64,000 bases of DNA from NCBI GenBank assembly GCA_947489705.1, contig CANLEQ010000002.1:1-64000 (forward strand), given 5' to 3'. The notes beneath the pieces were generated by a model. That model was not told the origin of the DNA and searched no databases. It worked only from the letters and a program-made list of their open reading frames with translations. The position numbers and the translations under genes were made by a program. Origin of the DNA: an uncultured Paracoccaceae bacterium. GTDB lineage: Bacteria > Pseudomonadota > Alphaproteobacteria > Rhodobacterales > Rhodobacteraceae. Positions 1 to 64,000 of the stretch are shown here, in pieces (the stretch's first letter is position 1; every line of letters begins with the position of its first letter).

Positions 1-176
1 CCCTCCAGCATCAGTCGCCTCCAACGATACAGCAGGTTCGGAGCCACGCCATTGCGGCGCGCCACGACCGAGATGCTGGCGTTCTCCTCCAGCGTCTCCT
101 CGACGATCCGCAGCTTCTCGGACGAGGTCCAGAGGCGCCGGCGGCCGCCATCGGTGATGATCTCATAGTCAGACAT
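1..176 (-). mobile_element. IS transposase OrfA fragment (HTH_Tnp_1), cut by window edge
   Basis: The ATG is at 176 and the frame stays open to base 1, giving the first 58 residues of a transposase OrfA. The protein starts MSDYEIITDG, then has an Arg-rich patch and a helix-turn-helix core (SEKLRIVEETL ... SVVARRNGVAPNLLYRWRR). This layout matches the OrfA/TnpA DNA-binding subunit of IS3-family (IS2-group) or IS66-type elements; the fragment is too short to separate them. The rest of the element, including any DDE catalytic subunit, would lie left of the window, so I cannot say whether it is intact. Confidence 0.7.
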
Positions 177-184
177 AAGCACGT

Positions 185-204
185 GCTTAGGGATATCCCT
201 AAGC
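185..204. repeat. Perfect 20-bp palindrome next to the IS fragment
   Basis: GCTTAGGGATATCCCTAAGC is exactly its own reverse complement. It lies 9 bp upstream of the transposase start codon, where the end of the element or an operator for its promoter would be expected. No second copy was noticed elsewhere in the window. Its role as an IS end, target site or operator is inference only. Confidence 0.5.
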
Positions 205-256
205 CTCCATGGTCATGCTCGAGTGTCCGGTCGAAAAGGGGGCCAGTTCAGGCGTG

Positions 257-547
257 CTACATTGCTTCTTCCGCGGCGGCCTCCTTGCAGGCTTCCCTGC
301 CAGCGTAGAACAAGGGAGACCTCGTGCGGAACTCCAGTTCGTCTTGGCTCTGACGATGGTTCTCTTGGCAGGAGCCGCTCTGGCCGCCGCCATCTTCCCG
401 CTGAGTTGATCCGTTATCCGGCTCGGACAAAGCCCAAGCTGCGACGCCAAAGATGACGGAGAGAACAATGACGATGCCGCCGATTTTGTCGGCAAGGGTT
501 CTATCGTCAGCCCTTTTGCGTCTGCCACCGTTGTCGCTCTTCGACAT
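257..547 (-). CDS. Small membrane-anchored hypothetical protein
   Basis: The predicted protein has 96 residues. Residues 1-25 are hydrophilic and basic (SKSDNGGRRKRADD), followed by one predicted membrane segment at about 26-43 (GGIVIVLSVIFGVAAWAL) and a polar, Gln/Glu/Ser-rich tail of about 50 residues. The start was chosen because a GGGAGG ribosome-binding site sits just upstream of the ATG at 547; an upstream in-frame ATG has no such site and lies inside the terminator region. I do not recognise a family. The low-complexity tail makes the 3' half less certain than the N-terminal half. Confidence 0.45.
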   Translation of the reverse strand: MSKSDNGGRRKRADDRTLADKIGGIVIVLSVIFGVAAWALSEPDNGSTQREDGGGQSGSCQENHRQSQDELEFRTRSPLFYAGREACKEAAAEEAM

Positions 548-599
548 CTTCTGCCCTCCCCTCTTTCTCCGAAGATAGGAAGGAGAAGTCGAGCAAGCC

Positions 600-628
600 A
601 AACCCCGCGCGGAGCTCGCGCGGGGTTT
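600..628. terminator. GC-rich hairpin, likely terminator of the metallo-hydrolase gene
   Basis: There is an 11-bp perfect stem (AAACCCCGCGC pairing with GCGCGGGGTTT) around a 7-base loop. It sits 85 bp past the stop of the minus-strand gene ending at 713 and ahead of the start at 547, so it probably insulates the two. The stem ends in A/T runs on both sides, so it could work in either direction. Confidence 0.6.
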
Positions 629-712
629 CAACATTTACCGTCAGGGGCTGGCGCCGCGGCGATCCCTTTCTTCGTCAAGCCATGAATGCTTCAGGGCCGA
701 GACGGCGCGGCG

Positions 713-1501
713 TCACTCCAGCCCCTCGGGATACCACTCGCCCATCCGCACCTCGGTCTCGGACCCGGCCTCGGCAAGCAGCCGCGCGAACTCCTCGGGA
801 TCCTGGGTGCCGCCGTCGCGCCCGCGATAATGGTAGGGATAGACCGTTCCGGGCGAAAGCTCGGCCACCGCATCGGCGGCCTGCGCCGCATCCATGGTGA
901 AGGGCAGGTTCATGCTCACGAAAGCCACGTCGATATCCTCGAGCGCGCGCATCTCGGGCGTACCTTCGGTATCGCCAGAGATATAGATGCGCAGCCCGTC
1001 GATCGTCAGCACATAGCCGTTGTCGCGGCCCTGGGGATGGAATTCGAGCCGCCCCTCGGTGATATTGTAGGCCGGCACCGCCTCGATCGTCATGCCGAGG
1101 GCATCCGTGCTGTCGCCGTTGGCGACCTCCTGGCTCTTCATCTTCAACTCGCTCGGCAGCATGTCGTAGACGATCATGTTGGTGATCATCTGCGTCTTGC
1201 CGACGACGATCTGCGACAGCAGATCCGGCGCGTAATGATCGCCATGCTCGTGCGTGACGAGGATGAGATCGGGATCGGGCGCGTTCTCCCAATCCGCAGG
1301 CTCGCCCACTGGATCGACATAGATGATCCCGGCGGGCGTCTCCATCCAGAAGCTTGCATGGCTCACGGGATGCACGACGATCTCGCCACTCTGCGTGGCG
1401 AAGCTGTCGCCCGAATGCTGTGCCGCGACGGCGGCGCGGGGCAGGATGCTCATCGCGCCGAGCGCCATGCCGGAGGTCAGGATCTGTCTGCGTGTCGTCA
1501 T
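713..1501 (-). CDS. Tat-exported MBL-fold metal-dependent hydrolase
   Basis: The protein has 262 residues. The N-terminus (MTTRRQILTSGMALGAMSIL, processing near AVAA at 24-27) looks like a twin-arginine signal, so a folded metalloenzyme is probably exported to the periplasm. The zinc-binding motif THEHGDH is at residues 83-89 (H84, H86, D88, H89); a later SGDTEGTPE segment supplies the bridging Asp, and HYRG near the C-terminus a further His. This resembles the UPF0173/UlaG-like branch of the metallo-beta-lactamase fold. The substrate is unknown. The start at 1501 was chosen over an upstream in-frame ATG because it places the Arg-Arg motif at the N-terminus and follows a GAGAG site. It is transcribed divergently from proW and ends before the hairpin at 600-628. 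Confidence 0.8.
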   Translation of the reverse strand: MTTRRQILTSGMALGAMSILPRAAVAAQHSGDSFATQSGEIVVHPVSHASFWMETPAGIIYVDPVGEPADWENAPDPDLILVTHEHGDHYAPDLLSQIVVGKTQMITNMIVYDMLPSELKMKSQEVANGDSTDALGMTIEAVPAYNITEGRLEFHPQGRDNGYVLTIDGLRIYISGDTEGTPEMRALEDIDVAFVSMNLPFTMDAAQAADAVAELSPGTVYPYHYRGRDGGTQDPEEFARLLAEAGSETEVRMGEWYPEGLE

Positions 1502-1623
1502 TGGCGGATCTCTCGCTTGTCGGATGCGGTTGCGCAAGAAATAGGGCGGGCGCCCCAATTTCAATGCGATGACCGGGCAGCTTTCCGCTTCCAATCCGGG
1601 GGCGGGCACGGCATGTTGCGTCG

Positions 1624-2517
1624 ATGGAGTGGCTGACCGACACCAAGATTCCCGTGGGCCGCGTGGCAGGCGACGCCTTCGACTGGCTGCAGACCAACGG
1701 GGCGGCTGTCTTCGACAGCATCGCGATCTTCCTCGAAGGTCTCATCGAGTTCCTTCTGGCGCTGTTCCTCTCGCCGCCCGGCATCGGCTGGATCACCGGG
1801 CAGGACGGGTACGTGCCGGCCTATCCGGCCGAATTCCACCCCCTCGTCGTGATCGCCGCCTTCATGGCGCTGAGCTGGTATCTTCAACGCCGCTGGCAGG
1901 TCTGCCTGCTCGTGCTGCTCGGATTCCTCTTCGTGCTCAACCAGGGATATTGGGAGGAAACCAGCGAGAGCCTCACCCTCGTCCTCTCGGCCTGCGTGGT
2001 CTGCATGGGGCTCGGGGTTCCGATCGGCATCGCGGTCGCCCATCGCCCCCGGCTCTATGCCTGGGTACGCCCGGTGCTCGACCTGATGCAGACCCTGCCG
2101 ACGTTCGTCTATCTGATCCCCGCGATCGTGTTCTTCGGCATCGGGATGGTGCCGGGACTGATGGCGACGGTGATCTTCGTGCTGCCGGCCTCGATCCGGC
2201 TCACGCATCTCGGGATCTCGTCCACGCCGCAACCGCTGATCGAGGCGGCGCAGGCCTTCGGCGCGACCCCGCGGCAGCTTCTGTGGAAGATCGAACTGCC
2301 GAGCGCCCTGCCCCAGATCATGGCGGGGCTCAACCAGACCATCATGCTGTCGCTGTCGATGGTGGTGATCGCGGCGCTCGTGGGGGCCGACGGCCTCGGC
2401 GTGCCCGTCGTGCGCGCGCTCAACCAGGTCAACACGTCTCTGGGCTTCGAGAGCGGCTTCGTCATCGTCGTGGTTGCGATCGTCCTCGACCGGATGCTGA
2501 GGGTGCCGGAAAAATGA
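1624..2517 (+). CDS. proW: ProW/ChoW-like quaternary-amine ABC transporter permease
   Basis: This 297-residue inner-membrane permease belongs to the glycine betaine/choline/proline betaine (ProU/Cho) import family. A long N-terminal region precedes about six membrane helices. The binding-protein-dependent transport motif (EAAQAFGATPRQLLWKIELP, about residues 210-229) is the cytoplasmic loop that contacts the ATPase. The frame overlaps the next gene by ATGA. No good Shine-Dalgarno is visible before the ATG at 1624, so the start is tentative. The usual operon order is binding protein, permease, ATPase; here no binding-protein gene lies upstream (the neighbour is divergent) or downstream, so it must be encoded elsewhere or be absent. 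Confidence 0.85.
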   Translation: MEWLTDTKIPVGRVAGDAFDWLQTNGAAVFDSIAIFLEGLIEFLLALFLSPPGIGWITGQDGYVPAYPAEFHPLVVIAAFMALSWYLQRRWQVCLLVLLGFLFVLNQGYWEETSESLTLVLSACVVCMGLGVPIGIAVAHRPRLYAWVRPVLDLMQTLPTFVYLIPAIVFFGIGMVPGLMATVIFVLPASIRLTHLGISSTPQPLIEAAQAFGATPRQLLWKIELPSALPQIMAGLNQTIMLSLSMVVIAALVGADGLGVPVVRALNQVNTSLGFESGFVIVVVAIVLDRMLRVPEK

Positions 2518-2918
2518 AGATCGAAGGCGCCTGCCATTGCCGCGCGGTCCGCTTCGCCGCGACCCTGCCCGACGGGTTCGCCTCCGCGCGGCGCTGCAAC
2601 TGCTCGTTCTGCGCGATGCGCGGCGCCGTCGCGGTCAGCACACCGCTCGACGCGTTCGAGATCACGCACGGCGCCGAGGATCTCACGCTCTACACCTTCA
2701 ATACCGGCACGGCGCAGCATTACTTCTGCCGTCATTGCGGCATCTATACCCATCACCGCCGCCGCTCGGACCCGAGCGAATTCGGCATCAACCTCGCCTG
2801 CATCGCGGATCAGTCGCCGTTTCTGCCCCATGTCGACGTCACCGACGGTCGCAACCATACCTCCGACGGCGCGCCACCCCGCATCGCCGGCATCCTGCGC
2901 TACGAGGGTACGCCATGA
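2514..2918 (+). CDS. GFA-family (CENP-V/Mss4-fold) zinc protein
   Basis: The 134-residue protein shows the family's cysteine pattern: GACHCRAVRF at residues 6-14, RRCNCSFC near 26-33 and YFCRHCGIYTHH in the middle. These cysteines bind a structural and a second zinc. The family is named after glutathione-dependent formaldehyde-activating enzyme, but most members have no proven activity. It is translationally coupled on both sides by ATGA overlaps with proW and proV, so it is a true member of this operon. Its insertion between a permease and its ATPase is unusual. A link to demethylation of betaine or choline, which releases formaldehyde, is an attractive but untested inference. Confidence 0.85.
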   Translation: MKIEGACHCRAVRFAATLPDGFASARRCNCSFCAMRGAVAVSTPLDAFEITHGAEDLTLYTFNTGTAQHYFCRHCGIYTHHRRRSDPSEFGINLACIADQSPFLPHVDVTDGRNHTSDGAPPRIAGILRYEGTP

Positions 2919-3946
2919 CCGACACGGCCGTGGTCTTCGACAAGGTGTCGATCGTCTTCGGCGACGATCCGGAATCGGCCCTGCCGATGATGGATGCCGG
3001 TCGCGATCGTGGCACGATCGAGCGCGAGACGGGTCAGGTTCTCGGCGTGCACGATTGCGACCTGAGCGTTCCCGAAGGCGAGATCCTGGTCCTCATGGGG
3101 CTCTCGGGAAGCGGCAAGTCAACGCTTCTGCGCGCCGTGAACGGCCTCAACCACGTGGTGCGCGGCGACGTGTCGATCCGCCAGGGCGACCGCATGGTCA
3201 GCGTGACGCAGGCCAAGCGCCGCAAGCTGCGGCAGCTCCGGCTCGACGACGTGTCGATGGTGTTCCAGCAATTCGGCCTCCTGCCCTGGCGCAGCGTGGC
3301 CGAGAATGTGGGCCTCGGCCTGGAACTCGGCGGGCTTTCCAAGGCGAAGCGGCGCGAGAAGGTCCTTCACCAGCTCGACCTCGTGGGGCTGGCGGATTGG
3401 GCGGATCGCAAGGTCGGCGACCTCTCGGGCGGCATGCAGCAACGCGTGGGTCTCGCGCGGGCCTTTGCGACCGACGCGCCGATCCTGCTGATGGACGAGC
3501 CGTTCTCTGCCCTCGATCCGCTGATCCGCACGCGGTTGCAGGACGAATTGCTGGACCTTCAGAAACGCCTGAACCGCACCATCGTTTTCGTCAGCCACGA
3601 TCTTGACGAAGCGTTCAAGCTCGGCGACCGGATCGCCATCATGGAAGGCGGGCGGATCGTCCAGCATGGCACCCCTCGAGACATTTATCAGGCACCGGCA
3701 AGCGATTACGTGGCGAACTTCGTCGCACACATGAACCCGCTCGGCGTGCTTCGGGCACGTGACGTGATGCATCCCATGGCGGATGAGGAGTGGCCGGACC
3801 GGATCGACCCCAATGCCGATATCGGCGCCGTGATGCAGGCACTGGGGCAAAGCCGCACGGCCCTGAGTGTCGTCGAGGATGACAGGGTCATCGGTCAGAT
3901 CACGCGGCAATCGGTGCTCGATCGCCTGATCGATCCCAGGGGCTGA
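2915..3946 (+). CDS. proV: ProV/ChoV-like quaternary-amine ABC transporter ATPase
   Basis: The 343-residue cytoplasmic ATPase has an N-terminal extension of about 40 residues typical of ProV/ChoV, Walker A GLSGSGKS (62-69), signature LSGGMQQRV (about 170), Walker B LLMDEPFSALD (about 192-202) and the switch His in FVSHD. The C-terminal 60 residues (from about DVMHPMAD) form a CBS-like module, which in ProU/OpuA homologues senses ionic strength. The ATG at 2915 overlaps the GFA stop. It should energise the permease at 1624-2517; import of choline, betaine or a related osmolyte is the family role. Confidence 0.88.
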   Translation: MTDTAVVFDKVSIVFGDDPESALPMMDAGRDRGTIERETGQVLGVHDCDLSVPEGEILVLMGLSGSGKSTLLRAVNGLNHVVRGDVSIRQGDRMVSVTQAKRRKLRQLRLDDVSMVFQQFGLLPWRSVAENVGLGLELGGLSKAKRREKVLHQLDLVGLADWADRKVGDLSGGMQQRVGLARAFATDAPILLMDEPFSALDPLIRTRLQDELLDLQKRLNRTIVFVSHDLDEAFKLGDRIAIMEGGRIVQHGTPRDIYQAPASDYVANFVAHMNPLGVLRARDVMHPMADEEWPDRIDPNADIGAVMQALGQSRTALSVVEDDRVIGQITRQSVLDRLIDPRG

Positions 3947-4033
3947 ACCCGCGCGGCCCGGTGCCTCACCACGTCCTTCGCCTTCGCCGGCGATCCGCCA
4001 GAGCGGTCCCGCCTGACTGCGGTATATCCCCGC

Positions 4034-5359
4034 TCAGGCCGTGATCGGCTTTTGCATCAACGGCAGGACCTGCGCCATTTCGGGGCCCTTCGGCAATCCG
4101 GTCACCGCGAGGCGCAGCGGCATGAAGAGCGCCTTGCCCTTGCGCCCCGTCGCCTCCTTGACGGCATTCGTCCATTCCGCCCACGTGTCCGGCCCGTAGG
4201 GATAAGCCGGCAGCATCTCCAGCGCATGGCTCACGAATTCGCGGTCCTCCTCGGCCACCACGACCGGCGTCACACCGTCGTGGAAGATCGCCCACCAACG
4301 CACCATGTCGCCGCGCGTCTCGATATTCTCGCGCACGACCTCCCAGAAATCCCGGGCGATCTCCTTCGGCACGCCGAGCACGTCGATATCGGTCTCGACC
4401 GCCTCGAAGGGTTTGGCCGCCAGCACCCGCGCCGTCATCGGCTTGAGATCCTCCGGGTCGAACTTGGTCGGGGCGGCCCCGAACCGCGTCACGTCGAACC
4501 CCGCGACGAGTTCGTCGGGGCAGATCCGAAGCTCGACCGGATCCGACGATCCCAGCCGCGCCATCAGCGACAGGATCGCCATCCGCTCGATCCCCGCATC
4601 GCGCAAATCCCTCAGCGACAACGTCCCGAGCCGTTTCGACAGGGCCTCTCCCTGCGGACCTGTCAGGAGGGAGTGATGCGCGAAGGTCGGATGGTCGTGC
4701 CCGAGCGCCGCCATGATCTGGATCTGCGTCGCGGTATTGGTCACGTGGTCACTGCCCCGCACGACATCGGTGACACCCATCTCGGTATCGTCCACCACCG
4801 AGGCCAGGGTATAGAGAACCTGGCCGTCGCCCCGGATCAGCACCGGGTCGCTGACGCTGGCCGCGTCGATCGAGATGTCGCCGAGGATGCGGTCCTGCCA
4901 TTCGATCCGCTCGTGATCGAGCTTGAAGCGCCAATGCCCCGGCCCGCGTTCCTCGCGCAGCCGCGCTCTGTCGGCGTCGGCGAGATCGAGTGCCGCGCGG
5001 TCATAGACCGGCGGGCGTCCCATGTTGAGCTGTTTCTTGCGCTTGAGATCGAGCTCGGTCGGTGTCTCGAACGCCTCGTAGAACCGACCCTTCGCGCGCA
5101 GCTCGTCTGCGGCCTGCGCATAGAGGTCGAGCCGGCGCGACTGACGCTCCACGCGGTCCCAGCCGAGGCCGAGCCATTCGAGATCCTCCATGATCGCGTC
5201 CGCATATTCGTCGGTGGAACGGACCGGATCGGTATCGTCGAGCCGCAGAATGAACGTGCCGCCTGCCTTCTGGGCGATCAGCCAGTTGAAAAGCGCCGTA
5301 CGTAGATTGCCGATGTGCAGATATCCTGTCGGCGACGGGGCAAAACGGGTCGTTGTCAT
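4034..5359 (-). CDS. gltX: Glutamate--tRNA ligase (441-residue form)
   Basis: This class I aminoacyl-tRNA synthetase charges tRNA with glutamate. The class signature HIGN is at residues 15-18 after RFAPSPTGYL, and the second signature appears as ALSKRLG about 60% along the protein. The C-terminal part is the alpha-helical anticodon-binding domain. Alphaproteobacteria often carry two GltX paralogues, one of which serves Glu-tRNA(Gln) formation; the KMSKS-type motif here is the shortened SKRLG form, but I cannot tell which paralogue this is. The gatA/gatC genes 5 kb away use the mischarged product. It is divergent from the kinase gene at 5489. Confidence 0.92.
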   Translation of the reverse strand: MTTTRFAPSPTGYLHIGNLRTALFNWLIAQKAGGTFILRLDDTDPVRSTDEYADAIMEDLEWLGLGWDRVERQSRRLDLYAQAADELRAKGRFYEAFETPTELDLKRKKQLNMGRPPVYDRAALDLADADRARLREERGPGHWRFKLDHERIEWQDRILGDISIDAASVSDPVLIRGDGQVLYTLASVVDDTEMGVTDVVRGSDHVTNTATQIQIMAALGHDHPTFAHHSLLTGPQGEALSKRLGTLSLRDLRDAGIERMAILSLMARLGSSDPVELRICPDELVAGFDVTRFGAAPTKFDPEDLKPMTARVLAAKPFEAVETDIDVLGVPKEIARDFWEVVRENIETRGDMVRWWAIFHDGVTPVVVAEEDREFVSHALEMLPAYPYGPDTWAEWTNAVKEATGRKGKALFMPLRLAVTGLPKGPEMAQVLPLMQKPITA

Positions 5360-5488
5360 GACGCTTTCTCCTTCCCGCGCGCTATCTCACAACCGCGGGA
5401 TATTGTCTAGAAATACGGACAGCTCCCCTTGCACACGAACGCAAGCGATCCATCCTGAGCAGGATTCGCACCGATCCGAAAGACCCTC

Positions 5489-6439
5489 ATGCGCGCCCAT
5501 ATCCTCACGATTACGTTGAACCCCACGGTGGATTTCTCCACCGCCACGCCCAGCGTCGTGCCTGAATTGAAGCTGCGCTGCTCCGACCCGCAGATCGATC
5601 CCGGAGGCGGCGGCATCAACGTCGCCCGCGCGATCCGGCTGCTCGGCGGTCAGGCCGTGGCGCTCATCGCGATCGGCGGCGGAACGGGGGCGCAGTTGCT
5701 CCAGCGTCTGGCCCATGAAGGCGTGGCCACCGTGGCGTTCCAGGGCCCGGGCGAGACGCGACAATCCATCTCGGTCATCGACGAGAGCACGGGCGGGCAA
5801 TACCGCTTCGTCATGCCCGGACCGCAATGGCACGAGGGCGACGTTGGACGCGCGCTCAATTCCATCGATCAGGCGACGGGCGACGATACGCTGGTGGTCC
5901 TGTCGGGATCGCAGCCGCCGGGCGTCGCCAAGGACTTTCCGTCGATCCTGGCCGATCACGTCGGCGACCGCGGGGCGCGGCTGATCGTCGACACGTCGGG
6001 CCCCGCGCTGCACCACCTGGTGGAAAAGCCGCATTCGTCGCTCCACCTGCTGAGGATGGACGATGCCGAGGCCGAAGAGCTTGCCGGACGGGCCCTGTCC
6101 AGCGTGGAGGATACCGACGCCTTCTGTCGCGAGTTGATCGCGCGCGGCGTCGCCCGGTCGATCATCGTGGCGCGCGGGGCCGACGGCTCGGTCCTCTCCA
6201 CGCCCGACGGATCGTGGCATTCGGTCGGCGCCCCCGTTGAGGTCCGCTCCAAGGTCGGTGCCGGCGACAGCTTCGTTGGCGCCTACACGCTCGGCCTCGC
6301 CGAGGATCGCGACCCCGGCGAATGCCTGCGCTTCGCGGTGGCGGCCGCCTCGAACGCCGTGATGACCGATGCCACGCGGCTCTGTGACCGCGAGACCACC
6401 GACGCGCTCATGCGCGACTGCACGTTGCGCAAACTGTGA
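5489..6439 (+). CDS. PfkB-family sugar(-phosphate) kinase, 1-phosphofructokinase-like
   Basis: The 316-residue protein begins ILTITLNPTVDFST, the N-terminal signature of 1-phosphofructokinase, 6-phosphofructokinase II and tagatose-6-phosphate kinase. DPGGGGINVARA is the substrate loop and GAGDSFVGA (about 257-265) carries the catalytic Asp. It therefore phosphorylates a sugar phosphate using ATP. No fructose PTS genes flank it, so a role like PfkB (phosphofructokinase-2) is as likely as FruK. The gene overlaps the next one by GTGA, so the two are probably co-translated. Confidence 0.82.
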   Translation: MRAHILTITLNPTVDFSTATPSVVPELKLRCSDPQIDPGGGGINVARAIRLLGGQAVALIAIGGGTGAQLLQRLAHEGVATVAFQGPGETRQSISVIDESTGGQYRFVMPGPQWHEGDVGRALNSIDQATGDDTLVVLSGSQPPGVAKDFPSILADHVGDRGARLIVDTSGPALHHLVEKPHSSLHLLRMDDAEAEELAGRALSSVEDTDAFCRELIARGVARSIIVARGADGSVLSTPDGSWHSVGAPVEVRSKVGAGDSFVGAYTLGLAEDRDPGECLRFAVAAASNAVMTDATRLCDRETTDALMRDCTLRKL

Positions 6440-6846
6440 CGAGCGAGTGGAACGAGGTAACCCCGCCGGATCTCGACGATCTTGAACGGATGGCACGCGA
6501 GGCGATGGCCGCATTGCCGCCGGATTTCGCGGGCCCCGCGGGCGCGGTCGCCCTGCGGGTGGTGGATTTCGCCTCCGACGAGATCCTCGACGACATGCAG
6601 ATCGACGATCCCTATGCGCTCACGGGGCTTTATGACGGCATTCCGATGACGCAGAAGTCTGTGCTCGACCAGCCGATGGGGCCGGACACGATCTGGCTCT
6701 TCCGGCGGCCGATTCTCGACGAATGGATCGGGCGGGGCGATATCGCGCTTGGGGATCTGGTGGCGCATGTCATGGTTCACGAACTGGCGCATCATTTCGG
6801 CTGGTCCGACGACGACATCGCCAGGATCGACCAATGGTGGACCTGA
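6436..6846 (+). CDS. Small zincin metallopeptidase-family protein
   Basis: This protein of 136 residues starts with GTG (6436), overlapping the kinase stop. The motif HELAHHFG has H115, E116 and H119, the HExxH metal site of the metallopeptidase family of about 130 residues common in actinobacteria and alphaproteobacteria (COG3824 type). The N-terminal half is acidic. No signal peptide is visible, so it is probably cytoplasmic. Proteolytic activity has not been generally shown for this family, and the third metal ligand is not obvious. Confidence 0.78.
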   Translation: MTSEWNEVTPPDLDDLERMAREAMAALPPDFAGPAGAVALRVVDFASDEILDDMQIDDPYALTGLYDGIPMTQKSVLDQPMGPDTIWLFRRPILDEWIGRGDIALGDLVAHVMVHELAHHFGWSDDDIARIDQWWT

Positions 6847-6918
6847 TCCGCGAACCCGGCCGGTCGAACCGAATGTCGAGCGACGGAAAGACGATGGCCT
6901 ATAATAGGAGTGCGCCGC

Positions 6919-7881
6919 ATGTCCGGAACCGGCTCAAAGGGTGACGACGGATCATCCGGAAAATCCACCGTCATGGCCGCACTGTTCGCCAATCTGGGGA
7001 TCGCGGTCGCCAAATTCGTCGGCGCGGCCCTGTCGGGTTCGGCGGCCATGATGGCGGAAGGGATCCACTCCGTGGTGGATACCGGCAACCAGGGGTTTCT
7101 GCTTCTCGGGATGAAGCGCGCGAAGAAGCCCGCGGACGAGAAGCACCCCTTCGGATATGGCGGCGAGATCTTTTTCTATGCCTTCATCGTCGCGGTATCC
7201 CTCTTTTCGCTCGGATCGGGCCTGTCGATCTACGAGGGCGTGCACTCTATCCTCTCGCCGCCCTCGGAGGGCGAAAGCGCATTCCCGTGGATCGCCTTCA
7301 CGGTGCTGGTCATCGCCCTGGCCTTCGAGGGGAACGCACTGCGCATCGCCATCCGCGAGTTCCGCTCGGTGCGCAAGAACCGTGGCCTGATCCGCGATCT
7401 GAAGGACATGAAGGACCCCGCGATCTTCGTGGTGATGGCGGAGGACAGTGCCGCCTGTACCGGGTTGATCGTCGCGATGATCGGCCTGACCATGGCCTAT
7501 CTCACGGGCAGCCATATCTGGGATGCGAGCGCATCAATCGGGATCGGGATCATCCTCGGCTGCGTGGCCGTCCTGCTGGCGATCGAGGTCAAGGGCCTCC
7601 TCGTGGGCGAGGCGACTGATCCCGACATCATCGGCGAGGTCCATGCCGCGGTGGCCGGGATCGACGAGATCAAGACCGTCAACGATATCCGGACCATGCA
7701 TCTCGGCCCGCACGACGTTCTGATGACCATGTCCCTCGATTTCCGCGACGGGGTGAAATCCGAGGAGATCGAGGCCATCGTCACCCGCATCGAGGGCCGG
7801 ACCCGAGGTAAACATCCCGACATTAAGAAGATGTTCATCGAGGTTCAGGCGCGCGGCGATCACGCGCGGGGCTTCGGCTAG
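6919..7881 (+). CDS. Cation diffusion facilitator family transporter
   Basis: The 320-residue protein has four to six membrane helices with the metal-site motif HSVVD (H50 to D54) in helix 2 and a second Asp in AEDSAACTG in helix 5, followed by a C-terminal cytoplasmic domain from about residue 230. It probably exports a divalent metal (Zn, Fe, Mn or Co) by proton antiport; the ion cannot be read from the sequence. The ATG at 6919 was preferred over a GTG three codons upstream because GGAG lies 8 bases before it. It ends at a bidirectional terminator shared with rpmG. Confidence 0.87.
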   Translation: MSGTGSKGDDGSSGKSTVMAALFANLGIAVAKFVGAALSGSAAMMAEGIHSVVDTGNQGFLLLGMKRAKKPADEKHPFGYGGEIFFYAFIVAVSLFSLGSGLSIYEGVHSILSPPSEGESAFPWIAFTVLVIALAFEGNALRIAIREFRSVRKNRGLIRDLKDMKDPAIFVVMAEDSAACTGLIVAMIGLTMAYLTGSHIWDASASIGIGIILGCVAVLLAIEVKGLLVGEATDPDIIGEVHAAVAGIDEIKTVNDIRTMHLGPHDVLMTMSLDFRDGVKSEEIEAIVTRIEGRTRGKHPDIKKMFIEVQARGDHARGFG

Positions 7882-7903
7882 ACGGCTCCCGGGCCCCGCA
7901 ACG

Positions 7904-7935
7904 CAAAACGCCGCCCCGGCGGGGGCGGCGTCTTC
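7904..7935. terminator. Bidirectional terminator between the CDF gene and rpmG
   Basis: A 10-bp stem (ACGCCGCCCC at 7908-7917 pairing with GGGGCGGCGT at 7922-7931) with a 4-base loop, preceded by AAAA and followed by CTTC. It lies between two convergent genes and can serve both. Confidence 0.75.
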
Positions 7936-7962
7936 AGGTCAGGCCGGCAGAGGGCATCGCCC

Positions 7963-8130
7963 CTACTTGATCTTGCCTTCCTTGTATTCGACATGCTTGC
8001 GCGCGATGGGGTCGAACTTGCGGATCGACATCTTCTCGGTCATCGTGCGCGCGTTTTTCTTGGTCACGTAGAAGTGGCCGGTATCCGCCGTCGAGTTGAG
8101 ACGGATCTTGATGGTGGTCGGCTTTGCCAT
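7963..8130 (-). CDS. rpmG: 50S ribosomal protein L33
   Basis: The protein has 55 residues, the normal L33 length. It starts [20 protein letters not shown] and contains [10 protein letters not shown] and [15 protein letters not shown], the conserved L33 core. It is the Cys-less (zinc-independent) form. A GGAGAG ribosome-binding site precedes the ATG at 8130. It lies directly downstream of RNase P RNA on the same strand. Confidence 0.96.
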
Positions 8131-8234
8131 GGTCTCTCTCCTCGACCCGGGGCCCGGGCGGTTTGGAATGTCTGGACTGAACGCGTCTTTTACGCGCCCG
8201 GCCGCGATAGTCAACCTGTCCGGTCGAAGTATAT

Positions 8235-8619
8235 GCGCGGATGGCCTGTAAGCCGGATCCTGTCCCCCGGGGTCGCCCCCGGATGGATGGTCATTCATCT
8301 GGGCTCGCCGTTGCCGGCGCGCTCTAGCTGCCTACCCGGACCGCCGGGCGAAAGACGCCCTGGAATGTCGCCATCCCGCGCGGTCCCTATTCGGCATTGC
8401 TCCCGGTGGGGCTTGCCATGCGACGACCGTTGCCGGCCCCCCGGTGGGCTCTTACCCCACCGTTTCACCCTTACCGCCCGCGATGGACGGCGGTCTGTTT
8501 TCTGTGGCGCTTTCCGTCGGGTTGCCCCGCCCGGGCGTTACCCGGCACCGTTTCTTCCTGGAGTCCGGACTTTCCTCGCATGCCCTCGGGCACACGCGAC
8601 CATCCGGCCATCCGCGCGC
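8235..8619 (-). ncRNA. rnpB: RNase P RNA, bacterial class A
   Basis: Read on the minus strand, the region contains the universally conserved GAGGAAAGTCCGGACT block (about 8576-8561), the ACAGAAA element, the GGTAAGGGTGAAACGGTG / GGTAAGAGCCCACCG cruciform region and a 3' end of TTACAGGCCATCCG. The two ends pair as helix P1: 8606-8618 with 8235-8246. The length of about 385 nt fits alphaproteobacterial class A RNA. It processes the 5' ends of pre-tRNAs together with the RnpA protein. The exact ends are set from P1 pairing and could be off by a few bases. Apparent open frames inside it are not genes. Confidence 0.95.
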
Positions 8620-8627
8620 CGCATCGC

Positions 8628-9341
8628 CTAGCGCCCCGGCGCAGGCCGGTCAACGGGGAAGCGCCGCGCGAGCGCATGGGCAAGCCCCGCATCCCACGCG
8701 TCGCGCGGGCCCCGCGCCCACGGCCGATGCCGCAGCCGCAGCGCCGCGAGCAGGATCGCGGGATCCTCGGTCGCGGTATATCCCGCCGCGCGCATGTCCG
8801 CGGCGAAGCCGTCGCCGCCGTATCGTGCGGGCGGAACCGTGACGGCGAGCCCCCGGCGCGACAGCCGCGCCCAGTCGAATCGCGGCCCGGGATCGACCTT
8901 GCGGCCGGGCGCGCAATCCGAATGGCCGATCACCCGCTCGGGCGGAATGCGCCAGCGCCGCACGATCCCCGCCAGCAGCGTCTCGAGCGCGGCCATCTGC
9001 GGTTCGGGAAACGGCGAGCGTCCGTCGTTGCAAAGCTCGATCCCGATCGAGCGGGAATTGACGTCGGTGGTCTTGCCCCATGCCCCGGCCCCCGCGTGCC
9101 AGGCGCGCAGATCCTCCGGCACCATGCGGGTCGCACGACCTCTGGCATCGACGAGGTAATGCGCGGAGACCTCCGCCGCGGGATCGCAGAGCCGGTCCAG
9201 CGCCGCCTCGGCGCTCTGCATGGCGGTGAAGTGGATGATCGCCATGTCGGGTCGGACATCGCCACGTCGCGCTCCGCGATTGGGGGACGGCCTGTCGAGG
9301 ATGATCAGCGGCGCGCCGCGCGGAACGGCGCCGGGTCCCAC
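8628..9341 (-). CDS. N-acetylmuramoyl-L-alanine amidase (AmpD-like, amidase_2)
   Basis: The 237-residue protein hydrolyses the bond between N-acetylmuramic acid and the peptide stem. IIHFTAM carries the first zinc His, AWHAGAG the His near the substrate, SIGIELCND the conserved Glu region, and IGHSDCAPGRKVDPG the second zinc site and the conserved Lys. No signal peptide is seen, so a cytoplasmic muropeptide-recycling role like AmpD is likely. The frame opens at a GTG (9341) that overlaps the upstream lipoprotein gene by 37 bp; no clear ribosome-binding site supports it, so the true start may be a little downstream. Confidence 0.85.
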   Translation of the reverse strand: MGPGAVPRGAPLIILDRPSPNRGARRGDVRPDMAIIHFTAMQSAEAALDRLCDPAAEVSAHYLVDARGRATRMVPEDLRAWHAGAGAWGKTTDVNSRSIGIELCNDGRSPFPEPQMAALETLLAGIVRRWRIPPERVIGHSDCAPGRKVDPGPRFDWARLSRRGLAVTVPPARYGGDGFAADMRAAGYTATEDPAILLAALRLRHRPWARGPRDAWDAGLAHALARRFPVDRPAPGR

Positions 9342-10033
9342 CCGCAGGCAAAGCCGTCGCCGTCGGGATCGAGGTTCAGCCTGTCACGCTCCGGCCCGCC
9401 GCGATCGAGGAAGGCTTCCTGCGCCAGATCGGGCGACGGATAGCGCGCGCAGGCCCGGGCCGAGCGGCTGTCGCGTGCGATACCGCCGCGCCGGTAGATC
9501 TGTTCGCCCACCGCGTTGCCGGTCCCGAGCGCGTAGGCCACGATGTTCGGACCGTCATTGCCGCGCCGGGTGGGAACGGCGGTGGGCGGGATCACGCGAT
9601 AGGCCTGCGCCTGGCGTTGAAGTCGCTCCGCGTCCGATTCGATGCTTTCGCGCGCCGAGACGGCCTCGAAGCTCTGCTCGTCCGAAATGCCGGGATTGTT
9701 GACGTCGACCGGCCCCGAGGGCCGTGTCGTCGACAGGGGCTCGCCCGCGCCGATGGGCTGCGTCGCTGGCAATCCGCCGCCGCCCGTGGGCAATCCCGCG
9801 GCACCGAGTTCCTCGGCCGAGATCGCGGGATTCGCGGGCACGCCCTCGGCCGGACCGAACCCGCCTTCGCGCGCCGAGCGGGCCGCCTCGTAGGACTGAT
9901 AGTCATCGAAGCCCACGCCCGACCCGATATCGACCGGCCCCCCGTCGAAGGTTCCGTCGGAATAGCGCGGCGCAGGACCACAGGCGGCGAGCAATCCTAG
10001 CGAGAGGCAGGCATATCTCCACATCGGTGTCAT
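9305..10033 (-). CDS. Lipoprotein with C-terminal Excalibur calcium-binding domain
   Basis: The 242-residue protein has a lipoprotein signal peptide ending at the lipobox LAAC (CLSLGLLAACGP), so it should be lipid-anchored. A long, low-complexity Pro/Gly/Ala-rich region follows (about 30-140). The C-terminus has the Excalibur pattern: ACARYPSPDLAQEAFLDRGG, then LDPDGDGFACGWDPAPFR, where DPDGDG is the calcium loop and the cysteines likely form a disulfide. An AAGGA site precedes the ATG at 10033. The domain is seen in extracellular proteins; the biological role of this one is unknown. Confidence 0.8.
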   Translation of the reverse strand: MTPMWRYACLSLGLLAACGPAPRYSDGTFDGGPVDIGSGVGFDDYQSYEAARSAREGGFGPAEGVPANPAISAEELGAAGLPTGGGGLPATQPIGAGEPLSTTRPSGPVDVNNPGISDEQSFEAVSARESIESDAERLQRQAQAYRVIPPTAVPTRRGNDGPNIVAYALGTGNAVGEQIYRRGGIARDSRSARACARYPSPDLAQEAFLDRGGPERDRLNLDPDGDGFACGWDPAPFRAARR

Positions 10034-10059
10034 GTTCCTTCGACCATCCGGCCGACAGC

Positions 10060-11541
10060 CTACCACCAACGTGCGGGCTTTGCCACAAATCCGGCTGCCT
10101 GCTCGAGCGCATAGGCCACGTTGAGCAGATCGCCCTCTTCCCAGGGCCGACCGATCAGCTGCAGCCCGAGCGGCAGGCCCTTGCTGTCCTGCCCGGTCGG
10201 CACGCTGATCCCCGGCAGACCGGCGAGGTTCACGGTCACCGTGAAGACGTCGTTGAGATACATCTCGACCGGGTCCTTGCCGGCGACCTCGCCCAGACCG
10301 AAGGCCGCGGAGGGCGTCGCCGGGGTCAGGATTGCGTCGACCCCTTGCGCGAAGACATCGTCGAAATTGCGCTTGATGAGCGTGCGGACCTTGCGGGCGC
10401 GGTTGTAATAGGCGTCGTAGAACCCGGCGCTCAGCACGTAGGTGCCCACCATGATGCGGCGCTTGACCTCGTCGCCGAACCCTTCGGCGCGGGTCTTCTC
10501 GTAGAGTTCGAGGATGCCGTCGCCCTGGTCGAGCTTGGCACGATGGCCGAACCGCACGCCGTCGTAGCGTGCGAGGTTCGACGACGCCTCGGCCGGTGCG
10601 ATGACGTAATAGGCGGGCAGCGCGTATTTCGTATGCGGCAGGCTCACGTCGACAACCTTCGCGCCCGCATCCTCGAGCATCTCGCGCCCGCGGGACCAGA
10701 GCGCGTCGATCTCGTCGGACATGCCGTCCATACGGTATTCGCGCGGCAGGCCGATGGTCTTGCCCTTGATGTCGCCGGTCAGCGCCGCCTCGAAATCCGG
10801 CACGGCCAGATCGGCGCTGGTGCTGTCGAGCGGATCGTGGCCCGCCATGGCCCGCAGCAGGATCGCCGCGTCGCGCACGTCCTTGGTCATCGGCCCCGCC
10901 TGGTCGAGGCTCGACGCGAAAGCCACGATGCCCCAGCGCGAGCATCGCCCGTAGGTCGGCTTGAGCCCGGTGATCCCGGTGAAGGCCGCCGGCTGCCGGA
11001 TCGAGCCGCCGGTATCCGTGCCCGTCGCCGCAAGGCAGAGATCGGCCGCCACGGCCGCGGAGGACCCGCCCGAGGAGCCGCCGGGCGTCAGATCCCGGTC
11101 ATCGACCTTCCAGGGGTTGACCGCATTGCCGTAGACGCTCGTCTCGTTGGAGGAGCCCATCGCGAACTCGTCCATGTTGAGCTTGCCCAGCATGACCGCG
11201 CCGCTTTCCCAGAGCTGCCGGGTGACGGTGGATTCGTATTCGGGTTTGAACCCTTCGAGGATGCGGCTGCCGGCCTGGCTGTCGACGCCGCGCGTGCAGA
11301 AGAGGTCCTTGATCCCCAGCGGCACACCGCAAAGCGCGGGCGCGCCGCCCTGCTTCAGCCGATCGTCGGCGGCCTCGGCCATCCGCATGGCGAGATCGGG
11401 GGTATGGTGCACATAGGCGTTGAGCGCGCCGGCCGCGTCGATCGCCGCGAGGCAATCCTCGGTCAATTGACGGCTCGTCACCTCGCCCTGGCGCAGGCGG
11501 GTGCGCGCCTCGGATATCGTGAGGGTGTTCAGGTCGGACAT
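10060..11541 (-). CDS. gatA: Asp/Glu-tRNA(Asn/Gln) amidotransferase subunit A
   Basis: The 493-residue subunit is the glutaminase of the GatCAB complex, which turns Glu-tRNA(Gln) or Asp-tRNA(Asn) into the amidated form. The amidase signature is complete: Lys in PLGIKDLF, the Gly/Ser-rich loop [15 protein letters not shown] with the catalytic serines, and [15 protein letters not shown]. The start at 11541 gives [16 protein letters not shown], the usual N-terminus. It lies 4 bp after gatC, so the two are coupled. gatB is not in the window, which is common. Confidence 0.95.
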
Positions 11542-11545
11542 GGGT

Positions 11546-11833
11546 CTACTCCACCACCTTCGGGACGGCGAAGAAGCCCTCGCGCGCGTCTGGCGCATTC
11601 GACAGCACGCGCCACTGCTGGTCGCCCTCGGTCACCACGTCCTCGCGGCGCTTCAGGCGCTGCGGCGTGACGCTCACCATCGGTTCCACGCCAGCGACAT
11701 CGACTTCGTTCAACTGCTCGATGAAGCCGAGGATGGTGTTGAACTCGCCCGCCAGCGCGTCGAGATCGGCGGGCGCGACACGGATACGCGCGAGCTTGGC
11801 CACGCGGGCGGCGGTGTCTTTGTCGATGGACAT
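11546..11833 (-). CDS. gatC: Asp/Glu-tRNA(Asn/Gln) amidotransferase subunit C
   Basis: The protein has 95 residues, the normal GatC length. It starts [17 protein letters not shown], has the [19 protein letters not shown] helix and ends with [12 protein letters not shown], all typical. GatC wraps around GatA and GatB and stabilises the complex. It directly precedes gatA. Confidence 0.95.
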
Positions 11834-11873
11834 GTCGGGGCACCTGTCGGCTGATCGATCTACCCGCCCGCTC

Positions 11874-12524
11874 CTATCCGCGTTGGGGACCCCTTTCAAC
11901 CCGGTCGCGGCGCGACACGGTGATCATCCAGCCCAGCATGACCGCGTTGAGCAGGTGCCAGACGAAATGCGTGCCCAGCGGCACGGTGGAACAGACCCGC
12001 AGGTCGATCGACCGGAAAATCAGCGACAGCGTCAGCAAGGCGGCGCCGATCGCGAGACCGCCGGCAACCTGGGGCCGCCTTCCCCGCAGCGCGACCGCGT
12101 ATCCCACGATGGCGAGCGGCACCGGCCAGTACATCGCCGAGATGTCGAAGCCCGGCAGCAGACCGAAGACCCGCGCACCGAGCGGCAGATACGCCGCGAA
12201 GGCCAGCGTGCCGAGCCCGGCGACCGGCCGGGACCACCCCAGATACCGCCGGTTCGCCGTAAAGACATAGACCAGGATGAAGATCCCGATCGGAACCGTG
12301 TCGGCCAGCGCCGCCCAGCTCTGCGCATGCGTGTGAAAGAGCCACGAGCCGACCCCGATCGCGCCCAGAAGGATGCAGAGCACGGCCTCGATCCCGCGGC
12401 TTCGCGGCCAGAGCCAGAACGCCACAGCCACGAAGGCGACATTCGTCAGCGCGTTGACCGGCTCCGCCCAGTAGGCCGCGCCGACGCGCTCGCAATAAAG
12501 GTCTATCGGGGCGGTCCATTCCAT
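11874..12524 (-). CDS. Ceramidase-like (CREST superfamily) membrane hydrolase
   Basis: The 216-residue protein has about seven membrane helices. The family motifs are present: AEPVNALTNVAF (conserved Glu and Asn, about residues 20-31), GVGSWLFHTHAQSWAALADT (first His/Asp group, about 57-76) and GTHFVWHLLNA near the C-terminus (two further His). In alkaline ceramidases these His and Asp residues bind the catalytic zinc. Bacterial members sit in organisms that do not always make ceramide, so the true amide substrate is open. The ATG at 12524 follows the MOSC gene by 90 bp and the stop lies 40 bp before gatC. Confidence 0.75.
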   Translation of the reverse strand: MEWTAPIDLYCERVGAAYWAEPVNALTNVAFVAVAFWLWPRSRGIEAVLCILLGAIGVGSWLFHTHAQSWAALADTVPIGIFILVYVFTANRRYLGWSRPVAGLGTLAFAAYLPLGARVFGLLPGFDISAMYWPVPLAIVGYAVALRGRRPQVAGGLAIGAALLTLSLIFRSIDLRVCSTVPLGTHFVWHLLNAVMLGWMITVSRRDRVERGPQRG

Positions 12525-12614
12525 GCGCGGTATGTCACCCGGCCCGGCGATGCAGGCAAGTGCGCGCGCTTGCGCCCAATCGTCGCTTGGCCGCCCGGCC
12601 CCCGCGCCGCGCGA

Positions 12615-13082
12615 TCAGCCGGGCACGACCGCGTCGCCCAGCGCCAGCCGCCCCGGATCCAGCACGCTGGCATAGAACCCGCCGTGACCGCGGATCGCCG
12701 AATACCCGCCCGGCCCGAACGTTTCTTCCATCCGCGAACAGGGCGGGCACGGCCCTTCGATCCGGAGAAGAGCCGTGCCGATCCGGACCCGCTCCTTGCG
12801 CAGGGCGGCAAGATTGAGGCCCGACACCACGATATTGCGGCGCAGGAGATCGGGCGGCACCGCGTCGCGGCGCAGGAATGCCGCGATCACCGCAAGATGC
12901 TCGTCCTGAAGGAGCGTGACGGCGCGCTTGCCCGCCCGCCCGTGATCGCCGACGAGGCCGTCTGCGTCGATCGTCGCCTCGTCCCGTGCGACCAGCGTGG
13001 CGCGACGCCCGGGGCGCAGGCCGATCCACGCGATCCGGCCGGTTCCGGCGTGGCGTTCCATCATTTCTCGCAGACCGATCAT
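12615..13082 (-). CDS. MOSC domain-containing protein
   Basis: The 155-residue protein is essentially a single MOSC domain: GLVGDHGRAGKRAVTLLQDEHL, RRNIVVSGLNLAALR, then the conserved Cys block PCPPCSRM and GHGGFYASVL. MOSC domains bind or transfer sulfur/molybdenum cofactor species, as in the C-terminus of molybdenum cofactor sulfurase and YiiM/mARC proteins. There is no pyridoxal-phosphate or ferredoxin partner domain, so it resembles the small stand-alone YiiM-like proteins. No molybdenum genes are nearby. Confidence 0.82.
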   Translation of the reverse strand: MIGLREMMERHAGTGRIAWIGLRPGRRATLVARDEATIDADGLVGDHGRAGKRAVTLLQDEHLAVIAAFLRRDAVPPDLLRRNIVVSGLNLAALRKERVRIGTALLRIEGPCPPCSRMEETFGPGGYSAIRGHGGFYASVLDPGRLALGDAVVPG

Positions 13083-13302
13083 CGGGGCATCCGCGTTGAA
13101 TTTCCGGGCACGGCCCTAGATCCTTTCCAGATAGCACGGAACACCCGAGGGTCCCACACCCGGCCGTCGCAGACCCCCGAGGGTACGTCCGCGACCGCTC
13201 CCGCCCCATCGCCGAACAGGAGCGGGGGCGCGGCGCGGGCCAAAGCCGCAGCGGGCGATGCGGCCCGAAAGGAGCCCTCACGTCGGAACGAGGAGACCAG
13301 AC

Positions 13303-14136
13303 ATGCCGAGACTTCCCGATGCACAGCGCCTTCACGTGGGGGATATCACCGTCACCATGCTGAGCGACGGGCCCCTGCCGCTCGGGCTCGACAATCTCGA
13401 AGGAATCGACGCGCCGGGATATGTGCGCCTGATGAAGGAGCGCCACATCGATCCCGAAACCTGGCGGTCGGGCCTCAATGCCTTCGTCATCGAAACGGGC
13501 AGCAGGACGATCCTCGTCGATGCGGGCGTTGCCGGCAACATGGGCCCCGAGACGGGCCGCGTGCCGGACAATCTCAGGGCCGCGGGCTTCGTCCCGGACG
13601 ATATCGACACCGTCTACGTCACCCATATGCACGGCGATCACATCGCCGGCCTGACGGGCGAGGACAGCGCCGTCTTCGGCCGCGCCGCGCTGAAGGTGCA
13701 TGCGGACGATCATGCCCATTTCACCGACGAGGCCAATGCCGGCGACACGTCGCGGGCGGTGCTCGACGCCTATGGCGACAGGCTCGAGACCTACGGCGAC
13801 GCGGAGGAGATCGCGCCGGGGCTGCGCAGCCTTCACCTGCCCGGCCACACGCCCGGCCATTCGGGCCTCGAGATCGCGTCGGGCGATGCGACGCTGCTGT
13901 TGTTGACCGACATCGTGCATATCGCGCCGGTCCAGCTTGCCAATCCAGACGTCGGCACCGGGTTCGACGTCGATATCGACATGGCCCGCGCGACGCGCAA
14001 GCGGATGCTCGACCGGGTGGCGTCCGATGCGACGCCGATCCTCGGCAGTCACATCACCTTTCCGGGTGCGGGCGTCATCGAACGGGCCACCGAAGGGTTC
14101 CGGTTCGTTCCCCTGCCCTACACTCACGATACCTGA
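13303..14136 (+). CDS. MBL-fold metallo-hydrolase (lactonase/quorum-quenching-like subgroup)
   Basis: The 277-residue cytoplasmic protein has the motif HMHGDH (H108, H110, D112, H113), HLPGHTPGHSG providing the next His, LLTDIVH the bridging Asp and GSHITFPG the last His. This full set of two-zinc ligands matches the branch that includes AHL-lactonase-like and AidB-like enzymes. An AGGAG site 7 bases before the ATG at 13303 fixes the start; a longer reading of the frame has no such site. The substrate cannot be read from the sequence. It is followed after 39 bp by the pyrophosphatase-like gene. Confidence 0.82.
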   Translation: MPRLPDAQRLHVGDITVTMLSDGPLPLGLDNLEGIDAPGYVRLMKERHIDPETWRSGLNAFVIETGSRTILVDAGVAGNMGPETGRVPDNLRAAGFVPDDIDTVYVTHMHGDHIAGLTGEDSAVFGRAALKVHADDHAHFTDEANAGDTSRAVLDAYGDRLETYGDAEEIAPGLRSLHLPGHTPGHSGLEIASGDATLLLLTDIVHIAPVQLANPDVGTGFDVDIDMARATRKRMLDRVASDATPILGSHITFPGAGVIERATEGFRFVPLPYTHDT

Positions 14137-14175
14137 ACACGGGTCCGGAACAGGGCCGCAACGGAGGATCGCCGC

Positions 14176-14709
14176 ATGTTCCTGAACGCTCTCTCGACCG
14201 TCAGCCCCCGCACGCAGGACGGCGCCGTCAACGTCTTCGTGGAAACGCCGAAGGACAGCCCGCACAAATACGACGTGGACGAGAGCGGCCTTTTCCGGAT
14301 CGCGATCGAATTGCCCGAGGGGCAGCGCTTTCCGTTCAGCTTCGGGTTCGTCCCCAACACGAAAGCGCCCGACGGCGATGCGCTCGACATCGTGCTGGTC
14401 ACCGCGGGCAGCGTGCCCGCCGGCGCGCTGATCGAGGCGCGCCTGATCGGCGTGCTCAAGATGGAGAACGACGAAGGGGGGCGGATGGCGCGCAACGACC
14501 GGGTCGTCGCGGTCGCTAACATGTCGCGCATCTTCGCGAACGTGCAGACGCTCAGCGACATGCGCGAAGGGTTCGCGTGGGATATCGAACTCTTCTTTCA
14601 CGACTACAACCGCATGATCGGTCGGCCGTTCGAGATCGTCGGGCGCGGCGAACGCGACGACGCCTACGCGATGCTCGAAGAGGCGGAGAAGGCGGCCCGC
14701 GACGGGTAA
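14176..14709 (+). CDS. Divergent family I inorganic pyrophosphatase-like protein
   Basis: The 177-residue protein aligns with soluble family I pyrophosphatase: VFVETPKDSPHKYDVDE (first Glu and Lys), FPFSFGFVPNTKAPDGDALDI (metal-binding DGDxxD) and LIGVLKMENDEGG. Several canonical residues differ: the KYE triad reads KYD, the Arg that follows the first strand is not apparent, the late Lys-x-Asp-Lys positions carry Arg/Asn and the C-terminal Tyr-Lys pair reads Tyr-Asn. The fold is convincing but catalytic efficiency or substrate may differ from the housekeeping enzyme. It may be co-transcribed with the metallo-hydrolase upstream. Confidence 0.72.
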   Translation: MFLNALSTVSPRTQDGAVNVFVETPKDSPHKYDVDESGLFRIAIELPEGQRFPFSFGFVPNTKAPDGDALDIVLVTAGSVPAGALIEARLIGVLKMENDEGGRMARNDRVVAVANMSRIFANVQTLSDMREGFAWDIELFFHDYNRMIGRPFEIVGRGERDDAYAMLEEAEKAARDG

Positions 14710-14728
14710 GCCGTGTTTCGCGCGGAAG

Positions 14729-14755
14729 GCCCCGGCGACGTCAGAACGCCGGGGC
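14729..14755. terminator. GC hairpin between convergent genes
   Basis: A 9-bp stem (GCCCCGGCG with CGCCGGGGC) and a 9-base loop 19 bp after the pyrophosphatase-like stop and ahead of the convergent VPLPA-CTERM gene. There is no T-run, so it may act as a weak or Rho-assisted terminator or an mRNA 3'-end protector. Confidence 0.5.
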
Positions 14756-14787
14756 GCGATCCACGCGGGCGCGGGCCGGATGCCCGA

Positions 14788-15423
14788 TCAGGCGCTTCTG
14801 CGCCGGCGCCGCACGAGGCCGAGCGCTCCGAGCCCAGCCATCAGGAGCGGCAATCCGGCGGGCAGCGGCACGGGCGAGATCGCGGGCCCGTTGACGATGG
14901 TATCGGAGCTGGGATTGATGCCGTCGATCGAGATGACATGCAGCCCGAAGCTCAGCGTGCCCGCGTCGAGCGCGGCGAGGACGCTCGAAAAGTCGAACCC
15001 GTCGTTCAGCCCGAAGGTCAGCGCGAGCGTATCGCCGTCGCCGATCGTCGGACCCTCGTCGCCATTCGCCTGGAACCTGAATTCGTCGTAGCTGCCGTTG
15101 GATTGCGGCAGTTTGGCCTGCCCCTTCGGGACGCGGAAATCGGTGCCGATTCCGCCGATGACCGGGTTGGCAGCCAGAATTCCGGTCGAATCCTCGATGC
15201 CGACGAAGCGCGAGCGCGGCGTGTAGGGATCGTTCGCATCGAAGGCGTCGTTCATGATGCTGAAGATCACGTCGTTGCCCAGTTCGCTCACATCGAGCGT
15301 GAACTGCCCGGCCACGAGGCTTCCGCCGCCGCCCGCATTCAAGTCTTCGAACCCGTAGCTCAGGGCGGATGCGCCGGTCGCGCTCAGGGCGAAAATAGCG
15401 CCCGCAATCATCACCTTTTTCAT
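14788..15423 (-). CDS. Secreted VPLPA-CTERM sorting-domain protein
   Basis: The 211-residue protein has a Sec signal peptide (MKKVMIAGAIFALSATGASA), a Gly/Asp-rich beta-type extracellular body, and a C-terminal tail VPLPAGLPLLMAGLGALGLV followed by RRRRRSA. That tail is the VPLPA-CTERM signal processed in Rhodobacterales by a dedicated exosortase: motif, membrane helix, basic cluster. The body has a Ser/Asn-rich middle and the family of the ectodomain is unknown. No exosortase is encoded in this window. A GAGG site precedes the start. Confidence 0.82.
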   Translation of the reverse strand: MKKVMIAGAIFALSATGASALSYGFEDLNAGGGGSLVAGQFTLDVSELGNDVIFSIMNDAFDANDPYTPRSRFVGIEDSTGILAANPVIGGIGTDFRVPKGQAKLPQSNGSYDEFRFQANGDEGPTIGDGDTLALTFGLNDGFDFSSVLAALDAGTLSFGLHVISIDGINPSSDTIVNGPAISPVPLPAGLPLLMAGLGALGLVRRRRRSA

Positions 15424-15842
15424 GACGTCCTCACAGTAACCAATTAACGGATCCGACCACCGAACCCCGGCCGCCGGATTAGCATGTCGACGCGGTCTTC
15501 AATCGGCTGAATTCAGTCACGACAGTTGCTTGACGGGCCAGCACCCGGCATGACAGCGCCGCCGGTCCCGCAAATCGAACCAAAGCAATTACTTAACGTC
15601 ACGCGCCGGCATTAATCACATTTTCGGAATCTTCGAAGTCACGACGCGCGCCTGCAACCAAAGCGCGTAAAGCACTGGTAGCACTTGATCTTCGCGGTTG
15701 TACGCGGCGTACGGACGGTCACGAGTGATTCGCAGATGCGGCGCCGCGCCGATCCCGGCCCGGCGCAGCGCGATGCACAGCGCTTGCAAGTGACGCGTTC
15801 CGGCGATCTGTTGGAACAACGCAATCGACGAGGAGCCGCCCC
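15424..15842. promoter_or_regulatory. 419-bp divergent intergenic region
   Basis: This gap separates the start of the VPLPA-CTERM gene (minus) from ggt (plus). It must hold both promoters, but I see no convincing -35/-10 pair. Notable elements are a 13-bp inverted repeat GTACGCGGCGTAC at 15700-15712, a relatively AT-rich stretch at about 15585-15640, and the ggt ribosome-binding site AGGAG at 15831-15835. The short open frames inside it have no ribosome-binding site and look like chance. Confidence 0.4.
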
Positions 15843-17639
15843 ATGACACGCTTTCTGTCCGTCACCATCGCCAGCTTCCTTGCGGCCGGCGCCGCCCTGG
15901 CTCAGCAGGCCACCGACGCGGTGGATCCCGAGGCGGCCAGCGCCGATCTTGCCGCCGGCGCGACGCTTTCCGACGCCGCACGGGCCGCGCTCGACGCCAA
16001 GAAGGCGGGCCAGCCGGTCGAGGCGCAGGACTGGATGGTCGCGGCCGCCAACCCCCTCGCCGTCGAGGCGGGCGCCCGCATCCTGTCGGAGGGCGGCAGC
16101 GCGGCCGACGCGATGATCGCCGTGCAGACCGTCCTCGGCCTCGTGGAACCGCAGAGCTCGGGCCTCGGCGGCGGGGCGTTCCTCGTCTATTACGACGCCG
16201 AACGCGGCGAACTCACGACGCTCGACGGGCGCGAGACGGCGCCGCTCGCCGCGACACCGCAGCTTTTCCAGCAGGATGGCGAACCACTCGACTTCTACGA
16301 CGCCGTCGTCGGCGGCCTGTCGGTCGGCACGCCGGGCACGCCGCGGCTGATGGAACGCGCCCACGAGATGTGGGGGCGCGCGGACTGGGCGTCGCTCTTC
16401 GAGGATGCGATCGGCTTCGCGCGCGACGGCTTCGAGGTTTCGCCGCGCCTCGCCACGCTGGTGGCCGAAGACGGGGAGAGGCTGCGCCGTTTCGCGTCGA
16501 CCGAAAGCTACTTCTTCCCCGGCGGGACACCCATCGCCGCGGGCGACACGCTGACCAATACCGCCTATGCCGAGACGCTTGAGGCGATCGCCACCGAAGG
16601 GGCGGATGTCTTCTATTCCGGCGAGATCGCGCAAGGCATCGTCGATACGGTGCGCAATGCCGAGGGCAATCCGGGCAAGCTGTCGATGACGGATCTTGCG
16701 ATCTACGACGTGGTCGAGCGGCCGGCGGTCTGCGCGCCCTATCGCGGGGCCGAGATCTGCGGGATGGGCCCCCCGAGCTCGGGCGCGCTCACCGTAGGGC
16801 AGATCCTCGGAATCCTCGACAATTACGAGCTGGGCGAGATGGGGCCGGACGATCCGCAGGCCTGGCGGCTGATCGGCGACGCCTCGCGGCTCGCCTTCGC
16901 CGACCGGGGCCGCTACATGGCCGATATCGACTTCGTTCCGATGCCGATGGAGGGGCTGCTCGATCCGACCTACCTGCAGGGCCGGTCGATGCAGCTCGGC
17001 GGGTCCGAAGCGCTCGATGAGGTGAGTGCCGGCGCGCCCGAATGGGATCACGCGATGCTGTTGGGCCGCGACAACGCGATCGAGCTGCCCTCGACCTCGC
17101 ATATCTCGATCGTCGACGCGGACGGCAATGCGCTCAGCATGACGACCACGATCGAGAACGGCTTCGGATCGCGCCTGATGGCCCCCGGCGGGTTCCTGCT
17201 CAACAACGAGATGACGGATTTCAGCTTTTCCACGCACGAGGACGGCAATCCCATCGCCAACCGCGTCGAGCCGGGCAAGCGGCCCCGCTCGTCGATGTCG
17301 CCGACCATCGTGATGCAGGACGGCGCCCCCTATCTCGTGATCGGATCGCCCGGCGGATCGCGCATCATCGGCTATGTCGCGCAGGCGATCATCAACCACA
17401 TGGATTGGGGGATGAACGTGCAGGAGGCGCTCGGAGCGCCGCATCTGGTCAACCGGTTCGGCACCTTCGACGTCGAGCAGGGCACCGAGGCCGAAGCGCT
17501 CGCCGGCCCGCTCGGGGATCTGGGATACGAGACCGAGATCATGGACCTGACGAGCGGCCTGCACGCGATCCAGATCGACGGCGACGTTTTGCGCGGCGGT
17601 GCGGATCCGCGCCGCGAGGGGATCGCGCTGGGGCAATAG
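15843..17639 (+). CDS. ggt: Gamma-glutamyltransferase (periplasmic Ntn-hydrolase)
   Basis: The 598-residue precursor starts with a Sec signal peptide (cleavage near ALAQ at 18-21). It cleaves gamma-glutamyl bonds of glutathione and transfers or hydrolyses the glutamyl group. The self-processing site is Thr418 in LPSTSHISIVD, which becomes the N-terminal nucleophile of the small subunit. The large subunit has GGNAADA-like GGSAADAMIAVQ and SSGLGGGAF; the small subunit has SMSPTIV and GSPGGSRIIGY, which bind the gamma-glutamyl group. AGGAG lies 7 bases before the ATG. The next gene starts 68 bp downstream on the same strand. Confidence 0.93.
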   Translation: MTRFLSVTIASFLAAGAALAQQATDAVDPEAASADLAAGATLSDAARAALDAKKAGQPVEAQDWMVAAANPLAVEAGARILSEGGSAADAMIAVQTVLGLVEPQSSGLGGGAFLVYYDAERGELTTLDGRETAPLAATPQLFQQDGEPLDFYDAVVGGLSVGTPGTPRLMERAHEMWGRADWASLFEDAIGFARDGFEVSPRLATLVAEDGERLRRFASTESYFFPGGTPIAAGDTLTNTAYAETLEAIATEGADVFYSGEIAQGIVDTVRNAEGNPGKLSMTDLAIYDVVERPAVCAPYRGAEICGMGPPSSGALTVGQILGILDNYELGEMGPDDPQAWRLIGDASRLAFADRGRYMADIDFVPMPMEGLLDPTYLQGRSMQLGGSEALDEVSAGAPEWDHAMLLGRDNAIELPSTSHISIVDADGNALSMTTTIENGFGSRLMAPGGFLLNNEMTDFSFSTHEDGNPIANRVEPGKRPRSSMSPTIVMQDGAPYLVIGSPGGSRIIGYVAQAIINHMDWGMNVQEALGAPHLVNRFGTFDVEQGTEAEALAGPLGDLGYETEIMDLTSGLHAIQIDGDVLRGGADPRREGIALGQ

Positions 17640-17707
17640 ACGCCGCTCGGCGCCGGCGGCGCGGCAACACCTTTCCCGTCGGCGGGCCGCATGCTAGGGC
17701 GCAGCGC

Positions 17708-18742
17708 ATGCCCCGCCCGCCCTTCACCATCGGCGATCACGCCATCGCCCCCGGCACCGCGCAGACTGTGGACCTTCCCGTCTCTCGGCTGAGCGATCAT
17801 ACGCCCGTCACGATGTCGGTGCATGTGGTCCATGGCCGCCGCGAGGGCCCCACTCTCTTCGTGTCGGCCGCCGTCCACGGCGACGAGATCATCGGGGTCG
17901 AGATCGCGCGCAGGCTCCTGCGGCAGCCGCAGCTCGAGACGCTGCGCGGCACACTGCTGGTCGTGCCGATCGTCAATACGTTCGGCTTCCTGAACAATTC
18001 GCGCTACATGCCCGACCGCCGCGATCTCAACCGCTCGTTTCCCGGCTCGGAGAGCGGATCGCTGGCGGCGCGGCTCGCCAATCTCTTCATGACCGAGATC
18101 GTGGCGCGCAGCGATTTCGGCATCGACCTGCATTCGGCGGCGATCCACCGCACGAACATGCCGCAGATCCGTGTCTCGGCCTCGTCGGAACAGACGCTCG
18201 ACCGCGCGCAGGCCTTCGGCGCGCCGATCGTGGTGCGTGCCAAGCTGCGCGAGGGCTCGCTCAGGGCCGCCGCCCGCGAGACGGGCTGCGACATCCTGCT
18301 CTACGAGGCGGGCGAGGCGCTGCGCTTCGACGAGCTTTCGGCGCGTGTGGGCGCCTCGGGCATCCTGCGGGTGATGAACCAGATGGGCATGATCGGCTCA
18401 AAGGGTTTCGGACGGCGCCGCGCGGCACCGATGAACTGCGCCAGCTCGACCTGGCTGCGCGCGCCGGCGGGCGGGCTCCTGCGGTCGTTCCGCGACGTGG
18501 GCGAAGGGGTCGAGGACGGCACGCTTCTGGCCGTCGTGTCCGACCCGTTCGGCGAGAACGAGGTCGAGATCACCGCCAACGCGTCCGCCATCATCCTTGG
18601 CCGCGCGACGATGCCGGTCGTCAACGAGGGCGACGCGATCTATCATCTTGCGCCCGTCGAGGCCGATCCCGACGCCCGCATGGCGCGCCTCACGGCCGAG
18701 CTCGAAGCCGACCCGATGTTCGACGAAGACGAGATTCTCTGA
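17708..18742 (+). CDS. Succinylglutamate desuccinylase/aspartoacylase-family zinc amidohydrolase
   Basis: The 344-residue protein shows the zinc site of the M14-like AstE/AspA family: VHGDE with H57 and E60, and DLHSA with H142; DRRDLNRSFPG (about 103-112) is the substrate-carboxylate loop. The catalytic Glu is probably in LLYEAGE. The C-terminal third is a beta-rich biotinyl-like domain seen in the longer family members. It removes an acyl group from an amino acid or similar amide. Its position right after ggt suggests they share a transcript, though a functional link is not evident. Confidence 0.82.
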   Translation: MPRPPFTIGDHAIAPGTAQTVDLPVSRLSDHTPVTMSVHVVHGRREGPTLFVSAAVHGDEIIGVEIARRLLRQPQLETLRGTLLVVPIVNTFGFLNNSRYMPDRRDLNRSFPGSESGSLAARLANLFMTEIVARSDFGIDLHSAAIHRTNMPQIRVSASSEQTLDRAQAFGAPIVVRAKLREGSLRAAARETGCDILLYEAGEALRFDELSARVGASGILRVMNQMGMIGSKGFGRRRAAPMNCASSTWLRAPAGGLLRSFRDVGEGVEDGTLLAVVSDPFGENEVEITANASAIILGRATMPVVNEGDAIYHLAPVEADPDARMARLTAELEADPMFDEDEIL

Positions 18743-18985
18743 TTCGGCGCCGCCCTGTTTTTGACCTTGAACCGCCGCATTTCCGCCCATCTATTGTGCA
18801 ACCCTGAGGCGCCGCACCCGGTAAGGTAGCATCGATCCATTCACGGATGTGAAGACGGAATCCCGGTTCAATCGACGGAAGAACCATCCGGATTTTTCTT
18901 GGACCTTCGCGCCACGCCTTTGCATGGTCCCCCCGCAGGCCATCAAAGGTCGGACAATATTCACGAGTAACCGGGGGTTCACGAA

Positions 18986-19624
18986 ATGTTCAAAAGCCTA
19001 GCCTGCGCCGTGGCGCTTTGCAGCGCCACGGCAGCCGCCGACGCGGCAATATATCGGTACGACGTGACAATGGAGCGCACATACATTTCGTACCCCGTAT
19101 GGGGTGATGGATTTGACGCCCCGGAAATCGTGCCTGACGGTGTGAGCTGCAGTCTCACAGATGGTATCGATTACGTGTATCATAGCTGTTCGGGGGATCT
19201 CGGACCCCTGTATGAGGACGAATTCGCGGAGGTTATCTCCGGAAGTTTTGTCATAGATACAGACGCGCAGAATTTCGATTTCAGCGGGTTCGACTGTTTC
19301 GGCTCCGGGGTTCTGTGCGGCAACCGCGGAACCCCCTCATACTTTTCTGGGGATGAGAACGGCTTTAACTTCACGTCTTTGCTAGGGGCCGGCGCGGGAG
19401 GATATCTGGTCTCCCACGAAGGACTGTCATATCAAGACGACAATGACTTACCGTTCTCGGTTGGAAACACGTACTACTCGGCTGTGGGCCTTGATGTTCG
19501 CTACACCACCACGATGCTCGACATCATAGCGCCGGTCCCTCTGCCCGCAGGCATGCTGCTGCTGCCTTCGGCGCTCGCTCTGCTGGGATTGCGCCGCCGG
19601 CGAAGCTCGAACCGCACAATCTGA
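18986..19624 (+). CDS. Second secreted VPLPA-CTERM protein, low-GC gene
   Basis: The 212-residue protein has a signal peptide (MFKSLACAVALCSATAAADA), an ectodomain with five cysteines (in CSLTDG, HSCSGD, DCFGSG and CGNRG, suggesting disulfides) and the tail APVPLPAGMLLLPSALALLG followed by RRRRSSNR. It therefore uses the same sorting route as the protein at 14788-15423. Codon use is visibly more AT-rich than in neighbouring genes, and the body is rich in Asp, Tyr and Gly with no recognisable domain. These points suggest recent acquisition or relaxed selection. Confidence 0.8.
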   Translation: MFKSLACAVALCSATAAADAAIYRYDVTMERTYISYPVWGDGFDAPEIVPDGVSCSLTDGIDYVYHSCSGDLGPLYEDEFAEVISGSFVIDTDAQNFDFSGFDCFGSGVLCGNRGTPSYFSGDENGFNFTSLLGAGAGGYLVSHEGLSYQDDNDLPFSVGNTYYSAVGLDVRYTTTMLDIIAPVPLPAGMLLLPSALALLGLRRRRSSNRTI

Positions 19625-19647
19625 CGGGACCCTGCTGCCGGGACCCT

Positions 19648-19674
19648 GCGGGAGCCGATCCGACCGGCTCCCGC
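19648..19674. terminator. Hairpin after the second VPLPA-CTERM gene
   Basis: A 10-bp perfect stem GCGGGAGCCG / CGGCTCCCGC with a 7-base loop, starting 24 bp past the stop. A small direct repeat GGGACCCTGC (19626-19635 and 19640-19649) precedes it. No T-run follows. Confidence 0.5.
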
Positions 19675-19775
19675 GGCACGACAACGAAGGGGCTCGCCGC
19701 GCCTCGCCCCTTCCAGCCTGCCGTGGAATACCCTAGAACCCGGCCGAACGAGACCTCATTCGTGCGGAGCATCCC

Positions 19776-21431
<1,656 letters not shown>

Positions 21432-21444
21432 ACCCCGGATGCAA

Positions 21445-21476
21445 ATCGGGGCGCCGGTTCTACCCGACGCCCCGAT
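21445..21476. terminator. Hairpin after ettA
   Basis: A 9-bp stem (ATCGGGGCG / CGCCCCGAT) with a 14-base loop 13 bp past the ettA stop. There is no T-run, so terminator activity is tentative. Confidence 0.45.
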
Positions 21477-21536
21477 CCGAAGCTGAGCCGTTGCACAGAA
21501 ATGACTTTCAGGGGAGCCATTCCGGCGACATCGACA

Positions 21537-21656
21537 TCAGAGTTTCTTGCTGACGGTGCGCGCTGCTGTCTTGGCGGCCTGCGCCTTGGGGTTGGTACCG
21601 CGGGAAACCGAACGGCGGCGGCCGCCGAGCAGGCTGCGAATGATGCGTCCAAGCAT
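21537..21656 (-). CDS. 39-residue basic micro-protein
   Basis: A short frame with a perfect AGGAGG ribosome-binding site seven bases before its ATG (21656). The product starts MLGRIIRSLLGGRRRSVSRG and continues with an Ala/Lys/Thr-rich, strongly basic tail ending SKKL. The N-terminal dozen residues could form an amphipathic helix and the rest resembles a nucleic-acid-binding or histone-like tail. It is divergent from the cold-shock gene and convergent with ettA. The function is unknown; the excellent start signal is the main support. Confidence 0.62.
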   Translation of the reverse strand: MLGRIIRSLLGGRRRSVSRGTNPKAQAAKTAARTVSKKL

Positions 21657-21899
21657 GATATATCCTCCTGATGGATCTGCGGCCCAACGTCGCGATGGGC
21701 GCGCGGTTCCAGAGTCCATGGCGCCGCGCGGCAGAATGACTTGCATCGGGGCAAAAAATCTGTCAGACACGTTTCTGCTTAGACGACCTCTATCGACCTA
21801 CCTGACTTTCCTTTCACGGGCTTCAGCGCACTCGATCAAGGCAAACTTTGCCATGCTGTTGCAATTCCGCGAACAGACGAAAAGACAGGAGAGCTTCAC

Positions 21900-22106
21900 A
21901 TGCCCAACGGTACCGTGAAATGGTTCAACACCACCAAAGGCTTCGGCTTCATCGCACCTGAAACCGGCGGCAAGGACGTTTTCGTCCACATTTCCGCCGT
22001 CGAACGTGCCGGCCTTACCGGCCTCAGCGACGACCAGAAGGTCACCTATGACCTCGAGACCGGTCGCGATGGACGCGAATCGGCGACCAACCTGTCGCTG
22101 GCCTAA
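21900..22106 (+). CDS. Cold-shock domain protein (CspA family)
   Basis: The 68-residue protein is a single cold-shock domain: GTVKWFNTTKGFGFI carries RNP1 and DVFVHISAVERAG carries RNP2. It binds single-stranded RNA/DNA and probably acts as an RNA chaperone. An AGGAG site precedes the ATG. The roughly 200 bp upstream lack any gene and may hold a long 5' leader as in other cold-shock mRNAs. A strong terminator follows 24 bp after the stop. Confidence 0.93.
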   Translation: MPNGTVKWFNTTKGFGFIAPETGGKDVFVHISAVERAGLTGLSDDQKVTYDLETGRDGRESATNLSLA

Positions 22107-22129
22107 GCTTCGGCTCATATCGATGGAGG

Positions 22130-22155
22130 AAGGCGCGGAAATCCCGCGCCTTTTT
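22130..22155 (+). terminator. Rho-independent terminator of the cold-shock gene
   Basis: Stem AAGGCGCGG / CCGCGCCTT with a 5-base loop (AAATC) and a run of five T residues. Its end abuts the stop codon of the convergent ParA gene, so it may stop that transcript too. Confidence 0.85.
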
Positions 22156-22778
22156 CATGTCAGGACCTGTCTTATCTCGTCAGTGAGGGCCTCGATCTCG
22201 ACCGACCAAGGGCCCTTGCCGTTCTCCTGAACCCCCCGGCCCTGTCCGAGGGTTTCCACATAGACTACGCGGTTGCCGAGCGCCGTTCTGGCCCTGATCG
22301 CGCCGCTCTGGGCCAGCGCCGCGTCGATCTCTTCGGCGACGCGCGTGCCAGACTTGAACCTGTTGAGGACGATCATGGTGGGTTTTCCCACCCGCTCCGC
22401 CAGGTCGAGCACCGATTCGACCGCCCAGAGATCCACCTGGGAGGTGGCGACCGGCACGAGGACCAGGTCGCTTTCGCGAAGTGCCGGCCGCAGGTCGCTG
22501 TCGACCTTGGGCGGCGTGTCGACGATGACGAAGTCGTTGGTTTTCGCGAGCTTCGAGATTTCGTAGCCCACGCCCCAGGCGCTGGCGGTGCCGAATTCCA
22601 TGTCCTCGATCCCCGCCTCGCGGCGCGCCATGAACCAGCGCCCGAGCGAGCCTTGCGGATCCGTGTCGAGCACGGCCACCCGGTGCCCCGCACGGGCGAG
22701 CGCCACGGCGAGATTGGCGGCCAGGGTCGTCTTGCCGGAGCCGCCCTTCTGCTGCGCGATCGTCAGAACATGTGCCAC
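22155..22778 (-). CDS. Orphan ParA/MinD-type P-loop ATPase
   Basis: The 207-residue protein starts with GTG (22778) after GGGAG. The deviant Walker A motif KGGSGKTTLAANLAVALA (about 11-28) has both signature lysines; VLDTDPQGS and FVIVDTPPK are switch I and Walker B. ParA ATPases dimerise on DNA and position plasmids, chromosomes or protein clusters. No ParB gene or cognate parS lies beside it, so it may move a protein cargo, or be a remnant of a partition locus. It is followed by a shared terminator and preceded by the ExoD-like gene. Confidence 0.85.
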   Translation of the reverse strand: MAHVLTIAQQKGGSGKTTLAANLAVALARAGHRVAVLDTDPQGSLGRWFMARREAGIEDMEFGTASAWGVGYEISKLAKTNDFVIVDTPPKVDSDLRPALRESDLVLVPVATSQVDLWAVESVLDLAERVGKPTMIVLNRFKSGTRVAEEIDAALAQSGAIRARTALGNRVVYVETLGQGRGVQENGKGPWSVEIEALTDEIRQVLT

Positions 22779-22840
22779 CGCCGGAAGCTCCCATAATGCG
22801 CCGTGTCCAAGCCTAGGCGATCGCCCGCCCCGGGGCAATC

Positions 22841-23455
22841 TCAGCTCAGGCCGGACACGACGCCGGTCCAGACGAAGAACGGGATCGTCGCCGCCAAAGA
22901 CATGACGCAGATCCCCACCAGAACGAAGAGCCCGTCGACGGCCAGCAGGCCCGTCACGATACAAAGGACCGCGAAACCGAGCAGTGAGGACGAGAACGGC
23001 ACGATCTCGAGAAACGGCATCGCGAAACCGCAAAGCATGCACGCGCCATAGGCGATCTGGCGGCCCGGCTGCTTGGTGAAGATATGCAGCCGGTCGCGTG
23101 AATGCCGGTCGATCCAGTCCACCATCTTGCGGATGCGGGAGATCGACTCGTGCATCTTGCGCCCCCTGACCTTCCGCCGCCGGACGAAGCCCGGCAGCCA
23201 GAGCCGCGAGCGATGAAAGAAGAGCTGCGAGGAGATCAGGCCTATGGTGATCCCGCAGACGCTGGAAAAGAGGGGGATACCGCTCAACGGCGACACGACC
23301 AGAAGGGCCGGCACCATCAGGATGGGCAGGAACGCGGTCGCGCCGAACGCGTCGAGGATATCTGCCACCGAAACCTGCTCCCGATCGGTCAGGTCGTCGA
23401 GCTGGTCGATGACGTCCCGGACGAAATGGGCGTGATCTTGCGGAACGTCGTTCAT
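22841..23455 (-). CDS. ExoD-family membrane protein
   Basis: The 204-residue protein has a charged N-terminal helix (residues 1-35: DQLDDLTDREQVSVADILDAFG), then LPILMVPALLVVSPLSGIP, which is the hallmark of the ExoD family, and four to five membrane helices. ExoD in rhizobia is linked to exopolysaccharide production and alkaline tolerance; the biochemical role is not known. It sits 62 bp upstream of the ParA gene on the same strand and 41 bp downstream of the peptide-transport operon. Confidence 0.82.
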   Translation of the reverse strand: MNDVPQDHAHFVRDVIDQLDDLTDREQVSVADILDAFGATAFLPILMVPALLVVSPLSGIPLFSSVCGITIGLISSQLFFHRSRLWLPGFVRRRKVRGRKMHESISRIRKMVDWIDRHSRDRLHIFTKQPGRQIAYGACMLCGFAMPFLEIVPFSSSLLGFAVLCIVTGLLAVDGLFVLVGICVMSLAATIPFFVWTGVVSGLS

Positions 23456-23496
23456 GAGCGAAGGCTAACCGGTATGGGACATCGTCGAAACGCCGC

Positions 23497-24492
23497 CTAC
23501 GTGCGTCGCTCGAATTGCGCAATGGCTTCCTCGGCGCGATGGCAGGCCACGCGCGCGGGGCCGACGGCGCGCAGTTCGGGCCGCTCGGTCCGGCACCGCT
23601 CAACGGCGAGCGGGCATCGCGGGTGAAAGACGCAGCCCTCGGGCGGGTTGATCGGATCGGGGATCTCGCCCTGCGGCGGGTCGACTTCGCGCCCGAACCC
23701 GTCGAGCTTCGGCGCCGCGTCGAGCAGCATCTGCGTGTAGGGATGCGCGGGACGTGCGTTGAGAGTTTCGGGCGCGGCCTCCTCGACCAGCCGCCCCAGA
23801 TAGAGAACCCCGACCAGATCCGCCATATGCGTGACGACGGTCAGATCGTGGCTGATGAAGAGATAGGTGAGGCCGTATTCGTCCTTTAGATCGGACATGA
23901 GGTTCAGGACCTGCGCCTGGACGCTGACATCGAGCGCGGAGGTCGGCTCGTCGCAGACGATCAGCCTGGGCTCGGAGGCAAGCGCGCGCGCGATGCAGAT
24001 ACGCTGCCGCTGGCCGCCGGAGAATTCGTGCGGAAATTTCCCGGCATCGTCGACCGACAGGCCGACCTGCTCGAGCAGCCTTTCCGCCACGCCCCTGGTC
24101 CGGGCACCGCGCGCGGCAAGCGGTTCCACGATGATGTCGCGGACCTTCCAGCGCGGATTGAGGCTCGCGTAAGGGTCCTGGAAAATCATCTGGATGTCGC
24201 CGCGGACGCGTTCGATGCGTTCCGCGTCCCGTTCGGTGGCAAGGTTGACGCCGCCGATCTCGACCGCACCGCCGCTCGGCTCCAGAAGGCCCACCAACAT
24301 CTTGCCGATCGTGGACTTCCCCGATCCGCTTTCGCCGACGAGCGCATAGGTCGTGCCCGACGCGATCTCGAACGACACGTCGCTGACCGCGGTGAGCTTG
24401 CGCTTGGGCAGACGCTCCAGCACGCGGTTCAGCCACGGCTTCGAGACGTCGAAACGGCGGGTGAGGTTGCGGACAGTGACCAGCGCATTCAT
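23497..24492 (-). CDS. Dipeptide/oligopeptide ABC transporter ATPase (DppF/OppF-like)
   Basis: The 331-residue ATPase has Walker A GESGSGKST, the DppF-type Q-loop MIFQDPYASLNPRW, signature FSGGQRQRICIARALA, Walker B LIVCDEPTSALDVS and the C-terminal oligopeptide/dipeptide cap with the cysteine cluster CVFHPRCPLAVERCRTERP. Those four cysteines can bind an iron-sulfur cluster in DppD/DppF homologues. The ATG at 24492 overlaps the stop of the preceding ATPase (ATGA). It is the last gene of the five-gene operon. Confidence 0.9.
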   Translation of the reverse strand: MNALVTVRNLTRRFDVSKPWLNRVLERLPKRKLTAVSDVSFEIASGTTYALVGESGSGKSTIGKMLVGLLEPSGGAVEIGGVNLATERDAERIERVRGDIQMIFQDPYASLNPRWKVRDIIVEPLAARGARTRGVAERLLEQVGLSVDDAGKFPHEFSGGQRQRICIARALASEPRLIVCDEPTSALDVSVQAQVLNLMSDLKDEYGLTYLFISHDLTVVTHMADLVGVLYLGRLVEEAAPETLNARPAHPYTQMLLDAAPKLDGFGREVDPPQGEIPDPINPPEGCVFHPRCPLAVERCRTERPELRAVGPARVACHRAEEAIAQFERRT

Positions 24493-25481
24493 CGCGATAC
24501 CTCGGCGTCGGTCACGTTGACCGGATGCCAGCACGCGGCGCGGCCGTCGCAGGCCGCGAGGGTCGGCCCCGGATCGCGGGTGCAATCCGCCTGCGCCCGC
24601 GGGCACCGCGGATGGAACGGACAGCCCGGCGGCAGATGCCCCAGCCGCGGCATGGCGCCGGGGATCTGGTGCAGGCGGGGGCGTCCGGCACTCGCCGCGG
24701 GCGTCGAGCCCATCAGGCCCTCGGTATAGGGATGACGCGGACGGCTCAGCACCTCGCGCACCGGCCCGAGCTCGGCCAGCCGGCCCGCATACATCACGGC
24801 CACCCGGTCCGCGGTCTCGGCGATCACCCCCATGTCGTGGGTGATGAGCATGACGGCCGTCCCCCTCTCGCGGCAGAGCCTGCGCAAAAGCGCGATGATC
24901 TGGGCCTGCACGCTCACGTCGAGCGCGGTGGTGGGCTCGTCGGCGATGACCAGCGACGGCTCTGCGCAAAGGGCGAGCGCGATGACGACCCGTTGGCGCA
25001 TGCCACCGGAAAATTCGTGCGGATAGCTGTCGATGCGTTCGGACGCGCCGGGGATACCCACCTCGTCGAGGGCTGCGACGGCCCGTTTGCGTGCCTCGGC
25101 CTGGGATATGTCGAGATGGGTGATCATCGTCTCGACGAGCTGCTCGCCGATCGGGATCAGCGGGTTGAGCGAGGTCAGCGGGTCCTGGAACACCATGCCA
25201 ATCTCGGCCCCGCGGACACGGCGGATCTGGCGCAGAGACAGATCGTCGATCCGCCGGCCGTTGAGCAGGACCTCGCCGCCGGCGATATGCGCGGGCGGGT
25301 CGAGCAGGCCGATCACCGCATTGCCGGTCATCGACTTGCCGGCGCCGGATTCGCCCACGACGCCCAGGATCTCGCCCGCCGCGATGTCGTAGCTCATCGC
25401 GTCGACGGGCCTCAGGACCGCGCCGCGCGTCGGGATCTCGACCGTGAGGTCCCGGACGGAAAGAACCGGTGTGTCGCTCAT
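24489..25481 (-). CDS. Dipeptide/oligopeptide ABC transporter ATPase (DppD/OppD-like)
   Basis: The 330-residue partner ATPase has Walker A GESGAGKSM (Met replaces the usual Thr/Ser after Lys-Ser), Q-loop MVFQDPLTSLNPL, signature FSGGMRQRVVIALAL, Walker B LVIADEPTTALDVS and the C-terminal cysteine cluster CPFHPRCPRAQADC. Overlaps both neighbours by four bases. Together with the DppF-like subunit it forms the heterodimeric motor. Confidence 0.9.
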   Translation of the reverse strand: MSDTPVLSVRDLTVEIPTRGAVLRPVDAMSYDIAAGEILGVVGESGAGKSMTGNAVIGLLDPPAHIAGGEVLLNGRRIDDLSLRQIRRVRGAEIGMVFQDPLTSLNPLIPIGEQLVETMITHLDISQAEARKRAVAALDEVGIPGASERIDSYPHEFSGGMRQRVVIALALCAEPSLVIADEPTTALDVSVQAQIIALLRRLCRERGTAVMLITHDMGVIAETADRVAVMYAGRLAELGPVREVLSRPRHPYTEGLMGSTPAASAGRPRLHQIPGAMPRLGHLPPGCPFHPRCPRAQADCTRDPGPTLAACDGRAACWHPVNVTDAEVSR

Positions 25482-26446
25482 TTCAACCTCGGGTTCAGCG
25501 CGTCGCGCAGCCAGTCGCCGAGGAGATTGACCGACAGCGCCAGCGCCAGCAGCGTCACCGCCGGAAAGAACAGGATCCACCACTCGCCCGAGAAGAGGAA
25601 CCCCTGCCCTACACGGATGAGCGTGCCGAGCGAGGGCTGCGTCGGCGGCGCCCCCACGCCCAGAAAGCTCAGCGTCGCCTCGGCGATGATGGCGAGCGCC
25701 AGCGAGATCGTCGCGATCACCAGAACCGGCGACAGCACGTTGGGCAGGATGTGGCGCAGCATGATCGACGGGCCCGACCGCCCTATGAGCCGCGCGGCGG
25801 CCACGTATTCGCGCCCCGCCTGCACCATCGCGGCGCCCCGCACGACGCGGGCGAATTGCACCCAGTCGCTCAGGCCGATGGCGAAGATCAGCACCCAGAT
25901 CGCCATCTGGTCGCGGTATTCCACCGGCGTCACGCCCTTGGCGATGCCGAAGATCAGCATGGCGACCAGGATCGACGGGAAGGTCAGCTGGATGTCGGCG
26001 ATCCGCATGATGATCGTGTCGACCCAGCCGCCCGTATAGCCCGCGACGAGGCCCAGCGTCACACCGAGCACCATGGCGAAGAGCACGGCCGCCGCACCCA
26101 CGAAGAGCGAGATCCTGAGCCCGTGGAGGATCGTGGAAAAGACGTCCCGTCCCTGGTCGTCGGTGCCCATGAGAAAGGCATCGCCGGTGAAGGCGTTGGG
26201 CTCGCCCGGCGGCGTGAAGCCGTTCATCAGGTTCAGCGAGCCGGGATCGAACGGATCGTAGGGCGCGATCAGCGGCGCGAAGATCGCCGCAAGCACGATC
26301 ACCGTCATCACCAGCGCCGCGACGATCGCCACCGGCGAATGCCGGAACTTCCAGGCGAAATCCGAGTCCCATGCCCTTCCGAACCGGCCGCGCGGCGTCG
26401 GCTTCTCGGCGGTGGCGTCGGTATGGCGGTCGGCCCCTTCGGTCAT
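25478..26446 (-). CDS. Peptide ABC transporter permease (DppC-like)
   Basis: The 322-residue inner-membrane permease has the DppC N-terminal OppC_N segment (WKFRHSPVAIVAALVM, then APLIAPYDPFD), the GTDDQGRDVFS motif, and the EAA loop EYVAAARLIGRSGPSIMLRH. About six membrane helices. One base separates it from the dppB-like gene upstream, so they are co-transcribed. Confidence 0.9.
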   Translation of the reverse strand: MTEGADRHTDATAEKPTPRGRFGRAWDSDFAWKFRHSPVAIVAALVMTVIVLAAIFAPLIAPYDPFDPGSLNLMNGFTPPGEPNAFTGDAFLMGTDDQGRDVFSTILHGLRISLFVGAAAVLFAMVLGVTLGLVAGYTGGWVDTIIMRIADIQLTFPSILVAMLIFGIAKGVTPVEYRDQMAIWVLIFAIGLSDWVQFARVVRGAAMVQAGREYVAAARLIGRSGPSIMLRHILPNVLSPVLVIATISLALAIIAEATLSFLGVGAPPTQPSLGTLIRVGQGFLFSGEWWILFFPAVTLLALALSVNLLGDWLRDALNPRLK

Positions 26447-26447
26447 C

Positions 26448-27428
26448 TCAATGTCCCCTGCCCTTGCCCACGCGCAGGCGCGGATCGATCGCGAAATAGA
26501 GCAGATCGACGATGAGGTTGATGCTCACGAACATCACCGAGATCAGCATCAGATACGCCGCCATCACCGGAATATCGACGAACTGGATCGCGTTGATGAA
26601 TAGAAGCCCCACGCCCGGCCACTGGAACACCGTCTCGGTGATGATGGCGAAGGCGATGATCGCCCCGAGCTGCAGCCCCGTTACCGTGATGACCGGGACG
26701 AGCGTGTTCTTCAGCGCGTGCCGGAAATTCACCGCCCGTTCGCGCAATCCGCGGGCCCGCGCGAACCGGATATATTCCTGTCGCAGGACTTCCAGCATCT
26801 CCGAGCGGACCAGCCGCATGATCAGCGTCATCTGGTAGAGCCCGAGCGTGATCGCCGGCAGGATCAGCGCCTGGAGCCCGCTCGTGGTGAGGAACCCGGT
26901 CGTCCACCACCCCAGATCGACGACCGCGCCTCGCCCGAAGGACGGCAGCCAGTTGAGCTCGACCGAGAAGACGTAGATCAGCAGGATTCCGATCAGGAAG
27001 GTCGGCAGCGACACTCCGATCAGCGACAGCGTCATGATGACGTTCGACGCCATCCCGTTGCGCCGGATCGCGGTGAAGACCCCGAGCGAGATCCCCAGCA
27101 GCATCGCGAAGAAGGCCGAGACCGCGGCGAGTTCCAGCGTCGCCGGCGCGCGCTCCAGCAGGATCTCGGAGACGGGGCGGCCCTGACGGTAGGAGATGCC
27201 GAAATTGCCCTGGATCGCGTTGCCGAGGAAGTTCCAGTACTGGACGAAGAACGGCTGGTCGAGCCCGAGCTGTTCGCGCAGCCGCGCGATATCGGCCTGC
27301 GTCCGTTCCTGGCCCAGCATGTTGTCGATCGGGTCGCCGACGAAGGTGAACATCGAGAACGCCACGAAGCCCACGATCAGCAGGACGATGATCGACTGGA
27401 ACAGGCGGCGCAGGATGAAGGCTAGCAT
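26448..27428 (-). CDS. Peptide ABC transporter permease (DppB-like)
   Basis: The 326-residue permease starts with the typical MLAFILRRLFQSIIVLLIV helix and a periplasmic loop (RLREQLGLDQPFFVQYWNFL), then has the EAA loop EYIRFARARGLRERAVNFRH and a C-terminal VDLLYFAIDPRLR end, all diagnostic of DppB/OppB. It is the first membrane gene after the binding protein, separated from it by 278 bp containing a stable hairpin. Confidence 0.9.
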   Translation of the reverse strand: MLAFILRRLFQSIIVLLIVGFVAFSMFTFVGDPIDNMLGQERTQADIARLREQLGLDQPFFVQYWNFLGNAIQGNFGISYRQGRPVSEILLERAPATLELAAVSAFFAMLLGISLGVFTAIRRNGMASNVIMTLSLIGVSLPTFLIGILLIYVFSVELNWLPSFGRGAVVDLGWWTTGFLTTSGLQALILPAITLGLYQMTLIMRLVRSEMLEVLRQEYIRFARARGLRERAVNFRHALKNTLVPVITVTGLQLGAIIAFAIITETVFQWPGVGLLFINAIQFVDIPVMAAYLMLISVMFVSINLIVDLLYFAIDPRLRVGKGRGH

Positions 27429-27706
27429 GACTGATCTGGCTCCACGCTCGAAGCTGGGATGGCGGCGTGCCTCGCGATAGCGGATATCGGTCCGCCGGTC
27501 GGTCGCGAGCCCGCGTCAATCGCGTAAGACGCGCCCGAATGCAATGGACAACGCGGCAGAGTACAGAGAGCGATCCCCGCACCGTCCGAAATCCGGGGGA
27601 AACCCTGCGCAATCGCCCCGACGGACCGGCGCGATCCGCGTCAGTCCTCGCATCTCGCCCGGGCGGGGGCGCCGGCGTGACGCCCGCGCCCCCGTTCGCT
27701 CGAGGC
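27429..27706 (-). promoter_or_regulatory. Intercistronic spacer with strong hairpin (27665-27693)
   Basis: Between the binding-protein stop and the dppB-like start. The hairpin pairs GGGGGCGC with GCGCCCCC and, after one mismatch, GGC with GCC around a 5-base loop, 13 bp past the stop codon. It is likely a partial terminator and 3'-end stabiliser that keeps binding-protein mRNA in excess over the permeases. The remaining 230 bp show no gene; a weak secondary promoter cannot be excluded. Confidence 0.6.
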
Positions 27707-29296
27707 TCAGGAGCTGCTCGTCTCGAAATACTTCACCTTCGGCTGGTCCTCGGGCTGCACTTCGGTCTGGATGCCGTCGGTCAGGCCCCAGTTCAGCACC
27801 TGGTTGTGGACCGGCAGGTAGAGCGTTTCGGATTGCACCTCTTCCCAGATCTCGGCGATGGCCGCGTCGCGTTCCTCCAGATCGGTCATCGACGACAGGG
27901 CGGTGATCTGCGCGTCGAGTTCGGGATTGGAATATCCCGTCGCGTTCCACGATCCCAGCTCGTCGCCCTTCGTATGGACGAGGAAATTGAACACGTATTC
28001 CGAATCGAAGGTCGGCACGCCCCAGCCCAGCAGGAAGAAATCCGTGGTGCTGTTCGCGATGAGCGGGAAATGCTGCGCCTTGGGCTTGGAATCGAGGTTC
28101 ACCGTGATGCCCGCCTGCGACAGCATGCCGACCACCGCCTGGCAGATCGCCTCGTCGTTGATGTAGCGGTCGTTGGGGCAGTCGAGCTGGATCGAGAAGC
28201 CGTCGGGATAGCCCGCCTCCTCCATCAGCTGCATCGCGGCCTCCATGTCGCCTTCGGGCGGCGTGTCGAGCTCTTCGGTCCAGCCGTTGACGAAGGGCGG
28301 GATGATGATGCCGGTCGGCTCGCTCTGGCCGCGCATGACGACCTGCTGGATGGCGTCGCGGTTGATCGCCATGTTCATCGCCTGACGGACCTGCCGGTTG
28401 GCGAGCGGGTTCTCGCCCTCGACATCGTCGTTCTCGAGATCGTCGGCGCCCACGTTCAGCCCGAAGAAGATCGTCCGGTTCTGCGGCGCGGTGATCACCT
28501 GCAGGCCCTCCGAGCCCGCCACCCGTTCGAGATCCTGCACCGGCAGGTCCTGCGCGAAGTCGACCTCGCCCGACAGGAGTGCGGCGACCCGCGTGGCCTC
28601 GTTCTGGATCGGGGTGAACTCGATCCGGTCGATCGCCATCGGGAATTCGTCCATGCCCCAGTAATCGGGGAATTGCTCCAGCACGGTGCGCACGTCGGCC
28701 TCGCGGCTGACGAGCTGGTAGGGTCCGGTGCCGTTGGTGTTCGACGCGGCGAAGGTCTGCTCGCCCCCCTCGACGTCCTGGACCTCGACGGCGCCGTTCT
28801 CCTCGGCCCAGCCCTTGTCCATGATGAAGAGGTTGGTGAGGTTCGCGGGCAGGATCGGGTTCGGGCCGTCGGTCACGAATTCGACGGTATTGCCCTCGCC
28901 GGCGCGCACCTCGGTGATGGAGGTCAGAAGCTCCTTCATGTCGCTGTCGGGCGACTGGGCCCGCTCGATCGAGAAGATCACGTCCTCGGCGTCGAATGTC
29001 TCGCCGCCATGGAAGGTGACGCCCTCGCGCAGCGTGAAGATCCAGACATTCGGATCCTCCTCGCTCACCTGCCAGTCGGTGGCGAGCGCCCCTTCGAGCT
29101 CGCCCTCGGTGTCCCGAAGCAGCAGCGGCTCGTAGATCTGGTGGTTCATCGTGTGCGTCGGCCCCTCGTTCTGGGCATGGGGGTCGAGCGTCAGGGCATC
29201 TCCCGAACGCGCCCAGCGAAGCGTCTCGGCGCTGGCGGCACCCGCCATGAGGCCCAGCGCGGTGGTCGCCATCAGGACTTGTCTCGTCAGTTTCAT
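27707..29296 (-). CDS. Peptide/solute-binding protein of family 5 (DppA/OppA-like)
   Basis: The 529-residue periplasmic protein has a signal peptide (MKLTRQVLMATTALGLMAG, cleavage near ASA-E at about 23), then TLRWARSGDALTLDPHAQNE and GLATDW-like EGALATDWQVSEEDPNVWIFTLREGV, the extracellular solute-binding family 5 signature. A GGGAG site precedes the ATG. It is the first and highest-expressed gene of the operon, delivering di- or oligopeptides (or another family-5 ligand such as nickel or heme) to the DppBCDF-like complex. Confidence 0.9.
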   Translation of the reverse strand: MKLTRQVLMATTALGLMAGAASAETLRWARSGDALTLDPHAQNEGPTHTMNHQIYEPLLLRDTEGELEGALATDWQVSEEDPNVWIFTLREGVTFHGGETFDAEDVIFSIERAQSPDSDMKELLTSITEVRAGEGNTVEFVTDGPNPILPANLTNLFIMDKGWAEENGAVEVQDVEGGEQTFAASNTNGTGPYQLVSREADVRTVLEQFPDYWGMDEFPMAIDRIEFTPIQNEATRVAALLSGEVDFAQDLPVQDLERVAGSEGLQVITAPQNRTIFFGLNVGADDLENDDVEGENPLANRQVRQAMNMAINRDAIQQVVMRGQSEPTGIIIPPFVNGWTEELDTPPEGDMEAAMQLMEEAGYPDGFSIQLDCPNDRYINDEAICQAVVGMLSQAGITVNLDSKPKAQHFPLIANSTTDFFLLGWGVPTFDSEYVFNFLVHTKGDELGSWNATGYSNPELDAQITALSSMTDLEERDAAIAEIWEEVQSETLYLPVHNQVLNWGLTDGIQTEVQPEDQPKVKYFETSSS

Positions 29297-29438
29297 GGGT
29301 GTCTCCCTTGTTGATTGTCCGAGTATGGCGGCCAGAACACCGATGGCAAGCCGCGAAAGGCTACGCCGCCCGTGACCTCTGGACCTGCGCGCCAAAGCGG
29401 CTAGGCTGCGGAAAAACAGGCATGAGGGGTACGGGCAG

Positions 29439-30584
29439 ATGCGCGTGACACGCAGGATCTTCATCGGCGGCGCGGCGATGGCGGGGCTCACCGCCTGCGC
29501 GGGCGGCGGCATGCGCGGCCCGGTCGCGTCGCAAGGCGCGCTGCCCCTCGACCTGCGGCCGCAGCCCAATCCCGGCTGGTCCGCCTGGGTCGAGGCGTTC
29601 CGCGGCCGGGCGACGTCGGCCGGCATCTCTCCCGCCGTCGTCTCGCGCAGCTTCCAGGGCGCGGGCTATCTTCCCGGCGTGGTCGAGCGCGACCGCAACC
29701 AGACGGAATTCACCCGCTCGCTGGAGGATTACCTCGCCATCGCCGCCTCCGACGAAAAGGTCGCGACGGGGCGCGCGAAGTTCCGTCAGCATCAGGCCAC
29801 CCTCGCCGCGATCGAGGGGCGGTACGGCGTCCCGGCCGAGATCGTCGCGGCGATCTGGGGGCTCGAGTCGAATTACGGCGGGCGGCGCGGCAATATCCCG
29901 ATCGTGTCGTCGACCTCCACGCTGGCCTATGACGGGCGGCGCGGCCAGTTCTTCGAGAACCAGCTTCTCGCCGCGCTCCGGATCGTCGAGCGGGGCGACA
30001 CCACGCCCGACAACATGGTCGGAAGCTGGGCCGGCGCGATGGGCCACACGCAGTTCATCCCGACCTCGTACCAGGCCTTCGCGGTCGATTTCACCGGCGA
30101 CGGACGGCGTGACATCTGGTCCGAGGACCCGACCGACGCGCTGGCCTCGACCGCCACCTATCTCGGCCGCTCGGGATGGCAGAGGGGCCTTAGCTGGGGG
30201 GGCGAGATCGGCGTCTCGGCGCCCGCGGGCGAGACGATCACGCCGCAGCCGGGCGGCCCGAGTTTCCGCGTCACCCGCAATTTCGCGGCGATCAAGCGCT
30301 ACAACAACTCGACCAATTACGCGATCGGGGTCGGGCATCTGGCCGATCGCATCGCCGGCGGCCCGCCGATCCGCGCCTCGTTCCCGCCCGACCGTTTCGG
30401 CATGACCAAGGACATGCGCGAGGATCTGCAGCGCCGCCTGACCCGCGCGGGCTACGATACCGGCGGCGCGGACGGTGTCCTCGGCCCCAATTCGCGCGAG
30501 GCCATCGCCGCCTATCAGCAGGCGAACGGCCTTGCCGCCACGGGCGATCCGTCGGTGGCGCTCCTGCGGCGGCTGGGGGGATAG
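29439..30584 (+). CDS. Lytic murein transglycosylase (MltB-like) with peptidoglycan-binding domain
   Basis: The 381-residue protein begins MRVTRRIFIGGAAMAGLTAC, combining a Tat-like twin Arg with a lipobox Cys at residue 20, so it is probably an envelope-anchored lipoprotein. The SLT_2 catalytic domain spans about 45-320, with catalytic Glu143 in IWGLESNYGG and the MGHTQFIPTSYQAFAVDF block. Residues from about 325 form a peptidoglycan-binding domain (LQRRLTRAGYDTGGADGVLG). It cleaves glycan strands to 1,6-anhydromuropeptides, the substrate class of the amidase at 8628-9341. It converges on the tetR gene. Confidence 0.9.
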   Translation: MRVTRRIFIGGAAMAGLTACAGGGMRGPVASQGALPLDLRPQPNPGWSAWVEAFRGRATSAGISPAVVSRSFQGAGYLPGVVERDRNQTEFTRSLEDYLAIAASDEKVATGRAKFRQHQATLAAIEGRYGVPAEIVAAIWGLESNYGGRRGNIPIVSSTSTLAYDGRRGQFFENQLLAALRIVERGDTTPDNMVGSWAGAMGHTQFIPTSYQAFAVDFTGDGRRDIWSEDPTDALASTATYLGRSGWQRGLSWGGEIGVSAPAGETITPQPGGPSFRVTRNFAAIKRYNNSTNYAIGVGHLADRIAGGPPIRASFPPDRFGMTKDMREDLQRRLTRAGYDTGGADGVLGPNSREAIAAYQQANGLAATGDPSVALLRRLGG

Positions 30585-30605
30585 TTCCGGCCGCACGCGC
30601 GCGGC

Positions 30606-31253
30606 TCAGACGCTGTAGCTCCGCAGGAACATCGCCACCGCCGCATCCGCCGTGCGCCGGACAGCGTCGGGCCCGGGCGGTTCGGTCATGAAACCGAAGA
30701 GGCGCTGGCGCCACAGCCCCGCTGTCGCCAGTTCCACCAGCTGGTAGGCGGCAAGCCCGGTATCGGGCGCGGCCAGCCGGCCGGCCGCGACCTCGCGATC
30801 GAGGGCCCGCGCCAGCATGCGCTGCGACCGTTGCGCGCCCCCCTCGTAGAACTGCGCGCCGAGTTCGGGCATCCGTTCGGCCATGCCGATGACGGTGCGC
30901 TGCGCGCGGATGACCGGCGGAGAGCAGATGATCTCGGCCAGCCGCGCGGCGAAGCCCTGCAACCGCGCCTCCAGCGGTGCGTCCCCCTCGAGCTGCCGCT
31001 CGACCCCCGCGAAGAGGCGATCGCGCTCGTGCTCGACCAGGGTACCGAACAGCGCCTCCTTGGTGTCGAAATAGACGTAGAGCGTGCTCTTCGAGACGCC
31101 GGCGGCGCGGCAGATGTCGTTGACCCCCGCCCCGTCGAAGCCCTTCTCGAGAAAGACCCGCGCCGCCCCGTCGAGGATGGCGGCCCGCTTGGCGGGATCG
31201 GTTCCGGCGGCGTGGCGGCGGCGGGCGGGATCTGTCTTGTCCATGCGACACAT
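30606..31253 (-). CDS. TetR-family repressor of the adjacent efflux operon
   Basis: The 215-residue protein has an N-terminal TetR helix-turn-helix (AILDGAARVFLEKGFDGAGV ... VSKSTLYVYFDTKEALF, about residues 23-68) and an alpha-helical ligand-binding domain with a TetR_C-type tail. Start is at 31253 (or ATG three codons in, 31244). Two identical 18-bp palindromes lie in the 101-bp gap to the divergent pump genes; one is 4 bp upstream of its own start codon, so it should repress itself and the pump until a ligand, probably a pump substrate, binds. Confidence 0.88.
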   Translation of the reverse strand: MCRMDKTDPARRRHAAGTDPAKRAAILDGAARVFLEKGFDGAGVNDICRAAGVSKSTLYVYFDTKEALFGTLVEHERDRLFAGVERQLEGDAPLEARLQGFAARLAEIICSPPVIRAQRTVIGMAERMPELGAQFYEGGAQRSQRMLARALDREVAAGRLAAPDTGLAAYQLVELATAGLWRQRLFGFMTEPPGPDAVRRTADAAVAMFLRSYSV

Positions 31254-31257
31254 GTAA

Positions 31258-31275
31258 TCGAACCGATCGGTTCGA
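31258..31275. promoter_or_regulatory. Operator 1 for the TetR-family repressor
   Basis: TCGAACCGATCGGTTCGA is a perfect 18-bp palindrome that lies 4 bp before the tetR start. A tetR promoter candidate, TTGTCG-N17-TATCGA on the minus strand, has its -10 element inside this palindrome, consistent with autorepression. Confidence 0.8.
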
Positions 31276-31282
31276 TAAAGGC

Positions 31283-31311
31283 TTGATCGATTCGCGACAA
31301 GGCCCTAGGTA
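31283..31311 (+). promoter_or_regulatory. Candidate promoter of the efflux operon
   Basis: TTGATC at 31283-31288 and TAGGTA at 31306-31311 are separated by 17 bases. The -35 matches the sigma-70 consensus at four positions, the -10 poorly. Operator 2 starts 5 bp after it, covering the expected transcription start. Confidence 0.35.
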
Positions 31312-31315
31312 GCGA

Positions 31316-31333
31316 TCGAACCGATCGGTTCGA
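31316..31333. promoter_or_regulatory. Operator 2 for the TetR-family repressor
   Basis: The second exact copy of TCGAACCGATCGGTTCGA, 58 bp centre to centre from operator 1 and 21 bp before the emrA-like start codon. Two identical perfect palindromes in one short divergent gap leave little doubt that they are the repressor's sites. Confidence 0.8.
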
Positions 31334-31354
31334 CGAGTACCGCAAGGATCTTCC

Positions 31355-32497
31355 ATGGCCCGCCACGACCGCACATTCTCCGCCTCCGCCGACGCTCTGC
31401 CCGGCGACGCCGCGACGCCCGCGCCCCCCGCACCGGCCCGCAGGAGCCGGAAGAGGATCGCCCTCGGGGCCGTCGCGATCGTCGCACTGGCGGGCCTGGC
31501 ATGGTTCGGGTCGCAATGGTGGACCCACGGGCGCTTCATGGTCGATACCGACGACGCTTATGTGGCCTCCGACATCACCCTGATCTCAAGCCGCGTGCAG
31601 GGCTATGTCGCCGCCGTCGAGGTGCAGGAAAACCAGCGCGTCGCGGCGGGCGACGTTCTGGTCCGGCTCGACGACGGCGACCTGCGCAACGCGCTCGACA
31701 TCGCCGAGAGCCGCGTCACCACCGCCTCCGACACCCTCGCGCGGATCGACGCGCAGATCGACGCGGCAGAGGCCGGCGTCGTCCAGGCGCGCGCGATGCG
31801 CGATATGGCGGATGCCCAGCTGCGCGCCGCGACGAGCAATTCCGAGCGCGTCGACCGGCTCAGCCGCGATTCCGTCGCCTCGCAGGCCCAGCTCGACGTC
31901 GCGACCGAGGCGCTCGACACCGCGACGGCCAGCCAAGCCAACGCCGTGGCCGCCATCGCGGCGGCCGAGGCGCAGGTGGCCGTCCTGAAGGCCCAGCGCG
32001 CCGAGGCCGAGGGGACGCGGCGCGAGTTGCAGCTCGCCGTCGAACAGGCCCGCCGCGACCTCGACCTGACTGTCCTGCGCGCGCCTGCCGACGGCATCCT
32101 GGCGGAGCTGACGCTCGAGACCGGCGATCTCGTCGCCCCCGGCGCACGGCTCGCGGCGCTGGTGCCGACCGACACCCTCTATATCGAGGCGAACTTCAAG
32201 GAGACCCAGCTTGCGGGGATCCGGGAGGGCGCCGAGGCGCATATCACGTTCGACGCGCTGCCGGATCTCGATTTCGACAGCCGCGTCACCTCGATCGCGC
32301 CGGCCACGGGATCGGTCTTCTCGTTGCTGCCCGCCGACAACGCGACCGGCAACTTCACCAAGATCGTCCAGCGGGTGCCGGTGCGCATCGCCATCCCCGA
32401 CGCGGCCCTGGCAACGGGGCGCCTGCGCACGGGGCTCTCGGCAGTGATCGAGGTCGACAGCCGCACCGGCGGCGAGACGCTCCTGGCGGCCGAGTGA
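31355..32497 (+). CDS. emrA: EmrA/HlyD-type periplasmic adaptor of a drug efflux system
   Basis: The 380-residue membrane-fusion protein has a short basic cytoplasmic tail, one membrane helix at about 36-53, a beta-barrel/lipoyl half-motif (VDTDDAYVASDITLISSRVQ), a long coiled-coil hairpin at about 115-235 rich in Ala/Glu/Arg, and the second lipoyl half (LRAPADGILAELTLETGDLV). It links the inner-membrane pump to an outer-membrane channel. The emrB-like gene starts one base past its stop. Confidence 0.88.
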   Translation: MARHDRTFSASADALPGDAATPAPPAPARRSRKRIALGAVAIVALAGLAWFGSQWWTHGRFMVDTDDAYVASDITLISSRVQGYVAAVEVQENQRVAAGDVLVRLDDGDLRNALDIAESRVTTASDTLARIDAQIDAAEAGVVQARAMRDMADAQLRAATSNSERVDRLSRDSVASQAQLDVATEALDTATASQANAVAAIAAAEAQVAVLKAQRAEAEGTRRELQLAVEQARRDLDLTVLRAPADGILAELTLETGDLVAPGARLAALVPTDTLYIEANFKETQLAGIREGAEAHITFDALPDLDFDSRVTSIAPATGSVFSLLPADNATGNFTKIVQRVPVRIAIPDAALATGRLRTGLSAVIEVDSRTGGETLLAAE

Positions 32498-32498
32498 G

Positions 32499-34040
32499 AT
32501 GGACGCCCCGGAGCTGACCCCGCGCCGGATCGCGGCCTTCATGGTCATGGTCGTCGGTATGTTCATGGCGATCCTCGACATCCAGATCGTGTCGGCCTCC
32601 CTGCCCGACATCCAAGCGGGCCTCGGCGCCAGCCCCGACGAGATCAGCTGGGTCCAGACCTCCTACCTCATCGCCGAGGTCATCATGATCCCGCTCTCGG
32701 GCTTTCTGGGGCGGGTGATGTCGACGCGTATCCTCTTCGCGGCCTCGGCGGCGGGCTTCACCGCGGCGAGCTTCATGTGCGCCACCTCGGGCTCGATCTC
32801 GGAAATGATCCTCTGGCGCGCGGCGCAGGGATTCCTCGGCGGCGGCATGATCCCAGCGGTCTTCGCCGCGGCTTTCACCATCTTTCCGCCCGACAAGCGC
32901 AACATCGTCTCGCCGATCATCGGCCTCATCGCGACGCTCGCGCCCACCGTCGGGCCGACTGTGGGCGGCTATCTCAGCCATGCGATGTCGTGGCACTGGC
33001 TCTTTCTCGTCAACGTGATCCCCGGCATCGCGGTGGCGATCGGCGCCTGGACGCTGATCGATTTCGACCGGCCGAACTGGAAGCTCTTCGACCGGTTCGA
33101 CTGGTGGGGCCTCGCCGCCCTCGCGGCTTTTCTCGGCAGCCTCGAATACGTCCTCGAGGAAGGCCCCTCGAACGACTGGCTCGACGATCGCGTCGTGGCC
33201 GTGCTGGCCCTGGTGATGGTCGTGGGCGGCGTGGTCACCTTCTGGCGGGCCCTCACCCAGGACGAGCCGATCATCGACCTCTCGGCCTTCGGCAACGCGA
33301 ACTTCGCCGTCGGATCGATCTTCAGCTTCACGATGGGGATCGGGCTCTACGGGCTCACCTATCTCTATCCGCTCTACCTCGCCTCGATCCGGGGCTACGA
33401 CAGCCTGATGATCGGCCAGACGGTCTTCGTCTCGGGCCTCGCCATGTTCGTAAGCGCCCCTCTGGCCGGCGTCCTGGCGTCGAAGCTCGATCTGCGGGTG
33501 ATGCTGCTGACCGGCTTCGTGGGCTTCGCCGCCTCGACATGGATGCTGACCGGCCTGACGGCGGAATGGGATTTCGACGAGCTTCTGGCGCCGCAGATCC
33601 TGCGCGGCCTGTCGCTGATGCTGTGCATGGTGCCGATCAACAACCTCGCGCTCGGCACGCTCGCGCCCGACAAGATGAAGGGGGCTTCGGGCCTCTACAA
33701 CCTCATGCGCAACCTCGGCGGCGCGGTGGGGCTCGCCCTCATCAACACCGTGCTGAGCGACCGCAGCGCGCTGCATTACGCGCGGCTCTCCGAAGCCCTG
33801 AGCTGGAGCAACCATGAGGCGACGCGCCAGCTCGATCAGATGGCCCAGGGCCTGGCCGCGCGGGGCCTCGACGGGCCGAAGGCCGCGCTCGCCCAGATGA
33901 CGCTGCGCCTCCACGGACAGGCAAGCGTCATGTCCTTCATCGATGTCTTCCTGCTGATCACCGTGCTTTTCGGCGGGCTCGCGATGGCGGCCCTGCTGAT
34001 GCGACCGCCCGCGCGCGGCGGCGCACCCGCCGGGCACTAG
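32499..34040 (+). CDS. emrB: EmrB-type MFS multidrug efflux transporter (DHA2, 14 helices)
   Basis: The 513-residue protein has about 14 membrane helices and DHA2 motifs: MAILDIQIVSASLPDI in helix 1, FLGRVMSTR in the loop between helices 2 and 3 and PTVGPTVGGYL in helix 5. It exports hydrophobic drugs or uncouplers by proton antiport with the EmrA-like adaptor. A TolC partner is not encoded nearby. Transcription should be controlled by the TetR repressor and twin operators upstream. Confidence 0.9.
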   Translation: MDAPELTPRRIAAFMVMVVGMFMAILDIQIVSASLPDIQAGLGASPDEISWVQTSYLIAEVIMIPLSGFLGRVMSTRILFAASAAGFTAASFMCATSGSISEMILWRAAQGFLGGGMIPAVFAAAFTIFPPDKRNIVSPIIGLIATLAPTVGPTVGGYLSHAMSWHWLFLVNVIPGIAVAIGAWTLIDFDRPNWKLFDRFDWWGLAALAAFLGSLEYVLEEGPSNDWLDDRVVAVLALVMVVGGVVTFWRALTQDEPIIDLSAFGNANFAVGSIFSFTMGIGLYGLTYLYPLYLASIRGYDSLMIGQTVFVSGLAMFVSAPLAGVLASKLDLRVMLLTGFVGFAASTWMLTGLTAEWDFDELLAPQILRGLSLMLCMVPINNLALGTLAPDKMKGASGLYNLMRNLGGAVGLALINTVLSDRSALHYARLSEALSWSNHEATRQLDQMAQGLAARGLDGPKAALAQMTLRLHGQASVMSFIDVFLLITVLFGGLAMAALLMRPPARGGAPAGH

Positions 34041-34104
34041 CGAGCACAGCTCGCCGCCACCGAAAGTCGTGCGCCGCGGCCCCGAGCGGTATAGACACCT
34101 GCGC

Positions 34105-35577
34105 ATGACCCGCCTTCGCCCCGGAATGCTCCTCTGCGCCCTCGCGGCGAGCCTGCTGGCGCTGCTGGCCGTGGCGATGCTCGAACGCCAGCGATCCGGC
34201 CTCTCGGTCGAGAGGGTTCGGCTTGCCGGCGCGCCGGTGTCAATCTGGCGCGCGGAGGGGTCGCAGGGCGGGCCGCTCGTCGTGGTGGCGCATGGTTATG
34301 CGGGGTCGCGGCAGATGATGCAGCCGCTGGCGATGAGTTTCGCCCGCGCGGGTTTCGTGGTGGCGAGCTTCGATTTCTTCGGACACGGCCGGCACGACCG
34401 GCCGATGGCGGGCGACATCACCTCGCTCGACGGCGCGACGGCACAGCTCGTCGACCAGACGGTCGCGGTCGCCCGTGCCTCGCGGGACCTGCCCGGCGCG
34501 ACGGGTCCGGTTTCGCTGGTCGGGCATTCGATGGCCACCGACATCGTCATCCGCGCCGCCGAGCGGATCGACGACGTCGCGGCCGTCGTGGCGATCTCGA
34601 TGTATTCCGACGCGGTGCGGCCCACGGCACCCGAGCGCCTGCTCATCGTATCGGGGGCGTGGGAGGGATGGTTGCGCGAGGTCGCGCTCGACCGGCTGCG
34701 CCAGCTCGACCCGGCCGCGGCCGAGGGCGAGACGGTCGCGCGCGACGGGGTGGCGCGCCGCGCCGTCGCCGCCCCGGGCGTCGGCCATGTGGGCGTGCTC
34801 TACAGCAGGGCGACACTCGCCGAGACGCGCAACTGGATCGCCGCCGCGACGGGCCGGCAACCCGTCGGCGCGCTGCCCCGCACCGGGCCTTGGCTCGCGC
34901 TGCTGCTCGTCGCGCTCGTCGCGCTGGCATGGCCGCTTGCGGGGCTTCTGGGGCGGCCCGTCCGCGGAACGGCCCCGGGCATGCGCCTGGCTCTCGCGGC
35001 GAGTGCGGCACCGATCGTGCCGGCACTCGTCACGGCGGCCCTGCTGCCCGGCGGCGCGCTGGGTCTGAGCGCGTTCGGCACCCTCGCGGCGTTCTTCGGC
35101 GTCTGGGGGGCGGTCCAGCTCGCGATCCTGTGGCGGGCGGGCCTGCGCCCGTCGCGGCCGCACCTCGCGGGCCTCGCGATGCTGCTTCTCTGGGGGCTCT
35201 GCCTCTTCGCCCCGGCGCTCGACCGCTACGGTGCGGCGTTCCTGCCCACGGGTCCGCGCCTTCAGGTGATGGTCCTGCTGCTGCCCGGCACGCTGCTCTA
35301 CTGCCTCGCCGATGCGATGCTCGTCCGGGATGCGCGCTGGCTGTCCTTTCTGGAGGTGCGGGTCTTTCCGCTCGCGACATTGCTGGGGGCGATGTGGATC
35401 ACGCCGCGGCTGGGGATCGCATTTACCGTACTGCCGGTCATGGTGCTCTTCTGGTGCGTCTACGGCGTCGCGGGGCGCTGGATCGGCGCGCGCAGCGGGT
35501 CCGCCACGAACGGTTTGGCGCTCGGCATCATCCTCGCCTGGGCGATCGCGGCCAGCACGCCACTCATCGCGGCCTGA
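34105..35577 (+). CDS. Alpha/beta hydrolase fused to a multi-helix membrane domain
   Basis: The 490-residue protein starts with one N-terminal helix (MLLCALAASLLALLAVAML), followed by an alpha/beta hydrolase domain (about 45-265): VVVAHGYAGSRQMM is the oxyanion region, LVGHSMATDIV the nucleophile elbow with Ser in GHSMA, and GVGHVGVL the catalytic His. From about 285 to the end there are seven to eight further membrane helices with no known domain. The start at 34105 was chosen to put the helix at the N-terminus. The catalytic domain probably faces the periplasm. It starts 65 bp after emrB on the same strand, so it may belong to the pump operon. Confidence 0.72.
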   Translation: MTRLRPGMLLCALAASLLALLAVAMLERQRSGLSVERVRLAGAPVSIWRAEGSQGGPLVVVAHGYAGSRQMMQPLAMSFARAGFVVASFDFFGHGRHDRPMAGDITSLDGATAQLVDQTVAVARASRDLPGATGPVSLVGHSMATDIVIRAAERIDDVAAVVAISMYSDAVRPTAPERLLIVSGAWEGWLREVALDRLRQLDPAAAEGETVARDGVARRAVAAPGVGHVGVLYSRATLAETRNWIAAATGRQPVGALPRTGPWLALLLVALVALAWPLAGLLGRPVRGTAPGMRLALAASAAPIVPALVTAALLPGGALGLSAFGTLAAFFGVWGAVQLAILWRAGLRPSRPHLAGLAMLLLWGLCLFAPALDRYGAAFLPTGPRLQVMVLLLPGTLLYCLADAMLVRDARWLSFLEVRVFPLATLLGAMWITPRLGIAFTVLPVMVLFWCVYGVAGRWIGARSGSATNGLALGIILAWAIAASTPLIAA

Positions 35578-35594
35578 ACGCGCGGCATCGCCAT

Positions 35595-35627
35595 CGGCCC
35601 CGGACGGACGCGAATCCGCCGGGGCCG
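35595..35627. terminator. Hairpin between convergent genes
   Basis: A 9-bp stem CGGCCCCGG / CCGGGGCCG, extended by an inner GGA/TCC pair. It lies 18 bp past the hydrolase stop and 9 bp before the treS stop, and probably ends both transcripts. Confidence 0.6.
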
Positions 35628-35635
35628 GGCCTCGG

Positions 35636-38600
35636 TCACGCCACCGGGCCGTCGATCAGCATCAGAAGGCCGCGCAGCGGGATGTCGATCCAGTCGGGAC
35701 GCATCGCCATCTCGTAGCCGACCTCGTAGCTGGCCTTGTGGATCAGGTAGAGATCGAGCAGCGCCTGTTCGAACTCGCGGTCGGCCGGATGGACCGCCGC
35801 GCCCGCCATGGTCTCGCGATAGGCGTCGAGGAACGCGACCTGCGTCGTCTCGCGCCAGCTCTCGATGCCGTTCATCGTCCGCTCGGGATCGGCACCGAGT
35901 TCGAGCCGTCGCTTGACCGTCGACCACAGCGCATAGTCGAAACTGCGCAGCATGCCGGCCACGTCGCGCAGCGGCGCGGCCTTCTGCTGGCGCTCGGCCA
36001 GACCGCGCCTGGGTTCGCCCTCGAAATCGATGATCATCACGTCGTTCTGCGCCACCAGCACCTGGCCCAGATGGTAATCGCCGTGGACGCGGCACCGGCC
36101 GCCCGACGGCGCCAACCCGCGGATCCGGTCGAACCGGTCCATGAGGGCCTGGCGCCGCTCGATCAGACGCTCGGCAAGGGCGCGGTTCGCCTCCGACAGG
36201 CCGCCGAGACGGTCGGACAATTCCGACAGCGTCTCTTCGACCTCGCCCTGCACCTCGTCGGTCAGCGTGGCGAGATCCCCGGCGGTCAGATCCTCGGCGG
36301 CGAATGCCGTGCCCGGCGCCCCGCTCGACAGCGCCAGATGCAGCTCGCCGGTACGCCGCCCGAGCACACGGCCGAGATCGAGCGGCCCGCCCATCGCGGG
36401 TTCGAGCGGCACGTCCGCATCGGGCGCCGTCATGTCCTGCCGTTCCAGATCGCGTTCGAGCGCATCGGTCACGTAGGTCCAGGCATCCCCCTGGTTGCGG
36501 ACGAATTCCGACGCCGCGGCGAGCGTGGTGATCGTCCCGTCTTCGGCGATCCAGTCGATCGTGCCCAGAAGCGCGGGGCTTGCCTCGAAGGCCGTCTCCT
36601 CGGTGAGGAAGCGTCCGACCTCGATATCGGGCTGGGCGCCGGCCTGCAGGCGCCGGTAGAGCTTGAGGATCACCTTGTCGCCGAACGCGATGGAGGCATT
36701 GGATTGCTCGACCGCCAGAAGCCGCGGCTCACCCAGATCCTCCAGGGCGCGCAACGCATCGGTTCCGTGGAACGCGATCCGGCCCTCGGCACCCTCCTCG
36801 ACGTGGTTCTCCTGCATGAACGACAGCAACATGCCGGCCATCGTCTCGTCGATCGCCCCGTCGAGCATGGCGCCCACGCGATTGGCCTTGCGCAGCTTGG
36901 CGAGGGTCGCGGGAAGCTGCGGGCCCATCGTCAGCGCCTCGTCGCCCCAATCGGCGGAGAGCGGCAGGAAATAGCGCTGCACCTCGCCGCCGCGCAGGGT
37001 TACATCCGCCACGGACAGCATGTGCCGGCCGTTCGACACCTCGCCCAGCCGGTGCAACGCCACCCGCTCGATCGGCTGACCCTTGGCCGCGAACCAGCGC
37101 TGGCGCGGCAGGTAATCGGCCAGCGTCTGGCTCTCGAACTTGCGGGCCTGAGCGTCGTCGAGCGCGGTGGAGATCCGGCCGTCCCGCGTGGTGAGCGTCA
37201 GGAAGTCGGGCAGCATCTGCGGATGCGTCGCGGCGGCCTCGTCCTCGCCCGACAGGAGGAACCAGTAGAAGCCGTAGGCCGGCAACGTCAGGAGATAGGC
37301 GGCATCGCCCACCGCCGGGAACACCGAATGGCCGGTCAGCTCGATCGGCACGCGGCCGCGGAATTCCGACAGATCCACCTCGACCGCCTGCGCCTGGCGC
37401 GACAGGTTCGCGACGCACAGCACCACGTCGCTCTCGTCCCGCCTGAGATAGGCGAAGACCTTGCGGTTCTGCGGATAGAGCAGCTCGATCTCGCCGCTGC
37501 CGAAGACCGGGCGGCGCTGACGCACCGCGATCATCCGCTTCATCCAGTTGAAGAGCGACGAGGGCAGAAGATGCTGCGCCTCGACATTCACCGCCTCGTA
37601 GCCGTGAACGGGGTCCTGGATCGTGGGCAGATAGAGCTGCTGCGGGTTGGCACGGCTGAACCCCGCATTGCGGTCGGCACTCCATTGCATGGGGGTGCGC
37701 ACGCCGTCGCGGTCGCCGAGGTAGTAGTTGTCGCCCATGCCGATCTCGTCGCCGTAATAGACGATCGGCGTGCCGGGCAGCGACAGCAGCAGCGAATTCA
37801 GAAGCTCGATCTTGCGGCGGTCGTTCTGCAGCAGGGGCGCGAGCCGCCGGCGGATGCCCATGTTGATCCGGGCGCGCTTGTCGCTCGCGTAGAATTCCCA
37901 CAGATAGTCGCGCTCGCGATCGGTCACCATCTCGAGCGTCAACTCGTCGTGGTTGCGCAGGAAGATCGCCCATTGGCAATCGTCGGGGATGGGCGGCGTC
38001 TGGCGGATGATGTCGGTGATCGGATAGCGATCCTCCTGCGCCAGCGCCATGTACATGCGCGGCATCAGGGGGAAGTGGAACCCCATATGGCATTCGTCGC
38101 CGTCGCCGAAATAGGGCCGGGTATCCTCGGGCCACTGGTTCGCCTCGGCCAGCAGCATCCGGTTGCTGTAATGCTTGTCGAGATCGGCGCGGATCGCCTT
38201 CAGCACGTCATGCGTCTCGGGAAGGTTCTCGTTCGTCGTGCCGTCGCGTTCCACCAGATACGGGATTGCATCGAGCCGCAGGCCGTCGACCCCCTTGTCG
38301 AGCCAGAAATGCATCACGTTCAGCACGGCTTCCATCACCTTCGGGTTGTCGAAGTTCAGGTCCGGCTGATGATGGAAGAAACGGTGCCAGTAATATTGCT
38401 GCGCAACCGGGTCCCATGTCCAGTTGCTGTCATGGGTGTCGTTGAAGATCACCCGCGTCTTGTCCATCCACTTGTCTTTGTCGTCCGACCAGACGTAGAA
38501 ATCGCGCTCCGGGCTGCCCTTGGGGGCATTGCGCGCGCGCTGGAACCAGGGATGCTGGTCGCTGGTGTGATTGATGACGAGCTCGGTGATGACCTTGAGG

Positions 38601-38923
38601 CCGCGGCGATGCGCCTCTTCCACGAAGCCCTCGAAATCCTCCATCGTGCCGTAGGTCGGGTTGATCGCCTCGAACTCGGCGATGTCGTAGCCGTCGTCGC
38701 GCAGCGGCGAGGGATAGAACGGCAGCAGCCACACCGCCGTCGCACCCAGTTCCTGAACGTGGTCGAGACGTCGCATCAGCCCCGCGAAATCACCCACACC
38801 GTCGCCGTTGGAATCCTGAAACGCCTTCACGTGCACCTGGTAGATCAAGGCATCCTTGTACCAGTCGGGCCGTGTCGCCAGCGGATCCGGCGCCACCAGG
38901 TCCTTGTCCACGATTGTCGTCAT
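35636..38923 (-). CDS. treS: Trehalose synthase fused to maltokinase
   Basis: The 1095-residue bifunctional protein has an N-terminal GH13 trehalose synthase (about 15-560): YQVHVKAFQDSNGDGVGDF, catalytic Asp in GLRLDAIPYL, acid/base Glu in LLAEANQWPED and FLRNHDELTLEM. The C-terminal part (about 640-1095) is a maltokinase (Pep2/Mak-like, aminoglycoside-phosphotransferase fold): QRWFAAKG near its start, VHGDYHLGQVL and IIDFEGEP as catalytic and metal motifs. It interconverts trehalose and maltose and phosphorylates maltose to maltose-1-phosphate, the donor used by the glgE product upstream. A GGAGG site precedes the ATG, which overlaps the glgE stop. Confidence 0.93.
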   Translation of the reverse strand: MTTIVDKDLVAPDPLATRPDWYKDALIYQVHVKAFQDSNGDGVGDFAGLMRRLDHVQELGATAVWLLPFYPSPLRDDGYDIAEFEAINPTYGTMEDFEGFVEEAHRRGLKVITELVINHTSDQHPWFQRARNAPKGSPERDFYVWSDDKDKWMDKTRVIFNDTHDSNWTWDPVAQQYYWHRFFHHQPDLNFDNPKVMEAVLNVMHFWLDKGVDGLRLDAIPYLVERDGTTNENLPETHDVLKAIRADLDKHYSNRMLLAEANQWPEDTRPYFGDGDECHMGFHFPLMPRMYMALAQEDRYPITDIIRQTPPIPDDCQWAIFLRNHDELTLEMVTDRERDYLWEFYASDKRARINMGIRRRLAPLLQNDRRKIELLNSLLLSLPGTPIVYYGDEIGMGDNYYLGDRDGVRTPMQWSADRNAGFSRANPQQLYLPTIQDPVHGYEAVNVEAQHLLPSSLFNWMKRMIAVRQRRPVFGSGEIELLYPQNRKVFAYLRRDESDVVLCVANLSRQAQAVEVDLSEFRGRVPIELTGHSVFPAVGDAAYLLTLPAYGFYWFLLSGEDEAAATHPQMLPDFLTLTTRDGRISTALDDAQARKFESQTLADYLPRQRWFAAKGQPIERVALHRLGEVSNGRHMLSVADVTLRGGEVQRYFLPLSADWGDEALTMGPQLPATLAKLRKANRVGAMLDGAIDETMAGMLLSFMQENHVEEGAEGRIAFHGTDALRALEDLGEPRLLAVEQSNASIAFGDKVILKLYRRLQAGAQPDIEVGRFLTEETAFEASPALLGTIDWIAEDGTITTLAAASEFVRNQGDAWTYVTDALERDLERQDMTAPDADVPLEPAMGGPLDLGRVLGRRTGELHLALSSGAPGTAFAAEDLTAGDLATLTDEVQGEVEETLSELSDRLGGLSEANRALAERLIERRQALMDRFDRIRGLAPSGGRCRVHGDYHLGQVLVAQNDVMIIDFEGEPRRGLAERQQKAAPLRDVAGMLRSFDYALWSTVKRRLELGADPERTMNGIESWRETTQVAFLDAYRETMAGAAVHPADREFEQALLDLYLIHKASYEVGYEMAMRPDWIDIPLRGLLMLIDGPVA

Positions 38924-40884
38924 TGCGCACCTCCGGGCGGAAAGAGTTTCCATACCGCATAGGGACGTGTCTCGGGGTCGAGCGCAAGGGTGTGCTCCTT
39001 GCCGTGCCAGCTGAACCGGTTGCCATGCGCGGCATCCTCGGCCTCGATCGACGCGTCGTCGGGCAGATCGAATTCCCAGAGCGGCAGTTCGAAGGCGAAT
39101 TCTCCCCCCGAATGGGGGTCGATCAGAACGTGGAAGAGCAGGTAGTTGCGCGACCTCTCGTCGAACCGGCCGTAATAGAGCACGCGGTCGTCGTGCGCCG
39201 GGAAGAACTTCAGGTTCGTGAAGTCCCGCATCGCCGGGTTCTCGGCGCGCAGCCGGTTGATCAGCCGCACGTCGTCCTTGATATTTCCCGGCGCGTCGAA
39301 GTCGCGCTGCTTGAGCTCGTATTTCTCGCTGTGGAGATACTCGTCCTTCGGGGGCAGCCAGTCCGCCTCGCAGAATTCGAACCCCGAATAGAGCCCCCAA
39401 TTGCCCGAGAGCGACCCCGCCAGGATCGCGCGGGTGCGAAAGCCCGGACGCCCCGAGGTATGGTTGAAATACGGGTTGATGTCGGGCGTGTTGGTGAAGA
39501 AGTTCGGCCGCATGTAGTGCCGGCATTCCTCGGTCGTGAGCTCAGTCAGGTATTCCGCGAGCTCGGCCTTGGTGTTGCGCCACGTGTAGTAGGTATAGCT
39601 CTGGTTGAAGCCGATCTTGGCGAGCCGCTTCATCACCTTAGGCCGGGTGAAGGCCTCCGACAGGAAGATCGCCTCGGGACAGGTCCGGCGCACCTCGCCG
39701 ATGATCCATTCCCAGAACGGGAACGGCTTGGTGTGCGGATTGTCCACGCGGAAGATCGTGACGCCGTGATCGATCCAGAAAAGGAACAGATCCCGGATCG
39801 CCTCCCAGAACGGCACATTGGGACCGGTCTCGGTATAATAGCGGAAATTGACGATATCCTCGTATTTCTTGGGCGGATTCTCGGCAAACTTGATGGATCC
39901 GTCCGGGCGCCGCTCGAACCATTCCGGATGCTCCTTGAGCCAGGGATGATCGGGCGACGCGTTGAGCGCGATGTCGAGCGCGATCTCGAGGCCCTTCCCG
40001 CCCGCCGCCGTCACCAGATCGTCGAAATCCTGCATCGTGCCGAGCTCGGGGTGCACGGCGTCCATCCCGCCCTCGGGCGAGCCGATCGCATAGGGCGAGC
40101 CCACATCATCCGGCTCGGCCCGGAGCGCGTTGTTGCGGCCCTTGCGGTTGGTGGTGCCGATCGGGTGGATCGGCGGGAAATAGAGTACGTCGAACCCGAG
40201 ATCCCGGACATAGTCGAGATGGCCGATCACGTCGCGGAACGTCCCGTGACGCCCCTCCTCGCCCAGCGAACGCGGGAAAAGCTCGTACCAGGCGGAATAG
40301 GCCGCACGCTCGCGGTCGACCCAGACCGGCAGGGACTGGCTGGTCGTCCTGTTGCCGCGCGGCCCGATCCGGGACATCAGCGCCGCGGTCTCTTCCGAAA
40401 GGAGCGTCTCGATATCGCCAGACGCCGCCGCATCGGCAAGCGCCTTCACGGCCGGCTTGTCCGCGCGCGGGGCGCGCAGGCCGGTCAGCAGAAGGCGCGC
40501 CTCCTCGAGTTCGACCGAGACGTCCTGTCCGGCCTCGGCCTTGCGCGCCGTGTCGCGCGCCCAGGTGCCCCAGACATCGCGCCAGGCCACGATCGAAAAG
40601 CGTGCGGGTCCGATCGCGTCGAACACGATCTCTGCCCGCCAGCGGTCGTTGACCAGCTTCTCCATCCGCACCGCCGACCCACCGTCGGGGACGATTTCGG
40701 CTGCCACCACCTCGTGGCCGTCGCCGAAGATGTCGGCCTCGATCGCGAACGGCACATGCTCCACCGCCTTGGCGGCGAATCGTCCGCCGTCGATGGCGGG
40801 ATCGATGCCCTCGATCACGAGGCGATCGCGGGCGAGCGTCTCAAGGCTTCTCCCGTCGGCGCTCTTCTTTCTTTGCCCCGGCAT
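38920..40884 (-). CDS. glgE: Alpha-1,4-glucan:maltose-1-phosphate maltosyltransferase
   Basis: The 654-residue GH13_3 enzyme transfers maltosyl units from alpha-maltose-1-phosphate onto a growing alpha-glucan. The N-terminal domain of about 190 residues is followed by SAWYELFPRSLG, LYFPPIHPIGTTNRKG, the nucleophile Asp in FRVDNPHTKPFPFWEW and the acid/base Glu in FLSEAFTRPK. The stop overlaps the treS start by ATGA, so the two steps are translationally coupled. A 139-bp gap with a small GC hairpin (about 40958-40972) separates it from otsA. No branching enzyme (glgB) is in the window. Confidence 0.93.
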   Translation of the reverse strand: MPGQRKKSADGRSLETLARDRLVIEGIDPAIDGGRFAAKAVEHVPFAIEADIFGDGHEVVAAEIVPDGGSAVRMEKLVNDRWRAEIVFDAIGPARFSIVAWRDVWGTWARDTARKAEAGQDVSVELEEARLLLTGLRAPRADKPAVKALADAAASGDIETLLSEETAALMSRIGPRGNRTTSQSLPVWVDRERAAYSAWYELFPRSLGEEGRHGTFRDVIGHLDYVRDLGFDVLYFPPIHPIGTTNRKGRNNALRAEPDDVGSPYAIGSPEGGMDAVHPELGTMQDFDDLVTAAGGKGLEIALDIALNASPDHPWLKEHPEWFERRPDGSIKFAENPPKKYEDIVNFRYYTETGPNVPFWEAIRDLFLFWIDHGVTIFRVDNPHTKPFPFWEWIIGEVRRTCPEAIFLSEAFTRPKVMKRLAKIGFNQSYTYYTWRNTKAELAEYLTELTTEECRHYMRPNFFTNTPDINPYFNHTSGRPGFRTRAILAGSLSGNWGLYSGFEFCEADWLPPKDEYLHSEKYELKQRDFDAPGNIKDDVRLINRLRAENPAMRDFTNLKFFPAHDDRVLYYGRFDERSRNYLLFHVLIDPHSGGEFAFELPLWEFDLPDDASIEAEDAAHGNRFSWHGKEHTLALDPETRPYAVWKLFPPGGAQ

Positions 40885-41023
40885 GTCGGATGTCCCTCCT
40901 GTTAGTCCGGCTGTTGCGGATCGTTATCGGAACGAGCCCGCGAAACGATGGTTCCGCGGCGGCCGCGCCGCCACGTTTGGCTTGAGAATCAACGCGGAAC
41001 GCGCCGCGCCCGCCGCCCCGCGG

Positions 41024-42487
41024 CTATCGCCGGGGCGGGTCGGAGACCGGATCGCCGGCGCGGCTCTCCCTGTCGCCGGGGTCCTCCCCGGCCGTGTCGC
41101 CGCGCTTCGAGAAGGGCAGTTTCAGGCTCTGATCGACCCGCCTCAGCCGCGACAGGAACGTCTCCGTCCAGATCGAGATATCGGTATTCCGGACCACCTC
41201 CACCAGCGCGTCGTTGCGGCGGATCCGCTCTTCGAGCGGCATCTCGACGGCCGTCGCGATCGCTTCGGCCATCTCGTCGATATCGTAGGGATTGACCAGC
41301 AGCGCGTCGGTCATGTCCTCGGCCGCACCGGCCGAGCGCGACATGATCAGGACGCCCGGATCGGCCGGGTCCTGGGCCGCCACGTATTCCTTGGCCACCA
41401 GGTTCATCCCGTCGATCAGCGGCGTGACCAGCCCCGCATCGGCCTTGCGATAGAGCGGCACGAGCTGTTCGCGGGGCACGGGGCGGTGAATGTACCGGAT
41501 CGGCGTCCAGTCGAGTTCGGCATATTCGCCATTGATGCGGCCGGCGATGGATTCGAGCTCGTCGCGGGTCTGCCGATAGGCCAGCACCTCCTCCCGCGAG
41601 GGCGGCGCGATCTGGAGCAGCGTGGTGCGCGGCGCATCCCCGCCCCGCATCCCCAGATAGCGGCCGAAAGCTGAGAACCTGTTGGGAAGCCCTTTCGAGT
41701 AGTCGAGCCTGTCGACGCCGATCACGAGCTTTTCCGCCGAGCCCATATGGGGGGTCGGCCGATCCCGGGTCCGCTCGCCCGCGAGACGGAAATCCTCCGC
41801 GTCGATGCCGATCGGGAACGACCGCACCTCGAAGACGCGCGAGCGGAACTTTATGCGTCCGTCGCTGAAGATCTCGCCCTCGGGATGGGTGCGGAAAACC
41901 TCGAGGCACCGCGCGACATCGGCGCGGGTCTGCAGGCCCACGAGGTCGAACGACGCGATCCATTCGTGGAATTCGTCGCGCTGTGGCAGGGCATTCAGGC
42001 CTTCGAGCGACGGAAACGGAATGTGCAGGAAGAAGCCGATCCGCGACTCGACGCCCATACTGCGCAATTGATGGGCGAGCGGCAGGAAATGGTAATCGTG
42101 CACCCAGATCATGTCGTCGCCTGACGCGAGCGCCCGGACATGGCGCGCGACGCGGGCATTCACCGACACGAACGCGTCCGCGTAACTGCGATCGAGCGCG
42201 ATGAGGTCGGCGCGGCGATGGCACAAGGGCCAGAGGACCGAGTTCGAGTAGCCCAGATAATAGTTGTCGTATTCCTCCTGCGTGAGGCTGAAGGCGCGCT
42301 TGTCGTATTCCTCGGCCGGGAGCCGGACGAGAACGTCCTCCGAATCCTTCTCGGCGAGATCGGACGCGGCGCCGAGCCAAATTCCTCCCTCGCGTTTCAG
42401 GGTCGAATCGAGTGCCACGACAAGACCGCCCGAAGGCGCCTGTTCGGTGGGTATCCTGTTCGAGACCACCAACAGCTTTCCGGTCAT
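41024..42487 (-). CDS. otsA: Trehalose-6-phosphate synthase
   Basis: The 487-residue GT20 enzyme makes trehalose-6-phosphate from a nucleotide-glucose and glucose-6-phosphate. Motifs: LLVVSNRIP at the N-terminus, the GGLVVAL loop, WVHDYHFLPLAHQLR, IGFFLHIPFPSLE and GVDRLDYSKGLPNRFSAF, the nucleotide-sugar site. The C-terminal 25 residues are charged and probably disordered. The ATG overlaps the otsB stop (ATGA). Confidence 0.95.
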   Translation of the reverse strand: MTGKLLVVSNRIPTEQAPSGGLVVALDSTLKREGGIWLGAASDLAEKDSEDVLVRLPAEEYDKRAFSLTQEEYDNYYLGYSNSVLWPLCHRRADLIALDRSYADAFVSVNARVARHVRALASGDDMIWVHDYHFLPLAHQLRSMGVESRIGFFLHIPFPSLEGLNALPQRDEFHEWIASFDLVGLQTRADVARCLEVFRTHPEGEIFSDGRIKFRSRVFEVRSFPIGIDAEDFRLAGERTRDRPTPHMGSAEKLVIGVDRLDYSKGLPNRFSAFGRYLGMRGGDAPRTTLLQIAPPSREEVLAYRQTRDELESIAGRINGEYAELDWTPIRYIHRPVPREQLVPLYRKADAGLVTPLIDGMNLVAKEYVAAQDPADPGVLIMSRSAGAAEDMTDALLVNPYDIDEMAEAIATAVEMPLEERIRRNDALVEVVRNTDISIWTETFLSRLRRVDQSLKLPFSKRGDTAGEDPGDRESRAGDPVSDPPRR

Positions 42488-43272
42488 CTGAGCCTTCCCT
42501 CTGGCGTGAGCCATCTGCGGAGCATTTCGTGGACGTCGCCGGGGCCGCCCAGACGGCATTTGGCCGCTGTCTGGCCCGCTCCGACCTTGACGCCGACGCC
42601 CCCGTTTTCGCCGGCAAAGCGCAACATGCCTTCGTCGGTCCTGTCGTCGCCGATCGCGACCGGCACGCTTTCCGGCCATTTCTCGTGCAGTGCCTCGACG
42701 GCCGCGCGTTTGGAGATGCCGACGGGCATGATTTCCACGGCCATCTTGGCGCGATGCACGACGAGATTGTCCCAGTCCTTCACGAGCGTCTCAGAGAGTC
42801 GCTCGATCTGGGACTGATGCTGCGGCGCCTTGCGGTAATGGAGCACCGCGGAATAGGGCTTCTCTTCCAGAAGCACGCCGTCGTGATGCTCGGCATAGGC
42901 GCTCATCACCGCGCGCATGCAGCCGAGCCCGTCGAGCGGCGGCGGGCCCGCATCGGGCAGATCGCCGCCGCGCCGTTCGGCGCCGTGCGAGCCGACGATG
43001 ATCCCGTCGAACTCCGGCAGGAACCGAGAGATCGCGTCGATGCTTCGACCCGACACGATCGCGAGGTGCCCCTCGCTGCGGCGCTGCAGCTCGGCGAGCA
43101 TCGGCTGAATGCCGGGATCGACATCGATATCGTCGGGACCTTCGGCAAGCTCTACGAGCGTCCCGTCGAAGTCGATGAAGATGGCAGCGTTCTGTAGATC
43201 GGGAAGTCCCGACACGCCCTCTTGAGGCTCGGTTGTGGCCTGGTGGAACCCGATGAGATCGTAGTAGTTCAT
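42484..43272 (-). CDS. otsB: Trehalose-6-phosphate phosphatase
   Basis: The 262-residue HAD-superfamily enzyme dephosphorylates trehalose-6-phosphate. The nucleophile motif FIDFDGTLVELAEGPDDI lies at about 32-49, motif II in LAIVSGRSIDAI and motif IV in VAIGDDRTDEGMLRFA. It is the first gene of the otsB-otsA unit. Trehalose is a common osmoprotectant and can feed the treS-maltokinase/glgE route encoded just downstream. Confidence 0.94.
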   Translation of the reverse strand: MNYYDLIGFHQATTEPQEGVSGLPDLQNAAIFIDFDGTLVELAEGPDDIDVDPGIQPMLAELQRRSEGHLAIVSGRSIDAISRFLPEFDGIIVGSHGAERRGGDLPDAGPPPLDGLGCMRAVMSAYAEHHDGVLLEEKPYSAVLHYRKAPQHQSQIERLSETLVKDWDNLVVHRAKMAVEIMPVGISKRAAVEALHEKWPESVPVAIGDDRTDEGMLRFAGENGGVGVKVGAGQTAAKCRLGGPGDVHEMLRRWLTPEGRLR

Positions 43273-43454
43273 TACTCTTGTCCCGAGGGATTGGGCGGAT
43301 CGGGCCGAACGTGCCGTCGGCGCGTAACATCGCGATCACCGCGACGTGTATTGAGGTCAAAACGCGATCTACCGTGGGGAGTTCCTAGTCTACTCCATCC
43401 TCCGACGCGCGAACCGCCCTTTACCTGCCTATGACGATCGGGGACCAACCCGCC

Positions 43455-43487
43455 AAAGCCCGCGATCGCGCCTGAAGCGGGCTTTTT
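43455..43487 (+). terminator. Hairpin with T-run, orphan on the plus strand
   Basis: Stem AAAGCCCGC / GCGGGCTTT with a 13-base loop, followed by further T residues (five in a row). On the plus strand it is a good intrinsic terminator; on the minus strand it has only three T residues and could also serve the gene ending at 43606. Confidence 0.7.
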
Positions 43488-43520
43488 CGAAATCGAGGCC
43501 GCGGCCGTCGCGGTGATCAA

Positions 43521-43540
43521 ATGTTTCGCGCGCGAAACAT
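43521..43540. repeat. Perfect 20-bp palindrome with TTTCGCG half-sites
   Basis: ATGTTTCGCGCGCGAAACAT is fully self-complementary. It could be an operator or a hairpin end. The outer bases TGTTTC...GAAACA recall the chromosome-partition site parS, but parS is 16 bp and this core is 18 bp. Confidence 0.6.
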
Positions 43541-43541
43541 T

Positions 43542-43560
43542 CGTTCGGCCGGACCGAACG
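43542..43560. terminator. Short hairpin beside the palindrome
   Basis: CGTTCGG and CCGAACG pair around a 5-base loop (CCGGA), 46 bp past the stop of the minus-strand ImuA-like gene. With the adjacent palindrome it may form a tandem hairpin that ends that transcript. Confidence 0.4.
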
Positions 43561-43605
43561 GGGTAGTCGCGTTCGACGGCGAATTTGACCGAGGCACGTC
43601 AATGC

Positions 43606-44166
43606 TCAGCAGGAGGTCGGCGGCGGCGAGGCCACGACAAGACGGCGTGCCGCCTCGTCCCACCGGACGTGCCAGGACCCCGTCGTTCCCGATTTGTTCT
43701 TTGCGAGTTGCCAGTGTTGCAGGGCCGCGGTGCCGGGGTCGCAGACCGGCGCGCAGTGCCAGCGGGTTTCGGCCGCGTTGCTGCCCATGCCCTCGGGGAT
43801 GAGGCAGAGCCCCGTGGCCTGCCCTGCCCTCGCCGCGAGTTGCAGCCGCCGCCCTGCCGTGAGGTCGAGCGGTTTCGTGAGGTCCATCGCCACGAAGGAA
43901 AGCGCACCGTCGCGCAGCGCCTCTTCCATCGTCGCAAGCCCGTCGACATGGTCCCGCACCTGCGCCACCAGCAACCGCGAGGGATCGAAGAAGGCACTGA
44001 CGCCCAGCGGGTTGAGCGTCTCGGGCAGCCAGGCCGGCCGGATCCAGAGCACCTCGCGCGGCATGCCGGCGGCGCAGATGGCCGCGAAGGCGGGTGCGCC
44101 GGGACCGCCCGCTTCGTGGACGCGACCGGACCGGAGGGGAAAGGCGGAAAAGAGATCGGGTTTCAT
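43606..44166 (-). CDS. ImuA/SulA-like RecA-fold protein
   Basis: The 186-residue protein has HEAGGPGAPAFAAICAAG near the N-terminus, LWIRPAWLPETLNPLG, a DPSRLLVAQVRDHVDGLATM segment, MEEALRDGALSFVAMDL and the conserved CLIPEGMGSNAAETRWHC. This order matches ImuA, the RecA-like accessory protein of the ImuA-ImuB-DnaE2 mutagenic lesion-bypass system. No Walker A motif is intact. No imuB or dnaE2 lies next to it, so it is either an orphan ImuA paralogue or a relative with another function. Confidence 0.65.
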   Translation of the reverse strand: MKPDLFSAFPLRSGRVHEAGGPGAPAFAAICAAGMPREVLWIRPAWLPETLNPLGVSAFFDPSRLLVAQVRDHVDGLATMEEALRDGALSFVAMDLTKPLDLTAGRRLQLAARAGQATGLCLIPEGMGSNAAETRWHCAPVCDPGTAALQHWQLAKNKSGTTGSWHVRWDEAARRLVVASPPPTSC

Positions 44167-44419
44167 CCGCCCAATCTAGAACCGCGCTCCGACGATTTCC
44201 ACACCGGGCATGGCAACCTCGCCCCCGGTCCGTGACCTCGGGGCCGGGCCGGGTGAGGCGCACGTATCGGTCCTTCGGGGAATATCCGACGTGTCCGATC
44301 GGCGGAGCCGGAATGCGTCGCAGGAAATGAAGCCGGCCGCGACGGCGCATCGATCCCGTTCAGGAGCAAAGTTGATCGTGGAATTGCCATCGGCTAGGTT
44401 ACGCCAATCGTTACTGAAA

Positions 44420-45463
44420 ATGAGCCTTTCCCCCATGCCGCGACCGACCGTTCGTGACGTTGCCAAAGCCGCCGGGGTCAGTCTCGCAACCGTCGACCGG
44501 GTCCTCAACGGCCGCAACGGCGTTCGATCGACGACCCAGGCGCGCGTTCTCGCCGCGATGAAGAAGCTCGATTACGAGCGCGACATCATGGCGGCGAACC
44601 TGTCGAAGCAGCGGGAATATCGTCTGGCCTTCGTTCTGCCCACGGGCAGCAACACCTTCATGCGCGAGATCGAGGCCGAGGTGGAACAGCTTCGCAAGAC
44701 CTTCGAGCGGGCGCGCGTGCGGCTGCAGATCATCACCGCCCCGGCCTTCGACGGCCGCGCGCTCGCCGAAACGCTCGACCGGCTCGATCCGTGCGAGATC
44801 GACGGCGTCGCGCTGGTGGCCACCGATGCGCCGGAGATCACGGCCGCGATCGAGAAGCTGCGCGCGAACGGCATCAACGTCGTCACCCTGGTCAGCGACC
44901 TGCCCACCTCGCCGCGGGAGCATTTCGTGGGCATCGACAACGTGGTCGCGGGCAGGACGGCGGCGGGGCTTCTGGGCAGGTTCTGCTCGGGGCGGCGCGG
45001 CTCGGTCGCGGTGGTGGCGGGATCGATGATGCTGCGCGACCATGCCGAGAGACGCAGTGGTTTCGACCAGGTCATGCGCGACGAATACCCCCAGTTGAAC
45101 GTGCTCGAAACGATCGAGGGCTACGACGAGGCGGACCGCGTGGAGGACCTGCTCTCGGCGCATCTGCGGCAACACCGAGACGTGGTCGGGATCTACAGTA
45201 TAGGCGCCGGCAACAGGGGCGTCGCGCGGACCGTGCCGCGCATGGATCTCTCGCCGCGGCCCTTCGTCGTGGTGCACGAACTGACGAAATACGCACGGGC
45301 CGAACTTCTGTCGGGCGTGTTCGACGCGGTGATTAACCAGGATGTCGGACACGAGATCCGCAGCGCGGTGCGGGTCCTGACCGCGCTCATCGACGGGCGG
45401 CCGATCGTCAAGGCGCAGGAGCGCATCAGGGTCGAGATCTTCATGCGCTACAATCTTCCCTGA
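44420..45463 (+). CDS. LacI-family transcriptional regulator
   Basis: The 347-residue protein has an N-terminal LacI helix-turn-helix (PTVRDVAKAAGVSLATVDRV, residues 8-27, then LNGRNGVR, the hinge) and a periplasmic-binding-protein-like sugar-sensing domain. The SLATVDRVLNGR recognition segment belongs to the branch with D-R-V rather than S-R-V. The ATG at 44420 is chosen, with an alternative at 44435; ribosome-binding sequence is weak. Located directly upstream of the sugar operon on the same strand, it is the likely local regulator. Confidence 0.88.
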   Translation: MSLSPMPRPTVRDVAKAAGVSLATVDRVLNGRNGVRSTTQARVLAAMKKLDYERDIMAANLSKQREYRLAFVLPTGSNTFMREIEAEVEQLRKTFERARVRLQIITAPAFDGRALAETLDRLDPCEIDGVALVATDAPEITAAIEKLRANGINVVTLVSDLPTSPREHFVGIDNVVAGRTAAGLLGRFCSGRRGSVAVVAGSMMLRDHAERRSGFDQVMRDEYPQLNVLETIEGYDEADRVEDLLSAHLRQHRDVVGIYSIGAGNRGVARTVPRMDLSPRPFVVVHELTKYARAELLSGVFDAVINQDVGHEIRSAVRVLTALIDGRPIVKAQERIRVEIFMRYNLP

Positions 45464-45500
45464 GGCGAGCGGGTCATCGCCTTTACAGCCCTTTCCGATC

Positions 45501-45516
45501 TGATGTACGTACCTCA
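45501..45516. promoter_or_regulatory. Candidate operator for the LacI-family regulator
   Basis: TGATGTACGTACCTCA is a 16-bp inverted repeat: TGA-N-GTAC and its mirror, with one mismatched pair. It lies 38 bp after the regulator stop and 71 bp before the binding-protein start. A weak promoter TTTCCG-N17-CATACT (45492-45520) spans it, so bound regulator would block transcription. Confidence 0.5.
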
Positions 45517-45586
45517 TACTGAATACACCGCCACGATTCGAGGAGGATCGTCGGCAAACCGGCGTGATTGCCGATGGGAGGGGAAG

Positions 45587-46852
45587 ATGATGAAACAGAC
45601 CATGAGCGTCACCGCAATGCTCCTGAGCTCGATCGCGGCGCAGGGGGCCTGGGCGCAGACCGAGGTGAACGTCCTGCGCGTTCAGCCCGGCGATGCCGAG
45701 CAGGCGTTCTACGAGCGCGTCGAGCAGGAATACGAAGCCGAGCATCCGGATGTGGATGTCGTGTTCGAATACATCGCCAACGAAGCCTACAAGTCGAAGC
45801 TGCCGACGCTGCTGCAATCGGATGCACGCCCCGACATCTTCTATAGCTGGGGCGGCGAGACCCTGGTCGAACAGGCCGGCGCCGGCTTTCTCCAGCCGAT
45901 CGGCGACATGGTCCCGCAGGAGGCGCTCGACACGTTCCCCGAGGCCGCGCTCAACGCCTATACGGTCGACGGCAACCTCTACGGGCTGCCGCTCTATGCG
46001 ACCGAAGTGGTCTTCTGGGTCAATACCGACCTCACCGAGGAGGCCGGCGTCGACCACACCCAGATCGAGACCTGGGAGGACCTCAAGGCCGCCGTGCAGC
46101 AGCTCAAGGATGCAGGCGTGACGCCGATCATCGCCGGCGGTCAGGACAAGTGGCCGCTGCATTTCTACTGGAGCTATCTCGCGTTGCGCGAGGGCGGCCC
46201 CGACGTCGTGACCGCGGCCGTCAACGGCGAGGGCGACGGGTTCGAGGAAGAGGCGTTCGTCGAGGCGGGCGCGCGGTTCCAGGAACTCACCGAGATGGAG
46301 CCGTTCCAGAACGGCTACATGGGCACCACCTACGAGACGGCGAGCGGGATGTTCGCCGACGGCGAGGGCGCCTTCCATCTCATGGGCGACTGGGATTACC
46401 TGCCGATGCGGGCGCGGTCGACCTCGGGCGAGGGACTTGCCGACGAGCAGCTCGCGATCATGTCGTTCCCGAGCGTCTCCGATCCGGTCACCGAGGGTGG
46501 CAACAACGCCACGCTCGGCGGCATGAACGGCTGGGCGGTCACCACCGACGCGGAGCCCGAGGCGGTCGACTTCCTGACCTTCCTGCTCAACCAGGACCAC
46601 CAGGAAGAGGTCGCGCGCGAAGGGATCTTCATCCCGATCGTGAAGAATGCCGAGCAGGCGCTCGACAATCCGTTCTTCCAGCAGGTCGCGCAGGACATCG
46701 CGCAGGCCGATTATCACCAGATCTTCCTGGACCAGTTCCTCGGCGCCTCGGTGGGTGCGACGGTGAACGACATCTCGGCCGACCTCGCGCAGGGCGCGAT
46801 CACGCCCGAAGAGGCCGCAAGCCAGGTTCAGGAAGCATGGGACTTCCGCTGA
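45587..46852 (+). CDS. Sugar ABC transporter substrate-binding protein (family 1)
   Basis: The 421-residue periplasmic protein has a signal peptide (MMKQTMSVTAMLLSSIAAQ, cleavage at AWA-Q near 23), then TEVNVLRVQPGDAEQAFYER and ARPDIFYSWGGETLVEQ, typical of the MalE/UgpB-type family for oligosaccharides. The start at 45587 is set by the GGGAGGGG stretch just upstream; an earlier in-frame ATG would put an odd tail before the signal peptide. First transport gene of the operon, followed by a hairpin. The likely ligand, judged by the GH43 gene, is a xylo-oligosaccharide. Confidence 0.9.
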   Translation: MMKQTMSVTAMLLSSIAAQGAWAQTEVNVLRVQPGDAEQAFYERVEQEYEAEHPDVDVVFEYIANEAYKSKLPTLLQSDARPDIFYSWGGETLVEQAGAGFLQPIGDMVPQEALDTFPEAALNAYTVDGNLYGLPLYATEVVFWVNTDLTEEAGVDHTQIETWEDLKAAVQQLKDAGVTPIIAGGQDKWPLHFYWSYLALREGGPDVVTAAVNGEGDGFEEEAFVEAGARFQELTEMEPFQNGYMGTTYETASGMFADGEGAFHLMGDWDYLPMRARSTSGEGLADEQLAIMSFPSVSDPVTEGGNNATLGGMNGWAVTTDAEPEAVDFLTFLLNQDHQEEVAREGIFIPIVKNAEQALDNPFFQQVAQDIAQADYHQIFLDQFLGASVGATVNDISADLAQGAITPEEAASQVQEAWDFR

Positions 46853-46866
46853 TCTCCTGACGCACC

Positions 46867-46892
46867 GGCGCGCGCCCGTCGAGGCGCGCGCC
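46867..46892 (+). promoter_or_regulatory. Intercistronic hairpin after the sugar-binding-protein gene
   Basis: Two exact copies of the self-complementary GGCGCGCGCC flank a 6-base loop (CGTCGA), giving a 10-bp stem 14 bp past the stop. No T-run follows. Probably a 3'-end stabiliser or partial attenuator between the binding protein and the permeases. Confidence 0.6.
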
Positions 46893-46914
46893 CTTCCCGC
46901 TTGCGGAGACGATC

Positions 46915-47841
46915 ATGCCATCGACGACTGACAGCCAACGAATGCCGCTGGCCGACCGGCTGCGCCGCGGTCTGAGCAACGGGCGGATCACCTCCGTCCT
47001 CATCCTGCTTCCCCCCGCGCTGATCCTGTTCACGCTCTTCGTGATGCTGCCGCTGCTCGAATCGGGCTATTACGCCTTTTTCGACTGGAACGGCTACGGC
47101 GAGCCCACCGATTACGTGGGCCTCGAGAATTTCGAGCGGATCGTCGGGCATTCGGTCTTCCACACGGCCGCGGCCAATACCGGCAAGATCATCGCCGTTT
47201 CGCTGATCGTGCAGATGCCGTTCGCGCTTCTCCTCGCGCTGCTGATCTATCGCAAGACGCCGACCAACGCGGTCTTCCGGCTGATCTTCTTCCTGCCCTA
47301 CATCCTGGCCGAGGTCGCCGCTGGCCTGATCTGGAGCTTCGTCTTCGACGGAAATTACGGCGTCACCGCCTCCATCGCCGAGGCATTCGGTGCCGAGAGC
47401 CTCTTCATCCTCGCCGATCGCGACTGGGCCTTCGTCGCTATCCTCACGGTGATCCTCTGGAAATATTTCGGCTTCCACATGATGATCTACATCGCGGCGC
47501 TGCAGGGCGTGTCGAACGACCAGATCGAGGCCGCCCGGATCGAGGGCGCGACCCGCCTTCAGGTCGTGCGCTACGTGCAGATCCCCGCAATCAAGCCCGC
47601 GATCGCGGTCAGCGCCTTCTTCGCCATCATCGGCGCGCTGCAGGTCTTCGACGTGATCATCCCGCTGACCAATGGCGGCCCGTCGAACACGACGCATACC
47701 ATCGTCACCTATCTCTACACGTTCGGGCTGACCCGCCTGAATATCGGCTTCGGCAGTGCGGTGGGCGTGATCCTCTTCGCCGTCGCCGTCACGATCGCCG
47801 TGTTCTATCAGCGGGTCTTCATGGGGAGGAGCGAGTCATGA
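46915..47841 (+). CDS. Sugar ABC transporter permease (MalF/UgpA-like)
   Basis: The 308-residue permease has about six membrane helices, the first from about 30 (VLILLPPALILFTLFVMLPL), and the EAA loop QIEAARIEGATRLQVVRYVQ. GCGGAGAC precedes the ATG. The stop overlaps the next permease start (ATGA). Confidence 0.9.
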   Translation: MPSTTDSQRMPLADRLRRGLSNGRITSVLILLPPALILFTLFVMLPLLESGYYAFFDWNGYGEPTDYVGLENFERIVGHSVFHTAAANTGKIIAVSLIVQMPFALLLALLIYRKTPTNAVFRLIFFLPYILAEVAAGLIWSFVFDGNYGVTASIAEAFGAESLFILADRDWAFVAILTVILWKYFGFHMMIYIAALQGVSNDQIEAARIEGATRLQVVRYVQIPAIKPAIAVSAFFAIIGALQVFDVIIPLTNGGPSNTTHTIVTYLYTFGLTRLNIGFGSAVGVILFAVAVTIAVFYQRVFMGRSES

Positions 47842-48665
47842 ACCCGCATTTCTGGCGCAACTTCGCGCGGGTGACGTTCCTGGTGGTCGTGTCCGCCTTC
47901 GTGCTCGCACCGCTGCTCGCGACCGTGCTCGGCGGTTTCAAGACCAATGCCGAGATCCGAACCAGCGCCTTCGGCCTGCCCGAGACCTGGAACATCGAGT
48001 TCTACGGCTCGATCCTCTACGATGCGTCGTTCTGGCGCTATCTCGGCAACTCGCTGCTGATCTCGCTCGGGACGGTGATCCTGACCCTGCTGGTGGGGGC
48101 GGCGGCGGCCTATGTCTTCGCGCAGATCAAGTTCTTCGGCTCGCGGATGATCTTCTCCTACCTGCTGCTGGGGCTGATGTTTCCGTTCGCCACCGCGATC
48201 CTGCCGCTTTTCATCAAGGTGCGCGACATCGGCCTGCTCGATACCTGGTGGGCAGTGATCCTGCCGCAGACGGCGTTCGGCCTGTCGCTGGCCATCCTGC
48301 TCTTCCGGACTTTCTTCGAGCAATTGCCCAAGGAGCTCTTCGAGGCCGCCTATATCGACGGATGCGGCTACGTGCGCTTCTTCTGGCGCTTCACCCTGCC
48401 GCTCTCGGCACCGATCCTCGCGACCGTGGGGGTCTTCGTCTTCGTGCAGAGCTGGAACAACTTCCTTCTGCCGCTCGTCGTGCTCAACAGCCGCGAGGTC
48501 TTCACCTGGCCGCTCGGGATGATGCAGTTCCGCGGCGAATACGTGACCGAATGGAACCGCACGCTGGCCTTCGTGACGCTCACGATCCTGCCGGCGATCG
48601 TCTTCTTCCTCGCGGCCCAGAAATACATCGTCGCAGGCCTCACCGGCGGCGCCGTCAAGGGATGA
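47838..48665 (+). CDS. Sugar ABC transporter permease (MalG/UgpE-like)
   Basis: The 275-residue second permease has about six membrane helices and the EAA loop ELFEAAYIDGCGYVRFFWRF. It forms the heterodimeric channel with the permease encoded upstream. The stop overlaps the GH43 start by ATGA, so the hydrolase is translationally coupled to transport. Confidence 0.9.
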   Translation: MNPHFWRNFARVTFLVVVSAFVLAPLLATVLGGFKTNAEIRTSAFGLPETWNIEFYGSILYDASFWRYLGNSLLISLGTVILTLLVGAAAAYVFAQIKFFGSRMIFSYLLLGLMFPFATAILPLFIKVRDIGLLDTWWAVILPQTAFGLSLAILLFRTFFEQLPKELFEAAYIDGCGYVRFFWRFTLPLSAPILATVGVFVFVQSWNNFLLPLVVLNSREVFTWPLGMMQFRGEYVTEWNRTLAFVTLTILPAIVFFLAAQKYIVAGLTGGAVKG

Positions 48666-50338
48666 CAATGACCGACCAGATCCAGAACCCGATTTTGCCG
48701 GGCTTCAACCCCGACCCCTCGATCGTGCGGGTAGGCGACGATTACTATGTCGCGACCTCGACCTTCGAATGGTTTCCGGGCGTGCAGATCCACCATTCGC
48801 GCGACCTTCGCAACTGGCGCCTCGTGACGCGGCCCCTTACCCGGGCGAGCCAGCTCGACATGCGGGGCGATCCCGATTCCGGCGGCGTCTGGGCGCCGGA
48901 TCTGAGCTATGCCGACGGGCTCTTCTGGCTGATCTACACCGACGTCAAGCGTCGCGACGGCGCCTGGAAGGACAGCCACAACTACCTCGTGACCGCGCCC
49001 GCGATCGAGGGGCCGTGGTCGGACGCAATCTATCTCAACTCCTCGGGGTTCGACCCGTCGCTCTTTCACGACGAGGACGGGCGCAAGTGGCTCCTCAACA
49101 TGATCTGGGACCATAATTTCGGCCCCGCGGGCGACCGGTTCGGCGGCATCGTGATGCAGGAATATTCGGTGCCCGACGAGCGTCTCACGGGGCCGATCCG
49201 CAACATCTATCGCGGCAGCGACCACAAGTTCACCGAAGGCCCGCATGTCTATCGCCGCGACGGCTGGTACTACCTGCTCACCGCAGAGGGCGGCACCGGC
49301 TACGACCATGCGGTGACGATGGCGCGGTCGCGCAATCTCGAGGGCCCCTACGAGACGGATCCGGCCAAGCACGTGCTCACCGCCAAGGACAGTCTCGACC
49401 ACGGTTTGCAGCGGGCCGGCCATGCCAGCATCGTCGAAACGCAAGACGGCGAGGTCTACATGACGCATCTCTGCTCCCGGCCGCTGGCCGAGACGCTGAA
49501 GCTTCCCACGGACGGCGCCAAGGGTATCCACGCCGACGATGTGCGCCGCTCGCCTCTGGGGCGCGAGACCGCGATCCAGAAGCTCGACTGGCCGGAAGGA
49601 GACTTTCCGCGGCTTGCCCACGGCGGCAACGCGCCGGCCACGCAGGTCGCGCCGCCGGACCTGCCGGAGCACCCGTTCGACCCCCTGCCCGCCCGCACCG
49701 ATTTCCGCGGGCCGGACCTGCCGCAGCCCTTCCAGTGGCTGCGGACGCCCGAGCCCGACCGGCTCTTCTCTCTCGCGGAGCGTCCGGGATATCTGCGGAT
49801 CTTCGGGCGGGAATCCCCGGGATCGGCGTTCGAGAACGCGCTGGTCGCCCGCCGTCAAACCGACCTCGCCTACAGTGCCGAGACCGAGATCGAGTTCGCG
49901 CCCGAGGATTACCAGCAATTCGCCGGCCTGATCTCGTGGTACAACCGGTTCAAGTTCCACTATCTCGCGGTGACGGCGAACGAGGCCGGAGAGCGGCTTC
50001 TGACCGTCTATAGCTGTCCGGCGGACTGGCCCGATGCGCGCGTGCGCTTTCCGCTCGACGCGCCGATCCGCCTGCCGGATACGGGCCCGCTCCGCCTCGG
50101 CTGCGATGTCGACGAGGCGGAGCTGCGGTTCCGCTACGCCACGGATGGCGACTGGCAGGATCTCGGGATCGTCCTCGACCAGTCGGCGATCTCGGACGAG
50201 GCCGGCAACGGGCCCGGAAACAACTTCACCGGGGCCTTCGTCGGCATCTGCGCCCATGACACGTCGGGCCGCGGGATATACGCGGATTTCCCGTATTTCT
50301 CTTACGAGGCCGCCACCGGCCGGGAGGAACAGATCTGA
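48662..50338 (+). CDS. Glycoside hydrolase family 43 beta-xylosidase, cytoplasmic
   Basis: The 558-residue enzyme starts ILPGFNPDPSIVRVGDDYYV; the Asp in NPDPS is the GH43 general base. A further conserved Asp is in FDPSLFHDEDG and the catalytic acid Glu in FTEGPHVYRRDGWYY. A C-terminal beta-sandwich (from about 345) matches the two-domain xylan 1,4-beta-xylosidase type. There is no signal peptide, so it acts on oligosaccharides after import. Xylo-oligosaccharides are the likely substrates; arabinofuranosides are possible for the family. The start overlaps the permease stop. Confidence 0.9.
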   Translation: MTMTDQIQNPILPGFNPDPSIVRVGDDYYVATSTFEWFPGVQIHHSRDLRNWRLVTRPLTRASQLDMRGDPDSGGVWAPDLSYADGLFWLIYTDVKRRDGAWKDSHNYLVTAPAIEGPWSDAIYLNSSGFDPSLFHDEDGRKWLLNMIWDHNFGPAGDRFGGIVMQEYSVPDERLTGPIRNIYRGSDHKFTEGPHVYRRDGWYYLLTAEGGTGYDHAVTMARSRNLEGPYETDPAKHVLTAKDSLDHGLQRAGHASIVETQDGEVYMTHLCSRPLAETLKLPTDGAKGIHADDVRRSPLGRETAIQKLDWPEGDFPRLAHGGNAPATQVAPPDLPEHPFDPLPARTDFRGPDLPQPFQWLRTPEPDRLFSLAERPGYLRIFGRESPGSAFENALVARRQTDLAYSAETEIEFAPEDYQQFAGLISWYNRFKFHYLAVTANEAGERLLTVYSCPADWPDARVRFPLDAPIRLPDTGPLRLGCDVDEAELRFRYATDGDWQDLGIVLDQSAISDEAGNGPGNNFTGAFVGICAHDTSGRGIYADFPYFSYEAATGREEQI

Positions 50339-51348
50339 TGGCCGAAGTGCGATTGAACAACCTGACCAAGCGGTTCGGGTCGGTGACCGTGATCCCGGAG
50401 CTGGACCTGACCGTTCCGGACGGGTCCTTCACCGTGCTGGTCGGCCCCTCGGGCTGCGGCAAGTCCACCTTGCTGCGGATCATTGCGGGGCTCGAGACGC
50501 CGACCGAGGGCAGTGTCGAGATCGGCGGCGCGGACGTGACGCGCGAGGAGCCGTCGAACCGCGGCATCTCCATGGTGTTCCAGTCCTACGCGCTCTATCC
50601 ACACATGACCGTGGCGCAGAACATCGATTTCGGTCTGCGCCTGTCGAAGACCCCCGCCGCCGAGCGCGAGGAACGTGTGGCCGAGGCCGCCCGGATCCTG
50701 TCGCTCGAACCGCTTCTCGACCGCAAGCCCGGCCAGCTTTCGGGCGGCCAGCGACAGCGGGTGGCGATCGGCCGCTCGATCGTGCGCCAGCCCAAGGTGT
50801 TCCTCTTCGACGAACCCTTGTCGAACCTCGACGCGGCACTCAGGTCGCAGATGCGGGTGGAGCTCGCGCAGTTGCACAAGTCGATCACCACGACCATGAT
50901 CTACGTCACCCACGACCAGGTGGAGGCGATGACGCTCGCCGATCAGATCGTGGTGATGAATGCCGGCCGGATCGAGCAGGTCGGCGCGCCGATGGAGCTC
51001 TACGACAAACCGCAAAGCGAGTTCGTGGCCGCCTTCATCGGATCGCCCAAGATGAACCTGCTGCCTGGAAAGGCGGTGCAGCACGACGAGGTCGAGACCG
51101 TCGGCATCCGCCCCGAACATATCCGCGCGGATACCGAGGACGGCGACTGGCCCGGTACCGCGACGATCGTCGAACATCTCGGGGCCGACACGATGGCGCA
51201 TGTCAAGGCCGACGAGCTCGGCGATCTGATCGTGCGCCTGCCCGGTCATACCCGCCTTTCGGCGGGGGACCGCGTCTTTCTCACGCCCGAGCGCGAGAAC
51301 CTGCACCTTTTCGGCAAGGACGGCCGGCGCATGGAGTTGAACGTATGA
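50338..51348 (+). CDS. ugpC: Sugar ABC transporter ATPase (UgpC/MsmX type)
   Basis: The 336-residue ATPase has Walker A GPSGCGKSTLL (about 38-48), Q-loop MVFQSYALYPHM, signature LSGGQRQRVAIGRSIV, Walker B LFDEPLSNLD and a C-terminal TOBE/OB domain from about 240. It shares the TGATG junction with the GH43 gene. Enzymes of this type can serve several sugar transporters; here it completes the local complex. Confidence 0.92.
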   Translation: MAEVRLNNLTKRFGSVTVIPELDLTVPDGSFTVLVGPSGCGKSTLLRIIAGLETPTEGSVEIGGADVTREEPSNRGISMVFQSYALYPHMTVAQNIDFGLRLSKTPAAEREERVAEAARILSLEPLLDRKPGQLSGGQRQRVAIGRSIVRQPKVFLFDEPLSNLDAALRSQMRVELAQLHKSITTTMIYVTHDQVEAMTLADQIVVMNAGRIEQVGAPMELYDKPQSEFVAAFIGSPKMNLLPGKAVQHDEVETVGIRPEHIRADTEDGDWPGTATIVEHLGADTMAHVKADELGDLIVRLPGHTRLSAGDRVFLTPERENLHLFGKDGRRMELNV

Positions 51349-52451
51349 GCCCTCTCGGAATCGGCATTATCGGCTGCGGCGTCATCAGCGAGATCTATCT
51401 CAAGAACGCGGCCCTCTTTCCGCAGATCGAGATCCGCGCCGTCGCCGACCTGCGCGCGGAGGCGGCCGAGGCACGGGCGCGGGATTTCGACGTCGAGGCC
51501 ACGACGCCGGAGGCGCTGATCGCCCGCGACGACATCGATATCGTCCTGAACCTGACGATCCCGGCCGCGCATGCCGAGGTGGGCCTCGCCGCAATCGCCG
51601 CGGGCAAGCACGTCTTTTCGGAAAAGCCGCTCGCCGGCACACTGGCCGAGGCGCACGACCTCGCGCGGGCGGCGGAGGAAGCGGGTTTGCGGCTCGGCTG
51701 CGCGCCCGACACGTTCCTCGGCGGCGCGCATCAGACGGCCCGCGCGCTGATCGATCAGGGTCGCATCGGTCAGCCCACCGCGGGCACGGCGATGCTGATG
51801 CTGGCGGGCCACGAGGCATGGCATCCGAACCCGGATTTCTACTATCAGCCCGGCGGCGGCCCGCTCTTCGACATGGGGCCCTACTACATCACCGCGATGG
51901 TCAACCTTCTGGGCCCCGTCGCGCGCGTCTCGGCCCTGGCCGCGCGGGGCCGCGACACGCGCACCATCGCGACCGGACCGCGGGCCGGCGAGACGGTGCC
52001 GGTCGAGGTGCCGACCCATGTCGCGGGCGTGATGGAATTCGCCTCCGGCGCGCTGGTGCAGATCGCGACCAGCTTCGAGGTGAAGAAGCACCGCCACACC
52101 CCGCTCGAGCTTTACGGGACCGAAGGCACGCTGGTGATCCCCGATCCCAACCGGTTCGACGGCGATGTCGAGATCTTCGACGGGGAATGGCGGTCCGAGC
52201 CGTTGACCCACGCGCATGGCGACGGCAATTACCGCGCGCTCGGCCTTGCCGACATGGCCGCTTCCATCGTCGAGGGCCGGCCGCACCGGGCGAATGGCGC
52301 GCTCGCGCTGCACGTGCTCGAGGTGATGGAGGCGCTCCTCGCCTCGTCCGAAAACGGCACCGCGATCCCGATCACATCGACCTGCGACCGGCCCGCGCCG
52401 CTCGCTCCCGGCGGCGAAACAGGCCGCATCGCATCCATGGAGGCCCTATGA
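51345..52451 (+). CDS. Gfo/Idh/MocA-family NAD(P)-dependent sugar oxidoreductase
   Basis: The 368-residue protein has a Rossmann domain with GIIGCGVISEIYLKNA at residues 6-21 and the catalytic EKPLAGTLAEA loop near 93-103. The C-terminal alpha/beta domain has DMGPYYITAMVNLLGP, typical of the family. It oxidises or reduces a hydroxyl of a sugar or glycoside. It is coupled by ATGA overlaps to the ATPase before it and to thuA after it, like the thuB-thuA pair that handles trehalose-type disaccharides. Confidence 0.9.
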   Translation: MSPLGIGIIGCGVISEIYLKNAALFPQIEIRAVADLRAEAAEARARDFDVEATTPEALIARDDIDIVLNLTIPAAHAEVGLAAIAAGKHVFSEKPLAGTLAEAHDLARAAEEAGLRLGCAPDTFLGGAHQTARALIDQGRIGQPTAGTAMLMLAGHEAWHPNPDFYYQPGGGPLFDMGPYYITAMVNLLGPVARVSALAARGRDTRTIATGPRAGETVPVEVPTHVAGVMEFASGALVQIATSFEVKKHRHTPLELYGTEGTLVIPDPNRFDGDVEIFDGEWRSEPLTHAHGDGNYRALGLADMAASIVEGRPHRANGALALHVLEVMEALLASSENGTAIPITSTCDRPAPLAPGGETGRIASMEAL

Positions 52452-53092
52452 GCCGAAAAGCACTGATTTTCTGGGGGGGCTGGGAAGGCCACGAGCCCGA
52501 AGCCTGCGCCAAGATCGTCGACGAAATGCTGCGTGCCGAAGGGTTCGACGTCGATGTCGAACACGGCACCGACATCCTCGGCCGGGGCGGGCTCGACCGC
52601 TACGACCTGATCGTTCCGCTCTCGACGCAGGTGCAGATCGACAAGGAGCCGCTCCAGAACCTGATCGACGCGGTCGAGGGCGGCACCGGGCTCGGCGGAT
52701 TTCACGGCGGCATGGGCGACACGTTCCGCAACGAGCCGGCCTACCAGTTCATGGTCGGCGGCCAGTGGGTCGCGCATCCCGGCAACATCATCGACTATCG
52801 CGTGGAGATCACGAAACCCGACGATCCGCTGATCGAGGGGATCGGCGATTTCGACTATCGCTCCGAGCAGTATTTCCTGCATGTCGATCCCGGCATCGAG
52901 GTTCTGGCGACCACGACCTTCAGCGGCGAGCACGCGCCCTCGACCGAGGGAACCGTCATGCCCGTGGTCTGGAAGCATCGCTACGGCAAGGCGCGGGTCT
53001 TCTATTCCGCCCTCGGCCATGTCGCGTCGGAATTCGACGTGCCACAGATGCGCGAGATCCTGCGGCGCGGATTGCTCTGGGCGGCGCGCTGA
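52448..53092 (+). CDS. thuA: ThuA-family sugar-utilisation protein
   Basis: The 214-residue protein is a single ThuA domain with a glutamine-amidotransferase-like fold: ALIFWGGWEGHEPEACA at the N-terminus, LSTQVQIDKEPLQNLIDAV, GLGGFHGGMGDTFRNEPAYQ and HPGNIIDYRVEI. ThuA and the oxidoreductase ThuB act together on trehalose or sucrose in rhizobia, through 3-keto sugar intermediates. Here the context is a beta-xylosidase operon, so the substrate is probably a different glycoside. It is the last gene before a 16-bp-stem terminator. Confidence 0.88.
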   Translation: MSRKALIFWGGWEGHEPEACAKIVDEMLRAEGFDVDVEHGTDILGRGGLDRYDLIVPLSTQVQIDKEPLQNLIDAVEGGTGLGGFHGGMGDTFRNEPAYQFMVGGQWVAHPGNIIDYRVEITKPDDPLIEGIGDFDYRSEQYFLHVDPGIEVLATTTFSGEHAPSTEGTVMPVVWKHRYGKARVFYSALGHVASEFDVPQMREILRRGLLWAAR

Positions 53093-53121
53093 ACGCAGCG
53101 GCGCGCCGGAACAGGCGCCAG

Positions 53122-53159
53122 ACGAGAAAGCCCGCGCAGACCCGCGCGGGCTTTCTCGT
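53122..53159. terminator. Strong bidirectional terminator between thuA and the ALDH16 gene
   Basis: A perfect 16-bp stem (53122-53137 with 53144-53159, containing AAAGCCCGCGC / GCGCGGGCTTT) and a 6-base loop. It lies 29 bp past the thuA stop and 22 bp before the stop of the convergent dehydrogenase. Confidence 0.85.
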
Positions 53160-53181
53160 TGCGACCGGCGCGTGGCACGGG

Positions 53182-55533
53182 TCACTCGCCGTAGGGAACC
53201 CAGATGTTCTTCACCTGCGTCGCGCGGTGCAGGAAGCCGCGGCCGTAGCCTTCGCGCCCGGTCCAGTCCCGCGCGCCGTCGGCCTCCACCCAGGTCTGCT
53301 TGAGGTTGCCGGCGCTTTCGCGCTCGACCATCGCCGCGCCCTCGCCGCCTCCGACATACCACATTCCCGCCACGCCGTCGTGCTGTGCCAGGGTCTTGGC
53401 CAGGTCGTCGCGCGGGCCGGTCACGATGTTGACGACGCCGCCCGGCACATCCGAGGTTTCCAGCACCTGGTAGAAGTCGGTCGCCGCCAGTGGATGCGCC
53501 TGCGAGGGCACCGCGACCACGCTGTTGCCCATGGCGATGGCCGGCAGGACCAGACTGACAAAGCCCAGAAGCGGCCGGACCGTCGGGCAGACAACCCCCA
53601 TCACGCCCAGAGGCTCGGGCATGGCCAGCGTCACATGCGCCGACTTGGTCTGGTGCACCGCGCCGTCGAACTTGTCGGCCTGCGCGGCATACCAGAAGCA
53701 GCGGCGGATCGCGGTCTCGACCTCGGTCTGCGCGTCCTTGCCCTCTGACCCGAAACTCGCGAGGCGCTCGGCGAATTCGGCCGCGCGCGCCGAGAGGTTC
53801 TCGCCCAGATAATAGAGCACCTGCGCGCGGTTGTGTCCCGTGGCACGGCCCCAGCCGCCGGCCTTGCCCGCCGCCTCGACCGCGTTGCGGATATCCTTGC
53901 GGTTGCCGAGGCCCACGAGACCCACCGGGCCGTTCGGGCCTTCGACGGCGTAGGAATAGCCCGAATCGGGCCGCGCCTGCTTGCCGCCGACATAGAGCTT
54001 CGCCGTCCGGTCGATGCCAGCCCCGGTGCCGCCGCCATGGGGCACCGCCTGCAACGCAGCCGGATCCGGCGCCCTGCCCTTCGGCGCGCGGTGGCGCAGA
54101 TAGGCCATCATCCCCTCGCGCCCGCCCTCGCGGCCGAAGCCGCTCTCGCGGTAGCCGCCGAAGCCCGCGCCCGCGTCGAGCACGTTGGTGCAGTTGATCC
54201 AGACCACGCCCGCCTTCACCTGCGCCCCGATGTCGAGGCAGAGATTGACGTTCTCCGACCAGATCGACGCGGCGAGGCCGTAGCGGGTGTTGTTGGCGAG
54301 ATCCACCGCGTCCGAAGGGGTCCGGAAGGTGGTCATCGTCACGACGGGCCCAAAAATTTCCTCGGTCGAGAGCACGCTCGCGGGCTCCACATTCGTGACC
54401 AGTGTCGGCGGGTAGAAGCAGCCCTCGGGCGCGCTGCCCTGGTGCAGGACGGCGCCCTCGGCCGCGCCCTTCGCCACCAGATCGCGGATGCGCGCGAGTT
54501 GCACGGGATGCACGATCGCCCCCATATCGGTCGACTTGTCGAGCGGGTCGCCCACGCGCAGCGTCGCCATCCGGGCGCGCAGGAGCGCCTCGAACCGCTC
54601 GGCCACCGCCTCGGCCACGAGGATCCGCGCGCCGGCGCAACAGACCTGCCCCTGGTTGAAGAAGATCGCGTCGACCACCCCCTCGACCGCCCCGTCGAGA
54701 TCGGCATCGGCGAAGACCAGATAGGGCGACTTGCCCCCGAGCTCCAGCGTCAGGCCCTTGCCCGACCCCGCGATCTGGCGACGGATCGACTTGCCCACCT
54801 CGGTCGAGCCGGTGAAGGCCACCTTGTCGATGCCCTCGTGGCCGGTGATGGCGGCACCCGTCTCGCCGTCACCGGTTACGAGGTTGACGACGCCTGCCGG
54901 CAGGCCCACCTCGGCGCAAATCCCGGCAAAGGCCAAAGCGGTCAGCGGCGTATACTCGGCGGGTTTCAGGACCACGGTATTGCCCGCGGCCAGCGCCGGC
55001 GCGATCTTCCACGCCAGCATCAGCAGCGGAAAGTTCCACGGGATCACCTGTCCGCAGACGCCCCAGGGCTCGGTGCCCGGCAGCTCGTCCTCGGCGATTT
55101 CGGCCCAGCCGGCATGGTGATAGAAGTGCCGTGCCACCAGCGGCACGTCGATGTCGCGCGTCTCGCGGATCGGCTTGCCGTTGTCGATCGTCTCGAGCAC
55201 GGCGAGGAACCGGGCATGCTGCTGCACGTGGCGCGCGATGGCATAAAGATACCGCGCCCGCTCGTGCCCCGACAGCGCAGCCCAGGGGCCTTGGGCCTTG
55301 CGCGCGGCCGCCACCGCCGCCTCGACATCCGCCGCGCTGCCTTGCGTGACCTTGGCGATCACCTCGCCGGTCGCGGGGTTCTGCACGTCGAAGGTGGTGC
55401 CGGGCGCGGTGAATGCACCGTCGATGAAATGGCCGAAGCCCCCCGCATGGGCGTCGAGCCAGCCTCGCGCGATCGACGCGTCCTCGGGCGCGGGGCCGTA
55501 TTCCATCGTCTTCAATATCTCCTGGATGCTCAT
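53182..55533 (-). CDS. ALDH16-type fused double aldehyde dehydrogenase
   Basis: The 783-residue protein holds a complete aldehyde dehydrogenase (about 35-490) with the NAD site WNFPLLML, TGSTEVGKSI, general base Glu264 in LELGGKSP and the nucleophile Cys298 in NQGQVCCAGARI, followed by a second, shorter ALDH-like domain (about 510-783). The second domain keeps PLGVMGVVCPTVRPLLGFVS and the Rossmann-like parts but has no Cys nucleophile loop. This matches bacterial ALDH16, where the first domain is active and the second mediates oligomerisation. As the last gene after deoC it probably oxidises acetaldehyde to acetate. Start at 55533 follows AGGG; the frame extends further up without signals. 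Confidence 0.88.
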   Translation of the reverse strand: MSIQEILKTMEYGPAPEDASIARGWLDAHAGGFGHFIDGAFTAPGTTFDVQNPATGEVIAKVTQGSAADVEAAVAAARKAQGPWAALSGHERARYLYAIARHVQQHARFLAVLETIDNGKPIRETRDIDVPLVARHFYHHAGWAEIAEDELPGTEPWGVCGQVIPWNFPLLMLAWKIAPALAAGNTVVLKPAEYTPLTALAFAGICAEVGLPAGVVNLVTGDGETGAAITGHEGIDKVAFTGSTEVGKSIRRQIAGSGKGLTLELGGKSPYLVFADADLDGAVEGVVDAIFFNQGQVCCAGARILVAEAVAERFEALLRARMATLRVGDPLDKSTDMGAIVHPVQLARIRDLVAKGAAEGAVLHQGSAPEGCFYPPTLVTNVEPASVLSTEEIFGPVVTMTTFRTPSDAVDLANNTRYGLAASIWSENVNLCLDIGAQVKAGVVWINCTNVLDAGAGFGGYRESGFGREGGREGMMAYLRHRAPKGRAPDPAALQAVPHGGGTGAGIDRTAKLYVGGKQARPDSGYSYAVEGPNGPVGLVGLGNRKDIRNAVEAAGKAGGWGRATGHNRAQVLYYLGENLSARAAEFAERLASFGSEGKDAQTEVETAIRRCFWYAAQADKFDGAVHQTKSAHVTLAMPEPLGVMGVVCPTVRPLLGFVSLVLPAIAMGNSVVAVPSQAHPLAATDFYQVLETSDVPGGVVNIVTGPRDDLAKTLAQHDGVAGMWYVGGGEGAAMVERESAGNLKQTWVEADGARDWTGREGYGRGFLHRATQVKNIWVPYGE

Positions 55534-55543
55534 GAGGGTCCCC

Positions 55544-56551
55544 TTACGACGCGGCGTGGCGGTGCGAGGCGGCATAGCGCCCGGTGACATGGTGTTCGAG
55601 CTGCCGCTCGATATCGCCCAGCATTGACGACGCGCCGAAGCGGAAGAGGTCCGGTTCCAGCCACGGCCGGCCCAGCTCCTCCTTCATCAGGATCTGCCAG
55701 CCGAGCGCCTCCTTGGCCTGCTTCATCCCGCCCGCGGGCTTGAAGCCGATCCGCGTGCCCGTGGCGGCGCCGTAATCCCGGAGCGCACGGATCATCACGA
55801 GGCTGACCGGAAGGGTCGCGTTGACCCCCTCCTTGCCGGTCGAGGTCTTGATGAAATCCGCGCCCGCCTGCATCGCCACCATCGACGCGGCATAGACGTT
55901 CCTGAGCGTTTGCAGGTCGCCCGTCGCGAGGATCGCCTTCATGTGCGCCTCGCCGCAGGCCTCGCGCATCGCGCGGATCTCGTTGTGGAGCGCCTGCCAA
56001 TCCTGGCGCAGGACATGCTCGCGGGTGATCACGATGTCGATTTCATCCGCACCCTGCGCCACCGCCCATTCGATCTCCCTCAGTCGCAGGTCTAGCGGCA
56101 TGAGCCCCGCCGGAAAGCCCGTGGCGACGCTCGCGACCGGAATGCCGGAGCCGTCGAGCGCCTCGACCGCATGCGGCACCATTGTGGGATAGACGCAGAC
56201 CGCGCCGACGGTGAGACCCATATCGGCGATCCCGAGCCCCTCGACGATCCGGTCGGCCAGCGGCCGCCGCGCCTTGGCGCAAAGCCTGCGCACCTTTCCG
56301 GCGGTGTCGTCGCCCGAGAGAGTCGTCAGGTCCACGAGCCGGATCGCGTTGACGAGCCACGCCGCCTGATGCGCCTTCTTGACCGACCGCCGCCCGCCCA
56401 GCGTCGCCGTGCGCCGCTCGGTCGCCGATCGGTTGACGGCATGCCCCTCGAACATCGAAAGATCGAGTGCCATGCCCCGATTGCGGCCGGAAGCGCGCGT
56501 CGCCAGCGTCGCCGGGAGCGCGTGCCCCTGCTCGTCGTGTTTCACGTTCAT
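55544..56551 (-). CDS. deoC: Deoxyribose-phosphate aldolase
   Basis: The 335-residue class I aldolase splits 2-deoxyribose-5-phosphate into acetaldehyde and glyceraldehyde-3-phosphate. Key residues are all present: Asp172 in ADEIDIVI, Schiff-base Lys235 in ADFIKTSTGK and Lys271 in GFKPAGGM. It is the longer form with about 60 extra N-terminal residues. Start at 56551 is preferred; an ATG at 56575 is an alternative. It is 10 bp before the ALDH16 gene and 28 bp after the kinase gene. Confidence 0.94.
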   Translation of the reverse strand: MNVKHDEQGHALPATLATRASGRNRGMALDLSMFEGHAVNRSATERRTATLGGRRSVKKAHQAAWLVNAIRLVDLTTLSGDDTAGKVRRLCAKARRPLADRIVEGLGIADMGLTVGAVCVYPTMVPHAVEALDGSGIPVASVATGFPAGLMPLDLRLREIEWAVAQGADEIDIVITREHVLRQDWQALHNEIRAMREACGEAHMKAILATGDLQTLRNVYAASMVAMQAGADFIKTSTGKEGVNATLPVSLVMIRALRDYGAATGTRIGFKPAGGMKQAKEALGWQILMKEELGRPWLEPDLFRFGASSMLGDIERQLEHHVTGRYAASHRHAAS

Positions 56552-56579
56552 AATCCTGTCCTCGCCCTCTCGCATGGCT

Positions 56580-57527
56580 TTATCGCCGCTCCGCGGCCAT
56601 CGCGTCGCGGTCGCGACAGAAGGCGTCGAACGCGGCGGCGTCGGCATAGCTCGATTGCGTGCCCCGGCCGGTGATCGAATGGGCGGCGTAGCGCGCCGCG
56701 CGCGACAGCGCCTCCTCCGGCGTGGCCCCGCCCGACAGGAACCGTGCGAAACTGCCGATAAAGGCGTCGCCGGCCCCGGTCGTATCGACGGGCTCGACCG
56801 CGACGGGGGCGATTTGGATCACGTCATCCTGGGTGATGAGCCGCGCCCCGCGCCCGCCCAAGGTGACGATCACATTGCGGATGCCGCGCCCCGTCAGGGA
56901 CCGTGCGGCCGCGAGAACCGCCGCGTCGCTATCGGTCGGCATCCCCGACAGCATCGCGAGTTCGCTCTCGTTGGGGCAGAACCAGTCGAGCCCCTCGAGC
57001 CGCGACAGGTCGAGTTCGGGATGGGCGGGCGCCGGGTTGAGGATCGTCTGCACCCCGTGCCGCGCCCCGAACGCGACCGCGTGATAGACCGTCTCGAGCG
57101 GCACTTCGAGTTGCAGCAGGATCGCGTCGCAGCGTTTCAGCGTGTCTTGCGCCGCGTCGATGTCGTCCGGCGACAGGTGGGCATTCGCGCCCTTCACGAT
57201 CAGGATCGCGTTCTCTCCGTCCGGCTCGACGAAGATCGGGGCCACGCCTGACGGCGTCCCCGCGACGCTGCGGACATGGGACACGTCGACCCCGTTATCG
57301 GCGAGGTTCTGGCGTGTGCGCGGCCCGAAGAGGTCGTCGCCCACGCAAGTCACCATCGAGACATGCGCCCCGAGCCGCGCCGCGGCCACCGCCTGGTTGG
57401 CCCCCTTGCCGCCGAAGCCCAGCGCGAAATCCGGCGCCTCGAGCGTTTCGCCCCGTTCGGGCATCCGGTCTACATAGGTGACGAGATCGACCATGTTCGA
57501 TCCAACGATGGCAATACGGTCAGGCAT
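56580..57527 (-). CDS. deoK: Deoxyribokinase-type PfkB sugar kinase
   Basis: The 315-residue protein has the RbsK fold: GGKGANQAVAAA substrate loop, NPAPAHPEL and the catalytic TTGAGDAFIGS. The N-terminal motif reads GSNMVDL, with Met12 where ribokinases have Asn (GSINAD). Met at this place, and the flanking GETLEAP, SGVAPIFV and GTQSSY segments, are features of Salmonella-type deoxyribokinase rather than ribokinase. It should make 2-deoxyribose-5-phosphate for deoC, which follows after 28 bp. A plain ribokinase role is less likely in this company. Confidence 0.82.
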   Translation of the reverse strand: MPDRIAIVGSNMVDLVTYVDRMPERGETLEAPDFALGFGGKGANQAVAAARLGAHVSMVTCVGDDLFGPRTRQNLADNGVDVSHVRSVAGTPSGVAPIFVEPDGENAILIVKGANAHLSPDDIDAAQDTLKRCDAILLQLEVPLETVYHAVAFGARHGVQTILNPAPAHPELDLSRLEGLDWFCPNESELAMLSGMPTDSDAAVLAAARSLTGRGIRNVIVTLGGRGARLITQDDVIQIAPVAVEPVDTTGAGDAFIGSFARFLSGGATPEEALSRAARYAAHSITGRGTQSSYADAAAFDAFCRDRDAMAAERR

Positions 57528-58626
57528 GTTTCGGGTCCTTTTCGGTGCCGCCGATGGCGGCGATCCTTGCGGCAAGCGTCTCGGCCTCGTCGCGCGTGAC
57601 GTAGCCGAACCGCGCCATGAAGTTCCGGGTCTCGCCGGGGCCGAGCGTCTCGATATTGCCCTTGGCCTTCTCGGCGAGATAGCCCTCGGGCTCGCAGGTC
57701 GACGGGAGCGCGAAGGCCGCGACGCTGGCATCGGCGCCAAAGAGGATCCACCGCGCCATATGCCCGAACTCCGCCGTTGCGTAGGACATCGCGAAGCCGT
57801 CGCCCTCGGGCCGGGCGAGCATGGCATGGGTGAGGCCGTCCGCATCCGTTCCGGGCGCGTCGACATAGATCACCTGCTCGGGCGTCCAGCGCGACGGCCG
57901 GTCGAGCGTGCGCCCGGTGGCAGGGTCGCGCGCCAGCTCGTCGAGGAAGGCGCGATAGGCGTCGTCCGGATCGACATGGGCGGGGACCTGCGTGCGCACG
58001 CGGGTGCGGTCCGGCGCGAGGGGCGCCGGCTGGTGGATCACGCCGTTCTCGACGAAGGCGAAGTTGACATGCGCCATGTACATGAGCTCCATCGGCAGGG
58101 CCGAGCGGTTCTCGACCGCCATCCCCATGCCGATGATCGTGCCCTCGCCCACGCTCACAGAGGGGCGCGCGCGATAGTTCGGCCCGAAGGCCAGGACGTG
58201 ATCCACGTGCCCGCCGATCCGGACGATCGGCGCGCCGTCCTCCTCGGTGAATTCCAGATGGGCCGCGTCCATCCGTTTGCAGGGCATCTCGCCATGCAGG
58301 GGATGATCATCGTCGGGTCCGGGGCAGCCATTGGCCAGAAGCCCGCTGTGATAGGCGAGGCAGCCATAGGTCTCGGCGATGGACGTCGCGGGGCGCGGCT
58401 CGGGAAAGGCGCTCTCCATCGTCAGGCGCACGCCGTCGAAGACCGCGTCCCAGATCATCTGCCCCATGAGGGGCAGCACCTCGACATGGCCGCGCGCGGT
58501 GGCGACGCGCAGCATCTCGATCCCGAGCGCGGTACGCCAGGCCGTGACGGTGAACGCGCCGCTTTGTGCGATGACCTGCTCGGCCGGTCCGAACATCGCG
58601 GGCTGCAGGGGGATGGTCACGTTCAT
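57520..58626 (-). CDS. DUF4432 aldose-epimerase-like protein (DeoX-like)
   Basis: The 368-residue protein has the galactose-mutarotase beta-sandwich pattern: RGHVEVLPLMGQMIWDAVFD, ETYGCLAYHSGLLANGCPGP, HPLHGEMPCKR with the conserved His, and VENRSALPMELMYMAHVNF. This is the DUF4432 family; in enteric deoxyribose operons a member (DeoX) accompanies deoK. It probably interconverts anomers of the imported sugar before the kinase step. The 3' end overlaps the kinase start by 8 bp. Confidence 0.8.
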   Translation of the reverse strand: MNVTIPLQPAMFGPAEQVIAQSGAFTVTAWRTALGIEMLRVATARGHVEVLPLMGQMIWDAVFDGVRLTMESAFPEPRPATSIAETYGCLAYHSGLLANGCPGPDDDHPLHGEMPCKRMDAAHLEFTEEDGAPIVRIGGHVDHVLAFGPNYRARPSVSVGEGTIIGMGMAVENRSALPMELMYMAHVNFAFVENGVIHQPAPLAPDRTRVRTQVPAHVDPDDAYRAFLDELARDPATGRTLDRPSRWTPEQVIYVDAPGTDADGLTHAMLARPEGDGFAMSYATAEFGHMARWILFGADASVAAFALPSTCEPEGYLAEKAKGNIETLGPGETRNFMARFGYVTRDEAETLAARIAAIGGTEKDPKHA

Positions 58627-58628
58627 GC

Positions 58629-59645
58629 TCAACGTCCCTTCCGGCCGCGCAGCGAATTGAGGGCGATCACGGCGATCAGGAACGCCCCCCAGACGAAGTC
58701 GATGAGGTGGTTCGACACACGCATCATCTGGAACCCCGAGGACAGCAGCGTGAGCGAGATCACGGCCAGCGCCACGCCCAGCACGTTGCCCTTGCCGCCT
58801 GCCGGATTGGTGCCGCCGAGCACGGCGATCAGGACCGCCTGCAACAGGTAGGACGCGCCGTAATCCGACTTCGCGGCGTTCGTCCGCGCCGACAGCAGGA
58901 TGCCCGCCATCGCCGCGAGCCCGCCGGTGAGGATGTAGGACCACACGATCATGCGCCCCCGCTCGATCCCGGCGAAAAGCGACGCCTTGGGGTTGGTCCC
59001 GATCAGTTTCAGACGCAGGCCGAACGACGTGCGCGACAGCAGCAGCGACAGCGCCACGCAGAGCACCGCGAAGAGCACGAGCGGCACCGGGATCGCGGCG
59101 ATCTTGCCGTTGCCGAGCCACGTCCACCCCGCGGGAAAGCCCACGATCGCGGGCCCGCCCGTCAGGACGAGGCAGAGCCCGATGAACACCTGGCCCGTCC
59201 CCAGCGTGGCGAGGATCGGCGTGATCCGGAGCCTCGAGATCAGCAACCCGTTGAGAAGCCCCGCGAGCGCGCCGACGATCAGCCCGACGCCCACGCCGAG
59301 GATCACGGCACCCGCGCCGAGCGATCCCGCCCCCGCCTCGCCCGCGAGATAGCCGAAGAGCGTGCCTGCGGTGATGCCCGCGAGGTTCGCGACGCCGATG
59401 ATCGACAGGTCGATCCCGCCCGTCAGCATCGCGATCATCATCGCGACCGACAGGATGCCGAGCTCGGGCATGAAGAAGGCCATCGATTCGAAATTGTACG
59501 ACGACAGAAACATGTCCGGCCGAAGCGCCGTCATCACCGCGAGGATCAGAAGGCAGATCACCCCGAGCTGCACGTTGGTATTGCCGCTGGACCTCAGCAG
59601 CAGCCGGCCGACGCCGTCATTCTCCACCGTTCCCGACTGGCTCAT
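58629..59645 (-). CDS. Sugar ABC transporter permease, RbsC type (second copy)
   Basis: The 338-residue permease has about nine membrane helices. It contains MIAMLTGGIDLSIIGVANLAG, the conserved GGIDLS motif of RbsC/XylH, LRITPILATLGTGQVFIG and VLIAVLGGTNPAGGKGNVLG. It forms a heterodimeric channel with the permease encoded just upstream. The stop abuts the DUF4432 start (2 bp gap). Confidence 0.9.
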   Translation of the reverse strand: MSQSGTVENDGVGRLLLRSSGNTNVQLGVICLLILAVMTALRPDMFLSSYNFESMAFFMPELGILSVAMMIAMLTGGIDLSIIGVANLAGITAGTLFGYLAGEAGAGSLGAGAVILGVGVGLIVGALAGLLNGLLISRLRITPILATLGTGQVFIGLCLVLTGGPAIVGFPAGWTWLGNGKIAAIPVPLVLFAVLCVALSLLLSRTSFGLRLKLIGTNPKASLFAGIERGRMIVWSYILTGGLAAMAGILLSARTNAAKSDYGASYLLQAVLIAVLGGTNPAGGKGNVLGVALAVISLTLLSSGFQMMRVSNHLIDFVWGAFLIAVIALNSLRGRKGR

Positions 59646-59659
59646 CTTCCGATCCTCCC

Positions 59660-60637
59660 TCAGACCAGCGCGCGACGGTCGCGCAGCGCCGTCACGGTGA
59701 CGGCCGCGAGCAGCATCGCGCCCACGACGACCCGCTGCCATGTCGTGTCGATCCCCATCAGGATCAGCGAATTCTGGATCATGACGAGGATGAACACGCC
59801 CAGCACGGTACCGAGGACCGTTCCCCGCCCGCCGAAGATCGACGCGCCGCCAAGGACCACCGCCGCGATCACGTCGAGCTCCAGCCCGACGAAGTCGCGC
59901 GGATTGGCGAGCCAGATCATCGAGGAATGCAGAAGCCCCGCAAAGCCTGCAAGCGCCCCCGCCGTGCAATAGACGAAGATCATCGTGCGCCCGGTCTTGA
60001 ACCCCACCCGCTTGGCCGCCTCCGGGTCGGCCCCGTAGGCATAGACCGACCGCCCGATCATGGTCCGCGTCAGCACGAGATGCATGCAGAGCGCCGCCGC
60101 GACATAGATCGCGATCATCGCGGTCAGCCCGTAGGTCGTGCCGTTGGCCCGTTCCAGCGTCGCGATGTCAGTGCGCCCGAAGGCGATCAGGGCGTCGGGC
60201 ATCTGGTTGATGTTGACGTTGGAGGTCCCGACGAGCCCGAGCACCAGCCCCCGGACCACCGAGGCGGTGCCGAGCGTCACGATCAGCGGGATCATGTTGA
60301 ACTTGTGGATGATGCCCGCATTCATCAGCCCCAGAAGCCCGCCGATCGCCGTCGCGCAGAGGAAAGGCAGGATCACCCCGTCATAGTCGAGCGCGACCAT
60401 CGAGCGGACGACCAGGTACATGCCTGCCACCGCGAAGGCGGTGAACGACACGTCGATCCCGCCCGAGATCATCACCAGCAGAACGCCCAGCGCCATGAGG
60501 CCAATGACAACGTTGGACTTCAAGAGGCTGAAGATGTTCGACAATTGCCAGAAGGCGGGATTGACGAGCCCGATGAACACCATCGCCACCAGAAGGATCA
60601 GCGCGATCACCACGTCGGCGTTGTTGAAGAGCTTCAT
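59660..60637 (-). CDS. Sugar ABC transporter permease, RbsC type (first copy)
   Basis: The 325-residue permease has the same fold: [39 protein letters not shown] and [17 protein letters not shown]. Two non-identical permeases in one operon mean a heterodimer, as in LsrCD and rhamnose transporters, rather than the single RbsC. The start overlaps the ATPase stop (ATGA). Confidence 0.9.
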
Positions 60638-62151
60638 GCCGTCTCCCTCGCGCTCGCGCCGGCCATCGACGCTTCGAGCGCGTCCTCGGTCAAAGCGTCG
60701 CCCGCAAGCTCGCCGGTCAGACGGCCGTCCTCCATGGTGAGCACGCGGTTGCAATTGGCCGCGAGCTCCGGAAGGTCGTCGGAGATCATCACGACGGCGA
60801 GCCCCCGGTCGCGGGTGAGGCCGTGGATGATGCCGTGGATCTGCTCCTTCGAGCCCACATCGACGCCCACCGTGGGCCCGTTCAGGATCAGAAGCCGCGC
60901 ATCGGTCATCAGCCACCGGCCGATCACCACGCGCTGCTGATTGCCGCCCGACAGGGTCGAGACGGGCACGTCGGTGCCCGGGGCCACGATCTGCATGTCG
61001 TCGAACATCCTTTCGGTCTCCGTGCGGGCCCGCCCGGCATCGAGCCACAATCGCGGCGCGTAGCGATCCATGGCGGCCGAGATGGCGTTGTCGCGGATCG
61101 AGCGGCCGAGGAACAGCCCCTCGGACAGGCGATCCTCGGGCACATAGGCGACGCCCGCCGCGATCGCGTCCGAGACCGATGCGGGCGCGAGCCGCGCCCC
61201 GTCGATCTCCATCCGGCCGGTCACGTCCTGCCGGAGCCCGAAGATCGCCTTGGCGAGCGTCGTGCGCCCGGCGCCGATCCGTCCCGACAGGCCCACGACC
61301 TCGCCCGGCATGACGCGCAGCGAGACGTCGTGGACATCGTCGCCGACGCTCACGCCCTCCAGTGTCAGGCGCGGGGTCGCGTCCCGGTCGCGCCGAGGTG
61401 CGGCGAAGCGCCCGGTATTGAGGTCCCGGCCGGTCATGGCGCGGGTGATCGCGCGCTCGTCGAACTCGGCGATGGGGCCCTCGGCCACCTTCTTGCCATT
61501 GCGGAACACGCTCAGCGCCTCGCTGATCTCGAGCATCTCGCGCATCTTGTGACTGACGAAAAGAACGGCGATTCCCTGCTGTTGAAGGTCGCGGACGATG
61601 CGGAACATGCGCTCCACCTCGCGCCCCGTCAGCGCGGTGGTCGGCTCATCCATGATGATCAGCCGTGCCTCGGCCAGCACCGCGCGGGCGATGGCCACGA
61701 TCTGGCGGCCCGCGGCGGGCAGCGTCTCGACATTGGCATCGAGATCGAGATCCACGTCGAGCCGATCGAGCACCTCGCGCGCCATCCGGCGCCCGCGGCG
61801 CCAGTCGACCGTCTTCTGCCGCTCGCGCAGGTAGGTGTTGAGGAACAGGTTCTCGACCACCGTCAGCGTCGGAAAGAGCGACAGGTCCTGATAGATGACC
61901 TGGATGCCGTGCGCGATCGACGTGGCGGGATCGAGGCGCCCCGGCGATTTCCCGTCGAACAGGATTTCGCCCTCGTCGGGTTGATAGACACCCGAGACGA
62001 TCTTGATCAGCGTCGATTTGCCCGATCCGTTCTCGCCGGCGAGACAGCGGATCTCGGCGCGCTCGATCGTCATCGACACGTCGTCGAGCGCGCGAACGCC
62101 GCCGAAACGCTTCGAGATACCGCGAAGCTCGATCAGGGGGGGCGATGCCAT
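60634..62151 (-). CDS. Sugar ABC transporter ATPase with tandem domains (RbsA/MglA family)
   Basis: The 505-residue ATPase has two nucleotide-binding domains: the first with [18 protein letters not shown] (about 39-56) and MDEPTTALT, the second degenerate at Walker A ([17 protein letters not shown], where Arg replaces Lys) but with [15 protein letters not shown] and [12 protein letters not shown], where the usual Asp-Glu reads Asn-Gly. This asymmetry is normal for the carbohydrate CUT2 class. It powers the two permeases downstream. Confidence 0.92.
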
Positions 62152-62172
62152 GGAATGCCTCCGGGCGAAGGG

Positions 62173-62201
62173 GGACGCGGCGCCGGCGATGCGCCGCGTC
62201 C
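62173..62201 (-). promoter_or_regulatory. Intercistronic hairpin after the deoxyribose-type binding-protein gene
   Basis: A perfect 11-bp stem GGACGCGGCGC / GCGCCGCGTCC with a 7-base loop, in the 57-bp gap between the binding-protein stop and the ATPase start. No T-run. It is the third such hairpin placed just after a binding-protein gene in this window. Confidence 0.65.
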
Positions 62202-62208
62202 GGTCGGA

Positions 62209-63252
62209 TCAGAAGTCGTACTGATCCATGTTCTCTTCGGTCACGCCGACCCAGCCCGCGCCATAGAGCACGTTCTGCCGGTCCTCGCCCGCCACCTGGA
62301 GATCGCGATACCCTTCGAGGCCGAGGTCGGTCCCCGCGGCGATCTGGTCGCCGCGTCCCTCGAGTGCCGCCACCGCGAGCATGTTCATGGCATAGCCCGC
62401 GACGGCGGGGTCCCAGAACTGGATATACGAGATGTCGCCGTTCGCGATGTATTCGCCCGCCACCGACGGAAGGCCGGTGCCCGCGAAATGGAGCTGTCCC
62501 TGGAGACCGCTTTCGGCGATCAGGCGCCCCGCCCCGGCGGATGTGGGCATCGGCCCGCCGACGATACCCGTGATGTCGGGATGCGCGGTCAACGCCTCCT
62601 TCAACTTGGTGTAGTCGGTGTTGGCGTCGTCATATGTTTCGAGCCGGTCGGTCGCCTGCTCCATGTCGGGATAGGCTTCCTGCTGGCGCGCGACGGCGCC
62701 GTCGATCCATTCGTTCTGCGACTTCGAGGTCAGGCTGCCGACGGTGGCGACATACTGCCCCTCCTCGCCCATCTGCGCGGCGAGCTCGTCCATCAGCTTG
62801 GCACCGTAGGCGAGATTGTCGAACGCCTCGATGTCGTAATCGACGTTCTGGATGTTCGACGCTTCATGGCTGATCACGACGATGCCGCGATCGCGGGCCT
62901 TATGAAGCACCGGCTCGACCGCCTCGACCGAGAACGGCACGATCGCGATCGCGTCCACGCCCTGGGCGATCAGGTTCTCGACCAGCTGCACCTGCGCCGC
63001 GGCATCCGCCGAGGACGGGCCCACCATCCAGGTGTCGTGCCCGGTATCCTCGCCGAATTGCTGCACCCCCTCGCGCATCCGGTCGAACCAGGCGATGCCG
63101 TCGACCTTGACGACTGTGGCGATCGAATAGGTCTCGTCCGTCTCGATCAGGTCCTGGTTGATCTCGCTCGTATCGACCACCTGATCCTGCGCCTGTGCGC
63201 CGCCGGCAGCCACGATCGCCGCGACGGCCATGGCCGTGAATTGTACCTTCAT
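62209..63252 (-). CDS. Sugar-binding protein, CUT2 class (LsrB/RhaS-like)
   Basis: The 347-residue periplasmic protein has a signal peptide (MKVQFTAMAVAAIVAAGGAQ, cleavage AQA-Q near 22), then SIATVVKVDGIAWFDRMREG and DAAAQVQLVENLIAQGVDAI, which group it with the autoinducer-2/rhamnose-type binding proteins. Automatic annotation would likely say autoinducer-2 binding, but the downstream genes (kinase, deoC, mutarotase, dehydrogenase) lack lsrK/F/G counterparts and fit deoxyribose. It is the first gene of the eight-gene operon. Confidence 0.88.
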   Translation of the reverse strand: MKVQFTAMAVAAIVAAGGAQAQDQVVDTSEINQDLIETDETYSIATVVKVDGIAWFDRMREGVQQFGEDTGHDTWMVGPSSADAAAQVQLVENLIAQGVDAIAIVPFSVEAVEPVLHKARDRGIVVISHEASNIQNVDYDIEAFDNLAYGAKLMDELAAQMGEEGQYVATVGSLTSKSQNEWIDGAVARQQEAYPDMEQATDRLETYDDANTDYTKLKEALTAHPDITGIVGGPMPTSAGAGRLIAESGLQGQLHFAGTGLPSVAGEYIANGDISYIQFWDPAVAGYAMNMLAVAALEGRGDQIAAGTDLGLEGYRDLQVAGEDRQNVLYGAGWVGVTEENMDQYDF

Positions 63253-63354
63253 GACGTCTCCTCCCTGTTCGGCTCCCCGCCGAGTTCCATTGCGCCGGTT
63301 TCTGTTCGGATCGCAACATTACTCGGCAGAGGCAAGCAATCCTGCGCCGCCGCG

Positions 63355-64000
63355 TCAAGAGGAATCGTCGCGGCGCCCCGCCGGAGCGGCCTCGGGATCC
63401 GCGTTCCAGGGGCGAATGCCGTGCTCGGTCACCAGACCCGACAGCTCCGACAGATGCGCGAAGCGTGCCGCCCGGCTGCGGCCGAGCTTGCTGGAATCCA
63501 TCACCGACCAGACCACCCGCCCCGCGGCAAGCGCGGCGCGTTTCATCGCCACCTCATAATCATGCGAGCAGCTCAGCATGTCGCCGCCGTCGAGCCCGCC
63601 CGCCGACAGGAACGCGACGTCGATGTCGAACGCCGCCAGCACCGCCGCCGGATCGGGCGGATGGCACGACCGCGTGCGATGCTGCAGCGTGCCCCCGATG
63701 AACTCGACCTCCGCCTCGGCCTGCCCGTGCAGAAGCTCGGCCACCGTCAGGCAATGGGTGACGATCCGTCCGATCCGCGCGCGCGACAGGGCGCGCGCCA
63801 GATGCGGCAGGGTGGTTCCGGTATCGAGAAAGACGCAGGCGCCCTCGGGGACCAGCGTGGCGGCATGGGACGCGGCCTGCCGCTTGGCCTCGATCGCACG
63901 GCGCATCTGCCGGTCGAAATCGTAGTCGCCGAAACCGCGTTGCCGCACGATGTAGCCGCCCTGACAGACGAATCCCGCCCGGCCCGTCGCCGCGTCGCGG
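63355..64000 (-). CDS. DeoR-family transcriptional regulator, N-terminus outside the window
   Basis: The visible 214 codons give the sugar-phosphate-sensing domain of a DeoR-family regulator: AIEAKRQAASHAATLVPEGA, the effector motif FLDTGTTLPHLARAL, VTHCLTVAELL and LSAGGLDGGDMLSC, then VVWSVMDSSKLG. The frame stays open to base 64000 (GRAGFVCQGGYIV in the linker), so the winged helix-turn-helix lies to the right. It is 102 bp upstream of the binding-protein gene on the same strand and likely senses a phosphorylated sugar such as 2-deoxyribose-5-phosphate to control the operon. Confidence 0.88.
   Translation of the reverse strand, partial: RDAATGRAGFVCQGGYIVRQRGFGDYDFDRQMRRAIEAKRQAASHAATLVPEGACVFLDTGTTLPHLARALSRARIGRIVTHCLTVAELLHGQAEAEVEFIGGTLQHRTRSCHPPDPAAVLAAFDIDVAFLSAGGLDGGDMLSCSHDYEVAMKRAALAAGRVVWSVMDSSKLGRSRAARFAHLSELSGLVTEHGIRPWNADPEAAPAGRRDDSS

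Follow-up and report, generated by a model that had tools for sequence, protein, structure and literature searches.

The 64,000-nucleotide stretch of DNA from an uncultured Paracoccaceae bacterium that was analyzed here (the window) contains an eight-gene operon that probably imports and catabolizes free 2-deoxy-D-ribose, with a dehydrogenase of the ALDH16 type clearing the acetaldehyde produced. The genes, all on the minus strand, encode a periplasmic sugar-binding protein (62209 to 63252; Peripla_BP_4), a tandem ABC ATPase (60634 to 62151; two ABC_tran stretches), two ABC permeases (59660 to 60637 and 58629 to 59645; both BPD_transp_2), a DUF4432 protein that is a probable deoxyribose mutarotase of the DeoX/DeoM type (57520 to 58626; PF14486, E 6.5e-20, above cut-off), a PfkB/RbsK-fold kinase that is a probable deoxyribokinase (56580 to 57527), a long-form deoxyribose-5-phosphate aldolase, DeoC, with a conserved N-terminal extension (55544 to 56551; above the TIGR00126 cut-off), and ALDH16 (53182 to 55533). 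From the binding protein gene to the DUF4432 gene the successive intergenic distances are 57, −4, 14, and 2 bp, followed by −8 bp to the kinase gene, 28 bp to deoC, and 10 bp to the ALDH16 gene. The operon thus has the coordinates and single direction given in an earlier note on this DNA, which had put the gaps at no more than 57 bp; they run from −8 to +57 bp. A DeoR/GlpR-family regulator gene does lie ahead of the operon, as that note had also stated. Its 3′ part (63355 to 64000, minus strand; DeoRC, PF00455, E 5.8e-38) is 102 bp from the binding protein gene, and it begins outside the window, at approximately C2:64140 on the contig, the exact start codon being uncertain. The genome has a single deoC match, and deoA and deoB are found side by side on another contig.

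In the proposed pathway, the binding protein and ABC importer would take up 2-deoxy-D-ribose, the DUF4432 protein would interconvert its anomers, and the DeoK-type kinase would form 2-deoxyribose-5-phosphate, which DeoC would split into glyceraldehyde-3-phosphate and acetaldehyde. An excerpt of PMC6365646 describes such a kinase/aldolase route, which yields acetaldehyde and whose genes were important when two Burkholderia-group bacteria used deoxyribose. Our best inference for ALDH16 is that it converts the acetaldehyde into acetate, using NAD(P)+ as oxidant, a reaction that would pull the reversible aldolase forward and eliminate a reactive product. The DeoR protein is probably a repressor of the operon, and the lone deoC of the genome would also serve deoxynucleosides through deoA-deoB.

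The operon shares a DeoR-family regulator, a GSNMVDL kinase, and a DUF4432 protein with the MFS-type deoxyribose operon of E. coli and Salmonella, which we take to be deoQKPX, and relatives of the latter in Burkholderia and Vibrio have a linked deoC, as here. However, the MFS-type operon imports via FucP/DeoP, whereas a DeoP/FucP-type permease is absent from the window operon, which has a four-gene ABC importer instead and also includes the long DeoC and ALDH16. The enteric layout of a DUF4432 protein with an MFS permease, stated in the earlier note, is present in the E. coli deoR-rbsK-fucP cluster, and the DUF4432 protein in this cluster is 41.8% identical to that of the window. The proposal that an ABC importer stands in place of the MFS permease likewise holds, as both importer types flank the same core of DeoR, DUF4432, and kinase genes, the MFS version being found in Burkholderia, Vibrio, and E. 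coli.

The identical eight genes in identical order are found in Pacificitalea, Agrobacterium, Pseudochrobactrum, Roseicitreum, and three Paracoccus plasmid records, and this recurrence in several genera indicates that the operon is more than a chance arrangement. In the 15 DUF4432 neighborhoods that were read, out of 64 plasmid records, a kinase and a DeoR-family gene are present in all 15 and deoC in 13. Three plasmid matches in unrelated settings, H58, H62, and H55, were left out of the analysis, with H55 kept as one kinase in the tree described below. Azospirillum, Pseudoroseomonas, Thalassospira, and Aureimonas harbor the ABC–DUF4432–kinase cassette with a different, short DeoC and without ALDH16. 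Because the cassette also occurs in this form in four genera, deoxyribose is better supported as the operon sugar than ribose or autoinducer-2, despite the ribose-named structure discussed below. The Azospirillum lipoferum 4B cassette has the same DeoR, binding protein, ATPase, two permease, DUF4432, and kinase genes as the window, but differs in having a short DeoC at its head, an FGGY kinase at its tail, and no ALDH16. In a 2012 paper, deoK and deoM are listed for A. lipoferum strains 4B and B510 on the basis of annotation; these are presumably genes of this ABC cassette. The operon would represent an ABC-type route for uptake of the DNA sugar, found on plasmids from Alphaproteobacteria of soil, plant, and marine habitats.

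The binding protein, presumably a member of the CUT2 class, is 66–82% identical to 15 orthologues. Its nearest solved relative is PDB 5BRA (76.5% identity over 328 positions), titled "with substrate ribose," and the tandem ATPase scores under the cut-offs of the NCBIfam sugar equivalogs among the best 25 of 191 model matches. Database records title the binding protein "autoinducer 2 ABC transporter substrate-binding protein." An LsrB-like system for autoinducer-2 uptake would agree with that product name and with the match to the LsrB model (E 1e-25), but can be rejected with near certainty, as the match reaches 90 bits against a cut-off of 384, no LsrK, LsrF, or LsrG is present among the nine genes scanned, and the operon encodes as its enzymes DeoC and a kinase that belongs with the DeoK-like ones. 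The automatic names, which also include ribokinase and aldehyde dehydrogenase family protein, mask what appears to be a coherent pathway.

The kinase bears on the choice between deoxyribose and ribose. Alignment to E. coli RbsK bears out the reading in the earlier note that its GSNMVDL motif places Met where ribokinases have Asn (Asn14 of E. coli RbsK). Met occupies this position in 20 of the 33 kinases compared, 19 of these 20 sit in DUF4432 clusters, and Asn is found in all three rbs-operon kinases compared. In a midpoint-rooted FastTree tree, with grouping read from topology and not from branch supports, the kinase groups with those of the MFS-type rbsK-fucP-DUF4432 clusters, away from the rbs-operon ribokinases. 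The grouping and the Asn14-to-Met change support, at the level of sequence, the earlier assignment of a probable DeoK-like enzyme. The kinase also scores above the TIGR02152 ribokinase cut-off, and Salmonella DeoK phosphorylates ribose too, according to an excerpt of PMC13432705. Moreover, the assignment of deoxyribose to any kinase with a residue other than Asn at this position is weakened by an R. leguminosarum kinase that has Ala and lies beside RbsD and by the PDB ribokinase 5ZWY, which has Phe. Given this Ala kinase, and a kinase of the Val type next to an RbsD-like gene (locus L071), the lack of Asn is not enough by itself to exclude ribose.

These observations, and the ribose title of 5BRA, would suit an importer and kinase for ribose, or for ribose and deoxyribose both, in which DeoC and ALDH16 would be passengers or would serve a second substrate. 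We consider this improbable: RbsD is absent among the operon genes, the kinase has Met and not Asn at position 14 and falls in the tree among kinases from MFS-type DUF4432 clusters, and deoC lies inside every ABC cassette read except that of Nitratireductor, where deoC-ALDH16 is located elsewhere on the same plasmid. A plain ribose operon is accordingly downgraded on the kinase grouping and Met, with the name of 5BRA still in its favor. Under the preferred assignment, that of a deoxyribose operon, the phosphorylated sugar would be the substrate of DeoC.

In DeoC, residues D172, K235, and K271 are invariant across 37 sequences. Paired by eye in the alignment, they correspond to E. coli D102, K167, and K201, which we take to be the Schiff-base lysine and the catalytic Lys/Asp, and the protein thus carries the active-site residues of a class I DERA. 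The structure model of the long form has a mean pLDDT of 84.7, with residues 21–50 at 85–88. A search of the PDB gave no close match to the long DeoC, the best being E. coli-type DERAs at no more than 36% identity. Inactivation through a Cys47-type cysteine was considered as a special reason for pairing DeoC with ALDH16 and set aside, as this cysteine is present in 91% of DERAs according to part of PMC6016325.

ALDH16 is a protein of 783 residues with two Aldedh stretches, consistent with a two-domain enzyme of about 770–800 residues, and its residues 1–782 align end to end with PDB 6MVR/6MVU (997 bits), presumably the Loktanella ALDH16 (LsALDH16). Like human ALDH16A1 and LsALDH16, it has a catalytic ALDH domain followed by a C-terminal ALDH-like domain. 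In an alignment of 108 rows, which contains the window protein twice, catalytic Asn167, Lys190, Cys298, and Glu392 are present in all 108 and the general-base Glu264 in 107. By contrast, and by description, human ALDH16A1 lacks the catalytic residues (PMC10650815, in excerpt), and animal ALDH16A1 is a pseudoenzyme that has been connected with gout and HPRT1. An excerpted review records that ALDH16 from Loktanella has a solved structure, and the available part of the ALDH16 literature presents a crystal structure and a human relative linked to gout, giving there no substrate or pathway. Our literature search found no biochemistry or activity assay for any bacterial ALDH16. The protein scores 467 bits against the acetaldehyde dehydrogenase ExaC model (cut-off 900) and lies below every curated NCBIfam cut-off among the 25 models listed; hence no curated model backs acetaldehyde.

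Genomic association points to acetaldehyde as the substrate, as ALDH16 lies beside one DeoC type in nearly every genome examined. The genomes that have ALDH16 are precisely those that have the long DeoC: 29 of 289 in the Alphaproteobacteria and 40 of 349 in a phylum-wide set. The adjacency in relatives, which the earlier note had put forward as a check, is near-universal: deoC is upstream of ALDH16 within 318 bp in 29/29 cases in the former set and within 824 bp in 40/41 pairs in the latter, and, among 80 further genome-contig loci, directly upstream in 70 of the 72 testable, with loci L137 and L165 lacking an adjoining deoC. Small ORFs without a Pfam match separate the two genes in some pairs. 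Distances among the DeoC proteins also track those among the ALDH16 proteins, with a correlation (r) of 0.82 against at most 0.20 in 999 permutations. A general need of deoC for an ALDH gene next to it is rejected, as no ALDH was found beside other-type DeoC in 42 loci; the queries were six own-genome ALDHs in their true frames and the ALDH16 catalytic domain, which do pick up unrelated ALDHs in four other loci, and in six of the 42 the sequence on one or both sides is shorter than 3 kb, down to 11 bp at G069. Since other DeoC types do without such a neighbor, the need to dispose of acetaldehyde is not by itself a sufficient explanation for the pairing.

A frozen ancestral neighborhood without a metabolic link would account for the near-invariant adjacency and for inheritance of both proteins as a block, but seems very unlikely, because the pair is found in several different operon settings and because families are mixed, with some member genomes having both and others neither, a pattern that a passive neighborhood would hardly keep. 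It is also unlikely, though less so, that the substrate of ALDH16 is a different aldehyde in the route, for example deoxyribose (to deoxyribonate) or glyceraldehyde. Oxidative deoxyribose routes exist (PMC6365646, in excerpt), and ALDH16 fails the curated acetaldehyde model; against this, deoA, deoB, or deoD lies in the same stretch as ALDH16 in 32 of 107 loci, including L165. As free deoxyribose is not needed as an intermediate in these settings, the shared metabolite would be a substrate or product of DeoC.

The earlier claim that the operon gives ALDH16 a pathway is supported, with the refinement that ALDH16 accompanies the long DeoC mostly outside the ABC operon. The settings in which bacterial ALDH16 is tied to the long DeoC are those of deoxyribose, of deoxynucleosides, and, in one unexplained case, of an FGGY kinase, and, as it follows the long DeoC wherever found, the pathway it gains would be DeoC-dependent deoxyribose/deoxynucleoside catabolism in general. 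With ALDH16 and a single type of aldolase matched almost one to one, the role of ALDH16 becomes directly assayable. None of the literature matches listed joins ALDH16 to deoC, with ALDH16A1-DERA papers judged by title and a mention in the structure paper possible.

In DmpG-DmpF, an aldolase makes acetaldehyde and a partner dehydrogenase, DmpF, consumes it. DeoC-ALDH16 resembles this system in pairing an aldolase with a putative acetaldehyde-consuming dehydrogenase, but differs in that DmpF is CoA-acylating, and any physical complex of DeoC with ALDH16 is conjectural. More speculatively, the long DeoC and ALDH16 might form an obligate pair across bacterial phyla, possibly as an acetaldehyde-channeling complex docked through the DeoC extension and the noncatalytic ALDH16 C-terminal domain, from which animal ALDH16A1 could have descended with DERA as its partner. 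Human DERA, we assume, carries the long-type N terminus.

The eight genes that the earlier note had read as one operon behind a DeoR-family gene were re-derived from the sequence at 53182-63252, all on the minus strand and spaced -8 to +57 bp apart. Pfam and NCBIfam models place their proteins in the expected families: a binding protein, tandem ATPase, two permeases, DUF4432, an RbsK-fold kinase, DeoC and the double-domain aldehyde dehydrogenase ALDH16. The DeoR-family gene lies 102 bp upstream and extends past the window to about C2:64140. Over 782 residues, the ALDH16 aligns to PDB 6MVR/6MVU, which we take to be Loktanella ALDH16. A review notes a solved ALDH16 structure from Loktanella (PMC8160307). 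The same genome contains one deoC match, with deoA-deoB on another contig. It also harbors a second DUF4432 gene (L075, G000:C38:4664-5611), which scores 328 bits against the Pfam model, compared with 71 bits for the operon copy.

Of 289 alphaproteobacterial genomes, 29 encode ALDH16 (threshold, E at most 1e-120), and the long DeoC, the window-type aldolase with a conserved N-terminal extension, was found in the identical 29 (E 9.9e-102 or better; next DeoC match, 2.7e-39). The deoC gene is located upstream of ALDH16 on the same strand in all 29, at a gap of 5 to 318 bp; in G220 the ALDH16 is split across two contigs and its 5' part adjoins deoC. Similarly, among 349 genomes drawn from the phylum (long DeoC threshold, E at most 1e-45), both proteins occur in the identical 40, and 40 of the 41 pairs share a contig and keep this gene order, the two genes being 8 to 824 bp apart. 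In the remaining pair (G334), deoC is near one contig's end and ALDH16 near another's start. The adjacency that the earlier note proposed to look for in Rhodobacterales and their relatives is thus borne out. The two samples have five positives in common and 64 together. As the genomes are not independent, hypergeometric values for the co-occurrence cannot be read as probabilities. Families f1, f159 and f160 of the phylum sample contain genomes with no match for either protein. DeoC and ALDH16 distances correlate with r 0.82 (103 loci), which shows joint inheritance, not contact. In some pairs with a wide gap, one or two small same-strand ORFs of about 69-126 aa without a Pfam match lie between the genes, so that a few pairs are close neighbors but not directly adjacent. 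These ORFs were seen in several Rhodobacteraceae (L252, L257, L258, L259, L260 and L261); two of them, in L259 and L260, are near-identical and, by eye, membrane-like.

As a control, 42 loci with other-type DeoC were read for up to about 4 kb per side (six with <3 kb on one side). None of the 42 showed an ALDH match at E 1e-3, although the same queries detect unrelated ALDHs in other places; in this sample, the ALDH pairing is therefore confined to the long DeoC. In 33 of 41 such loci, deoA or deoB lies within the stretch. The pairing also extends beyond Alphaproteobacteria. A genome_contigs scan with a C-terminal-domain alignment matched at least 582 relatives; of the 80 best-scoring, 8 have <300 bp upstream, leaving 72 testable; among these, the long deoC is directly upstream in 70 (69 by script plus L117, whose ALDH16 frame is broken), or in 69 of 71 distinct loci, as L149 and L151 represent a single contig placed in two bins. 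These 80 loci are the closest to the alphaproteobacterial profile, and more distant ALDH16s may differ. The exceptions without adjacent deoC are a Roseilinea MAG (L137) and a Kangiellaceae MAG (L165, with about 1.9 kb of upstream sequence). By eye, the genes upstream in L137 are lactate-utilisation-like and flavin-monooxygenase-like. By record title, the 80 loci include Bacteroidota, Beta- and Gammaproteobacteria, Gemmatimonadota and other groups; several come from MAGs, for which mis-binning is possible, but those of Lacihabitans, Duganella, Pseudoduganella and Simiduia belong to strains.

Alignment shows that the bacterial ALDH16s keep the catalytic residues, in contrast to human ALDH16A1, which is described as lacking every one of them; the same source connects the human protein with gout and, as a hypothesis, with HPRT1 (PMC10650815). 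A conserved N-terminal stretch distinguishes the long DeoC from E. coli DeoC, which lacks it. In its AlphaFold2 model (mean pLDDT 84.7), residues 21-50 score 85-88, residues 51-60 score 67 and residues 1-20 average <50. The 50 PDB matches listed for it are DERAs or designs on a DERA scaffold, none with more than 36% identity.

Of 116 loci examined, 107 contain a full-length ALDH16. With settings assigned by matches to a few references, and some stretches short, deoA, deoB or deoD lies within the stretch in 32 of the 107, the ABC-deoxyribose operon is present in 8, and 9 combine an FGGY kinase with a zinc alcohol dehydrogenase-like gene; the other 58 show none of the three. DeoC is the common factor across these settings, and therefore a DeoC product is the likely natural substrate of ALDH16. 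As central metabolism already supplies a dedicated dehydrogenase for glyceraldehyde-3-phosphate, acetaldehyde is the favored candidate. By homology to described steps, deoxyribose would be taken up by the ABC importer, its anomers exchanged by DUF4432, the sugar phosphorylated by the kinase and the product cleaved by DeoC in a retro-aldol reaction; genomic context suggests that ALDH16 would oxidize acetaldehyde to acetate. The long DeoC-ALDH16 pair may also form a physical channel. The kinase/aldolase pathway and the ALDH16 structure are already known, as are the MFS deoxyribose operon and its DUF4432 member. A tie of bacterial ALDH16 to deoC was not found among the open-licence papers listed, and against these its one-to-one tie to the long DeoC is apparently new.

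A second operon type combines deoC-ALDH16 with an FGGY kinase and a galactitol-1-phosphate-dehydrogenase-like enzyme (L087, L094, L099, L104, L109, L111, L115, L119 and the Phyllobacterium plasmid L040), with an ABC importer in most loci. The nearest models of the kinase are ribulokinase/xylulokinase, below cut-off; the Phyllobacterium operon also encodes a regulator whose closest model is that of Bacillus DeoR, again below cut-off. This organization implies that another sugar or polyol enters at deoxyribose-5-phosphate.

The earlier note had pointed to a Met where ribokinases have Asn, as in deoxyribokinase. When 33 kinases were compared, that of the window clustered with those of DUF4432 neighborhoods, and the site of E. 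coli RbsK Asn14 is Met in 20, Val in 7, Asn in 5 and Ala in 1. The Ala-type kinase, which adjoins RbsD, counts against a simple residue rule. Met is also present in the best PDB matches, named ribokinase and presumably human, whereas the residue is Phe in 5ZWY and Asn in E. coli RbsK. Three of the five Asn-type kinases are in rbs operons, and 7/7 Val-type kinases are close to long deoC-ALDH16; an eighth (L125) is ~5 kb away from the pair on the opposite strand. Near deoC-ALDH16 in L046, L056, L058, L059, L063, L071 and L122 is a separate ribokinase clade with FVAD versus RbsK INAD, which may represent a second origin of deoxyribokinases; FAAD is found in one relative, which adjoins RbsD. Two points count against deoxyribose: the nearest solved binding protein, 5BRA, is named for ribose, and Salmonella DeoK also phosphorylates ribose (PMC13432705). 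Kinase/aldolase genes were important for deoxyribose growth in two Burkholderia-group bacteria, deoC itself being without data in one of them (PMC6365646).

All eight genes occur in the same order on annotated plasmids of Pacificitalea, Agrobacterium, Pseudochrobactrum, Roseicitreum and three Paracoccus species, and L091, L093 and L118, among the 80 genome_contigs loci, are three further full operons. In Azospirillum, Pseudoroseomonas, Thalassospira and Aureimonas, the ABC-DUF4432-kinase cassette is headed by a short DeoC (223-233 aa as annotated) in an ALDH16-free stretch. Because short and long DeoC belong to one family but are distantly related, the cassette appears to have acquired a DeoC on more than one occasion. 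A 2012 genome paper (PMC3899980) lists deoK and deoM for Azospirillum by annotation, and thus the idea that this genus has a deoxyribose kinase and mutarotase is not new. With a FucP-type permease replacing the ABC system, the kinase-DUF4432 core adjoins DeoR and deoC in Burkholderia and Vibrio casei, and DeoR on an E. coli plasmid. DUF4432 relatives occur in 64 plasmid records; in the 15 neighborhoods read, a kinase and a DeoR-family gene are present in 15 and deoC in 13, the two without it being the E. coli plasmid and Nitratireductor. On the Nitratireductor rhodophyticola plasmid (L238, L264), the cassette is ~50 kb from a deoC-ALDH16 pair, and thus the two halves can be unlinked.
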